IMG/VR virus record: IMGVR_UViG_3300040803_000026
Span: 1-40,146 of that record
DNA from: a virus
DNA: 40,146 nt
Direction: 5' to 3' (one strand)
The position numbers were made by a program, and so were the translations under genes. Position 1 is the first letter of the stretch. Each line of letters starts with the position of its first letter. A model generated the notes under the pieces. It was not told where the DNA came from and did not search any database. It saw only the letters and a list, made by a program, of their open reading frames with translations. Of the stretch, positions 1 to 40,146 are shown one piece after another.

Positions 1-2
1 AG

Positions 3-302
3 AATATTTTTTCTACTGATGAATGGACTTGTATTGAAGAAGGTAAGGTAAACATAGGTATGTCCGAGCTTTCTGTACTAGCAAGTATTGGAAGTCCAAT
101 TGATACAAAAACGGAATATAAAATTGATGAAGAAACATATATGAATATCAAATTTGTGCATGATATTCACCAAATAACAGATAATAGTTTATTACACATA
201 TTTTATAAAAATGATAATGTATTTTTAATAGTGGATGAGTTAAAGAATATTGAGGAATACAAACAGAAAATTTGGTTTTTAAAGGAGAATTTGAATGCCT
301 AA
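3..302 (+). CDS. Phage hypothetical protein, 5' end cut by window edge
   Basis: The reading frame is open to the left edge: 19 sense codons precede the first in-frame ATG at position 60. That ATG has no convincing Shine-Dalgarno sequence, so the gene most likely begins before the window. The visible part is about 99 codons and ends in TAA at 300-302, overlapping the next start by a few bases. It is acidic with alternating hydrophobic stretches. I recognise no domain. It is plausibly the first visible gene of the small-protein operon that continues to 588. Confidence 0.6.
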   Translation, partial: NIFSTDEWTCIEEGKVNIGMSELSVLASIGSPIDTKTEYKIDEETYMNIKFVHDIHQITDNSLLHIFYKNDNVFLIVDELKNIEEYKQKIWFLKENLNA

Positions 303-588
303 GTGTGTTAAATGTGATGGTTTTTTTCCACCACAACTTATGAGAGATATTGAAGATGTTGCAATAACGGTAAAAAAGTGTATATTTTGTGTCATTGATA
401 AAGATGAAATTACTTTACCACCAGATGAAAATGGTAAAATGAGAAAATATACAAGAGAAGAAGCTAAAAAAGATTATTTAATGTTTTTGAATAAAATGAA
501 GGAAAAACTAAAAACAGAAGAAGATTTGAAAAAGTTTATGAGAGGAGAACTTATCAAAGATGAAGAAGCAATCGGAGGTAAGAAATAA
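295..588 (+). CDS. Small protein with two CxxC pairs, probable zinc binder
   Basis: A 97-aa protein starting at ATG 295, preceded by AAGGAG with normal spacing and overlapping the end of the previous gene. Residues 4-7 (CVKC) and 29-32 (CIFC) form two CxxC pairs that could bind one zinc ion. The C-terminal half is highly charged (Lys/Glu) and probably helical. The family is not recognised. Many phages carry small zinc-ribbon proteins of unknown function, and nothing here identifies a partner. Confidence 0.7.
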   Translation: MPKCVKCDGFFPPQLMRDIEDVAITVKKCIFCVIDKDEITLPPDENGKMRKYTREEAKKDYLMFLNKMKEKLKTEEDLKKFMRGELIKDEEAIGGKK

Positions 589-619
589 TCTTTAAATCTG
601 TTAGTTAGGAGTGTTAATC

Positions 620-1129
620 ATGAAATCGGGTGTCCTTGTTTTAAACGCAGATTATAGTTTTCTTAACATAATTGATTGGAAAAAAGCACTTTGCTTACTG
701 GAAAAAGGTAAAGTTGAGGTTGTAAAGTATTCTGATAAAGTGATAAATTCTATTAATCAGATTATTAAGATACCTGCGGTGTTAAGATTAGTAAAATTTA
801 TTAGAATCTTATATAAATCAAAGGTTCCTTTTTCTAAAAAGAATATTATGGTAAGAGATAATTTTACTTGTGCCTATTGTGGTAGAAGGGATATAAAATT
901 AACAATAGACCATATAAAACCAAAATCATTAGGTGGAAAATCATCTTTTGAGAATTGTGTCTCTGCTTGTAGAGAATGTAATTTGAAGAAAGGTAGTAAA
1001 ACTTGTAACGAAGTAAAAATGTTTCCAAAATTGAAGGCTTATGCTCCAACAATTAATGAATTTTTAATGTTGAAAATGTCTTCACTTGGAATAAAAGATT
1101 TTATGCAAGATATTTTTGATAACTTGTAA
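620..1129 (+). CDS. HNH endonuclease
   Basis: About 169 aa. The ATG at 620 fits TTAGGAG (605-611) with 8-nt spacing better than the upstream GTG at 611, which overlaps that ribosome site. The N-terminus (VLVLNADYSFLNIIDWKKAL) is typical of a widespread HNH family of bacteria and phages. The catalytic region has CAYC (Cys84, Cys87), DH (97-98), an Asn near 112 and CREC (Cys117, Cys120): a zinc-stabilised HNH fold that cuts DNA using one metal ion. It could be a free-standing homing-type nuclease or a nuclease acting on host or competitor DNA; context does not decide. Confidence 0.88.
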   Translation: MKSGVLVLNADYSFLNIIDWKKALCLLEKGKVEVVKYSDKVINSINQIIKIPAVLRLVKFIRILYKSKVPFSKKNIMVRDNFTCAYCGRRDIKLTIDHIKPKSLGGKSSFENCVSACRECNLKKGSKTCNEVKMFPKLKAYAPTINEFLMLKMSSLGIKDFMQDIFDNL

Positions 1130-1138
1130 TAAAAGATA

Positions 1139-1190
1139 GGCTGTGGGGTGTAATAACCTAGTTTTCTCATCAGAAAAGACAAAGCCCCAC
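1139..1190 (+). promoter_or_regulatory. Nested stem-loop in the leader of the glycosyltransferase gene
   Basis: GTGGGG at 1143-1148 pairs with CCCCAC at 1185-1190. Inside it, TTTTCT at 1162-1167 pairs with AGAAAA at 1172-1177 around a CATC loop. GGCT (1139-1142) could alternatively pair with AGCC (1183-1186), so two exclusive folds are possible. No U tract follows, so it is not an obvious intrinsic terminator. At about 50 nt it is too short for a tRNA. It lies 26 nt before the start at 1216 and may be a translational or stability element. Confidence 0.4.
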
Positions 1191-1215
1191 TAAAAATAAA
1201 AGGAGAATGTGTTTA

Positions 1216-2325
1216 ATGAGTAATAGTGTGTTGAAGAAGATAAAAGTACCAGCAAGATTTTCGTTTTTAGGATATATGGGTGATGTACAAGGTTGTGGGA
1301 CGATAAGAGTTATTATTCCTTATATGTTATTGAATCATTTTAGGTCACATAATAATCAAGTTATGTGTATGACTACATATATGCATAACTATGTACCTGA
1401 TTTAAATTTCTATAGAAATTTCACATTTGTTCAATTTCAAAGGTCAGCAACAAAAGAACATGTGGACATTTTTAATCATTTTAAAGGTACTATTCAAAAA
1501 AAGTATAACATACCAATGATATATGAAATTGATGATTTATTGATTGATATTCCTGAGTGGAATTATGCATCAACATATTATAATAACAATAAAGAGTATG
1601 TAGAACAATTAATAAGTATGTCAGACGCAGTAATGGTTTCGACCAACAAATTGAAAGAAATTTATGGTAAATATAATAAAAATATTCATGTTCAACCAAA
1701 TAGATTAGCAAAATTTATTTGGGGTGATATATTTCCAGCTCATCTATATAAAGATAAAACTAAAAAAGTAAGAATTTTATGGGGTGGTTCACAAAATCAT
1801 TTTCATAATCCAGCAGTTACAAAAGGTGTAGTAGGTGGTGATTTTAGTAATAAGTTGATGGATTTTATTAAAAAGACTACAGATATATATGATTGGTATT
1901 TTGTTGGCGCTATGCCTCATGAGTTAGAAAATATAAAGAGTAAAGTTCATTTTGTGCCTTGGGTTGATGTTCTTCATTATCCTAAAGTGATAAAAGATAT
2001 TGAACCGGATATTGGAATTGCCCCATTAGTAGATAATGTATTTAATGCTTGTAAGTCAAATTTAAAACAACTTGAGTATGTTGCAAGTGGTTGTGCTGGT
2101 ATATTTTCTAATGTCGAACCTTACAAGAATTGTTATTTAAAGGTAAAATCAGATGAAGAAATGATTGAATGGATTGAAAAATTGGCATCAGATATTAACC
2201 TTAGAGGTACAGTTTGGACAAGAGATAGAGAAAGAGTTGGTTCCCAATTATATTGGGAAGATGGTAATAATGTAAGAAATTATGTAGATAAATATCTAAA
2301 GGCTTTCGGACAACGACTTCCATAA
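1216..2325 (+). CDS. GT-B fold glycosyltransferase (family 4-like)
   Basis: The start is ATG 1216, 10 nt after AGGAG at 1201-1205; the in-frame ATG at 1207 sits one base from that site and is too close. The protein is about 369 aa with a two-lobe GT-B pattern. The N-lobe contains MIYEIDDLLIDIP, seen in family 1/4-like transferases. The C-lobe contains DIGIAPL, then SNLKQLEYVASGCAGIFS, the usual nucleotide-sugar binding segment. It probably moves a sugar from a nucleotide donor to DNA, protein or glycan; the acceptor is unknown. It stands apart from the large glycan cluster at 31.7-40 kb. The preceding structured leader may regulate it. Confidence 0.75.
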   Translation: MSNSVLKKIKVPARFSFLGYMGDVQGCGTIRVIIPYMLLNHFRSHNNQVMCMTTYMHNYVPDLNFYRNFTFVQFQRSATKEHVDIFNHFKGTIQKKYNIPMIYEIDDLLIDIPEWNYASTYYNNNKEYVEQLISMSDAVMVSTNKLKEIYGKYNKNIHVQPNRLAKFIWGDIFPAHLYKDKTKKVRILWGGSQNHFHNPAVTKGVVGGDFSNKLMDFIKKTTDIYDWYFVGAMPHELENIKSKVHFVPWVDVLHYPKVIKDIEPDIGIAPLVDNVFNACKSNLKQLEYVASGCAGIFSNVEPYKNCYLKVKSDEEMIEWIEKLASDINLRGTVWTRDRERVGSQLYWEDGNNVRNYVDKYLKAFGQRLP

Positions 2326-2331
2326 TTAAAG

Positions 2332-2360
2332 TTTACATTTATTTCAATGAGTGATATTAT
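2332..2360 (+). promoter_or_regulatory. T4-early-type promoter
   Basis: TTTACA (2332-2337, preceded by G), 17-nt spacer, TATTAT (2355-2360). It lies directly after the glycosyltransferase stop codon and before the gene at 2392. An in-frame ATG at 2347 lies within the spacer and upstream of any transcript start, so it cannot be the start codon of that gene. Confidence 0.8.
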
Positions 2361-2391
2361 AGATATAATAATATTGAAAGGAATAAAGAAA

Positions 2392-2586
2392 ATGACAAGA
2401 AAAGGAAAAGTTGTTTATAAAAAGATATGGAAAAAAGTTGATAATGAATGGGTATCAACTCACTTGATTTGGACAAGAGCTGGTGATGTATTTAAGGTTG
2501 AAGGTGATGACCGATCATTTATGATGGTAACTGATCCTGAAATTCATGAAAATCAGTTACCCAAAATCAAGTATATAAAGGTGTGA
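2392..2586 (+). CDS. Small phage protein, unknown
   Basis: A 64-aa basic protein (MTRKGKVVYKKIWKKVDNEW...). ATG 2392 is chosen because AAAGGA lies at 2377-2382, while the more upstream ATG at 2347 lies inside the promoter. The composition (beta-strand-like alternation, several Trp and aromatic residues) suggests a small folded domain, but no family is recognised. It is first in an early operon running through the genes at 2588 and 2724. Confidence 0.7.
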   Translation: MTRKGKVVYKKIWKKVDNEWVSTHLIWTRAGDVFKVEGDDRSFMMVTDPEIHENQLPKIKYIKV

Positions 2587-2587
2587 T

Positions 2588-2731
2588 ATGGAGATATTAC
2601 TTTTCGGATTTTGTTTTATATTAATCATATATGGTGGTTATAGAAAACTAAAAGAAGCCGATAAGAAAAAATTTAATGAAAAAGACTTTGAAATAATACA
2701 GAAAGAGATATATAAGGAAAAAGATGAATGA
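2588..2731 (+). CDS. Small single-pass membrane protein (47 aa)
   Basis: A short ORF beginning at ATG 2588, with AAGGTG just upstream and 1 nt after the previous stop; its TGA overlaps the ATG of the next gene at 2724. Residues 3-17 (ILLFGFCFILIIYGG) form one transmembrane helix, followed by a 30-residue tail rich in Lys and Glu that would face the cytoplasm. Tight coupling to both neighbours supports it as a real gene. Function unknown; small early membrane proteins in phages often act on host envelope or exclusion functions, but nothing here shows that. Confidence 0.65.
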   Translation: MEILLFGFCFILIIYGGYRKLKEADKKKFNEKDFEIIQKEIYKEKDE

Positions 2732-3347
2732 TAATCTGTCAATGGAAGATGTTTATATAGCATATAGAAAAGCGCAATCAACAGCAAAAGGAAGACCTTA
2801 TAGAATACCAAAAGATTTCAATAAATTTTATGAAACAAAATTATCCGATAACAATAAAGAGAATTTAAGATATTTAACAGGATATTTTAATACAAAATGG
2901 AAAGAAATTGACCCTGAGAAATATTTTGAATGCGGTTTTGAATTGTTTAAAACCTTTACATATCATATGTTCTTAAAACCTAATGTAATAAATCTTTATA
3001 TACAGAGAGACAAGATTCTTAAAAGAGATTTACAGGATGGAAAGAGGGGTATTACTGAGTCATTAAAATTTGTAAAGAGTTTTATGACTTCTAATAATAT
3101 TAATAGTATTGTTAAATATTGTAGAAAGAAGATTGATAATAGAAGTTTACCAGTTATACACTATCTTGAAAATAAAATAGATAAATTTTTTATTGTATAT
3201 CTTATAAGAAAGGGTTTTCTTTTACTCCAAGACGATGAAAGGTCATATATGCCTTATGTAGTTGATAACTATAGGCAAATAGTGTTAAATTTCAATGAAA
3301 TACCTGATTTTATAGGTAGAATTGATAAAATAATTGATAAGGAGTAG
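2724..3347 (+). CDS. Phage hypothetical protein, 207 aa, helical
   Basis: Starts at ATG 2724 overlapping the preceding stop, and ends in TAG. The sequence is rich in aromatic, Lys and Asn residues and appears mostly helical (for example residues 60-90 and 145-170). The size and the pattern of the C-terminal helices (LPVIHYLENKIDKFFIVYLI) are loosely reminiscent of T4 helicase loader gp59. I cannot align the N-terminal half and do not make that assignment. No catalytic motif is visible. Confidence 0.7.
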   Translation: MNDNLSMEDVYIAYRKAQSTAKGRPYRIPKDFNKFYETKLSDNNKENLRYLTGYFNTKWKEIDPEKYFECGFELFKTFTYHMFLKPNVINLYIQRDKILKRDLQDGKRGITESLKFVKSFMTSNNINSIVKYCRKKIDNRSLPVIHYLENKIDKFFIVYLIRKGFLLLQDDERSYMPYVVDNYRQIVLNFNEIPDFIGRIDKIIDKE

Positions 3348-3349
3348 AA

Positions 3350-3529
3350 ATGTCAAAAGAATTTGATGGTAAAATGATTGAACCTGAAAAAGAAAAGGGA
3401 AATCCACTTTGGAAGAAAGAAAAGAAAAAGAATGTCTTAAAGACCGAATCTCCTACTGGAAATCCACTTTGGAAAGATAAAGAAAATTTAAATGAGAAAG
3501 ATGGTGATATTAGAAAAATAAACGAGTAG
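3350..3529 (+). CDS. Small protein with duplicated GNPLWK motif (59 aa)
   Basis: ATG 3350 follows AAGGAG (3339-3344) and lies 2 nt after the previous stop; it ends with TAG at 3527-3529. The peptide is very hydrophilic (Lys/Glu/Asn) and contains two copies of GNPLWK, at about residues 17-22 and 37-42, each encoded by an exact 17-nt repeat. It is probably disordered, with two short linear binding motifs. The family is unknown. Good ribosome-site placement and operon continuity support it. Confidence 0.6.
   Translation: MSKEFDGKMIEPEKEKGNPLWKKEKKKNVLKTESPTGNPLWKDKENLNEKDGDIRKINE
3398..3474 (+). repeat. 17-nt direct repeat encoding GNPLWK
   Basis: The sequence GGAAATCCACTTTGGAA occurs exactly at 3398-3414 and 3458-3474, 60 nt apart and in the same reading frame, so it duplicates a peptide motif inside the small protein at 3350. 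Confidence 0.85.
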
Positions 3530-3539
3530 GTAAATATTA

Positions 3540-3614
3540 ATGGACACAATGGATTATGTAATAGATTTAAATTATCCCAAAAATACTTTAGTAGAAGTAA
3601 GTGAAGAAAATTAG
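3540..3614 (+). CDS. Possible 24-aa ORF, maybe amber-interrupted
   Basis: ATG 3540 with a weak AGG upstream gives a 24-codon ORF ending in TAG (3612-3614). The same frame continues without a stop for 26 more codons (ELKERIKNWGILINLLSYIG...) to TGA at 3693-3695, overlapping the start of the DHH gene. This could be a 51-codon gene split by an amber mutation, a readthrough product, or chance in AT-rich DNA. The rest of 3530-3684 shows nothing else. Confidence 0.3.
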   Translation: MDTMDYVIDLNYPKNTLVEVSEEN

Positions 3615-3684
3615 GAATTAAAAGAACGTATAAAGAATTGGGGTATTTTAATTAACCTTTTAAGTTATATTGGAAACAAAAACG

Positions 3685-4629
3685 ATGGAAAATGATTCTT
3701 CAAGATTAGATAAAAGAAAATATATCGTAATATATCATGATGATTTAGATGGTAGATGTTCTGCATATATTTTTAGAAAATTTTTTAATAATAATTACAT
3801 TAGGTTTATACCTTATACATATGGTGATAAATTAGATTTAATGTGTTCTGAAAATAAAGGCGATTATCTATACATTTTAGATGTTTCATTAAAAGAGGAA
3901 GAACTTGAAAAATGTAAGAAAATCTATACAAATGAACATGAAGTAGTAAAAATTGTATGGATAGACCATCATAAATCTGGTATAGAGTTATGGCAAAAAA
4001 ATCAACATATACATGGTTTTAGAGAAGATGGTGTGGCTGCTTGTGAATTAACCTGGAAATGGTTTTTTCCAAATAAAGAAATGCCAACATTTATAAAAAT
4101 GATTGCAGACCGTGATGTGTGGAATTTTAGTTTTTATGGTGATAATACGATATGGTTTTTTGAATACTTTGATACTATTCACAATAAACCTAAATCTGCT
4201 ATTTGGGATTTTCTATATGATGATTTTAAAAACAAGTGTAATACAACTTTAAATAATTTCATTGAAAGAGGAAAACTTTTAAGATATAGTAAATTGAGAA
4301 ATCTTGGATTACTTATTGAAAAATTATCATATGAAACAACAATAGATAGATATAAATGTTTAATAATGAACCATTCAGATTATGGTTCTGCTTCTGATTT
4401 ACTTCATTTAATGATGGATTTGGGATATGATGTAGCGATTTCATATAAGATAAAAGGTGTTGGTAATAAACTTTTAGTTGATTATAATATAAGAAGTAGA
4501 AATGATGTTGATTGTTCAAAAATAGCACAAAAACGTGGTGGTGGTGGACATAAGTATGCCGCGGGATGGTATGATATATATAATGAAGACACATTTTTTA
4601 TAAAGGGGTTTAAAAATAGACTATTATGA
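3685..4629 (+). CDS. DHH/DHHA1 family phosphoesterase
   Basis: About 314 aa from ATG 3685 (an upstream in-frame TTG at 3670 has no ribosome site). Motifs in order are HDDLDG (residues 18-23), DVSL (66-69), the signature DHH (94-96), RDVW and, near the C-terminus, GGGGHKYAAG of the DHHA1 domain. This is the layout of the NrnA/GdpP/RecJ-like superfamily, Mn-dependent enzymes that hydrolyse short RNAs, pAp, cyclic dinucleotides or related phosphodiesters in the cytoplasm. Full motif conservation suggests activity. In a phage it could recycle nanoRNA for nucleotides or destroy cyclic-nucleotide alarm signals; the sequence alone does not choose. Confidence 0.85.
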   Translation: MENDSSRLDKRKYIVIYHDDLDGRCSAYIFRKFFNNNYIRFIPYTYGDKLDLMCSENKGDYLYILDVSLKEEELEKCKKIYTNEHEVVKIVWIDHHKSGIELWQKNQHIHGFREDGVAACELTWKWFFPNKEMPTFIKMIADRDVWNFSFYGDNTIWFFEYFDTIHNKPKSAIWDFLYDDFKNKCNTTLNNFIERGKLLRYSKLRNLGLLIEKLSYETTIDRYKCLIMNHSDYGSASDLLHLMMDLGYDVAISYKIKGVGNKLLVDYNIRSRNDVDCSKIAQKRGGGGHKYAAGWYDIYNEDTFFIKGFKNRLL

Positions 4630-4853
4630 AAAAACTTTATAGAATAAAATCAAAATTCTTTTGTGCTGGATTTGTGACAGATTATACGGATAGGTGTGTT
4701 GAATGTGCTCCTATTTTGAGGACTGCTTGCATTGGAAAACATATTAAAGATATTGAAGAAAAGTATAATAATTATTGTGATATTGATATGGTGGGTGAAT
4801 ATTCTGATTCAATTGATACGGATGTTTTAGATTTATTTTTTAATAAAAATTGA
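4626..4853 (+). CDS. Small Cys-containing phage protein (75 aa)
   Basis: ATG 4626 overlaps the stop of the DHH gene (ATGA), indicating translational coupling; no strong separate ribosome site is seen. The opening KLYRIKSKFFCAGFVTD followed by ECAPILR resembles a small conserved phage protein of unknown function. Four further Cys could bind metal. It ends just before the promoter of the secreted-protein block, so it is last in its operon. Confidence 0.65.
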   Translation: MKKLYRIKSKFFCAGFVTDYTDRCVECAPILRTACIGKHIKDIEEKYNNYCDIDMVGEYSDSIDTDVLDLFFNKN

Positions 4854-4855
4854 TG

Positions 4856-4884
4856 TTTACATTTAATTTATAATGTGTTATTAT
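4856..4884 (+). promoter_or_regulatory. T4-early-type promoter for exported-protein block
   Basis: TTTACA (4856-4861), 17-nt spacer, TATTAT (4879-4884). It is followed about 30 nt later by the strong ribosome site GAGGAGGTGA and the start at 4916. Confidence 0.82.
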
Positions 4885-4915
4885 AAGAGAAAAAGTTGAA
4901 AAGAGGAGGTGACTA

Positions 4916-5179
4916 ATGTTTAAGAAAATTGTTTTTATATTTATGGTTTTGTTTTTTGTTAGTTCTGTAGGATACTCTAATACTGTTCCTTCTGTTGAGG
5001 ATAATGTGAGAAGTATTGAGACAATATGTAAAAAGTATTACGATAGAAATGAAGACTGTCCTTTCGATGATATCATTGGTGTTCCGAAGGCAGAGAGTAG
5101 AACTAACAGATTCGATGTAAAAAGTGAAGAAGATAAAAAAGAAGAAGACGTAAAGAAAGAAATGTTCCGCAGTAATTAA
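4916..5179 (+). CDS. Small secreted protein with signal peptide
   Basis: 87 aa from ATG 4916 with a strong GGAGGTGA site. Residues 1-21 (MFKKIVFIFMVLFFVSSVGYS) form a Sec-type signal peptide with basic n-region, long hydrophobic core and likely cleavage after GYS at 21 (before NTVP). The mature part has two Cys (near 38 and 48) that could form a disulfide. The C-terminal tail is very acidic and basic (DVKSEEDKKEEDVKKE) and probably disordered. It would act in the periplasm or outside. Family not recognised. First gene of the exported-protein operon. Confidence 0.7.
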   Translation: MFKKIVFIFMVLFFVSSVGYSNTVPSVEDNVRSIETICKKYYDRNEDCPFDDIIGVPKAESRTNRFDVKSEEDKKEEDVKKEMFRSN

Positions 5180-5195
5180 TAGAAAGGAAATTAAA

Positions 5196-5687
5196 ATGTT
5201 TAGGATTGTATCCTGTTTAGTGATGTCATTGTTGCTTTGTTCTTGTGCGACTAATGTTATACTATATGAAAATGGTAAAAGGTCGCCTAACCATGCTATA
5301 AATTTCCTTACTATGGATCAAAAGTTACACATTACATATTTTATTGAGTCACATAAACAAATTAATGTTGATGATGAAAGTATGTATTGGCCTTCAACAT
5401 TCCCCCCACATGAAAACAAGTGGATAGATGATTCGATAAAAAAAGTAACAGTAACATTGAGAGTTATAAACCACAAAAATGAACATATTAAGATTCTTTA
5501 TAATAATCTATTATATCATAATAGTGAACAACTGTGGGATACGAGTATTATTTATGAAGGTAAATTGCCCTATAAAGAGTTTGTGATTCCAATAAAAATA
5601 AAGAAAGGAGAGACAAAAATTTGGTTTGATATTTACAGGGATGAGAAGTTGTATTGTTTTACAAGAGAAATTAAATTTAGGTATTAA
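5196..5687 (+). CDS. Predicted lipoprotein
   Basis: 163 aa from ATG 5196, preceded by AAAGGAA. A short signal ends in LLLCSC, giving a lipobox-like site with lipidated Cys17 (Ser at -1; Cys at -2 is slightly unusual). The mature region is rich in beta-strand-like segments (KKVTVTLRVINHK, KIWFDIYRDEKLYCFTREIKF), suggesting an immunoglobulin-like sandwich anchored in the membrane. Function unknown. It sits between two signal-peptide proteins in the same operon, so host-envelope remodelling or exclusion is a reasonable but unproven role. Confidence 0.7.
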   Translation: MFRIVSCLVMSLLLCSCATNVILYENGKRSPNHAINFLTMDQKLHITYFIESHKQINVDDESMYWPSTFPPHENKWIDDSIKKVTVTLRVINHKNEHIKILYNNLLYHNSEQLWDTSIIYEGKLPYKEFVIPIKIKKGETKIWFDIYRDEKLYCFTREIKFRY

Positions 5688-5707
5688 AATAAAAAGGAGA
5701 AAAAGGT

Positions 5708-6742
5708 ATGAAGAAATTGTTTAGTTTGATGATAGTTTGTTTGTTTAGTTTGGTTCTTTCTTTCGGTTCCGCATTTGCTACTTGTCAAAATTGTGACCAA
5801 CCGGGAGAGGCCCAGGCAATTGGTCAGTATAATGTAGGAGCATGGTCTTATGATGATACTGTCGCTTTTAAAGGTGATATGTTTGGTGGCGGTACTGCAT
5901 GGGGTCATGCAGAAGGTATGGTTGGTGGTTGGTTGAATACCTATGCACATTCACTTAGTTCTTATGAGTGGACAATTGAATGGGTTAAAGGTAAATGGGG
6001 TTATTATCCTAAATTAGTTAAAGAATATGTTCCCGCGTTTGCATATGAAGCAGGTTTTGTTTGCGCAGGAAGTGAAGTTGATACTTGGGCTTGGGTAAAG
6101 AATAGTCCATTTAAAGTAAAGGCTGGTGCAGGTGCTCGTTTTGTTGATGGTTATGTTTTTATGGGCGGCACTGCGATTGGAAATGAAGGAAATCGTGAAC
6201 GTATTGAATCTGGAATTACTTATGCAGGTAATTTTGGTCAATCAAATACAGTTGTTAAGAATGTAGGTAATTCTTTTGTTGGTGCTGGTAACTATAGTGG
6301 AATTACATTTCAAGCATATATGCCTGAGAGAGTCGTAACTGGTAGAGATGCTGTTGTTTTTGTAGACGGCACTACTTATACACCTGATGTTGTTACAACC
6401 GGTATGTCAAGTGTTTCTATTGATGCTTTTGGTGCCTTTAGAAGTATTTCAGGACATACTGAAAATATGGCTCGCGTTGAGTTTTCACCCTGCCATAAAC
6501 CAGCAACATTGATTTCTAATGTTTATGGTTATGGTTCAACTGGTGGTATTGTTCAAGGTACTGGTGCTAATTATGCCGGTGGTACCGCTATGTTTAATTA
6601 TAATGGATATACTCAAGGTGCCGGTGAGGCGAACTTTAGAGCGACTGTAAGTAATGTTGGTAATACTGCAACCGCTACTGCTATGGGTTCATCTTGGGCT
6701 ACCGCAAATGGTAATCCTACTGGTAATTGTCAACCGAAATAA
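5708..6742 (+). CDS. Large secreted Gly-rich beta protein
   Basis: 344 aa, ATG 5708 after AAAAGGAGAAAAAGG. Residues 1-24 (MKKLFSLMIVCLFSLVLSFG...) form a signal peptide ending in AFA before TCQNC. The mature chain is rich in Gly, Ala, Thr, Val and aromatic residues, with many GxG turns (GGGTAWGHAEGMVGGW), Lys-poor and strongly beta. It looks like a secreted or cell-surface repeat-type protein, not an enzyme. Four Cys lie in the mature part (CQNC at the N-terminus). Codon choice is slightly richer in GC than neighbouring genes, as in the next two genes. No family recognised. Confidence 0.7.
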   Translation: MKKLFSLMIVCLFSLVLSFGSAFATCQNCDQPGEAQAIGQYNVGAWSYDDTVAFKGDMFGGGTAWGHAEGMVGGWLNTYAHSLSSYEWTIEWVKGKWGYYPKLVKEYVPAFAYEAGFVCAGSEVDTWAWVKNSPFKVKAGAGARFVDGYVFMGGTAIGNEGNRERIESGITYAGNFGQSNTVVKNVGNSFVGAGNYSGITFQAYMPERVVTGRDAVVFVDGTTYTPDVVTTGMSSVSIDAFGAFRSISGHTENMARVEFSPCHKPATLISNVYGYGSTGGIVQGTGANYAGGTAMFNYNGYTQGAGEANFRATVSNVGNTATATAMGSSWATANGNPTGNCQPK

Positions 6743-6746
6743 TTAG

Positions 6747-6775
6747 TTTACATTTGTAGTAAAAGGTAGTATAAT
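6747..6775 (+). promoter_or_regulatory. T4-early-type promoter
   Basis: GTTTACA with TTTACA at 6747-6752, 17-nt spacer and perfect TATAAT at 6770-6775. The expected transcript start (about 6782) is only a few bases before the stem-loop at 6785. Confidence 0.88.
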
Positions 6776-6784
6776 ATAAAAAAT

Positions 6785-6807
6785 GGGTGAGGAAAATCTC
6801 CTCACCC
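6785..6807 (+). promoter_or_regulatory. 5'-terminal mRNA stem-loop
   Basis: GGGTGAGGA (6785-6793) and TCCTCACCC (6799-6807) form a perfect 9-bp stem with loop AAATC. It starts about 3 nt after the predicted transcript start and is followed by AAAATAAAAAAG rather than a U tract, so it is not a terminator. 5'-terminal hairpins of this kind are known to protect mRNAs such as ompA from decay; that role is inferred here. Confidence 0.65.
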
Positions 6808-6837
6808 AAAATAAAAAAGAAAGAGAGGAAATTGTAT

Positions 6838-7587
6838 ATGAAAAAATTGTTTAGTGTTTTGGCAGCGATTGTGTTCTGTTTTAGTTTGGGAGTGGCAAAT
6901 GTTTCGGCTGACCCTACAGCCACAGCAAGTGTAGATGGTGTTTCAGCAAATGCAGGTATTAACGAGGCGGGGACTATCAAGGATTCTTTTAACGCCGGTC
7001 CTGGAAAACGTGGTCTTTATCTTATGAATCAGGCTAACTTTATTCCACCCGCATCCTTTTTCGGTCCGAATGAAGAAGGTCATCAATTCTTCCCGTTGAA
7101 GACCCTTTTGTCCTTTAAAGATTGTTGGACAATTGATGAGGCAAACAACATGCTTTCTAAGAAACGTGGTGGTAAAGATGTTGAGATTCGTCCTATCGTA
7201 GAAAAAGCAAAAGATGCACCCGAAGTTCTTGCAGTTCGATGTGTTTTGGTTACACCTACTGTAGATTATAAGGTAGTTGGTTTTGGTGCCATCGCAGCAA
7301 AAGATGATGGTTCCATTACACCTGATGTTTTTGCCCGCGCTATTATTGAGGCAGAAAAAGTTGGTGCCAATGTTATTCAATTCTTGGCAGAAGGTAAGAA
7401 TGTAAAACTTTGTGCCGATGGTTGGGGTATCAATCTTAATGGTGGTGTTTCTGTTATTCGTGGGGATAATGATACTGATGGTGCCGGTGGTGGTGGTGGT
7501 TTCGCGGGTACCGGTTATTCGTCATATGAATCAGGTTATGTTAATATGCCTTGGCTTCAAATGGCGTTCCTTACTGTTCCTGAATAA
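6838..7587 (+). CDS. Secreted protein, unknown
   Basis: ATG 6838 (after GAGAGGAA) gives 249 aa. The upstream in-frame ATG at 6787 lies inside the leader stem-loop and is rejected. The signal peptide MKKLFSVLAAIVFCFSLGVA ends in VSA before DPT. The mature part has a Thr/Ala/Gly-rich start, a central mixed alpha/beta part with three Cys (in KDCW, VRCVL, KLCADG) and a Gly-rich stretch near residues 214-222. No catalytic motif is recognised. It shares the MKKLFS start with the gene at 5708, suggesting related export signals. It is closed off by the strong terminator at 7616. Confidence 0.7.
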   Translation: MKKLFSVLAAIVFCFSLGVANVSADPTATASVDGVSANAGINEAGTIKDSFNAGPGKRGLYLMNQANFIPPASFFGPNEEGHQFFPLKTLLSFKDCWTIDEANNMLSKKRGGKDVEIRPIVEKAKDAPEVLAVRCVLVTPTVDYKVVGFGAIAAKDDGSITPDVFARAIIEAEKVGANVIQFLAEGKNVKLCADGWGINLNGGVSVIRGDNDTDGAGGGGGFAGTGYSSYESGYVNMPWLQMAFLTVPE

Positions 7588-7615
7588 ATAGAGAAGTTAT
7601 ATAGAGTAATAATGT

Positions 7616-7651
7616 AATCGGTAGAGGTTGACTCCTCTACCGATTTTTTTT
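7616..7651 (+). terminator. Rho-independent terminator
   Basis: Perfect 12-bp stem AATCGGTAGAGG (7616-7627) / CCTCTACCGATT (7634-7645), six-base loop, then eight T. It ends the operon of the secreted protein at 6838. Confidence 0.92.
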
Positions 7652-7653
7652 GG

Positions 7654-7682
7654 TTTACACTCGGACTGAAATAGTGTATAAT
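7654..7682 (+). promoter_or_regulatory. T4-early-type promoter
   Basis: TTTACA (7654-7659), 17-nt spacer, TATAAT (7677-7682), starting 2 nt after the terminator U tract. It drives the PEP-CTERM gene and the lipoprotein after it. Confidence 0.88.
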
Positions 7683-7744
7683 GTATTTAAAGAAGTGAAA
7701 GAGATACATTTAAACCTAAAACCCTTAAAAAGAAAGGAAGTAAA

Positions 7745-8362
7745 ATGAAGAAACTTGTTTTGTTTATTAGTATTTTGTGTGTGGTGTTTTTATCGGTTGT
7801 GACTGCTACTGCTCTTACAATGAGTGAGGTTACTAATGGTACCAATCAATGTGATAATTTAATTGGTGCTGGTTATTTACCAAATTCGGGTGATGATGCC
7901 GAATTGGCTTGGGTAAATAGTGTTCTTGGTGGTGAGTATTTTCTTATTGAAAAATATGATGTGTTGCAATCTACTTGGGTTGAAGTAGAAAATGAACTCG
8001 GTGTAGTTGAACCCGGTGTAATTGCATCAGACCTTTTAGGAACACCTGAGTATTTCTTTATTAAAATCGGTGTTGGTGGACTTCCGAATGCAAATATTAC
8101 AGAACCTAATGTTCTTTATGATGAAAATGATACTGTTTTTGACCATTACTTGTATGCAAATGTTGGTGATTTGAATTGGGGTGTTATTGATTATACAAAA
8201 TGGGGATATGATAATATCAGTATTTGTAACATTGGTCGTATTAGTCATGTCGGTGAAGTTAGTGCCGCACCTGTTCCTGAACCCGCAACACTTCTTCTTT
8301 TCGGTACTGGATTGATGGGACTTGGTTTTTTCAATAGAAAACGAATTATTAAGAAAGGATAA
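7745..8362 (+). CDS. PEP-CTERM sorting-signal protein encoded by a phage
   Basis: 205 aa, ATG 7745 after AAAGGAAG. The N-terminal signal peptide is MKKLVLFISILCVVFLSVVT... with likely cleavage around residue 23. The C-terminal 29 residues are a textbook PEP-CTERM tail: VPEPATLLLF (from residue 177), a GTGLMGLGFF hydrophobic helix, then RKRIIKKG. In bacteria this signal is recognised and cut by an exosortase (EpsH/XrtA type) in the inner membrane, for surface or biofilm proteins. No exosortase is visible in the window, so the host should supply it. The middle part is acidic and beta-rich with two Cys (36 and about 160). It may decorate the infected cell surface. Confidence 0.85.
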   Translation: MKKLVLFISILCVVFLSVVTATALTMSEVTNGTNQCDNLIGAGYLPNSGDDAELAWVNSVLGGEYFLIEKYDVLQSTWVEVENELGVVEPGVIASDLLGTPEYFFIKIGVGGLPNANITEPNVLYDENDTVFDHYLYANVGDLNWGVIDYTKWGYDNISICNIGRISHVGEVSAAPVPEPATLLLFGTGLMGLGFFNRKRIIKKG

Positions 8363-8365
8363 AGA

Positions 8366-8791
8366 ATGAAAAAGAAATATAATTGGTATTTACGCTCTGT
8401 TTTATATATAACTTTAGCAATGTCTATATTTGTCTTTCTTAATGGTTGTCAAATGGAAGCAGATGTTGCCTCACACAACCTATCAAAAGCGGCAGATATG
8501 TTTGAAGTAGATAGGAGAATCGTATTCTATAACGGTATTACAGACACATATATGTTGACGATTGAAGGTAAATGTTCTCTTGGTAATTCTGATCCTCAAA
8601 GAGAAGTTACGGTTACCTGCAAGACAGGACCGAATCAATATAAGAAACATTTTCTTGGTCTATCTGATAATGTGACTTATTTCTGTGAACAAATTGAGAG
8701 TAAAGATGTAAATGCCTATAATTACAGGGTTGTTTTTAGACCCGAAACCATTATACCTGATATAGAAGTAGATACAAGTTTTAACAAATAA
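8366..8791 (+). CDS. Beta-sandwich phage lipoprotein
   Basis: 141 aa starting 3 nt after the PEP-CTERM gene. The signal region carries a lipobox LNGC with lipidated Cys28. The following sequence (HNLSKAADMFEVDRRIVFYNGITD, then CKTGPNQYKKHFLGLSDNVTYF and VVFRPETIIPDIEV) closely resembles a small lipoprotein family common in phages and annotated as beta-sandwich lipoprotein. It is expected to be anchored in the host envelope. The function is not established; superinfection exclusion or a lysis-related role are possibilities. Terminated at 8813. Confidence 0.75.
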   Translation: MKKKYNWYLRSVLYITLAMSIFVFLNGCQMEADVASHNLSKAADMFEVDRRIVFYNGITDTYMLTIEGKCSLGNSDPQREVTVTCKTGPNQYKKHFLGLSDNVTYFCEQIESKDVNAYNYRVVFRPETIIPDIEVDTSFNK

Positions 8792-8812
8792 AATAGTACT
8801 TTGTAAAAAGAG

Positions 8813-8848
8813 AATCGGTAGTGAATTTTCTTCACTACCGATTTTTTT
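8813..8848 (+). terminator. Rho-independent terminator
   Basis: Perfect 13-bp stem AATCGGTAGTGAA (8813-8825) / TTCACTACCGATT (8831-8843), loop TTTTC, T tract to 8848. The base of the stem (AATCGGTAG) is identical to that of the terminator at 7616. Confidence 0.92.
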
Positions 8849-8851
8849 ATG

Positions 8852-8880
8852 TTTACAATCTATAAAAGATGTGTTATTAT
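8852..8880 (+). promoter_or_regulatory. T4-early-type promoter for gene 32
   Basis: TTTACA (8852-8857), 17-nt spacer, TATTAT (8875-8880), immediately after the terminator. Confidence 0.85.
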
Positions 8881-8974
8881 AGAAGAAAAATTACGAATAA
8901 TATCAAAAATTTAAAAAATTAAACGGGTTTTTATCGTGATTTTTACACCCAAAATAAAAAGGAGATTTAAAAAT
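8881..8974 (+). promoter_or_regulatory. A/T-rich leader of gene 32, possible autoregulatory operator
   Basis: About 85 nt of transcript precede the ATG at 8975. It is almost unstructured and A/U-rich, with one short pairing GGGT (8925-8928) / ACCC (8947-8950) around ATCGTGAT. T4 gene 32 mRNA is repressed by its own product through a 5' pseudoknot followed by an unstructured A/U-rich tract; the composition here is compatible, but the folding evidence is weak. Confidence 0.35.
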
Positions 8975-9937
8975 ATGAGTAAATGGATTAATAAAGATTT
9001 GTTTGGAAAGTTTCAAGAAGAAAAGAAACAAGAGAAGGAAGCACCAAATGCAACAGGTATCAATCGAATGGAGTATCTTTGGAAAAATCCCGAAAAGGGA
9101 ACTGAAACAACACCAAAGGTTTATGTAGGTCGTTTTCTTCCAGATAAGAAAGATAAGTTTTATGACAAGTATTCTTATCATATGTTTAAGACAGGTGAAA
9201 AGTGGGCATTTTTCCTTTGTAAGAAAACCTATGGTATGGAAGAATTTTGTCCTTTGTGTGAGGCAACAAGAAAATTGTATATGGGTTCTGCCGCCGATAA
9301 AAAGATGGCATATAACTACAAGAGAAAAGATAAATTCGTTGGTAACTTCTATGTCATTGATGATCCGAGGGATGGTGAAAGAGAGAAACAAGATAAAGTT
9401 AATGGAACTGTTAAACTTTATGAATTTCCCGGTAAGGTAGAAATGAAGTTGAAAGAACAGATTACTGACTCTAAGTATGGTCTTGGTCCTGCTATCTTTG
9501 ATCCAGGTGCCGATGGATATGATTTTATTATCAAGGTTCTTTCAACAAAGAAAGACGAAAAGGGTAATGTATGGCCTGATTACTCAAATTCAGAGTTTTC
9601 TCGTAAACCATATGCTCTTAAAGATAGTGACCAAGAAATAAAACAAATCATGGAGTCAAGAATTGATATTGATGAATATATTAAATCAATGGATAAGACT
9701 GATGAAGAAATGATTGCTGTATTGAAATCCGAAATGTTGTGGGACTTGGTTAAGGATGAGTATAATCGTAAGACGAAAAAAGAAACAAAGGTAGAATCAA
9801 CAATCGGTGATGATTGGGACGACTCAAAATGGGACAACGTAGAATCCAGTGAGGAAGAAGAAAAAACTACCAACACAACTTCTTCAACTTCTGAAGATAG
9901 TGATGAAGAACTATTAAAAGAATTGGAAAATCTATAA
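8975..9937 (+). CDS. 32: Single-stranded DNA-binding protein, T4 gp32-like
   Basis: 320 aa from ATG 8975, with GGAG 8961-8964 upstream (an in-frame ATG at 8936 lies in the leader and lacks a site). The zinc ligands are His69, Cys82, Cys92 and Cys95; the spacings 13-10-3 are exactly those of T4 gp32 (His64, Cys77, Cys87, Cys90). The N-terminus is basic and would give cooperative binding. The last 40-50 residues are highly acidic (ESSEEEEK, SEDSDEELLKELENL), the protein-interaction tail. T4 gp32 is 301 aa. It coats single-stranded DNA during replication, recombination and repair, and binds primase and helicase loader. Confidence 0.93.
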   Translation: MSKWINKDLFGKFQEEKKQEKEAPNATGINRMEYLWKNPEKGTETTPKVYVGRFLPDKKDKFYDKYSYHMFKTGEKWAFFLCKKTYGMEEFCPLCEATRKLYMGSAADKKMAYNYKRKDKFVGNFYVIDDPRDGEREKQDKVNGTVKLYEFPGKVEMKLKEQITDSKYGLGPAIFDPGADGYDFIIKVLSTKKDEKGNVWPDYSNSEFSRKPYALKDSDQEIKQIMESRIDIDEYIKSMDKTDEEMIAVLKSEMLWDLVKDEYNRKTKKETKVESTIGDDWDDSKWDNVESSEEEEKTTNTTSSTSEDSDEELLKELENL

Positions 9938-9947
9938 AATTTTTTCC

Positions 9948-9975
9948 TTGACTTTGTGAAAAAAGTGATTATCTT
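9948..9975 (+). promoter_or_regulatory. Probable promoter for the small heat-shock gene
   Basis: TTGACT (9948-9953), 16-nt spacer, TATCTT (9970-9975). It is weaker than the others and has a different -35. It is placed 12 nt before the hairpin at 9988, giving the same promoter-then-hairpin arrangement as at 6747. Confidence 0.55.
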
Positions 9976-9987
9976 TTCCTAAGAAAA

Positions 9988-10011
9988 CGAGAGAGGGTAA
10001 AACCTCTCTCG
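9988..10011 (+). promoter_or_regulatory. Leader stem-loop of the small heat-shock gene
   Basis: CGAGAGAGG (9988-9996) / CCTCTCTCG (10003-10011), a perfect 9-bp stem with loop GTAAAA. No U tract follows (AAATAATGATTTGAGGGAGG), so it is not a terminator. Close to the predicted transcript start. Confidence 0.6.
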
Positions 10012-10043
10012 AAATAATGATTTGAGGGAGGATATAGGAAAAA

Positions 10044-10451
10044 ATGTTACCAGCACTAAGACGAAACTATGAAAAAGGTTTGACATCGGGAAATTTATTT
10101 GAAGAATTTTTTGGTAAAAATGGGTTTTTTGATGATTTTTTTAGTGATCTTACTGCATCAACTGGTGTAATATGGAATGTAAATGATGATGGTGATGTGG
10201 TTTATCAAGTAGAATGTCCTGGTTTTAATGATAAAAATCTTAATGTAGAAATTGCAGATGGATTTGTGGAAATAACAGGTAAAAGAGAAGTAGATGGAAA
10301 ATTTGTAGGTTCAAGAGAAATTCATCAAAGATTTACAGTAGGAAAACCAGAAGATGTAAAAGCACAATTAAAAGATGGTATTCTATACTTAACTTTATCG
10401 TTTCCGAAAAGAGAAAAGAGTAAAGTTAAAATAGAAGTATCAGAAAATTAA
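10044..10451 (+). CDS. Small heat-shock protein (Hsp20/alpha-crystallin)
   Basis: 135 aa, ATG 10044 with GGGAGG about 13 nt upstream. The alpha-crystallin domain spans about residues 45-130: VVYQVECPGFNDKNLNVEI, FVEITGKREVDG, then the conserved DGILYLTLSFPKRE. The N-terminal arm contains FFGKNGFFDDFFSDL, an aromatic segment typical of oligomerising small Hsps. It is an ATP-independent holdase. Hsp20 genes are well known in T4-like phages of cyanobacteria and other aquatic hosts, often near replication or structural genes; a role in assembly or in protecting host proteins is inferred. Confidence 0.92.
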   Translation: MLPALRRNYEKGLTSGNLFEEFFGKNGFFDDFFSDLTASTGVIWNVNDDGDVVYQVECPGFNDKNLNVEIADGFVEITGKREVDGKFVGSREIHQRFTVGKPEDVKAQLKDGILYLTLSFPKREKSKVKIEVSEN

Positions 10452-10482
10452 TAAAATTTTAACAAAAATTTAATATAAAAAA

Positions 10483-10490
10483 TATAAATA
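10483..10490 (+). promoter_or_regulatory. T4-late-type promoter box
   Basis: TATAAATA at 10483-10490, the T4 late promoter consensus, about 50 nt before the gene at 10542 and with no early-type -35. In T4 such boxes are read by gp55/gp33 with the sliding clamp. In AT-rich DNA it could be chance. Confidence 0.5.
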
Positions 10491-10541
10491 ATAAAGAAAA
10501 TGTGTTATGTGATAAAAAAATTTAAAAAGGGAGAATAAAAT

Positions 10542-11081
10542 ATGGGAGATAGAGACAATAACGCGGATTCAAATACAATCGCAAGAGAAATTGCACAACA
10601 AGTTGCACAACAAGTTGCTCAAGCAGTGTCCGATGCTATTTCTAAAGTACTTCAATCACAAACACTAACAACAGGAATGTCTTCACAACAAGATAGAATG
10701 GGTGATATTGGTGGTACAGAGAGACTAGAGAAAGATAGTATGGATAACGCAGGAATACTTTTCTCAAATATGAAACGTACTTATGATGAGTATCAACAAG
10801 AGTCACTTGAAAGCATTAAAAGAAATAGAGCATATGTTGATAAAGTTATTTCTGATGCACAACAATATGACAACCAAAGACAAACTATTGCTAATCAAGC
10901 ACTACAAAACGCAGTAGAAACTGCGAATATGGTAGGAAAACAAGCAGTTCGTCATAGTGATTTGGCAATTGACCGTCAATGGAATGTTGATGAACAAAAT
11001 TACACCGCAGCAGAAATTCTTAGAGATGAAACTTTCAAAGATGCAATCGCAGCGGCAGTTGCTAAGGCAGCACAAAAGTAA
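10542..11081 (+). CDS. Helical protein, possible virion component
   Basis: 179 aa, ATG 10542 after AAAAAGGGAG. Apart from a polar start, the protein is almost entirely helix-forming and rich in Ala, Gln, Asn and Asp: REIAQQVAQQVAQAVSDAISK (two tandem AQQV units near residues 18-25), then long amphipathic helices, ending AAAVAKAAQK. It has no Cys. The composition, late promoter and private terminator suggest an abundant coiled-coil structural or scaffold-like protein. No family recognised; codons are of the well-expressed type. Confidence 0.65.
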   Translation: MGDRDNNADSNTIAREIAQQVAQQVAQAVSDAISKVLQSQTLTTGMSSQQDRMGDIGGTERLEKDSMDNAGILFSNMKRTYDEYQQESLESIKRNRAYVDKVISDAQQYDNQRQTIANQALQNAVETANMVGKQAVRHSDLAIDRQWNVDEQNYTAAEILRDETFKDAIAAAVAKAAQK

Positions 11082-11109
11082 ATAAAAAAGATATAGGTAA
11101 GTAAAAGTG

Positions 11110-11143
11110 AAAAGGGGAGCTGTGAAAATAGTTCCCCTTTTTT
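11110..11143 (+). terminator. Rho-independent terminator
   Basis: AAAAGGGGA (11110-11118) pairs with TCCCCTTTT (from 11133), extendable by three further pairs including one G-U, followed by T-rich sequence. It ends the gene at 10542. Confidence 0.88.
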
Positions 11144-11144
11144 A

Positions 11145-11173
11145 TTTACATTTTTTATACTTTGTGATATAAA
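11145..11173 (+). promoter_or_regulatory. T4-early-type promoter
   Basis: TTTACA (11145-11150), 17-nt spacer, TATAAA (11168-11173), overlapping the terminator tail. TATAAT also occurs at 11174. The -10 region by chance or design also reads TATAAATA. Confidence 0.75.
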
Positions 11174-11205
11174 TATAATAGAATGTTATATTGGAGGAAA
11201 ATGTT

Positions 11206-11754
11206 TTGGCAAATAAAGGTAGTGCTTTTGAAAGAGAAGTAAGCAAATATTTATCTAAATGGTTAACGGGTTCAGAAAAACCTTATCAATATTGGCGGAT
11301 GCCTGGTAGTGGTTGTTTATGTACAATATCAGAAGAAAATGCTGATTTATCTGGTGATATAAGGTCACTAACAACTGAAGCAAAGTTTTTGACTGATTTA
11401 TTTTCTATTGAGTTAAAGACAGGATATCCACAAACATCTTTTTGGCAACATTTTGCTAAGATAAAAGGATTCAAGTTAAAGGAATTTTGGCAACAAGCAA
11501 GTAGGGATGCGTCAAAATCGGAAAAAAGACCTATGCTTATCTATAGAAAAAAAGGTAAGAAGGTTTTAGTTGGTATTGATTATGAGACTTATGATATCAT
11601 ATGCTATCATATGAATGAATTGGTTCATATAAATAATATAAGAATGTATTTTCCAGAAGAAAATGATGATTTGTTACCATTGGTTTTAATGGATTTTTAT
11701 AATTTTTTTGATGTATTAAAACCAGAAAGTATAAAAAATATATGGCATAAATAG
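11206..11754 (+). CDS. PD-(D/E)XK nuclease, Holliday-junction-resolvase-like
   Basis: 182 aa. The start is TTG 11206, 8 nt after GGAGGAAAA; the ATG at 11201 is out of frame and the TTG at 11191 precedes the ribosome site. Motifs: GSAFEREVSKYL (motif I Glu), GSGC, GDI (Asp), then FSIELKTGY containing the E-x-K catalytic pair. This order is that of the PD-(D/E)XK superfamily, as in resolvases and phage restriction-like nucleases. Conserved EFWQQASRDA resembles phage resolvase-type sequences. Likely cleaves branched DNA during recombination-dependent replication or packaging, or acts in repair. It sits between gene 32 and rnh. Confidence 0.7.
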   Translation: MANKGSAFEREVSKYLSKWLTGSEKPYQYWRMPGSGCLCTISEENADLSGDIRSLTTEAKFLTDLFSIELKTGYPQTSFWQHFAKIKGFKLKEFWQQASRDASKSEKRPMLIYRKKGKKVLVGIDYETYDIICYHMNELVHINNIRMYFPEENDDLLPLVLMDFYNFFDVLKPESIKNIWHK

Positions 11755-11762
11755 GGCTAAAA

Positions 11763-12167
11763 ATGGCAAAATTAAACTTTACTCCTAGTGAATTTGCGGA
11801 TTTTGTAATAGCATTTTTATTAGACAAAATGATAAATCCTGATGAAATTATAATAGAAAATGAAAAATTTACTAAATTAATTAATAAAATATCAGGTCAA
11901 GGTGCTAAACCACTTTTTACTAAATATTATCTGGATATGACAGCTGATGAAAGAATGTTATATAAGAGGTTTAAGAATACAATAGAGCCGGGTGCAACAA
12001 CAATGTCGGTAATAGATGTAAAACCAGAAAAAGCAAAAGTAAAAGGTAGTGGTTTGACGGATTTTGCTAAAAAAGCAATAAAAATGTTATTACTACAAAG
12101 TGGTAAATCAGAAGAAGAAGTTGAAATGCTCTTAGAGCAATACAAGGAGGAGATTTTAAATGGGTGA
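11763..12167 (+). CDS. Phage hypothetical protein, 134 aa
   Basis: ATG 11763, 8 nt after the TAG of the nuclease gene, with AGGG as a weak site. The N-terminal half has hydrophobic helices (FADFVIAFLLDKM) and the C-terminal half ends in an amphipathic acidic helix (KSEEEVEMLLEQYKEEIL). Position between gene 32 and rnh corresponds to where T4 keeps genes 59, 33 and dsbA, but no similarity to those could be seen. Its stop overlaps the next start. Confidence 0.65.
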   Translation: MAKLNFTPSEFADFVIAFLLDKMINPDEIIIENEKFTKLINKISGQGAKPLFTKYYLDMTADERMLYKRFKNTIEPGATTMSVIDVKPEKAKVKGSGLTDFAKKAIKMLLLQSGKSEEEVEMLLEQYKEEILNG

Positions 12168-12492
12168 ATTGAGTGGTGCGGGTATTAGTGATGTACAAGG
12201 TGAAAAAATGGCAGCAGATCACGCTGTTAATACACCAAAAAGTAATGGTGAGGGTGGTACAGTAAAAGGTGTACCAACAGATGTTGATGGTGTGTTTGCA
12301 GATGGTGAGAGAAATGGTATACCAGTTTTTGATGTATCACCAGAAGAATTTTACAATAATATGAAAATGGATCGTAAAAGACTCAGATTTAGTAATGATT
12401 CGAATGCTACAAAATATATGAAAAGTACAAAGTATTCAAGACCTTTTTGGATTAGAAACACTAAAGATGGTTTTTTAAGAAAAATAAAGTAA
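12160..12492 (+). CDS. Phage hypothetical protein, 110 aa
   Basis: ATG 12160 with strong AAGGAGGAG and an 8-nt overlap with the previous gene. The first 55 residues are Gly/Asp/Asn-rich and probably disordered; the second half is basic with FDVSPEEFYNNMKMDRKRLRF and KYSRPFWIRNTKDGFLRKI. It could be a nucleic-acid-associated adaptor, but no family is recognised. Confidence 0.65.
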   Translation: MGELSGAGISDVQGEKMAADHAVNTPKSNGEGGTVKGVPTDVDGVFADGERNGIPVFDVSPEEFYNNMKMDRKRLRFSNDSNATKYMKSTKYSRPFWIRNTKDGFLRKIK

Positions 12493-12493
12493 G

Positions 12494-12522
12494 TTTACAA
12501 GTGTCTGATTTTATAGTATAAT
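12494..12522 (+). promoter_or_regulatory. T4-early-type promoter for rnh
   Basis: TTTACA (12494-12499), 17-nt spacer, TATAAT (12517-12522), directly after the preceding stop. Confidence 0.88.
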
Positions 12523-12553
12523 ATAATTATACTAAGAAAGGAAAGGTAATGAA

Positions 12554-13483
12554 ATGTCTAATTGTGTTCTTATTGATTTTAATAATTTGTGTTATAGGTT
12601 ACTTTTTACAAAAGAAGTTGGTTTGGGTATGATGCAACACGGTGCCGTACCTGATTTTAAACTATGGAGATATATGGTTTTGGATGCCGTATATCAACTT
12701 ATGTTGAAATTTGATGTAACAGAGTTGGTTCTTGCTATTGATGATAAAAATTCATGGAGAAGGTCATTTTTTCCAAGATATAAAGAGTCAAGAAAGATAA
12801 AAAGAGATAAGCAAGAAGATATTAATTGGGAAATGGTTTTTGGTGTGATTGCAAAATTTCAGGGTGAGTTGAAACATCATTTTCCATTTAAAGTTTTAAA
12901 AATTAAGTCAGCAGAAGCAGATGATATTATTGGCACTATTTCATTATATAGTGAAAATAAGAAAGATATTATTATATCTTCAAATGATGAGGATTTTCTT
13001 CAATTAGCCTCAGATAAAGTAAAAATATGGAATCCATCAAAGAAAGAATTTTCTATCTGTGATAATACAGAAGAATTTCTTGTCAGTAAATGCCTAATGG
13101 GTCAAGCTAAAGACGATATTTTTAATGTGTTAACTCCTAATGATTGGGGTCAAACAGAGAAAACTATTGGTGTTAGAAAACCAGGATTAGGTCCCGTCGC
13201 AGTAAAAAAGATATTAAGTGAAGGTTTGGAAAATTGGTTTAAGAAAAATACTGGTAAAAAACTTGATGTGGATGTCGATCCAAAAGAGAATTTTAAAAGA
13301 AATAAAATTCTTATTGATTTTACAAGAATACCAGATACAATAAAGAATAGAATTTTAGATGAATATTTTTCTTATTCTTTTCCACCACCAGCAAATATAT
13401 TTCCATTTATTAAAAAATATGGAATGAAGGGTTTTGTTGATGATTTTACACGGTTTGAAAATTGTATGTTGAAATTATATTAA
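12554..13483 (+). CDS. rnh: RNase H / flap 5'-nuclease, T4 Rnh-like
   Basis: 309 aa (T4 RNase H is 305). FEN-family acidic motifs appear in order: LIDFNNLCYR (residues 6-15), AIDDKNSWRRSFFPRYKESR with conserved Arg/Lys clamp, AEADDIIGTI, SSNDEDFLQL, then GQAKDDIFNV and the helix-hairpin-helix GLGPVAVKKIL. These residues bind two metal ions. In T4 the enzyme removes RNA primers and flaps from lagging-strand fragments, stimulated by gp32, also encoded here. ATG 12554 follows GAAAGGAAAGG. All key acidic residues are present. Confidence 0.93.
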   Translation: MSNCVLIDFNNLCYRLLFTKEVGLGMMQHGAVPDFKLWRYMVLDAVYQLMLKFDVTELVLAIDDKNSWRRSFFPRYKESRKIKRDKQEDINWEMVFGVIAKFQGELKHHFPFKVLKIKSAEADDIIGTISLYSENKKDIIISSNDEDFLQLASDKVKIWNPSKKEFSICDNTEEFLVSKCLMGQAKDDIFNVLTPNDWGQTEKTIGVRKPGLGPVAVKKILSEGLENWFKKNTGKKLDVDVDPKENFKRNKILIDFTRIPDTIKNRILDEYFSYSFPPPANIFPFIKKYGMKGFVDDFTRFENCMLKLY

Positions 13484-13491
13484 AAAATCTG

Positions 13492-13520
13492 TTTACAAGT
13501 AGTGTTTTATATGATATAAT
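13492..13520 (+). promoter_or_regulatory. T4-early-type promoter
   Basis: TTTACA (13492-13497), 17-nt spacer, TATAAT (13515-13520), right after rnh. Confidence 0.88.
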
Positions 13521-13640
13521 GTAGTTATAAGTTGAGGTAAAATAGACAATCGGAGGTAAAACATTTATTGGACTTGGGTGTTGAGTTTTAGGAACTCAAC
13601 GAATTTTTAAATTCAAAAACTTATTCAGGAGGAATCGGAA
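13521..13640 (+). promoter_or_regulatory. Long structured leader with hairpin
   Basis: About 114 nt of leader precede ATG 13641. It contains CGGAGGT (13551-13557), a perfect 8-bp stem GTTGAGTT (13580-13587) / AACTCAAC (13593-13600), and a small AT hairpin after it. The first GGAGG could serve a tiny TTG-started peptide (seven codons from 13568) whose stop lies in the stem, as in attenuator-like leaders; this is speculative. Confidence 0.45.
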
Positions 13641-13850
13641 ATGGTAAATAGGTATGCAGTTGTGAATCAAATTGAGAGGGATGATTTTGAAAAAGAATGG
13701 CAAATGCCATATGGATATGCGTCTTGTTATATTACACTTGATATGGAAGATGCAATGAATTATATGGAACAAGAATGTCCAGTAAATGAAATAGGTTGGG
13801 TTGTTGAAGAAGTCTCAAGTGAAGGTAGGTCAGTCGTTTATAGACGATAA
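13641..13850 (+). CDS. Small phage protein, 69 aa
   Basis: ATG 13641 with CAGGAGGAATCGG upstream. Acidic, mixed alpha/beta, with two Cys (in YASCYIT and EQECPV). The ending VEEVSSEGRSVVYRR is strand-like. Not recognised. A short transcript unit: own promoter, long leader and terminator at 13880. Confidence 0.65.
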   Translation: MVNRYAVVNQIERDDFEKEWQMPYGYASCYITLDMEDAMNYMEQECPVNEIGWVVEEVSSEGRSVVYRR

Positions 13851-13879
13851 GTTGTAAAAATCAAATTGAGAAAAGAACG

Positions 13880-13906
13880 ATACCCACCCTAGCGGTGGGT
13901 ATTTTA
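13880..13906 (+). terminator. Rho-independent terminator, short U tract
   Basis: ATACCCACC (13880-13888) / GGTGGGTAT (13894-13902), loop CTAGC, then TTTTAT. The gene at 13926 follows with no visible promoter, so partial readthrough is likely. Confidence 0.8.
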
Positions 13907-13925
13907 TCTATAAGGAGTAAATATA

Positions 13926-14726
13926 ATGGAAAGTTCGAAATCTGTATTTGTATTAGAAAAAACTATTGATGGTGCATGGTTTAAGTTATTATATGAAATA
14001 TATCACTATGGAAGAATAAATAAAATAACATCGGGTTCATATGAAGGAATAAATCGACTTGAATTTGATTACGCGGCTGGTACTATTGAGTATCCTACAA
14101 CTCGTCCATTATCACCTATAATGCCAGAAGGTGTCCCACCTGTTACAACCGATGAAGAAATAGAAAAATATTTTATAAACTATATAATGGATGGATATAA
14201 TTTAGCGGAAAATGAACATTATAGATATGCAACATTTATTACTGGTGGTCCTTATAAATTACCAAAGGTAACTGCGTATGAATTATATGGTACCGATGGT
14301 AAAACTTATAAATATCGTGATATTCATAATCTAACTATGAATGTTCCAAATCAAGTTGAATTTGTGATTAATCATTATAAAGAAAAGGGGTTTGGTAATA
14401 ATCATTGTTATATTACAGTTGGTTATCCAGAAAGTTCATTTGCTTATGCAATTCCTTATACAAATGAAATGGAGAGACAAACATCACCCTGTCTTAGAGG
14501 AATTGATACACATATAAAAAACAATAAACTTCATATGGCGGTTGTGTTTAGATCATGGGATTTATATGGTGCATTTCCTGAAAATATGGGTGGTATTACT
14601 ATGTTGGGTGAGTATATTGCAGACCAACTTGGTATTGAAATGGGACCACTTTCATTTTCTTGTTTAAAATTACATTGTTATGACTTTCAAATTGAAGCAG
14701 TAAAGGCAAGATTAAATATAAAATGA
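13926..14726 (+). CDS. Thymidylate-synthase-family enzyme, archaeal-like form
   Basis: 266 aa, ATG 13926 after AAGGAG. Family motifs: catalytic Cys189 in QTSPCLRG, then FRSWDLYGAFPENMGG (Arg209, Ser210, Asp212, Asn220) and KLHCYDF (His250, Tyr252), the counterparts of the phosphate, folate and ribose contacts of ThyA. Asn220 occupies the position that reads uracil in dUMP enzymes; T4 dCMP hydroxymethylase has Asp there. So dUMP is the likely substrate, methylated or hydroxymethylated with methylene-tetrahydrofolate. The RSWDLYGxFPEN form resembles archaeal-type synthases. Its C-terminal codons are partly duplicated at 15219, see the repeat. Confidence 0.78.
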   Translation: MESSKSVFVLEKTIDGAWFKLLYEIYHYGRINKITSGSYEGINRLEFDYAAGTIEYPTTRPLSPIMPEGVPPVTTDEEIEKYFINYIMDGYNLAENEHYRYATFITGGPYKLPKVTAYELYGTDGKTYKYRDIHNLTMNVPNQVEFVINHYKEKGFGNNHCYITVGYPESSFAYAIPYTNEMERQTSPCLRGIDTHIKNNKLHMAVVFRSWDLYGAFPENMGGITMLGEYIADQLGIEMGPLSFSCLKLHCYDFQIEAVKARLNIK

Positions 14727-14735
14727 CAAAAGTAG
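14696..14735 (+). repeat. Direct repeat A, left copy
   Basis: 40 nt matching 15219-15258 at 37 positions; 14708-14735 is an exact 28-nt match. The left copy covers the last codons of the thymidylate-synthase-family gene plus the start (MTKV) of the DPPY methyltransferase. Confidence 0.9.
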
Positions 14736-15217
14736 AACTTGTTAATACAAATCTTAGAAGATATACATTTCAATCACCAAAAATAAAAGAATGGGTTGAA
14801 TGTAATTCGAAGGGCTATGTGTTAAATTTATTTGCAGGAATAACTAAGTTAAATTTAAACGAAATAAGAAATGACATTCAAGAAGAATCTGACTATAATA
14901 TGGATGCTTTAGATTTTGTTTTATCATGGGAAGGTAAAAAATTTGATACCATAATATTAGACCCACCATATTCATATAGAAAAGCAATGGAAATGTATAA
15001 GGGTAAATATACAAGTAGATTCAAACAAATTGCAGATAATTTAGAGAATATATTAAAACAAGATAGTAAAGTAATATCTTTTGGATATCATTCATCTTTT
15101 ATGGGTAAGAAAAGAGGATTTGATTTAGTAAAATTATGTGTTTTTGCTCATGGTGGTGCTCAACATTGTACTATAGGAATAATAGAACAAAAACCAAATT
15201 TATTATTTTTCAATTAA
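14723..15217 (+). CDS. SAM-dependent methyltransferase with DPPY motif
   Basis: 164 aa, ATG 14723 overlapping the previous stop (ATGA). LNLFAGITKL (residues 34-43) is the SAM-binding motif I, RND and MDALDFV follow, and LDPPYSYRK (about residues 79-87) is the DPPY motif of N6-adenine or related amino methyltransferases. It is short and lacks an obvious target-recognition domain. It probably modifies a base in DNA or RNA. Because it overlaps a thymidylate-synthase-family gene and is flanked by direct repeats including its own start codon, it looks like an inserted cassette. Confidence 0.7.
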   Translation: MTKVELVNTNLRRYTFQSPKIKEWVECNSKGYVLNLFAGITKLNLNEIRNDIQEESDYNMDALDFVLSWEGKKFDTIILDPPYSYRKAMEMYKGKYTSRFKQIADNLENILKQDSKVISFGYHSSFMGKKRGFDLVKLCVFAHGGAQHCTIGIIEQKPNLLFFN

Positions 15218-15218
15218 A

Positions 15219-15258
15219 AGCAGTATAAGAAAGATTAAATATAAAATGACAAAAGTAG
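15219..15258 (+). repeat. Direct repeat A, right copy
   Basis: Second copy of the repeat at 14696-14735, starting 1 nt after the stop codon of the DPPY gene. It carries a relic of the thymidylate-synthase C-terminus (AV-stop-ERLNIK-stop against AVKARLNIK-stop) followed by the DUF4326 start (MTKV). Confidence 0.9.
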
Positions 15259-15527
15259 TCAATCTAAAAAGAGAACCTTATGAAATATATATAGGTAGAG
15301 GTAGTAAATGGGGAAATCCTTTTATAATGAAAAATTCATCGGAGTCTGAAAGAAATAGAGTTTGCGATGAGTATGAAAATTGGTTTTGGACAACTGAATT
15401 ACCATCGCAAATTTCAGAAATTCGTGGAAAAGTGTTAGGTTGCTACTGTAAACCAAAAAGATGTCATGGTGATTTTTTAGTGAAAATTGCAGATCAAGAT
15501 TTAAGTATATTTTTTAAAGGGGATTGA
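15246..15527 (+). CDS. DUF4326 protein
   Basis: 93 aa from ATG 15246. Characteristic features of DUF4326: VVNLKREPYEIYIGRGSKWGNPF, then ...RGKVLGCYCKPKRCHGDFL. The conserved YIGRGxxWGNPF and CYCxPxxCHGD segments suggest a nucleotide or metal site. The family is common in phages and often lies near nucleotide-metabolism genes, but its activity is not established to my knowledge. Start codon and first codons are shared with the upstream methyltransferase gene through repeat A. Confidence 0.85.
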   Translation: MTKVVNLKREPYEIYIGRGSKWGNPFIMKNSSESERNRVCDEYENWFWTTELPSQISEIRGKVLGCYCKPKRCHGDFLVKIADQDLSIFFKGD

Positions 15528-15530
15528 TAA

Positions 15531-16058
15531 ATGGAAGCAGCATACTTTATAAGTCCAAAAGGTGAAGTAATATACTGTGGAAATAAACATATAACAAAAG
15601 TGATAGAAAATCCTAAAAAATTTGGATTAGATAAGGGTGTTATAGAATATCTTTATGACTTTTATAATGAGAAATTTGGAACAGAAGGTAAGGCAAGAGA
15701 ACAAATTATAATTTCTCTAATAAATCAAGGTTGGGTGAGAATAAGAAAATATGGTGATAAATTTTGGACAATAAATGTTAATAAATTAGATGGTAAAGTA
15801 AAACAGATATTAAATAAATGGTCTAATCTTATATTGAAGGGTATTAATGGTATAAAAGAAATTGACCCATACATTCCTGTAAAAATTGTTTTTCCTACTG
15901 GTAATCCACAAACAACTACAATGAAATCAATGTCAGATGATAAAAATTTTGTTGTTGAAGATTTTGAATTAAAATTAACAGATATTAAGGATATGAAAGA
16001 TTTACCGTTGTATGAATGTTTTAAATTTAAAAAGATTTTGAGTAAATATGTGGTATGA
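15531..16058 (+). CDS. Phage hypothetical protein, 175 aa
   Basis: ATG 15531, 3 nt after the DUF4326 stop, with AAAGGGGAT upstream. The start AAYFISPKGEVIYC and KHITKVIENPKKFGL resemble phage proteins of unknown function that I know only by pattern. The N-terminal 100 residues look like a compact alpha/beta domain with INQGWVRIRKYG; the C-terminus is helical. No catalytic signature. Confidence 0.65.
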   Translation: MEAAYFISPKGEVIYCGNKHITKVIENPKKFGLDKGVIEYLYDFYNEKFGTEGKAREQIIISLINQGWVRIRKYGDKFWTINVNKLDGKVKQILNKWSNLILKGINGIKEIDPYIPVKIVFPTGNPQTTTMKSMSDDKNFVVEDFELKLTDIKDMKDLPLYECFKFKKILSKYVV

Positions 16059-16061
16059 GAT

Positions 16062-16496
16062 ATGAAAGAAATTGATGAAATTTTAGATGTAATAGAAGAA
16101 GGGTTTAAAGAAGAAAAGAAGAAAAAGGTAGAATCAAAACTAAAACCAACTTTTAACCCATATAATACATATTATAGTGGTGATAACATCTATTATACTA
16201 GTGGTAATCATACTCATGGTGATTATACATATATTAATCGCTCGACAAGTCCAGAAATTGAATATAGAAGAAAAGATTCAATTAAACATATATGTCGATG
16301 TAAAACAGAAATCGAAATAATAGGAGAAAAATTAGATAGACGATATGATTCATATGAATATCAACAGTTTATTCCAATGGTTGATGTTCCATTAGAAAGA
16401 AGGTCCAGAATATATTGTCCTAAATGTGGTATGTTAATTGAAGTTTTAGATATTAAGATTGAACAAGTTTTATCAAATTTTGAACAAGGGGTTTGA
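16062..16496 (+). CDS. Putative zinc-binding protein, 144 aa
   Basis: ATG 16062. The N-terminal acidic/basic helix is followed by a Tyr/Asn/Gly-rich low-complexity stretch (YNTYYSGDNIYYTSGNHTHG). A C-terminal Cys cluster follows, HICRC near residue 86 and CPKCG near 123, a probable zinc ribbon. Overlaps the ribonucleotide reductase ribosome site, so it is probably translated together with it. Function unknown. Confidence 0.65.
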   Translation: MKEIDEILDVIEEGFKEEKKKKVESKLKPTFNPYNTYYSGDNIYYTSGNHTHGDYTYINRSTSPEIEYRRKDSIKHICRCKTEIEIIGEKLDRRYDSYEYQQFIPMVDVPLERRSRIYCPKCGMLIEVLDIKIEQVLSNFEQGV

Positions 16497-16498
16497 AA

Positions 16499-18787
16499 AT
16501 GTCAGTGAATTTAAGTGAAAATGCGTTAAAACAGTTTGAAAATTTATATAGTTTTACTGGTGAAACTGTAGAAGATACATTTAGAAGGGTTAGTGGTGAA
16601 TTTTCCAAAAATGAAGAACAATTTGATTTTGCATATAATATTCTTGAACAAAATATATGGAGACCAAATACTCCAGCGTTTTTAAATGCCGGTACAAATC
16701 ATAAAGTTTTTTCGGCTTGTTATGTTGTTGGATTAGAAGATAGTATGGAAAGTATATATGACATTGCTAATATAGCAAGAAAAATTTTTCAATTTGGGTC
16801 AGGTATAGGTATTCCAATTGGTAATTTAAGAGAAAGAGAGTCATATATATTTGAAGGTGATCCAGAAAAAGAACCAGAGGGTAGGTCATCCGGTCCTATT
16901 ACTTTTATGAAGTTATTTGATGCTGTTGGTGAGACAACAAAATCAGGTGGTAGAGTAAGACGAGCCGCTATTTTAACTTCTATGTTAGTTCATCATCCAG
17001 ATATAATGGAATATATATCCTGTAAGGAGCAAGATGGTCGTCTTGCAAATATGAATATATCTGTTAATATAACTGATGTATTCATGAAGGCATTGAATGA
17101 TGGAATTGATATAAATTTAATTTCACCAAATGGTGATAAAATTGTTGGTAGAATGAATGCACAAGAAATATGGGATAGAATCGCAGATATGGCTTGGAAA
17201 TCTGCCGATCCTGGTATTATATTTATAGATAATATGAATAAATATAACCCATTGATAAAAAGTTATAAAATTGAAGCAACAAATCCATGTGGAGAACAAC
17301 CATTACTACCATTTGGATGTTGTAATTTAAGTGCTATTAATGTAGCAAAATTTGTTAAAGATGGTGAATTTGATTGGATTTTGTTTTATGATACTGTTTT
17401 TGAAGTAATGGAATTAATGGATAATGTTATAGATGTAATGAATTTTCCAGAAGAATCGGCAAAACCATATCCAAAAGTTGACCGTTTTAGACAAACAGCA
17501 GAAAAATATAGACAAGTTGGTATTGGTCCTATGGGTCTTGCAGATGCCCTATATATGTTAGGTCTTAGATATGATGGTCCTGATGGTAGAAAATTTGCAG
17601 GAAAAATAATGAAAGTTATGACTGCTGCGTGTGCTCATAAAAGTGCGTTATTAGCAAAAGAATACGGACCTTTTTATGAATATGAATTACATAAAGAAGA
17701 TATGTTAAGAATACTTTCAGAACATATGGGAATTAGTGAATCGGAAGATGAGGAACTTGATAAGAGAATAAAAGAGTCATGGGAACTTGTAAAGAAATAT
17801 GGTGTTAGAAATGCCCAATTTACCACCGCACAACCAACTGGTACTACTGCTTTATCTTGTGATGCGTCTTATGGAATTGAACCTATGTTTGGTTTGGTAT
17901 TTTATAAGAATTATATTGATGGAACTGTTGGTATTATATCTAATCCAATATTTCATGAAAAGTTTAAGAATGAGGAATGGTATACAGATGAATTACTTGA
18001 AAAGATTATAAAAAACAAGGGTTCATTAAAGGGTATTCGTGGTATTCCTGAAGAAGTGAGAAAAGTTTTTGTTGTTGCTCATGATATCAATTATAAGTCA
18101 AGAGTTGATATGCAGGCGGAAATACAAAAATATTGTTCAACTGCGATTTCTTCAACTGTTAATTTACCCAAAGAAGTAACTAAAGATGATATATCAGATT
18201 TATATAAATATGCCTGGCAAAAGGGTTTAAAAGGTATAACAATATATCGTGATGGTTCGAAGAAATTTCAACCTGTTACATTTGAGTGTAAAGAAGAAAA
18301 AACAGGATTTGAGTTAACTGATTTACCATCAAAATTAAATTCAACAAGATATAAGTTAGAAACTGGTAATGGTAGAATGTATGTTAATATATCTGATTAT
18401 AAGAGTAATCCATTAGAGGTTTTCATTTATCTTGGTAAATCTGGTCAAATTTTAAATACATTTTCTGAGGCTATGGGTAGGTTGATATCAATAGCACTTC
18501 AATCAGGTGTTTCTGTTGAATCAATTTCTAAAACATTAATTGGTATAAATAGTGATAAGCCAATATGGTATAGATTTGAACCAGAGGATAAAAAACCATC
18601 ATCAATATTAAGTATACCAGATGGTATTGGTCAACTTTTAAGTCGTTATTATTCAGGTAAAAGATATGAGGGTGAATTATCAGGTGAAGTATGTCCCAAA
18701 TGTGGAAAAAATACTTATAGACCAATTGAAGGTTGTTGGACTTGTATAAAAGAAGAAGGTGGTTGTGGTTATTCTAAGTGTTCATAA
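16499..18787 (+). CDS. nrdJ: Class II (adenosylcobalamin) ribonucleotide reductase
   Basis: 762 aa. ATG 16499 follows AAGGGG at 16486-16491; the in-frame TTG at 16493 overlaps the spacing. Key sites: FSACYV with Cys74 (first redox Cys), TNPCGEQ with Asn262, Cys264 (thiyl radical) and Glu266, then FGCCNLSAIN. The C-terminus carries a zinc ribbon (CPKCG ... CWTC ... CGYSKCS) that also holds the redox Cys. A class II enzyme reduces ribonucleoside di- or triphosphates to deoxy forms with B12 in air or without it. It implies a B12-supplied host. Single-gene enzyme: no nrdB is seen. Confidence 0.92.
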   Translation: MSVNLSENALKQFENLYSFTGETVEDTFRRVSGEFSKNEEQFDFAYNILEQNIWRPNTPAFLNAGTNHKVFSACYVVGLEDSMESIYDIANIARKIFQFGSGIGIPIGNLRERESYIFEGDPEKEPEGRSSGPITFMKLFDAVGETTKSGGRVRRAAILTSMLVHHPDIMEYISCKEQDGRLANMNISVNITDVFMKALNDGIDINLISPNGDKIVGRMNAQEIWDRIADMAWKSADPGIIFIDNMNKYNPLIKSYKIEATNPCGEQPLLPFGCCNLSAINVAKFVKDGEFDWILFYDTVFEVMELMDNVIDVMNFPEESAKPYPKVDRFRQTAEKYRQVGIGPMGLADALYMLGLRYDGPDGRKFAGKIMKVMTAACAHKSALLAKEYGPFYEYELHKEDMLRILSEHMGISESEDEELDKRIKESWELVKKYGVRNAQFTTAQPTGTTALSCDASYGIEPMFGLVFYKNYIDGTVGIISNPIFHEKFKNEEWYTDELLEKIIKNKGSLKGIRGIPEEVRKVFVVAHDINYKSRVDMQAEIQKYCSTAISSTVNLPKEVTKDDISDLYKYAWQKGLKGITIYRDGSKKFQPVTFECKEEKTGFELTDLPSKLNSTRYKLETGNGRMYVNISDYKSNPLEVFIYLGKSGQILNTFSEAMGRLISIALQSGVSVESISKTLIGINSDKPIWYRFEPEDKKPSSILSIPDGIGQLLSRYYSGKRYEGELSGEVCPKCGKNTYRPIEGCWTCIKEEGGCGYSKCS

Positions 18788-18836
18788 AAAAATAAATAAT
18801 AAAAAGAAGTTACTTTTAATTAAGGAGAAGAAATAA

Positions 18837-19193
18837 ATGGCAACATTGAGAGAGGCATTTGATGATGTAGTATCAGAGGGAACTGATGCTATTGTTGACA
18901 CTGGTTATAGTAAACTCCCACCTATGTCTGGTGAGGAAATTGCAAAAGAACTAGGTATTACAAGACAAGCTGTATCTCAAACTCTAAAAAGAGCGATGGG
19001 AAAGGCTTTTGAAGAAATGAAAAAAATGAACAAAGATATGGATGCATTTGAAGTAGCCGCAATGATGGCAATGGGTTGGGACGCAGCAAATACTGTAGCA
19101 GAAATGAAGAAATTTTTTACTCTATTTCCACCGAAAATTAGGAGCGAGATTGAACAGGCAGCATCTAAAAGGACAAGAGTTGGAAAGAAATAG
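18837..19193 (+). CDS. Sigma-region-4-like HTH regulator
   Basis: 118 aa from ATG 18837 with TTAAGGAGAAG. The HTH spans about residues 31-52: MSGEEIAKELGITRQAVSQT followed by LKRAMGKAF. This has the pattern of sigma-70 region 4 (binds the -35 element) or a sigma-4-related regulator. There is no region 2, so it is not a full sigma factor. It could be a phage late or middle transcription factor. The C-terminus is helical with DMDAFEVAAMMAMGWD. Ends in TAG. Confidence 0.68.
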   Translation: MATLREAFDDVVSEGTDAIVDTGYSKLPPMSGEEIAKELGITRQAVSQTLKRAMGKAFEEMKKMNKDMDAFEVAAMMAMGWDAANTVAEMKKFFTLFPPKIRSEIEQAASKRTRVGKK

Positions 19194-19341
19194 TATTTAC
19201 TTCCTTTGTATAAAATGTTATAATTGTAAAAAACAAAAAAATGGCAAAATTAAATGTTCTATAGGATATTTCGAAGATATAGTTGAACGAAATTGCGTAT
19301 ATAGTCCATTTGATTTTGATTGTGTTTATTACGAAGGATAG
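19180..19341 (+). CDS. Small Cys-rich protein, start uncertain
   Basis: A Cys-rich ORF (LCIKCYNCKKQ, then KIKCSIG, RNCVYS, DFDCVYY) ending in TAG at 19341. No in-frame ATG exists. TTG at 19180 (AAGGA upstream) or TTG at 19150 (TTAGGAG upstream) are the best starts; both overlap the previous gene. The ATG at 19241 is out of frame. The Cys spacing suggests a zinc-knuckle protein of about 50-64 aa. The promoter at 19196 lies inside either version, so it could serve only downstream genes. Confidence 0.5.
   Translation: MERNSIYFLCIKCYNCKKQKNGKIKCSIGYFEDIVERNCVYSPFDFDCVYYEG
19196..19224 (+). promoter_or_regulatory. T4-early-type promoter
   Basis: TTTACT (19196-19201), 17-nt spacer, TATAAT (19219-19224). 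It likely serves the Mom-like gene and primase. By eye it is the last such promoter until 30701. Confidence 0.72.
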
Positions 19342-19343
19342 GT

Positions 19344-19369
19344 AAATGATTGATTATGATGTGGTTAAT
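19344..19369 (+). repeat. Direct repeat B, left copy
   Basis: 26 nt identical to 20205-20230, covering the start codon and first eight codons (MIDYDVVN) of the Mom-like gene. Confidence 0.92.
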
Positions 19370-20203
19370 GAAAATGTAGAAAGAAAATTGATGAAAAAAG
19401 AGTTAAGTATTTGCGAAGTTGATAAAAGTATAGCAATCGACTTTATACAGAAATATCACTATTCCAAAGTAATGCCCAGTATAAATAAACATTTTTTGGG
19501 TTTATTCTGTGATAATAGTTTAGTCGGTTGCTTAACTTTAGGTTTCGGAACACAACCATTACAAACCATAAATAAGTTATTTCCAGGCTACAAAACAGAA
19601 CATTATTATGAAATTGGTAAGATGTGTATTGATGATGATATGCCAAAGAATACTGGTAGTCAGTTTATATCTTTGGTAAAAAAGTGGATGATAAAAAATA
19701 CCAAAAAAATATTTCTTTATACTTTAGCGGATGGCATCGTTGGTAAAATTGGTTATGTTTATCAAGCATCAAATTTTTATTATGGTGGATTTTTTTGGAC
19801 AGATGTATACATTGGAAGTGATGGAGAAAAAATTCATCCAAGGTCCGCCAAAATTTTATTGAAAGAAAATGCTGAATTTTTAGGTAAAGAAAAGGTTTTT
19901 TGGTTAACACCAGATTTTAACAAAGTAAAAGGAATAAGAAGAATAAGAGGAAAGATGTTTAGATATATGTTACCTCTATATAAGAAAGAAAAGAAAATAT
20001 TAGAAGAAATGGGATGGGTAAAAAATTCATATCCAAAAAGTGATAGTCTTGAATGGAAAGAACAGATAGATAAGGGAAAATATATTAAATTAGATGAAAT
20101 GCCAAAATTTGCATTAGATGTTGTCAATTTTAATTATAAAAATGTTAATGCACATAAGAAAAATATAAGAGGAGTAGAAATATTCTTTTTAAAAGAAAGA
20201 TGA
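19346..20203 (+). CDS. Mom-like DNA-modification protein (GNAT-like), tentative
   Basis: 285 aa from ATG 19346 (AAGGATAGG upstream). After the leader MIDYDVVN, the region ICEVDKSIAIDFIQKYHYSK ... HFLGLFCDNSLVGCLTLGFG resembles the Mom family of phage Mu, GNAT-like enzymes that convert adenine to a carbamoylmethyl-type base and so block restriction. Also EIGKMCIDDDMPKNTGSQFISL is acyltransferase-like. A second ATG (codon 16, MKKELSICEV) may be the ancestral start, because the first eight codons copy the primase start. DNA-modifying function is inferred from family resemblance; other GNAT activities are possible. Confidence 0.6.
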   Translation: MIDYDVVNENVERKLMKKELSICEVDKSIAIDFIQKYHYSKVMPSINKHFLGLFCDNSLVGCLTLGFGTQPLQTINKLFPGYKTEHYYEIGKMCIDDDMPKNTGSQFISLVKKWMIKNTKKIFLYTLADGIVGKIGYVYQASNFYYGGFFWTDVYIGSDGEKIHPRSAKILLKENAEFLGKEKVFWLTPDFNKVKGIRRIRGKMFRYMLPLYKKEKKILEEMGWVKNSYPKSDSLEWKEQIDKGKYIKLDEMPKFALDVVNFNYKNVNAHKKNIRGVEIFFLKER

Positions 20204-20204
20204 A

Positions 20205-20230
20205 AAATGATTGATTATGATGTGGTTAAT
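20205..20230 (+). repeat. Direct repeat B, right copy
   Basis: Identical to 19344-19369; begins 1 nt after the Mom-like stop codon and forms the start of the primase gene. Confidence 0.92.
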
Positions 20231-21259
20231 AAATTTGTATATGAATATTTATCATTAATAACAACAGATAGAAATGGAACACATTGGCACGCTCGTTGTC
20301 CTTTGTGTGGTGATTCAAAAAAGAGTAATAGAAAAAAAAGATTTCATTTAGACTACAACAATGGGAACCCGATATGGAACTGTTTTAATTGTCACCAATC
20401 GGGTTCTTTTTTGAAAATATATGCTGAATTAAAATCTATTTCTATTGAAGATGCAAAAATAGAATTATTTGGTTTCGATACTATTAGAGATAGACTCTCA
20501 AATAGAGAGATATTTCTTAATAATTTGCAAAAGGATAAAAAAATAAATTATGAAAATTTTAATTGGATTCGTGAAAAAAGTATTTCAAGGTTTGAAGAAG
20601 TTTCTGGAATCTTGTGTGTCAGGTATAAAGAAATCCTTGACAAGTTCGTGCGAGATAGAAAAATTTCGACCAATTATGACATTCTTATATGTTATGAGGG
20701 AGATTACAAGAATAGAATCATTGTTCCTGTTATTGATAGAAATGGTAATATTGTATATTTTCAGGCCAGGAGATTACCTGACTCAGATATTCAACCAAAA
20801 TATATAAATCCTAAAGTTGAAAAATCTACAATCATTTTAAATGAAGATAAGTTCGATAGAGATAAAAGTATAGTAATAACAGAAGGTTTACTTGATGCTT
20901 ATACTGTAGGTGATCAAGGAACATCTTGTTTGGGTGGATTTTTTTCCGATGAGTTTATTGGTATTATTTCAAACTATACAAGTAAAAATGTAATACTGGC
21001 GTTTGATAATCCATTTGTTGATAAAACTGGTTATAGAAATATGTTGAATTTTATAAAGGGAAATAGTAAAAGACCAGCAAGTATTTTTAGTAAAAAAGTG
21101 AAATATTTTATACCATCAAAAGACCATATAGATAGTAAAGATATAAATATGATTGATATAAAATACTCCATAAATAATATGTATGAATATATTGTGAAAA
21201 ATTCATATAGCTATATGGAATCATATGTAAAATTAAAAATTGATTTTAATAAGAGGTGA
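20207..21259 (+). CDS. 61: DNA primase, T4 gp61-like
   Basis: 350 aa (T4 gp61 is 342). The N-terminal CHC2-type zinc domain has Cys31, Cys34, Cys59 and Cys62 (CPLCGDSKK ... WNCFNCHQSG). The Toprim domain follows: IVITEGLLDAYT (catalytic Glu) and VILAFDNPFVDKTGY (metal-binding Asp). It makes short RNA primers for lagging-strand synthesis with the phage helicase, which is not in this window. Its first eight codons are duplicated at the start of the preceding gene. The ribosome site is weak (AGAAAGATG). Confidence 0.9.
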   Translation: MIDYDVVNKFVYEYLSLITTDRNGTHWHARCPLCGDSKKSNRKKRFHLDYNNGNPIWNCFNCHQSGSFLKIYAELKSISIEDAKIELFGFDTIRDRLSNREIFLNNLQKDKKINYENFNWIREKSISRFEEVSGILCVRYKEILDKFVRDRKISTNYDILICYEGDYKNRIIVPVIDRNGNIVYFQARRLPDSDIQPKYINPKVEKSTIILNEDKFDRDKSIVITEGLLDAYTVGDQGTSCLGGFFSDEFIGIISNYTSKNVILAFDNPFVDKTGYRNMLNFIKGNSKRPASIFSKKVKYFIPSKDHIDSKDINMIDIKYSINNMYEYIVKNSYSYMESYVKLKIDFNKR

Positions 21260-21271
21260 GATAATTAACAG

Positions 21272-21751
21272 ATGAAGATTACAAACATGGGTAGTGATTT
21301 TATAAGTATTGATGAGAATAATTTGAATGACAGTAGTTTAACAAAAATACCAAAGGTTCATTTGATAAAACTAAATTTTTTTAAACCAACAAAACAAAAA
21401 GTTGAAGATGTTATTGAAAATTTCCCATCAACAAACAGATTTGTCATAGTGGATAACATTAGAATTTATAACTATATTCTAAAAGAAACAAATAAGAAAT
21501 ATTATATTGAAAACGGTCCAACATCAAATATAATTTCATTTTTTAGAAAGAATAACAAGGTATTAATTAATTTCAATAATTTAAATGTAATAACAAAATC
21601 ATTTTTATTATGTGATGATGTATTTGAAGACGTATTAAAAAATTCCGAAGTTATAATGGTTGATAAACATATATTTAATGAGAAAAAGAATATATTGAAA
21701 AATTGGCCTGGAAATGTTATTATAAGTGAAGGTGGAATTAAGGGACAATAA
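21272..21751 (+). CDS. Hypothetical protein, 159 aa
   Basis: ATG 21272 follows AAGAGGTGAG at distance. Many hydrophobic strands (NRFVIVDNIRIYNYIL, KNSEVIMVDKHIF, NVIISEGG) suggest an alpha/beta fold, possibly Rossmann-like. I see no catalytic motif. It lies between primase and a glycosyltransferase-like gene with tight spacing. Confidence 0.6.
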   Translation: MKITNMGSDFISIDENNLNDSSLTKIPKVHLIKLNFFKPTKQKVEDVIENFPSTNRFVIVDNIRIYNYILKETNKKYYIENGPTSNIISFFRKNNKVLINFNNLNVITKSFLLCDDVFEDVLKNSEVIMVDKHIFNEKKNILKNWPGNVIISEGGIKGQ

Positions 21752-21752
21752 A

Positions 21753-22586
21753 GTGAACATTCTACTTATAGGTCCATATTTAGGGTCATTTAAAGAGGAA
21801 ATTTTAAATTTTCGTCCATATGCTAGATGGTTATATGATGTTATGGATTATGATAGAGTGTATATAAATACACATTCTAATAGAAAGTTTCTTTATTATG
21901 ATTTTTTGGAACCTGAATATGTAATATCTATATTTGAGAATATATCAAGGGATGAATTAGCACAAAATGGTTTTATTAATGATGATATTGACCAAAAAAA
22001 CTATAGTCTAATAGTAAAATCTTTAAAAGATTATATAGCTTGTAGAGAAAATATAGATAAAAAAGACATAGACCAACAATCATTAAATTATGTAAAAAAT
22101 TACTATCCTATTGAGACACATAAAAAACGATTCGAAAAAATAGAAAGATTAAACTTTTACAACGAATATGAAGATAAAATAGTTTTTATACCAGATGAGT
22201 CAAGTAATAGAAAATTTTTGTTTTTTATAAAAGAATACCTTGACTTAGAATATTTTGATTATGTAATTGCTGGTGATAAAAGAACTTATTTTCAAGAAGA
22301 AAATGTGGTAGTAAATAGAATAGACTACTTTTCTAATGGTTGGAAATATAATATAAAACTAATTCAAGATGCAAAAGCAGTTATTTGTCCAATATCTCAT
22401 TGGACGACACTATGTAATTTGCATAATATTCCTGTTTTTTCTTGGGGTTCTAGTGTTGGTCAACATAGACCAAATGGTATTTACCATTTTAATAATAAAA
22501 AATGTTTTTCTTTTCCAGTAAGTAATAGTACAAAATCAGATTGTATTATTGATATGCTAAATTGTTTTTTAAAGGAAATAAAATGA
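21753..22586 (+). CDS. Glycosyltransferase-like protein (GT-B, family 9-like)
   Basis: About 277 aa. GTG 21753 is 1 nt after the previous stop and follows AAGGGA; the upstream GTG at 21726 would overlap. The N-terminus NILLIGPYLGSFKEEI is Rossmann-like. Near residues 220-255 lies AKAVICPISHWTTLCNLHNIPVFSWG, which resembles the donor-site segment of heptosyltransferase-type (GT9) enzymes. Sugar donor and acceptor unknown. It is followed directly by the CTS-peptide gene block. Confidence 0.6.
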   Translation: MNILLIGPYLGSFKEEILNFRPYARWLYDVMDYDRVYINTHSNRKFLYYDFLEPEYVISIFENISRDELAQNGFINDDIDQKNYSLIVKSLKDYIACRENIDKKDIDQQSLNYVKNYYPIETHKKRFEKIERLNFYNEYEDKIVFIPDESSNRKFLFFIKEYLDLEYFDYVIAGDKRTYFQEENVVVNRIDYFSNGWKYNIKLIQDAKAVICPISHWTTLCNLHNIPVFSWGSSVGQHRPNGIYHFNNKKCFSFPVSNSTKSDCIIDMLNCFLKEIK

Positions 22587-22891
22587 AATTAAAAAATTAT
22601 TTGACTGAAGATAAAATATCTGATTTAGTAAAAAAGGCACAAGATTTGGGTGGTGTTGAGAATAATCCCTTTAAAAGTAAACAACAGAGAGCAGTTATAA
22701 TTTGGCATGATATAGTAAGAGAAATTATTAGAAATGATGAAAGATTGGATGGTTCGATTAAATCACATGAAAATTATGCCTATGAATTGGGTTGGTCTAT
22801 GATACAGAAAAACTTTACTGATTTCAAAAAAATGGAAAAAGAACTTAAAATACCTTTAAAGGATGAGTATAAGGGGTATATGAAAAAATGA
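22583..22891 (+). CDS. CTS-like leader protein 1 (unknown cargo)
   Basis: 102 aa from ATG 22583 (AAAGGA at 22571-22576; the in-frame TTG at 22562 precedes it). It begins MKLKNYLTE then D: the shared leader M-[KR]-[LIF]-x-x-[YF]-[LI]-x-E of this block, like the T4 capsid-targeting sequence, with a gp21-type (L/I)-x-E cleavage site after residue 9. The rest (QRAVIIWHDIVREIIR, ENYAYELGWSMI) is helical, unrecognised. Proposed: packaged internal head protein. Overlaps the next gene by ATGA. Confidence 0.65.
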   Translation: MKLKNYLTEDKISDLVKKAQDLGGVENNPFKSKQQRAVIIWHDIVREIIRNDERLDGSIKSHENYAYELGWSMIQKNFTDFKKMEKELKIPLKDEYKGYMKK

Positions 22892-23418
22892 AATTAGAAA
22901 GGTATTTAATAGAGGGTAAAAAATTAGAAGGAACTATGATTGGTTATGGTATTGACGAACAACCAATTAAAAAATTACAAAAATATATAAGTAGTTGGTT
23001 TATTAGACATAAAGTTAAACATGAGATTGTTGATAAACCTCATATATCAATAGCCCAAATACCAGAAAGATATGAAAAAGATGAGTTAGTAAGAACTATC
23101 AATACTATCAAGAAAGGTATAATTTTTGACCCAAAAGAAGTAATAATACTTAGAGGTAAGGATGGAAAAACAAATTACATTGTTATAGAGTATAAGGTTA
23201 ATTTTGATTTTATTGATGCCTTTAAAAAAATTGATGATAATTATGCGGTGAGATATTTTAGTAGTATTAAACCTCATATTTCACTTGTAACAATAAAAGG
23301 TGACATTCCTGATAATATTTGGTATGATATAATGTATAGTATGCCAACATTACCTAAAGTAAAAGCAAAAGAAGTTGAGTTATGGAATAAAGACTTTGAA
23401 ATAGAATTTAAAAAATAA
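22888..23418 (+). CDS. CTS-like leader protein 2: 2H phosphoesterase
   Basis: 176 aa. The leader is MKLERYLIE then G. The mature part carries two HxS motifs, KPHISIAQ (His52, Ser54) and KPHISLVT (His130, Ser132), the signature of the 2H phosphoesterase superfamily (LigT-like, CPDase, T4 Acb1). Members hydrolyse 2'-5' linked or cyclic phosphate groups; T4 Acb1 cleaves the cyclic nucleotides of CBASS. Distance between motifs (78 residues) is typical. If cut after Glu9 and packaged, it would reach the host with the DNA. The substrate cannot be told from sequence: RNA ends or cyclic nucleotides. Confidence 0.78.
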   Translation: MKLERYLIEGKKLEGTMIGYGIDEQPIKKLQKYISSWFIRHKVKHEIVDKPHISIAQIPERYEKDELVRTINTIKKGIIFDPKEVIILRGKDGKTNYIVIEYKVNFDFIDAFKKIDDNYAVRYFSSIKPHISLVTIKGDIPDNIWYDIMYSMPTLPKVKAKEVELWNKDFEIEFKK

Positions 23419-23428
23419 GGAAAAAATA

Positions 23429-23833
23429 ATGAAATTAAAATCATTTTTAATGGAAAAAAGAGAGGAATCAACAGGATTAGGTGCTGATGGTTTATCAAAA
23501 CAAAAATTGAAGACTTTGATTTATAAAGAAACAAAAAAATGTACTTATAATAAGTTATATAGTGATAAGGGATGGAATGGTCCTCAATGTGTATGGGACA
23601 CATTCAATAAATTAAACCTAAATTGGAATATAACAAAATCAGAGTATAAAATGAGTGATGATGATAAAAAAATGGGTGCAAAAATGCCAACTAGAAAAGA
23701 ATGGTATTTTGAAATAATATGGGATGGACCCGGTGGAAAAGTGTTAAAACAAGGTGGATATTTAACAGCGTCGGGTGCTGGAAGTGTAAATGACCCATTA
23801 GAGAAATATGACTTAGTATTAGTTTTATTTTAA
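23429..23833 (+). CDS. CTS-like leader protein 3 (unknown cargo)
   Basis: 134 aa, ATG 23429, AAGG upstream. Leader MKLKSFLME then K. The body has a helical half, then WYFEIIWDGPGGKVLKQGGYLTAS and SVNDPLEKYDLVLVLF at the very end, strand-rich. No family recognised. Its first 28 nt differ at only two or three positions from those of the gene at 25827, suggesting the leader segment was copied between genes. Confidence 0.65.
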   Translation: MKLKSFLMEKREESTGLGADGLSKQKLKTLIYKETKKCTYNKLYSDKGWNGPQCVWDTFNKLNLNWNITKSEYKMSDDDKKMGAKMPTRKEWYFEIIWDGPGGKVLKQGGYLTASGAGSVNDPLEKYDLVLVLF

Positions 23834-23843
23834 GGATAATAAT

Positions 23844-24083
23844 ATGAAGATAAAAGAGTATCTATCAGAAATTGATTATGGTAAGATTGAAAAAGGTGCA
23901 GAGAAATTACATAAAAATGCAACTAAAGAGGGTTCTGTAAAGATAGATGGTGAGAAGTATTATTTTAGTTTTATTAATGGTGAATATGTGGTTACAGATA
24001 GTAAAGATAATGAAATAACAAGATTCAATACAAGAAAATTACCACAAGCTAAAAAATGGTTGAAAGAATTTTTGGAAAATTAA
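23844..24083 (+). CDS. CTS-like leader protein 4 (unknown cargo)
   Basis: 79 aa, ATG 23844 after AAGGA. Leader MKIKEYLSE then I. The body is basic with strand pairs (KIDGEKYYFSFINGEYVVTD) and ends in KKWLKEFLEN; size and charge are like small T4 internal proteins. Unrecognised. Confidence 0.62.
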   Translation: MKIKEYLSEIDYGKIEKGAEKLHKNATKEGSVKIDGEKYYFSFINGEYVVTDSKDNEITRFNTRKLPQAKKWLKEFLEN

Positions 24084-24099
24084 AAGTAGGATTCATAAA

Positions 24100-25032
24100 A
24101 TGAGATTAAAAAGCTATCTTAATGAAACAGAATCAATAAAAAAATTTATAACATATGAATTATATTGTGAATCATTCAATACAGATGATGAAGATTTAGA
24201 TATTTTAATAGAAAAATATTTGAATGAAAATGCCGGTGAAGAAGCGAAAAAAAGAGGTCTTGTATCAATTGGTTTTGGTAGATATGTAAAAAAAGACAAT
24301 CCAGATAAAGTAGTTGCTATATCAAAAGATGGTGAGTTGGTTGATTTTGAACATTCTGAGGAAGAACATGATGAAGTTGGTGGTGAAAAGGGTAAAGTAG
24401 ATGTTAAAAACATTTTAGTAAAAATGAAAAAACATGTTGATGGTATTGCTAAAGATTTGAGTATTAGTAAGGATCATGTAGTAGAGGCTTTTAAACAACC
24501 AAGTGTTTATGATACTGTAAAACATTTTGGTTTTAGTATTAAAAGTATGGCAAAAGCAACTCAAAAAACTATCGCTACTTTGAATGTCTCATTACAAAGT
24601 ACTTTTGAGGAAATGCATAAAACAAAAACACTTCAAAAATTGAAAAGTGGTGCTATAAAGGTTGATGAATTTTTGGATAGAAATCCAACATTAAAAAAGA
24701 TAACTGGTCCTGCTGTTGGTGGATTTATGGTTTATCAATGGTTACATATGAGTTTTAGTGGTGATGTTCATGATGACTATGATTTGAGTAATTTACCTAA
24801 AGCATTAAAAGGTGAGTATGGTATGAAAGATTTACTTGGAACACCTTCTGGTTTAAAGGGTATGGCTCAATTAGCCATAGGTGTTGCAACTGGTGGTTTA
24901 CCTATTTGGATAGGTGGTGCTAAGGGTCTAACTATGGCACTTGCATACTCCGGTGCCAGACTCGCAAAGAATAATGAAGTTGCTAGTAAATTAAAAGATA
25001 AAATGAAAAGTATGTTTAAAAAGAAAGAATAA
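24100..25032 (+). CDS. CTS-like leader protein 5, 310 aa, possible second cleavage site
   Basis: ATG 24100. Leader MRLKSYLNE then T, and a second EKYLNE then N at residues 38-43, so it may lose a longer propeptide. Then VSIGFGRYVKKDNPDKVVAISKDG, an acidic stretch (HSEEEHDEVGGEKG), helical middle, and a Gly/Ala-rich hydrophobic C-terminal part (MAQLAIGVATGGLPIWIGGAKGL) which could enter membranes, ending in a basic tail KDKMKSMFKKKE. It looks modular. A membrane-active or DNA-packaged internal protein is possible. Confidence 0.65.
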   Translation: MRLKSYLNETESIKKFITYELYCESFNTDDEDLDILIEKYLNENAGEEAKKRGLVSIGFGRYVKKDNPDKVVAISKDGELVDFEHSEEEHDEVGGEKGKVDVKNILVKMKKHVDGIAKDLSISKDHVVEAFKQPSVYDTVKHFGFSIKSMAKATQKTIATLNVSLQSTFEEMHKTKTLQKLKSGAIKVDEFLDRNPTLKKITGPAVGGFMVYQWLHMSFSGDVHDDYDLSNLPKALKGEYGMKDLLGTPSGLKGMAQLAIGVATGGLPIWIGGAKGLTMALAYSGARLAKNNEVASKLKDKMKSMFKKKE

Positions 25033-25035
25033 TTT

Positions 25036-25830
25036 ATGTTTGCATATATGGGTGGTAAAAGTAAGCAATCAAAATGGATAGTATCAACATTTCCTACAAA
25101 TTATGATTTATATGTTGAAGTTTTTGGTGGTGCTTTTTGGGTTTATATATCTAATAATTTTAAAAATATAACATCAAAAATAATATATAATGATATTGAC
25201 CCAATGATGTATAATTTATGGTCTTGTATAAAAATTTATAATGACCTTATACCGTTGTTAGAAAAATTGCCAAAATATGATAAAGAATTTTTTTATGAAT
25301 GTAGAGATAAAGTAAGAAATTATATGAATGGTAATACTTTATTTGATGTTCCAGATTTTAATATTGTAATACCTTTTATATACTGGCAAACACATTCATT
25401 TTCGGGTGATATAAATGGTGGTATGTCAAAAGTTAATAATCATATTGGTATGTTGAATAGATTAAAAAGGAAAGATATACAACAAAAAATAAACAGAATG
25501 GTTATTGAGAATTTATCATATGAAAAAGTTATAGAAAAATATGATAGTGATAATACATTATTTTATATTGATCCACCATATTATAATAGAGAGCACTTTT
25601 ATGGTTTTCATCCATTTACTGTAAATGACCATGAAAAGTTATCAAAAATATTATTAAATGTTAAATCAAAATTTGTATTGTCATATTATAGAACAAAAGA
25701 AATTGAAGATTTATATGATGAAAACATTTTTAATTATAATGAAAATGAATATAAAAGAAGTTCCACATCTATAAAACAAAATGGAAAAAAAGATAATACA
25801 GTTGAACTTTTAATAAGGAATTTCAAATGA
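25036..25830 (+). CDS. D12-class (Dam-like) N6-adenine DNA methyltransferase
   Basis: 264 aa, ATG 25036. Motif I region: FAYMGGKSKQSKWI then VEVFGGAFWVYI; motif IV: YIDPPYYNREHFYGFH around residue 180. This order is that of the Dam/DpnM class. It transfers methyl from SAM to adenine, commonly within GATC; sequence specificity not predictable. It lacks the CTS-like leader of its neighbours, as expected for a protein acting in the cytoplasm on phage DNA to block restriction. Confidence 0.88.
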   Translation: MFAYMGGKSKQSKWIVSTFPTNYDLYVEVFGGAFWVYISNNFKNITSKIIYNDIDPMMYNLWSCIKIYNDLIPLLEKLPKYDKEFFYECRDKVRNYMNGNTLFDVPDFNIVIPFIYWQTHSFSGDINGGMSKVNNHIGMLNRLKRKDIQQKINRMVIENLSYEKVIEKYDSDNTLFYIDPPYYNREHFYGFHPFTVNDHEKLSKILLNVKSKFVLSYYRTKEIEDLYDENIFNYNENEYKRSSTSIKQNGKKDNTVELLIRNFK

Positions 25831-26159
25831 AATTACAATCATATTTAATGGAAAAGTCAATAAGAGTCTGGCTTGATGATGAGAGAAAATCACCTTCGGG
25901 TTGGGTTTCTTTTAAAACAGTTCCAGAACTTATATCTTTTTATAAAAAGAACTATAAAGATATTATTGAATTAAGTCTTGACCATGATTTGGGTGAAGGT
26001 ACATATACAGGATATGAGTTTGTTAAATGGTTGGAGCAAAAAGTATTTTATGGTGAATTTGATATTGTTCCAAAAATAAGTATACATTCGGCAAATCCAG
26101 TTGGTAAAAAAAGAATGTTACAAGCAATTGAATCTATTAAAAGAAAACTGAATAAATGA
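25827..26159 (+). CDS. CTS-like leader protein 6: cyclic-phosphate-processing receiver (cREC) domain
   Basis: 110 aa; ATG 25827 overlaps the Dam-like stop. Leader MKLQSYLME then K. The body IRVWLDDERKSPSGW ... LSLDHDLGEGTYTGYEFVKWLE ... KISIHSANPVGKKRM matches the cyclic-phosphate processing receiver domain family, a receiver-fold group predicted (by comparative genomics) to act on cyclic phosphate compounds. The acidic pair DD, the DHD and the HSAN segments are intact. Together with the 2H enzyme it suggests nucleotide- or RNA-end processing among the packaged proteins. Confidence 0.75.
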   Translation: MKLQSYLMEKSIRVWLDDERKSPSGWVSFKTVPELISFYKKNYKDIIELSLDHDLGEGTYTGYEFVKWLEQKVFYGEFDIVPKISIHSANPVGKKRMLQAIESIKRKLNK

Positions 26160-26659
26160 AATTAAATGAGTTTTTAGAAATAGTTGAAGGTATAAAATTA
26201 AATAAGATTGATAAAGATGTTAAAAAGATTTCAAATACAGAATGGCATATATTTCATGAAGAAAGAAAATATATTTTTCAAGTGGTAAAAATGTTTGACC
26301 TTTATAATATATATTGGTATTTAGAAGGTTCAAAAGGTGAACAATATATAAAATTACCAAAAGAACTAAAAAATAATAAGTCAATGATACCTTTGTTTAA
26401 TAAAGTTATTACCGCACTTTATCAATTTTTAAAATTAGAAAAACCTGTTAATTTTACATTTTCGTCTGATAAAAAATTGAGTAAAATATATTCTTTAATG
26501 TTATCAATGTTGGAATATGAAGATATTTTTACAAACTATTTAAATAGAAAATCATTTGAACAAGATGGAAAAGTTTATGTTTATTTTTCAAGAAAAAATG
26601 AAACAATAACAGAAGAAAAAATAAAATATATTAAAAGAAAGCTGAGAAATGATACTTGA
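26156..26659 (+). CDS. CTS-like leader protein 7 (unknown cargo)
   Basis: 167 aa, overlapping the previous gene by ATGA. Leader MKLNEFLEIVE then G, a slightly longer variant, with possible cut after residue 11 (IVE) or 8 (FLE). The body is basic and strand/helix mixed (EWHIFHEERKYIFQVVKMF, YNIYWYLEG). Not recognised. Confidence 0.6.
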   Translation: MKLNEFLEIVEGIKLNKIDKDVKKISNTEWHIFHEERKYIFQVVKMFDLYNIYWYLEGSKGEQYIKLPKELKNNKSMIPLFNKVITALYQFLKLEKPVNFTFSSDKKLSKIYSLMLSMLEYEDIFTNYLNRKSFEQDGKVYVYFSRKNETITEEKIKYIKRKLRNDT

Positions 26660-27152
26660 GAAATATTTAGTTCATCATAAGATATATTGTGATTTGGATG
26701 GTGTTTTATGTGATTTTATAAAACAAGCAAATAAAATTCATAAATATTGGATGGATGTTTATAGGAAAAACAAACAATTAGCGTGGCAGATGTTAGTTGA
26801 ATTTGGTGCTAATAAGTTTTGGTCAACAATGGATTGGGAAAGTGATGGTAAAGAGTTATGGAATTACATAAAGAAATATAATCCTATAATATTATCTGCC
26901 ATTCCACAAATAGGAAAAAATGAAGCAATGGATGGTAAAAGAGAGTGGATAGCAAAAAATCTTGGATGGGAATATGTTTCAAGTTCTATAATAACTTTTA
27001 GGTCACAAAAACAAAAGTATTCAGGTGTTGGTAAAATATTGATAGATGATAGAGATAAAAGTATAAAAGAGTGGGAATATGTCGGTGGTATTGGTATTTT
27101 ACATAAGACAACAAAAAATACAATAAGTGAATTGAAAAAAATTATATTATAA
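26649..27152 (+). CDS. HAD-family phosphatase (5'-nucleotidase-like), degenerate CTS-like start
   Basis: 167 aa, ATG 26649. Begins MILEKYLVHHK, like the block leader but with no Glu at the cleavage position, so processing is doubtful. HAD motifs: motif I IYCDLDGVLCDF (Asp15, Asp17), motif II-like ILSAIP, motif IV KILIDDRDKSIKEW. The family includes 5'(3')-deoxyribonucleotidases and phage HAD phosphatases. Likely removes a phosphate from a nucleotide or nucleic acid end, which again fits a phosphate-processing theme. Confidence 0.75.
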   Translation: MILEKYLVHHKIYCDLDGVLCDFIKQANKIHKYWMDVYRKNKQLAWQMLVEFGANKFWSTMDWESDGKELWNYIKKYNPIILSAIPQIGKNEAMDGKREWIAKNLGWEYVSSSIITFRSQKQKYSGVGKILIDDRDKSIKEWEYVGGIGILHKTTKNTISELKKIIL

Positions 27153-27171
27153 GAAATGGAGAAAAGTTGAA

Positions 27172-27360
27172 ATGCCTTTGTATGAGTTTAAATGTAAAAG
27201 TTGTGGGAAAATAATAACAAAATTGATGTCAGTAAATGAGGATTCTTCAAATTTATTATGTGATCAATGTGGTGGTAATGTAAAGAAAATCATATCTGTG
27301 TCAAATTTTGAAATAAGGGGTTTTAATTATAATAATGGATATAGTAAAAAAGATAAATAA
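27172..27360 (+). CDS. FmdB-type zinc-ribbon protein
   Basis: 62 aa. MPLYEFKCKSCGK ... LLCDQCGGNVKKII is the FmdB/CxxC_CxxC regulatory zinc-ribbon family pattern (CxxC pairs at residues 8-11 and 30-33). Family members are small putative regulators of unknown mechanism. A second member lies at 28208. Confidence 0.82.
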   Translation: MPLYEFKCKSCGKIITKLMSVNEDSSNLLCDQCGGNVKKIISVSNFEIRGFNYNNGYSKKDK

Positions 27361-27841
27361 CTGTATAGTGATGTTTTTGATGGCATTAATTTTAATGGTT
27401 AATCCGTTCTTTGTATATATGGTAAATGCAGCTACAAATGAATATGACTATTATACATATTATACAACAACTGCTGATATATTAACATTAGGATGGAATA
27501 ATCCAGCTGAAAATTATAATCCAGAAACGGATTTTTGTGTAATAAATTTGTATAATTATGAAAGAAAAATGGCAACATTTGTAATAGAAACACAAGAAAC
27601 AACGACACCATTTCGATGCCCCAAAACAGGTCATTGGATTATACAAGCTCACATGAAAAGAGATACTGTTGATGAAAATGGTCAACCAGTTCAATTAGTG
27701 AGTGAAACGGTAACATCTATAACTAGTGGTGTTGTTAATGATGTACCTAGAGGTTGGTGGGTTTTTGCATGGATCGCTGGTACGGGTCCAATTGATATTA
27801 GTAAAAAAATAGAGATAATAGGAGAGACAATAAATGGCTAA
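27335..27841 (+). CDS. Secreted or membrane-anchored protein
   Basis: 168 aa with ATG 27335, overlapping the FmdB gene by 26 nt; alternative internal Met codons at 27371 or later are possible as no clear ribosome site is close. Residues 12-33 (VMFLMALILMVNPFFVYMVNA) form a signal peptide or anchor ending VNA before ATNE. The mature part is beta-rich with FRCPKTGHWIIQAHM and CVINLYNY, possibly an Ig-like fold. Followed by a fibronectin-like protein translated by overlap. Confidence 0.6.
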   Translation: MDIVKKINNCIVMFLMALILMVNPFFVYMVNAATNEYDYYTYYTTTADILTLGWNNPAENYNPETDFCVINLYNYERKMATFVIETQETTTPFRCPKTGHWIIQAHMKRDTVDENGQPVQLVSETVTSITSGVVNDVPRGWWVFAWIAGTGPIDISKKIEIIGETING

Positions 27842-28154
27842 AATAATGGAAAAAACAATTAGATTTACCCCTTCACCTTCACCAGATGTAGTTACAAATA
27901 AACTATATATTGAGGAAGCACCAAATCAAGTAACATATGATTCACAATCATTTGATATTGGTAATGATATTGTGGATGGTTATGTTACAGTAAATGTTGC
28001 AGCACTTGCGGGAATGCAAAATGTTGATGGTGTTTTTAATGTTGGTGTTGCAGCTATTGATGACATTGGAAATGAATCTGATATGAGGGTTGCATCGAAC
28101 GTCCCTTTAGATTTCGTTCCACCGGAGATGGTGGGGGAATTAATAATTTCCTAA
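27834..28154 (+). CDS. Small Fn3-like beta-sandwich protein
   Basis: 106 aa from ATG 27834 (AGGAGAG). PSPDVVTNKLYIEE ... DGYVTVNVAALAG ... FNVGVAAIDDIGNESDM has the strand pattern of a fibronectin type III or similar domain (the GVAAIDDIGNESD region is like the F-G strands). It has no signal peptide. Such domains occur on phage virions and bind carbohydrate. Overlaps the previous gene by 8 nt; it may accompany it. Confidence 0.6.
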   Translation: MAKIMEKTIRFTPSPSPDVVTNKLYIEEAPNQVTYDSQSFDIGNDIVDGYVTVNVAALAGMQNVDGVFNVGVAAIDDIGNESDMRVASNVPLDFVPPEMVGELIIS

Positions 28155-28207
28155 ACTGGTTAAGAAAGTGGTGGGAAAAAATAATGAATTGTTGTTGAGG
28201 AAATAAG

Positions 28208-28471
28208 ATGCCTATATATGATGTGTATTGTAAGAAATGTGGACACGAAGAAATTGATGTATATATGAAAGTGGACGACGAGAATCCTCGTTGTCCACAT
28301 TGTAATATATTAATGTTTCGATGTGCAAACACAAAAAGTTTTAAATTGAAATATAATCCTAAAACTGATATTGTTGATTGGGATGGTAATAGAACAAGGT
28401 ATTGGGACGATTACAATAAGATGAAATCGGAAGGTAAGAAACCACGAATACCAGCATTAGATGGTGAATAA
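28208..28471 (+). CDS. FmdB-like zinc-ribbon protein, second copy
   Basis: 87 aa, ATG 28208 after GAGGAAATAAG. MPIYDVYCKKCGHEEI ... PRCPHCNILMFRC matches the FmdB-type ribbon with CxxC pairs, and a longer tail (DWDGNRTRYWDDYNKMK). It differs from the copy at 27172, so it is not a recent duplicate. Confidence 0.75.
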   Translation: MPIYDVYCKKCGHEEIDVYMKVDDENPRCPHCNILMFRCANTKSFKLKYNPKTDIVDWDGNRTRYWDDYNKMKSEGKKPRIPALDGE

Positions 28472-28492
28472 AATGTTAAAGGAGAATTTGTT

Positions 28493-28735
28493 ATGTATAT
28501 AATGAGTACAATGAAAAATTTTAGAACTTTTGAAAAAGATGATAAAGGTAACGAGTTATATCTAACCGATTATAAATGCGATGTTTGTAATAAACCATCA
28601 GAAGTTTATGTGAAACTTGATAACGGCTATCTTGATATCTATATTTGTAAAACTTGTTTATCCAATGGTGAGGATTTGTGGAATAAAACATTCTTGGAAG
28701 AATGTAAAAAAACACGACAGGAAGTAGAAAAATGA
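28493..28735 (+). CDS. Small zinc-finger-like protein, 80 aa
   Basis: ATG 28493 with AAAGGAG 8 nt upstream. CDVCNKP (about residues 29-35) and ICKTCLSNG (about 51-59) provide two CxxC pairs. The last helix is basic/acidic. Function unknown. Its stop overlaps the start of the next CTS-like gene. Confidence 0.65.
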   Translation: MYIMSTMKNFRTFEKDDKGNELYLTDYKCDVCNKPSEVYVKLDNGYLDIYICKTCLSNGEDLWNKTFLEECKKTRQEVEK

Positions 28736-29289
28736 GATTTGATAATTACTTGAAAGATGAAGATTTAATTGTTAAACTAATCGAAATGTCTGTATTTTAT
28801 GAAGATTTTAATGTCATAAACGAAGCAGAAGGAAATGTCATAGGTAAGATAAATGGTCTATTGGGTAAATTGGGTTTACATACTCATGCGTCCGATGCTG
28901 GTATTATACAAGTATTGGCAAAAGGTGGTAAGAATATTGCCCAGTTAATTTGGTATGCGATGAAAGCTATGACAGGTGATAAAACAGCAAAAGAGAGAGT
29001 AAAGGAAATTGCTAATAAAGAAATAACGAAAGAACAATTTATTGATTTTCTTTTAAAATTAGATACTTTAACTATGCATTTTATTACTGGTCCAATTCAT
29101 ATGATAGATGCTTTAACTGGTTGGCATGTCGGTGCGAACATTAAAAAAGATACAGAAGATGTAATAACAAGAGTTAAAAAGGCTATTGGACATTTATCAG
29201 TTGTAAGTAAAACTATATCTACTGATGTGGGTAATAAGATACAAAATTATGTACAAGCTTTAAAAAGAATATTTAATATAGAAAAGTAA
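28732..29289 (+). CDS. CTS-like leader protein 8, 185 aa
   Basis: ATG 28732 overlaps the previous stop. Leader MRFDNYLKDE, then a further likely prohead-protease site NVINE before AEG (residues 29-31). The mature part is a helical, Gly/Ala/His-rich protein (LHTHASDAGIIQVLAKGGKNIAQLIWYAMKA; FITGPIHMIDALTGWHVG), like head-internal or membrane-interacting proteins. No catalytic motif seen. Confidence 0.62.
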   Translation: MRFDNYLKDEDLIVKLIEMSVFYEDFNVINEAEGNVIGKINGLLGKLGLHTHASDAGIIQVLAKGGKNIAQLIWYAMKAMTGDKTAKERVKEIANKEITKEQFIDFLLKLDTLTMHFITGPIHMIDALTGWHVGANIKKDTEDVITRVKKAIGHLSVVSKTISTDVGNKIQNYVQALKRIFNIEK

Positions 29290-29301
29290 TTAGGAGCTAA
29301 A

Positions 29302-30846
29302 ATGAGATTTGAAGAACACATTTTAAATGAAGATAAAAGAACAGACTTTTTAGAAACCGCTTCTATGATAGGTATTGTTTGTAGTGATTCAGATGCTAAA
29401 AAAGCAAATGAAATATTAGCAAACGCGAAAAATATTAAAGAAATTGATTACATGAAGGCACTTGAATTATTAAAATCATATCTTAATAAATCATATGATT
29501 GGAATCCAGGTGGTAAAGAACAGATAAAAAGTTTAAAGAAACATCAGGTAGAAGAAATTGTTGACCTTTTTGCGTTAGTATCTGGTATGAATGAGTTTAT
29601 GCAAAAAATTGGAAGAAGAATTGTTGGTAATAAACCAAATTTTATTCATAATCAAATAGATACATATTATAAAATTGAAAAACAAGTTCTAGGTGAAATT
29701 CCAGGTGCAAAGGCAAATACTGCCGATTGTATTATATCAACAGTTTCAGCGGATGCGACTCTAGAAGCATTGAAAAAAGGTAAAGTTGAACCAGATAGTA
29801 AACTTGAATACATTACTTTAGCTGGTGGTGTTAAAATTATTCAAGTATCTTTAAAGAAATCAGAAAAGGGTGCTCAACTTGGAAAAATCACTAATTTCTT
29901 AAAGAGAAATCTTGAATTTGGTGATGATGTAGATGTTGCAGTAAAGACATTAACTGAAGAAAATGATACATGTGCCATAAGACTATTAGATACCGGATTT
30001 ATTAGTGAAGGTATTTGGGATAGAATTAAAAATATGGCAATTGATATTTGGAATAAAGTAACAGCAGCTATTAAGTCAGCAATGAAAAGTTTTAATAGTA
30101 AATGGTTAAAGATATTTACAAGTAAAACTCCTCCACAAGAGTATGTAAGAGACTTTTTTGTTGAAATTGGTGCTAGTGAATCTGAAAGTATTAGAATGAG
30201 TAAAGAATTGAATGAGGGGTCAATAACAGCACCAACACAAGCTGTAATTGATACAATTTCACAAAATCCATCAATGGCAATAACTGCTGTAAACAAACAA
30301 GTTAAAAAACTTGAAAATTCAGTCGGTACAAATGAGACTATAGCATTAATAAGTGAGACATTAAAACCATTGAAAAAATTTAAGAGTAAACCATCAACCG
30401 CTGTTTTTACTCTTATAAGTAATTATTTAACTGTCAGAACATTAGTAGATATGGTTAATAATGAAAAAAGTGTAGCAGAAACAGTAAATAGATTGATTGC
30501 TGAAATGTTATTTGGTGGTACTAAACTGCCTTTATGGAAAGTTTATGGTAATTACGGAAGTGGACATTCTTATGCCTATTTGGGAACTATTGATACATTT
30601 CTAAAAGATAATAAGTCAAAACCCAAAGTTGAAATTCTTGGTGTTAAAATAAAACCTCAAGCAGATTTTTATACAATCAGTATATTGATGTTAGAGGGTG
30701 TTTACAATGATGGTAAAAAGTATTATAATCTTAGAACAGGTACAAATAGTTCATCAAGAATAAGTTTTATTTTTGAAGGAACTGGTATAAAAGGACCATA
30801 TCCAATAGAAAAAGGTTTAAAACAAGTGTTGGCCGGTGAAAAATAA
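29302..30846 (+). CDS. CTS-like leader protein 9, 514 aa, possible nuclease-like core
   Basis: ATG 29302 after AGGAG. Leader MRFEEHILNE then D. The region 150-215 (NTADCIISTVSAD ... LEYITLAGGVKIIQVSLKKSEKGAQLGKI) recalls PD-(D/E)XK-type nucleases that use a D...(Q/E)xSLK arrangement; this is tentative. A second possible site LDTGFISE then GIW lies near 236-238. The C-terminal 250 residues are helical then beta-rich. At 514 aa it is the largest protein in the block, comparable to T4 Alt as a large head-internal protein, but not homologous by eye. Confidence 0.6.
   Translation: MRFEEHILNEDKRTDFLETASMIGIVCSDSDAKKANEILANAKNIKEIDYMKALELLKSYLNKSYDWNPGGKEQIKSLKKHQVEEIVDLFALVSGMNEFMQKIGRRIVGNKPNFIHNQIDTYYKIEKQVLGEIPGAKANTADCIISTVSADATLEALKKGKVEPDSKLEYITLAGGVKIIQVSLKKSEKGAQLGKITNFLKRNLEFGDDVDVAVKTLTEENDTCAIRLLDTGFISEGIWDRIKNMAIDIWNKVTAAIKSAMKSFNSKWLKIFTSKTPPQEYVRDFFVEIGASESESIRMSKELNEGSITAPTQAVIDTISQNPSMAITAVNKQVKKLENSVGTNETIALISETLKPLKKFKSKPSTAVFTLISNYLTVRTLVDMVNNEKSVAETVNRLIAEMLFGGTKLPLWKVYGNYGSGHSYAYLGTIDTFLKDNKSKPKVEILGVKIKPQADFYTISILMLEGVYNDGKKYYNLRTGTNSSSRISFIFEGTGIKGPYPIEKGLKQVLAGEK
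30701..30729 (+). promoter_or_regulatory. T4-early-type promoter inside an upstream gene
   Basis: GTTTACA with TTTACA at 30701-30706, 17-nt spacer and TATAAT at 30724-30729. It lies inside the end of the 514-aa gene, 136 nt before the methyltransferase start. It would allow early expression of the methyltransferase and sugar-nucleotide genes independently of the upstream (probably late) block. Confidence 0.65.
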
Positions 30847-30864
30847 TCTGTAAGGAGAAAATAA

Positions 30865-31722
30865 GTGGAAGTTAATAAAATAGTGTTGGGTGATTCGCTT
30901 CAATCTATGAAAGAATTACCCAACAATTATGTAGATTTAGTAGTTACATCCCCACCTTATGAAAAAGCAAAATTTTATGGAAAGAAAGTAAATATTTATC
31001 ATCCAGATAATTATGTAGAATGGTTCTTACCTTATTTTCGTGAAATTCATAGAGTGTTGAAATCATCAGGGTCATTCATATTAAATATAAATGATTTTTG
31101 TATTGATAAGGTAAGACATCCATATATTTATCATTTGGTATCAAAATCACAACTTGAACCTAAACAAACAAGATTGTCATTTTATGATAGATATTATTGG
31201 GTAAAGGATAATCCATTACCTAGTGGTAATGATAAAAGATTTAATTCAAGCACTGAATATATATTTCATTTCTGTAAAGACCCATCAAAAATAAAATTTA
31301 GAATGGATAATGTTCGCATTCCTTATGCTGATTCCACATTAGAATCAGCTGATAAAAAGGGTGGTGAAATTACATATTCAGGTGCAACAACGGTCAATGA
31401 TGATGGTGTAATAACAAAAAGAAAAACTGTAACAAGAAAATTAAATCCTATTGGTAAAATACCAAATAATATTTTTAATTTTCCTAAACCATGTGGTGAA
31501 AAACACCCAGCACCATATCATGTTGAATTGCCAGCATTTTTTATAAATGCACTTACAGATGAGGGTGATTTAGTAATTGATCCATTTTTTGGCTCAGGAA
31601 CAACAGGTTTAGCTGCAATGAGATTAAAAAGAAATTGGATAGGATTTGAAATAAATCCATCTTATATAGAAATAGCTGAATCAAAATTAGGTATTATGAA
31701 GAATAATAGTTTTTTTAAATAA
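30865..31722 (+). CDS. Beta-class DNA methyltransferase
   Basis: 285 aa, starts at GTG 30865 with TAAGGAGAAAATAA. Motif IV TSPPYEKAKFYG (28 onward) near the N-terminus and motif I VIDPFFGSGTTGLAAMRLKRNWIGFE near the C-terminus: the beta order of N4-cytosine and N6-adenine restriction-type methyltransferases. The middle has a target-recognition segment (residues 130-200). It protects phage DNA from restriction; specificity cannot be read. It is the third candidate methyltransferase gene acting on nucleic acid here. Confidence 0.87.
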   Translation: MEVNKIVLGDSLQSMKELPNNYVDLVVTSPPYEKAKFYGKKVNIYHPDNYVEWFLPYFREIHRVLKSSGSFILNINDFCIDKVRHPYIYHLVSKSQLEPKQTRLSFYDRYYWVKDNPLPSGNDKRFNSSTEYIFHFCKDPSKIKFRMDNVRIPYADSTLESADKKGGEITYSGATTVNDDGVITKRKTVTRKLNPIGKIPNNIFNFPKPCGEKHPAPYHVELPAFFINALTDEGDLVIDPFFGSGTTGLAAMRLKRNWIGFEINPSYIEIAESKLGIMKNNSFFK

Positions 31723-31746
31723 ACTGTAGGAGAAATAAGATAAATT

Positions 31747-32913
31747 ATGAAAAAAACGGTATTAGTTTGTGGTTGGGACGGTTATTTAGGATACGCCCTA
31801 ACTTTGAGATTGTTAACAAGAGGTTATAAAGTTATAGGTATTGATGATTACTCAAGAAGAAAAAATGTTGAGTTAATGGGTTCTTTTTCTGCTGTAGAGA
31901 TTGATGACCCTGAAAAAAGAGTTAAAATATTAAAAAAGATAGGTGATTTTACATCATATAGACATTCTTTACATGAAAATTATGATGCTTTATGTGAATT
32001 ATTATCAGATAATGTACCTGATATTATTGTAAATTTGGCACAACAACCCTCCGCACCATTTTCTCTAAAATCAAGAAAAGATGCTGAAGAAACAACCACT
32101 AATAATTTGATTGGAACTCTTAATATGCTGTATTTTATTAAAGAGTTTAACCCAAAAATTCATTTAATTCAAATTGGTTCAATGGGTGAGTATGACCCAG
32201 CAATGGGTACAGATATACCAGAGGGAACATTTGACCTTCAATTAAATAATAGAGTTGCGAGAAATGTTATATTTCCTCGTAGACCAGGAAGCTTTTATCA
32301 TGCGAGTAAAGTAGCCGCAACATATTATATGGATTGTGCTTGTAGATGGTGGGGTTTAAGGGCAACTGATATCATGCAAGGTGTTGTTTATGGAAACTGG
32401 ACACCCGAACTTGAAAAGTATCAAACAAATACAAGATTGGATTCGGATGAATGTTTTGGAACTGTATTAAATCGTTTTGTTGTTCAAGCAGTATTGGGAG
32501 AACCATTAACAGTATATGGTGATGGTATGCAATCAAGAGGCTATCTTTCAATAACTGATTCAATTCAATGTCTTATGTTAGCGATAGAAAATCCACCAAA
32601 AGAGGGTGTTTATAGAACTTGGAATCAATTAGATGATATTTGGAATATTGTATCATTGGCTGGTGCTGTAGTTAATAATGGTAAGAAATTTGGTTTAACT
32701 GTAAAAGTAGAAAGTATACCCACACCAAGAGCAGAAGCAACACATGGTTTTGAGTATACACCATATGTTGATAAACTTTTAGCATTAGGTTTTAGACCAA
32801 CAAGAACTGTAGATGAGGAAATAAGATACCTTTTATCTAAGTTAATTCCTATTGCAAATAGTGAATTATATCCACTTAGAAATGTAGTAATACCAAAAAT
32901 AACTTGGAGATAA
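31747..32913 (+). CDS. UDP-sulfoquinovose-synthase-like NAD-dependent enzyme
   Basis: 388 aa, ATG 31747. Rossmann start GWDGYLGYALTLRLLTRGY (GxxGxxG-like, residues 9-15). Catalytic triad SMGEY (Ser145 in place of the Thr of SQD1) and SFYHASK with Tyr184 and Lys188. Segments LIQIGSMGEY, GIRATD-like GLRATDIMQGVVYG, ECFGTVLNRFVVQAVLGEPLTVYG and SRGYLSITDSIQC closely follow plant and bacterial SQD1/SqdB. SQD1 converts UDP-glucose and sulfite to UDP-sulfoquinovose using bound NAD. The product may instead be another nucleotide sugar. Closed by a terminator at 32916. Confidence 0.82.
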   Translation: MKKTVLVCGWDGYLGYALTLRLLTRGYKVIGIDDYSRRKNVELMGSFSAVEIDDPEKRVKILKKIGDFTSYRHSLHENYDALCELLSDNVPDIIVNLAQQPSAPFSLKSRKDAEETTTNNLIGTLNMLYFIKEFNPKIHLIQIGSMGEYDPAMGTDIPEGTFDLQLNNRVARNVIFPRRPGSFYHASKVAATYYMDCACRWWGLRATDIMQGVVYGNWTPELEKYQTNTRLDSDECFGTVLNRFVVQAVLGEPLTVYGDGMQSRGYLSITDSIQCLMLAIENPPKEGVYRTWNQLDDIWNIVSLAGAVVNNGKKFGLTVKVESIPTPRAEATHGFEYTPYVDKLLALGFRPTRTVDEEIRYLLSKLIPIANSELYPLRNVVIPKITWR

Positions 32914-32915
32914 AT

Positions 32916-32962
32916 AATAGTGGATTGATTAGTATAATTTTCAATCAATCCACTATTTTTTT
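32916..32962 (+). terminator. Strong Rho-independent terminator
   Basis: Perfect 15-bp stem AATAGTGGATTGATT (32916-32930) / AATCAATCCACTATT (32943-32957), loop of 12 nt, then T7. The next start codon lies only 6 nt after the T run. Confidence 0.93.
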
Positions 32963-32968
32963 ATAAAA

Positions 32969-34246
32969 ATGATTAAACAAATTGACCCAAGAATAAGATC
33001 AAATGCAAAGGTAATTGGTAAACCAAGAAATGAAAGACTAACCATTATAACGGGTGGTCCTAATATAATAACAAAAAAACAAGAAAAAGATGAAGAAGAA
33101 ATGATTATACCTGGAATGTCATGTTGGAGAGAATCAAGAGTAAAAAAAATATATGATATATTATTAAAAAAATATAAAAAAGAAACAAATATATATTCAT
33201 TAAATAATGGTGTTATAGAGGAATTTCAGGAACTTGATAATATGGATAAAAATAAGTTAATTATTAGAGCAAATTCTATATGTAGTAATGATGATGAATA
33301 TCAAAAATTTATTGAAAAAGAAAATCATAAAATTTATCAATTTATAGAAAATGATGATGAAAATGATGATGAAAATGTAGATATTATAGGAAAAAAAGAA
33401 ACAATTTCCATCATTATACCATATATGCATTCAGATGAAAGATATTTTTTATTAGAAAAATGTATTGAATCATTAAGATTTAATGACCCCGATTTTAATA
33501 TAGAAATATGCATTTTTGAAATTGGTCCTGAAAGAAATTTATATATGGATGATGATATAAAATACTTATATGAAGAATATAATAAACCATTTCATCGTGG
33601 ATGGGCTATAAATAGAGCGGCTAAAAAATTATCAACTGGTAAAAGTTTGATAATTATGGATTGTGATATAATAGTTACAAAAGAATGGTGGAATGAAGTT
33701 AAATATATTAATACTCCGAAAGTTGGTTGGAAAAAAATTATTTGTTTTGATGAAGAATCAACTCAAAAAATACTTATAAATAAAATGGGTGATTTAAGAC
33801 AGGAATCAATTAAAACACCATCTATTAATACCGCAGCAGGTGGTATAACAATATGTCCAAGAAAAATATTTTTTGAATTAAAGGGTATTCCAGAAGATTT
33901 TATAGATACTTGGGGTGGTGAAGATAATGCTTTTTGGGCAAAATTGGAAATGTATGGTTATAGATTTTCTAATATAAAATCAAAGATATTTCATCTTTGG
34001 CATACAAAAAGCACACCAAGAAATCAAAAAAAGTTACTATTTATTTGGGATATTTTTGGATGGGATAATAAAAAATGGAAAATTGTATTAGATGAAATTG
34101 GTGATAATTGGGGAAGAAAAGATGCTTATTACCCAGATTTTTATAGTAAAAATGTCACAAATACTGAATGGACATATGGTAGAAAAAGACAAGTATTAGA
34201 TAAAAGAGAGGAAATATTAAAAAGTGTTGAAAGACCAAATTATTGA
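32969..34246 (+). CDS. GT-A glycosyltransferase (family 2 / GT7-like C-terminus)
   Basis: 425 aa. ATG 32969 directly follows the terminator and has no ribosome-site sequence; a later start (Met45) is possible but would not improve it. The first 145 residues are a variable extension with a repeat-like acidic tract (ENDDENDDENVD). The GT-A domain: ISIIIPYMHSDERYFLLEKC, then HRGWAINRAAKKL, IIMDCDIIV (DxD-like), and GGITICPRKIFFELKG with FIDTWGGEDNAFWAKL, the galactosyltransferase-like acceptor segment. Adds a sugar to an unknown acceptor. Confidence 0.82.
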   Translation: MIKQIDPRIRSNAKVIGKPRNERLTIITGGPNIITKKQEKDEEEMIIPGMSCWRESRVKKIYDILLKKYKKETNIYSLNNGVIEEFQELDNMDKNKLIIRANSICSNDDEYQKFIEKENHKIYQFIENDDENDDENVDIIGKKETISIIIPYMHSDERYFLLEKCIESLRFNDPDFNIEICIFEIGPERNLYMDDDIKYLYEEYNKPFHRGWAINRAAKKLSTGKSLIIMDCDIIVTKEWWNEVKYINTPKVGWKKIICFDEESTQKILINKMGDLRQESIKTPSINTAAGGITICPRKIFFELKGIPEDFIDTWGGEDNAFWAKLEMYGYRFSNIKSKIFHLWHTKSTPRNQKKLLFIWDIFGWDNKKWKIVLDEIGDNWGRKDAYYPDFYSKNVTNTEWTYGRKRQVLDKREEILKSVERPNY

Positions 34247-35060
34247 AAATTTGAATATTGTTTGGAATAAATTTGATAATAAAAAATTACCTAATTTTTA
34301 TTCTTTAAAAGAGGTAATGAATGAAAAAGAAACAATATTAAGTGTTGCGATGTTGTCTCTTTATAGAACAAATAAGTTATTAGAAATGATGAATCATTGG
34401 GGTGATTCCAGATTTATTAAGTCTAATTTATCATTAAGAGTTCAAGGATCAGAACTTTTAGGTAATAGTGATAGAAAATTAATCAAAAAGACTGCAAAGA
34501 AAAATTTTCAAGAAACAAGTATTTTTTATAACGAAGAAAATAGAGGTTCAGGACAACCAAGACATGAAATGGTTCATAAAGCATTAGAGTATAATACACC
34601 TTATATAATGACAACAGATGATGATATGTTTTTTCCTCCTGGTTCTATTGAATCACAAATATCAATTCTTAAAGACAATTCAGATATTGGTGCTGTTACA
34701 TTTTGGTGCTCCCCTAATTTAAATTTTTGGGATGCAATTGGTAATAGAATGATTCCAAGACAACCAACACCTCCTTTTGATTTTGGTGATGCAGTTGGTT
34801 CTGGTACGATGGTTATGAAAAGAGAAATTTTTGATACTTGTGACCTTGACCCAGGTTATTTTGTTGGATGGGGTGATTTGGATTTCTGTATGCAAATAAG
34901 AAAAGCTGGTTGGAAAATAGGAATGTTATGTATACCAGGATTTAAAGCTCTTAATGATTCAAGAGGTAATACTCCAAAATATAGAGAAAATAGATATAAC
35001 AAAATATGGGCTGAAGAAAGTAGAAAAAGATTTTATGGAAAATGGAATAGAATGATATGA
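34224..35060 (+). CDS. GT-A glycosyltransferase (family 2-like)
   Basis: 278 aa, GTG 34224 (GAGGAA upstream) overlapping the previous gene by 23 nt. ILSVAMLSLYRTNKLLEM opens the domain; IMTTDDDMFFPPGSIE has the DxD metal motif; VGWGDLDFCMQIRKAGWKIGML is the catalytic Asp/acceptor region. Sugar unknown. Overlap suggests coupled synthesis with the transferase before it. Confidence 0.8.
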   Translation: MLKDQIIENLNIVWNKFDNKKLPNFYSLKEVMNEKETILSVAMLSLYRTNKLLEMMNHWGDSRFIKSNLSLRVQGSELLGNSDRKLIKKTAKKNFQETSIFYNEENRGSGQPRHEMVHKALEYNTPYIMTTDDDMFFPPGSIESQISILKDNSDIGAVTFWCSPNLNFWDAIGNRMIPRQPTPPFDFGDAVGSGTMVMKREIFDTCDLDPGYFVGWGDLDFCMQIRKAGWKIGMLCIPGFKALNDSRGNTPKYRENRYNKIWAEESRKRFYGKWNRMI

Positions 35061-35998
35061 GAATATTATGGGTAACAATTGATAGAAGTAATAGAATTGC
35101 TTCTATTTTCGATCCATTAAGAGTTGAGGTTTCAAAAATAGCAGATGTTGATGTTATAATGAGAAAACTTCATGTTGTTGCTGGTACATATCAAAATCTA
35201 TGTTTAGGTGGATTTCAAGATGAAAAGCTTATTGACCCTAAAAAACTTAAAAATTATAGTCATATAATGGTTGATGCACCATTTGCTTTTATGAACGAGG
35301 AATGGGAAAAAGTAAAAGGTCCTATAAAAATGGCATTATTTGAAGATCAACACGGACCAAATCCAATATATTCAAGAAAGTTACAAGAATGTGGTTTTTC
35401 TATATTTTTTTGTAGATATAGAAATGGATTTTTAAAAAGACATTCTCATTTAGGTAGGTCTAAAATTTTATGGTTGCCTCATAGTATAGATGATAATGTA
35501 TTTTATGATTATAAATTGAAAAAAGAAATTGAGACTCTAATGATAGGTAGAGTTCATGAAAAAATATATCCTGTAAGATGGATGATCACACAAACTCTCA
35601 AAGATAAAGAATATTTTAAAAAAATTGGTAGACCTGGAGAAACATTTGATAAAAAATCTGAAAAATGGCCTGTAGGTATTGATTATGCAAAATTAATTAA
35701 TTCTGCAAAAATCACCTTTTCATGTTTAAGTTCCTTACAATATCCGGTATTGAAATTTTTTGAAATACCAGGGTCAAATTCTTGTCTTTTTTCTGATTAC
35801 AATAATGAACTTAAAAATTTGGGATTCATTCCTGATACAAATATGGTGCAAATAAAAAATGAAAAAGATGTAATAGAAAAGGTTGAATATTATTTAAAAA
35901 ATGGAGTAGATGAAATATCAAGAAATGGTTACGATTTAATTCATAGTAAACATACGGCAAAAATAAGAGCAAAGGAGTTTTTAGAGTATATAAAATGA
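35057..35998 (+). CDS. GT-B type glycosyltransferase-like protein
   Basis: 313 aa, ATGA overlap. RILWVTIDRSNRIASIFDPL at the start; a WLPHSIDDNVFYDY linker; LMIGRVHEKIYPVRWMI starts the C-lobe; LINSAKITFSCLSSLQYPVLKFFEIPGSNSCLFSDY is the donor site with the conserved acidic residue (FFEIPGSNS, like CgeB/family-1 proteins); the last part (NGYDLIHSKHTAKIRAKEFL) also matches CgeB-like transferases. Confidence 0.78.
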   Translation: MRILWVTIDRSNRIASIFDPLRVEVSKIADVDVIMRKLHVVAGTYQNLCLGGFQDEKLIDPKKLKNYSHIMVDAPFAFMNEEWEKVKGPIKMALFEDQHGPNPIYSRKLQECGFSIFFCRYRNGFLKRHSHLGRSKILWLPHSIDDNVFYDYKLKKEIETLMIGRVHEKIYPVRWMITQTLKDKEYFKKIGRPGETFDKKSEKWPVGIDYAKLINSAKITFSCLSSLQYPVLKFFEIPGSNSCLFSDYNNELKNLGFIPDTNMVQIKNEKDVIEKVEYYLKNGVDEISRNGYDLIHSKHTAKIRAKEFLEYIK

Positions 35999-36711
35999 AT
36001 GTAAATTTTTTTTGGAGTGGCCCGAGTTGGCAGTTTATAAATAGGGTAACAATAGCATCACACTTAAAAGTTGGTCATAATGTAATTATGTGGACACATG
36101 ACAAAAAACCTAAAAATAAGTTTTGGGTTGATGATATGCCAGTAGTATTTGAAGATTCTAATAAATATCTTAATGTAGCTGAAAAATTGGCAACAGGTTG
36201 GAATTTTAGAACCATTTCTACTATTTTTCAATATGAATTTATGAAAAAAACTGGAGAATATACTGCTGATTGTGATGCAATAGCTTTAAAACACTGGCCA
36301 GATGAAAAGTGGTGTTTAGTATCTGAATCAGAACAATTAATATCATCAGTTGGTGTTTTAAGAGTACCACCTAATCATCCAGTATTAGATTGTGCTATAA
36401 CTAGAGCCAAAAAAACATGGGGAAATGTTAGAGTTTTTTCAGACTGCTGTAAAAAACGTGGATTAAAAAGTACATATAATCCGAAGGAATTTTATCCTGT
36501 TAGTCCACACAAAAGAGAAAAGATACCTTATATTCTTAGAGATAGTCCAATACCAAATGCTTATTCATATCATGCCTTTTTTAATTCTTTTGGTGAGAAA
36601 AATGTAACAGAAGATACAATAGTAAAAGAGTATGAAAATTCATTATTAAAAAGAATCGCTGATTGGGCATTAGAAAAATATGGATATGTGAAAAAAAATG
36701 TCAAAATTTAA
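35995..36711 (+). CDS. DXD-type glycosyltransferase (GT32-like)
   Basis: 238 aa, ATGA overlap. FFWSGPSWQFINRVTIASHLKVGHNVIMWTHD resembles the capsule/GT32 start with substrate-binding His/Trp; TADCDAIALKHWPDEKW carries the DxD motif; AYSYHAFFNSFGEKN near the end resembles the final helix of this family. Likely transfers hexose with Mn. Acceptor unknown. Confidence 0.72.
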   Translation: MNVNFFWSGPSWQFINRVTIASHLKVGHNVIMWTHDKKPKNKFWVDDMPVVFEDSNKYLNVAEKLATGWNFRTISTIFQYEFMKKTGEYTADCDAIALKHWPDEKWCLVSESEQLISSVGVLRVPPNHPVLDCAITRAKKTWGNVRVFSDCCKKRGLKSTYNPKEFYPVSPHKREKIPYILRDSPIPNAYSYHAFFNSFGEKNVTEDTIVKEYENSLLKRIADWALEKYGYVKKNVKI

Positions 36712-37504
36712 TATTTGTGTAAGTGGTATGAAAGGTACCTTTATAGAAACTACTAACGCATTAAAACATTCATTAGAAGAATTAGGACATCAAGTAGATC
36801 ATATAGTTTTTGGAAAAAAACCCTCACCATATATACCTAATGAAATAACAATAATTATAATGGGTAAAGCTGAAATTTTACCTCTATCTAAAAGTTCATT
36901 AAATATATTTTTCTGTATGGAGCAATGGAGAAATGAAGAAAAAGCTATAAAAATAAGGTCACAATTTGACCATATTTTTGATATATTTAATCATGTTCAT
37001 AGAAATTATCCAAAAAAATCAATATTATGCCCCCTTGGTTGGTCTAAGTCATTTGAGACTGATTTATCTATTTCTCATAACCAAAATAATTTTTTTCTTT
37101 TTGGTTCAGGAAATCCTACATATAGAAATAAATGGATAAATCAAAATAAACATCTTATTACCTATTTTAGAGAGGGTTGTTTTGGTATAAAAAGAGATAA
37201 ATATATTATTGATTCAAAAATTAATCTTATGATAAAAGGTTATAATAAATGGGTACTTCCTCCATTACATATGTTATTGATAATATCTAAGAAAAAATTT
37301 CTTATGATGGATAATCATATTGATTATTATCCTTATGAACCTGGAAAACATTTTATCTTATTTGATAAATTTCCACAAGATTGTGAATATTGGTTAAATA
37401 ATGACAAGGCAAGAAAAGAGTTTGAAATTTCAGTATATGAAGATATAAAGAAAAATCACAATTTTACTATTTATCTTGAAAGAGCTTTGAATGAAATTCA
37501 CTAA
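36698..37504 (+). CDS. Glycosyltransferase-like protein, unusual GT-B variant
   Basis: 268 aa, overlapping by 14 nt. FNICVSGMKGTFIETTNALKHSLEELGHQVDH is a Rossmann-like GT-B start. NIFFCMEQWRNEEKAIKIRSQFDHIFD, and later WVLPPLHMLLIISKKKFLMMD occupy the usual donor region, but the typical Glu/Gly donor motif is unclear. Family assignment rests on context and fold pattern only. Confidence 0.5.
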   Translation: MSKFNICVSGMKGTFIETTNALKHSLEELGHQVDHIVFGKKPSPYIPNEITIIIMGKAEILPLSKSSLNIFFCMEQWRNEEKAIKIRSQFDHIFDIFNHVHRNYPKKSILCPLGWSKSFETDLSISHNQNNFFLFGSGNPTYRNKWINQNKHLITYFREGCFGIKRDKYIIDSKINLMIKGYNKWVLPPLHMLLIISKKKFLMMDNHIDYYPYEPGKHFILFDKFPQDCEYWLNNDKARKEFEISVYEDIKKNHNFTIYLERALNEIH

Positions 37505-38018
37505 TAAATCTGAACAATACAAAAAATATAAAATAGGTAATTGGACATACGGTCAGCCATGTATCATCGAATGGAGTGTATTTGGTAAACTAGAAATAGG
37601 TAAATTTTGCTCTATTTCTGGTGATGTAAATATTTTTTTAGGTGGAGAACATAATTATAAAATTGTAAGTACATATCCATTTAAACAAGCATGGAATATG
37701 GATGTTGATAATGTGGCATTAACAAAAGGTGATGTTATAATAGGAAATGATGTGTGGATAGGGAGAGGAGTAACAATATTATCAGGTGTTACAATAGGTG
37801 ATGGAGCAGTAATAGGAACAAATGCTGTTGTTAGTAAATCAATTTCACCTTATTCAATTGCAATAGGAAATCCAATAAGAGAAATTAAAAAAAGATTTGA
37901 TGATAAGATTATAGAAAAGCTTTTAGAAATAAAATGGTGGAATTGGTCTGATGAAAAAATAAAACAATATATAAAAAAATATGGTAAGGATATAAATAAA
38001 TTTTTGGAGAATAGTTAA
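37491..38018 (+). CDS. Hexapeptide (left-handed beta-helix) acyltransferase
   Basis: 175 aa. Coils such as IGKFCSISGDVNIFLGG, IIGNDVWIGRGVTILSGVTIGDGAVIGTNAVVSKSI follow the I/V-G-x hexapeptide repeat, and SPYSIAIGNPIREIKKRF is the typical C-terminal strand of the CatB/VatD xenobiotic acetyltransferase family. GGEHNYK contains the catalytic His (HNY). Most likely O-acetylates a sugar using acetyl-CoA, fitting the glycan cluster. Confidence 0.88.
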   Translation: MKFTNKSEQYKKYKIGNWTYGQPCIIEWSVFGKLEIGKFCSISGDVNIFLGGEHNYKIVSTYPFKQAWNMDVDNVALTKGDVIIGNDVWIGRGVTILSGVTIGDGAVIGTNAVVSKSISPYSIAIGNPIREIKKRFDDKIIEKLLEIKWWNWSDEKIKQYIKKYGKDINKFLENS

Positions 38019-38551
38019 TGGCCCATCCAGTACAACAAAAATGGTGTAATGATATGAAAAGAAAATTTCCCGAATATTTTAAGAACAAGAAAGTTCTTGA
38101 TATAGGGTCACTTGATATTAATGGTAATAATAGATATCTTTTTGAAGATTGTATTTATCATGGATTGGATTTAATAGAAGGAAAAAATGTTGATATAGTT
38201 TCTATAGCACATGAATATAAACCAGATTTTGAATATGATACAATAATATCTACTAACGCCTTAGAACACGATATGTATTATGAATTGACAATAAAATCAA
38301 TGTATAATTTATTGAAACCAAATGGTTTGATGTTTTTTTCAGTAGCAAATGGATGGAAAGAACATGGTACATTAAAAACAAGTCCAAGTCAATCAGCAAC
38401 ATCTAAAATGAATGAATCATGGTCAAATTATTATAAAAATTTAGAAATAAAAGATGTAACTCCCATTATTGAACAAATGAGTTGGAAAGAGTATAGCATA
38501 AAAATTGAAAATAAAGATTTACAATTTTGGGGAATAAAAAATGAATATTGA
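38018..38551 (+). CDS. Class I SAM-dependent methyltransferase
   Basis: 177 aa, starts at the last base of the previous stop. KKVLDIGSLDINGNNRYLF is motif I with the SAM-binding acidic residue following (YHGLDLIEG); DTIISTNALEHDMYYELT is motif IV/post-motif (NALEH), LLKPNGLMFFSVAN matches motif VI. This pattern is of small-molecule or sugar methyltransferases. Likely decorates a glycan made by this cluster. Confidence 0.82.
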   Translation: MAHPVQQKWCNDMKRKFPEYFKNKKVLDIGSLDINGNNRYLFEDCIYHGLDLIEGKNVDIVSIAHEYKPDFEYDTIISTNALEHDMYYELTIKSMYNLLKPNGLMFFSVANGWKEHGTLKTSPSQSATSKMNESWSNYYKNLEIKDVTPIIEQMSWKEYSIKIENKDLQFWGIKNEY

Positions 38552-39074
38552 TATATTATATGAGGAATTTTGTAACAAGAAATCAGATATAAATGAACAT
38601 TTAAAAACATTAAAAAAATATGCTAGTGAAGTGGATTTTGTTACAGAAATGGGTGTTAGAACTGCAAGGTCAACCACAGGTTTTATAGCTGGTAGACCCC
38701 ATTCTCTTATTTCATATGATTTAAAAAAACATAAAAATTTTCCATTAGAAGAATATAAAAAATTTGCTAAAGAAGCCGGTGTGAATTTTAATTTTATTGT
38801 TTGTAATGTATTACAAACAAATATACAATTAACAGATTTGTTGTTTATTGATACATATCATTCATATAGTCAATTAAAAAGAGAATTAAAACTCCATTCA
38901 AATAAAGTTAGAAAATATATTATATTACATGATACTGTAACATTTGGTGAAAAGGGAGAAGACGGTAATAAACCGGGTTTATTACAAGCTGTAAATGAAT
39001 TTGTATCATCAACAGAATGGAAAATAAAAGAACATTATGAAAATAATAACGGACTTACTATTTTAGAGAAATAA
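38541..39074 (+). CDS. Class I methyltransferase-like protein (CmcI/family 24-like)
   Basis: 177 aa, overlaps by 11 nt. VTEMGVRTARSTTGFIAG is a motif I variant; SYDLKKHK follows; DLLFIDTYHSYSQLKREL and KYIILHDTVTFGEKGEDGNKPGLLQAVNEF resemble the CmcI/cephalosporin-hydroxylase-type methyltransferases found in glycan and antibiotic clusters. Possible sugar O-methylation. Ends before the promoter at 39085. Confidence 0.75.
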   Translation: MNIDILYEEFCNKKSDINEHLKTLKKYASEVDFVTEMGVRTARSTTGFIAGRPHSLISYDLKKHKNFPLEEYKKFAKEAGVNFNFIVCNVLQTNIQLTDLLFIDTYHSYSQLKRELKLHSNKVRKYIILHDTVTFGEKGEDGNKPGLLQAVNEFVSSTEWKIKEHYENNNGLTILEK

Positions 39075-39084
39075 AAATACACCA

Positions 39085-39113
39085 TTTACATTCTTCTAAA
39101 AATATAGTATAAT
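39085..39113 (+). promoter_or_regulatory. T4-early-type promoter
   Basis: TTTACA (39085-39090), 17-nt spacer, TATAAT (39108-39113), ahead of the gene at 39143. Confidence 0.87.
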
Positions 39114-39142
39114 ATGTTATGAATAAGTAAAGAGGTATTAAA

Positions 39143-39421
39143 ATGTTTCTTCTAGATGGTAAAAATATTGATGAACTAAAAAAACTTTTTGAGAAAAAAG
39201 ATAGGTATTCTCTTTCAAAAAATGTCTTATTAGATATTATAGAATATTGTTTTGATTTGGGTTATGATCAGGGTAACGTAAAGGGATTTAGAGAAGGAAC
39301 AAAAGAAACTATAAATGAAAATAGAGTAGAGGAAATGATAGAAGACGCTTATAAAAATGGTTATGATGAGGGTTTTAAGAATGGTTGTAGAAAAAATGGA
39401 TATAAAGTGCAAAATTATTAA
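39143..39421 (+). CDS. Small acidic protein with repeated G-Y-D-x-G motif
   Basis: 92 aa, ATG 39143 after AGAGG. Mostly helical and charged, with GYDQGNVKGFREG and GYDEGFKNGCRKNGY, two related YDxGxxxG segments, as in some phage and flagellar-type coiled proteins. Function unknown. Overlaps the next start by one base (TAATG). Confidence 0.65.
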   Translation: MFLLDGKNIDELKKLFEKKDRYSLSKNVLLDIIEYCFDLGYDQGNVKGFREGTKETINENRVEEMIEDAYKNGYDEGFKNGCRKNGYKVQNY

Positions 39422-40026
39422 TGAAAAATATTATTAAAACTTTATCTCATATGACCAATCTATATGAACCAGTGATTATAGATGATAAATGTATTATCGA
39501 CCACAGAAATATGCTTGAGAAAGTAGAAAAAAAATTTTCAAAAATGGAGAGATATGTAGAAAAGGATGATACCATTATTGATTTGGGTTGTAATGTTGGT
39601 TATTATTTAATAAAATTTAGAAAAAAATTTCAAAATGATAAGAAATACATTGGAATTGATGATGATAAAAAAGCTATAATTTTATCTCGTTTTTTAGTAA
39701 AACATAATGGTTTGAAAAATATAGATTTTTATGTTGATAAAGTTGAAAATTTTACAAAAAACAAACCAAAAAGCGATGTTACAATATTGATGCAGTTACC
39801 ATATCCTTTTCAATTCTCTGAATATCTTTTGGGAGTAGTTAAAACTTTAAAATTAACAAGTGATAAGATAATTCTTGAATGTGGTAGATCACCCAAACAT
39901 CGTGATAAAATGTTATCAATAAATTCTTTTGAAAATAAATTAAGAGATATTATGTATTGTGAGTTGATTAATATAACTCCAGATGAGGATGATGAATATT
40001 TAAATATGTATATTTTAACTAAATGA
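39421..40026 (+). CDS. Class I SAM-dependent methyltransferase
   Basis: 201 aa, ATG 39421. TIIDLGCNVGYYLIKFRKKF (motif I, GxNxG type) with YIGIDDDKKAI after it, and SDVTILMQLPYPFQF as motif IV. Central and C-terminal parts follow the usual Rossmann order. The substrate is unknown; likely a sugar or lipid-linked intermediate given the next gene. Confidence 0.75.
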   Translation: MKNIIKTLSHMTNLYEPVIIDDKCIIDHRNMLEKVEKKFSKMERYVEKDDTIIDLGCNVGYYLIKFRKKFQNDKKYIGIDDDKKAIILSRFLVKHNGLKNIDFYVDKVENFTKNKPKSDVTILMQLPYPFQFSEYLLGVVKTLKLTSDKIILECGRSPKHRDKMLSINSFENKLRDIMYCELINITPDEDDEYLNMYILTK

Positions 40027-40036
40027 AGGAAATTAT

Positions 40037-40146
40037 ATGAATATAATAGTAACAGGTAGCGAGGGATATATTGGTAAGAATCTAATACCTATATTAAAAA
40101 GATGTGATTTTAATGTTATGGGTATTGATAGAAAAAATGGATTTGA
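40037..40146 (+). CDS. NAD-dependent epimerase/dehydratase, truncated at window end
   Basis: ATG 40037 after AAGGAAA. The visible 36 codons read MNIIVTGSEGYIGKNLIPIL...FNVMGIDRK, with the TGxxGxxG nucleotide-binding motif and the acidic residue (GID) after strand 2. This is the start of an extended short-chain dehydrogenase such as UDP-glucose 4-epimerase-like enzymes. The 3' part lies beyond the window. Confidence 0.8.
   Translation, partial: MNIIVTGSEGYIGKNLIPILKRCDFNVMGIDRKNGF

Follow-up and report, generated by a model that had tools for sequence, protein, structure and literature searches.

PeSL (promoter-early stem-loop) cassettes reportedly provide similar flanks to the accessory genes of T4-like phages, and are said to be able to mediate their gain and loss. 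The internal-protein genes of the T-even phages are said to share an N-terminal leader, and their flanking homologies may reportedly drive shuffling. A strict moron carries a promoter and a terminator of its own. How a tightly packed phage genome can admit new genes and still keep its essential ones intact is a question to which duplication of a start or gene junction would provide a simple answer, one that leaves a readable scar: the newcomer gets a working translation start and that of its neighbour is restored. It would also call for caution in annotation, since the first codons of such genes would not be native. No paper describing start or junction duplication as a phenomenon was found in the literature searched.

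The DNA analysed here (the window) is a virus record of 40,146 nucleotides that is AT-rich (29% GC) and carries T4-like replication genes. Within it a gene of the Mom DNA-modification family, a candidate for carbamoylmethyl-adenine modification, lies between two copies of a 26-nt sequence, the second of which forms the start of the DNA primase gene (Table 1). The nearest described cases are PeSL cassettes and T-even internal-protein loci. As with the PeSL cassettes of T4-type phages (Arbiol 2010; Comeau 2014; cited in PMC4503421), an accessory gene is flanked by similar sequences. The PeSL repeat is however a promoter/terminator cassette present in many copies, whereas here the coding start of an essential neighbour is present in two; judged from its content, the repeat comprises ribosome-binding-site spacer, start codon and coding DNA rather than an early promoter and stem-loop. 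A PeSL-like arrangement was observed at a different Mom locus, L006, where promoter-like TTTACAACTCCTnnATTTTATTGTATAATATTA with a 19-nt exact core is found on both sides of Mom (1600-1680 and 2460-2500). The T-even internal-protein loci (Repoila 1994; cited in PMC12373910) likewise have accessory genes with a shared start and flanking homology, but their leader is a functional capsid-targeting signal found on many genes, while the start here comes from an unrelated enzyme. Like a moron, Mom appears to have been added between core genes at a position that is not conserved, yet it uses the start of its neighbour. A direct repeat of recipient DNA flanking an insert is also reminiscent of the target-site duplication of transposition, but there is neither a transposase nor terminal inverted repeats, and the 26- and 51-nt duplications of the window vary in length and placement. 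A transposon-like element was rejected; only Mom lies between the copies, and the longest inverted match between the edges is 7 nt. The start-associated sequences of PMC7302621 differ in copy number and placement, being conserved in many copies upstream of start codons where this record has two.

Table 1. Positions of the features of the two repeat-flanked loci in the window.
Feature	Position	Strand	Basis
63-aa ORF, left flank of the proposed insertion	19150..19341	+	same place in L003/L004
Shine-Dalgarno-like GAAGGATAGG, end of 63-aa ORF, before left start	19333..19342	+	anti-SD dG -5.7
Left copy of 26-nt repeat, start of Mom fusion ORF	19344..19369	+	exact repeat
15-codon N-terminal add-on MIDYDVVNENVERKL before native Mom start	19346..19390	+	outside Mom HMM match; homologue starts align with Met16
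Native Mom gene (PF25680, phrog_1384)	19391..20203	+	profile matches; homologue alignment
Right copy of 26-nt repeat, primase start	20205..20230	+	exact repeat; native to primase
DNA primase, T4 gp61/DnaG type (phrog_47)	20207..21259	+	phrog_47 E 1.9e-40
Left copy of second repeat: native thyA 3' end + copied DUF4326 gene start	14685..14735	+	comparison with G002
DNA methyltransferase-like gene (phrog_11619) between second repeat pair	14723..15217	+	absent here in G002
Right copy of second repeat: copied thyA 3' end + native DUF4326 gene start	15208..15258	+	comparison with G002

The two copies of AAATGATTGATTATGATGTGGTTAAT are identical over 26 nt, and ungapped extension gives 35 nt at 91%. 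The ATG within each (19346 on the left, 20207 on the right) is followed by the same codons, so that both genes begin MIDYDVVN; the right copy starts one base past the Mom stop codon (20201-20203). The original prediction was correct in its coordinates and codons. No further copy exists in the 40-kb record, even allowing three mismatches over a 21-nt core. Chance origin can be ruled out: 60 simulated third-order Markov sequences gave longest repeats of 16-20 nt, and the expected number of repeats of at least 26 nt is about 1.5e-5. A search of the window for repeats showed that its two longest exact repeats, of 28 and 26 nt, each span consecutive start codons. The geometry of the other pair (14696/15219) had been described as the same, which is true only in part. 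Both pairs indeed span consecutive starts, but they differ in extent and placement: the other repeat, of 51 nt with 28 nt exact, falls for the most part before the start codon, within the 3' end of thyA, and the 26-nt repeat is almost wholly coding.

The left copy opens a frame of 285 codons. Residues 20-231 of its product fit the PF25680 (Mom) profile at E 3.2e-48, scoring 164.5 bits where the cut-off is 27.1 and covering profile positions 2-202 of 202. Alignments of homologues to this frame begin at residues 15-20, and 71 of 80 Mom loci place an ATG at precisely the codon that aligns with Met16, which makes the first 15 codons an add-on. Judged from these alignments Met16 is the native, ancestral Mom start, as had been suggested. 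The downstream gene matches the T4-type primases of phrog_47 and scores above the cut-off for DNAG_N and below that for Zn_ribbon_DnaG. The right copy of the repeat is native to the primase, since that of a relative (L003, below) begins MIRYEVVN.

Repeats of this kind are not general among Mom genes, as most of the 80 loci share only 6-12 nt words between their ends. A 14-nt match in L009/L141 was excluded as a start repeat, since Mom genes usually begin natively with ATGAAATAC (MKY). The sequence AATAAATGAAATAC is found there at the start of Mom and of the next gene (L009 3001, equivalent to L141 3500), and is ambiguous given that MKY is the usual start. A DUF4326 gene is directly upstream of Mom in L007, L008, L011 and L012; the window holds both genes, at 15246 and 19391, but apart.

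Only two IMG/VR contigs share the locus, L003 (G001, 46.5 kb) and L004 (G002, 15 kb), and these are about 99.5% identical over their overlap. The gene order is the same in all three: RNR, an HTH gene, the 63-aa ORF, Mom and primase. The left copy in L003/L004 is AAATGATTAGA, which extends for 11 nt and then diverges, and their primase begins AAATGATTAGATATGAAG. This remnant fits their own primase start and not that of the window; the two primase starts differ at 5 of the 26 nt, and the primase genes are about 23% divergent. In each lineage, then, the left copy agrees with the primase of that lineage. Mom in L003/L004 begins at ATGGGAAAAGAG, the codon equivalent to Met16, and uses this native start; the short ORF that begins at the left ATG is out of frame. 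At the repeat tract the window has 21 nt that are absent from L003/L004, and the identity between its two copies drops from 26/26 to 11/21 immediately beyond the tract.

The ribosome-binding sites follow a consistent pattern. The anti-SD dG before the left start is strong in both lineages (-5.7 in the window, -5.9 in L003/L004), and that before the primase start is weak in both (-0.9 and -0.6). The native Mom start has a weak site in the window (-0.9) and a good one in L003/L004 (-5.3). The simplest reading of the strong left site and weak primase site in both lineages is that the primase probably once had, as its ribosome-binding site, the Shine-Dalgarno sequence now found where the 63-aa ORF ends. 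This supports the earlier suggestion that the newcomer took over the start of its neighbour.

When did Mom arrive? Across most of the native Mom gene the window and L003 agree at about 90% or more of positions, with a dip to 0.83 close to the start; elsewhere the identity is mostly 0.65-0.85, and the jump falls at the edges of the gene. At fourfold-degenerate sites in codons for the same residue the identity is 0.77 for Mom compared to 0.53 for 18 other genes pooled, a value reached in 0 of 20 000 resamples. Purifying selection on the Mom protein was rejected as the cause of the similarity, as thyA has a similar dN and twice the dS. Because of this synonymous similarity and the jump at the gene edges, Mom was probably exchanged or acquired after the lineages of the window and L003/L004 had split. 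Mom does not adjoin primase in T4, nor in the seven less closely related phages in which both Mom and a primase match were found. Had the cassette never been absent, the original prediction would have been refuted; these phages lack Mom next to primase. Among close relatives, however, no empty site came up: searches with the primase (its protein, a two-row alignment, a degenerate DNA pattern), with the upstream HTH gene and with the RNR gene, and searches of bacterial genomes and isolate phages, gave only the two known relatives. The insertion is consequently something that we infer, and so are template switching and translational coupling; the repeat, the add-on character of the first 15 codons, the side to which each sequence belongs and the Shine-Dalgarno strengths are shown.

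On balance we consider it rather probable that Mom entered exactly at the start of the primase by illegitimate recombination, duplicating that start. The most likely route would be template switching during replication, with the nascent strand rejoining the parental template slightly upstream of the point of departure; such rejoining would leave an insert bordered by direct repeats whose length varies. In the lineage of the window at least 26 nt of the primase start would have been duplicated. The copy attached to the upstream gene, together with the original ribosome-binding site of the primase, would now start Mom, and the captured start would give Mom its N-terminal extension of 15 codons. 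Behind Mom, the second copy would preserve the primase reading frame, preceded by a weak ribosome-binding site, and translation of the primase is probably coupled to that of Mom, whose stop codon is 3 nt before the primase ATG. The joined site before insertion is predicted to have been ...TACGAAGGATAGGT running directly into AAATGATTGATTATGATGTGGTTAATAAATTTG.... We favour insertion because of a 26-nt identity far above chance, the native Mom start at Met16, the Shine-Dalgarno pattern at the starts, the left remnants matching each lineage's own primase, the synonymous similarity of Mom and its lack of adjacency to primase elsewhere, and because similar scars flank a methyltransferase at thyA/DUF4326 and another in G009.

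Two observations count against this reading, the failure to find an empty site among close relatives and the left copy of only 11 nt in L003/L004. Were the insertion in L003/L004 the same event as that in the window, the divergence of the lineages (about 23% in the primase) ought to have blurred the 26 nt of the window, and one would have to invoke a later conversion or a separate insertion. The left copies may be either two separate scars, or one old duplication that was deleted in L003/L004 and maintained by conversion in the window. The leader of L003 matches codons 9-15 of its own primase at 14 of 21 nt, with a frequency of 0.0005 in that register; since 57 registers are possible this would favour one old duplication weakly once all are allowed.

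The main rival to insertion is that Mom was already in place, and that ectopic gene conversion, or template switching between the two AAATGATT starts, later put a short tract from the beginning of the primase onto the Mom start, so that the repeat would record conversion and not the insertion. It would account for the sharp edge of the tract, for the match of each left copy to its own primase, and for the exact coincidence of the tract with the 21 nt that the window has in addition to its relatives. We nevertheless regard it as unlikely, because it leaves unexplained the strong Shine-Dalgarno sequence at the left start in both lineages, and the methyltransferase repeat, which duplicates its junction on both sides. 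Mom might instead have replaced the first copy of a tandemly duplicated primase, except for its start. The end product would be identical, and tandem paralogs do exist in a surveyed phage (G014), but an extra step is needed and no further remnant of primase is seen around Mom, making this very improbable.

We give equally little credence to a regulatory element at the starts, for instance an operator to which a translational repressor binds, or a sequence of the start-associated kind. Each copy does span a start codon, and some actinobacteriophages have start-associated repeats (PMC7302621), but the search allowing mismatches found just the pair in the record, and the repeat extends 24 nt into coding sequence. 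Conservation of the repeat between phages, which would have pointed to such an element, is not observed, the relatives retaining 11 nt that match their own primase. An assembly artefact of the metagenomic contig is the least probable explanation of all. The full 26 nt is present in one contig only, but the gene order is shared with two contigs from other metagenomes, and the copy is in frame with Mom, with edges that fit the native Mom start.

The second repeat of the window (51 nt at 88%, with 28 nt exact) flanks a methyltransferase-like gene, and both of its sides can be assigned. The 3' end of thyA in the left copy encodes ARLNIK*, as in G002, while the DUF4326 gene begins MTKVVN in the window and MTKIVN in G002, where that gene is located elsewhere. 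From this comparison it is clearly a duplicated gene junction, clearer than the Mom case, and the earlier proposal of a second example is thereby upheld. At the thyA-side site of G002 (L038 9638-10753) a DruA-like (DUF4338) gene replaces the methyltransferase and DUF4326 genes of the window, which gives this site the appearance of an accessory-gene hotspot.

Does this occur more widely? We surveyed 66 non-redundant phage sources (2.2 Mb) for in-register exact repeats of at least 18 nt spanning two start codons. These were found in 8 of 2601 gene pairs at distance 1, compared with 2 of 23 432 at distances 2-12. Of the eight neighbouring cases, G014 accounts for two, which are paralogs, and G020 for one, a signal-peptide-like start that the genes share; this leaves the two of the window together with G009 (34 nt), L105 (20 nt) and G012 (19 nt). 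The repeat in G009 takes in the final codons of the upstream gene (KSNKFFDL*) and the ATG that overlaps them, and flanks a methyltransferase directly upstream of Mom. Those in G012 and L105 also span stop and start, but are weak because G012 lies among related coiled-coil genes and L105 is of low complexity. The independent cases are therefore few, one strong and two weak. The survey was prompted by the window and most sources were picked for carrying Mom, so it supports a general process and does not prove it. The general mechanism originally envisaged fares accordingly: the repeats do concentrate on neighbouring genes, but the independent cases are few, and no dedicated mechanism is indicated. 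The Mom/primase scar is clear, and there are hints of the same pattern in other phages.

We put forward tentatively, as a possibility we rather doubt, that compact phage genomes gain accessory genes mainly by template-switch insertions that duplicate a gene junction, comprising the upstream stop and downstream start. The reason would be that, where stop and start touch or overlap, junction duplication is the only type of insertion to spare both neighbours; the direct-repeat scar around the insert would also offer a route to its precise loss. If such duplications are indeed the sole inserts tolerated at these sites, as may be the case, their enrichment could come from selection alone. Elsewhere in the window the consecutive genes at 28732 and 29302 begin alike, MRFDNYLKDED and MRFEEHILNED; these may be capsid-targeting-like leaders rather than the scar of an insertion.
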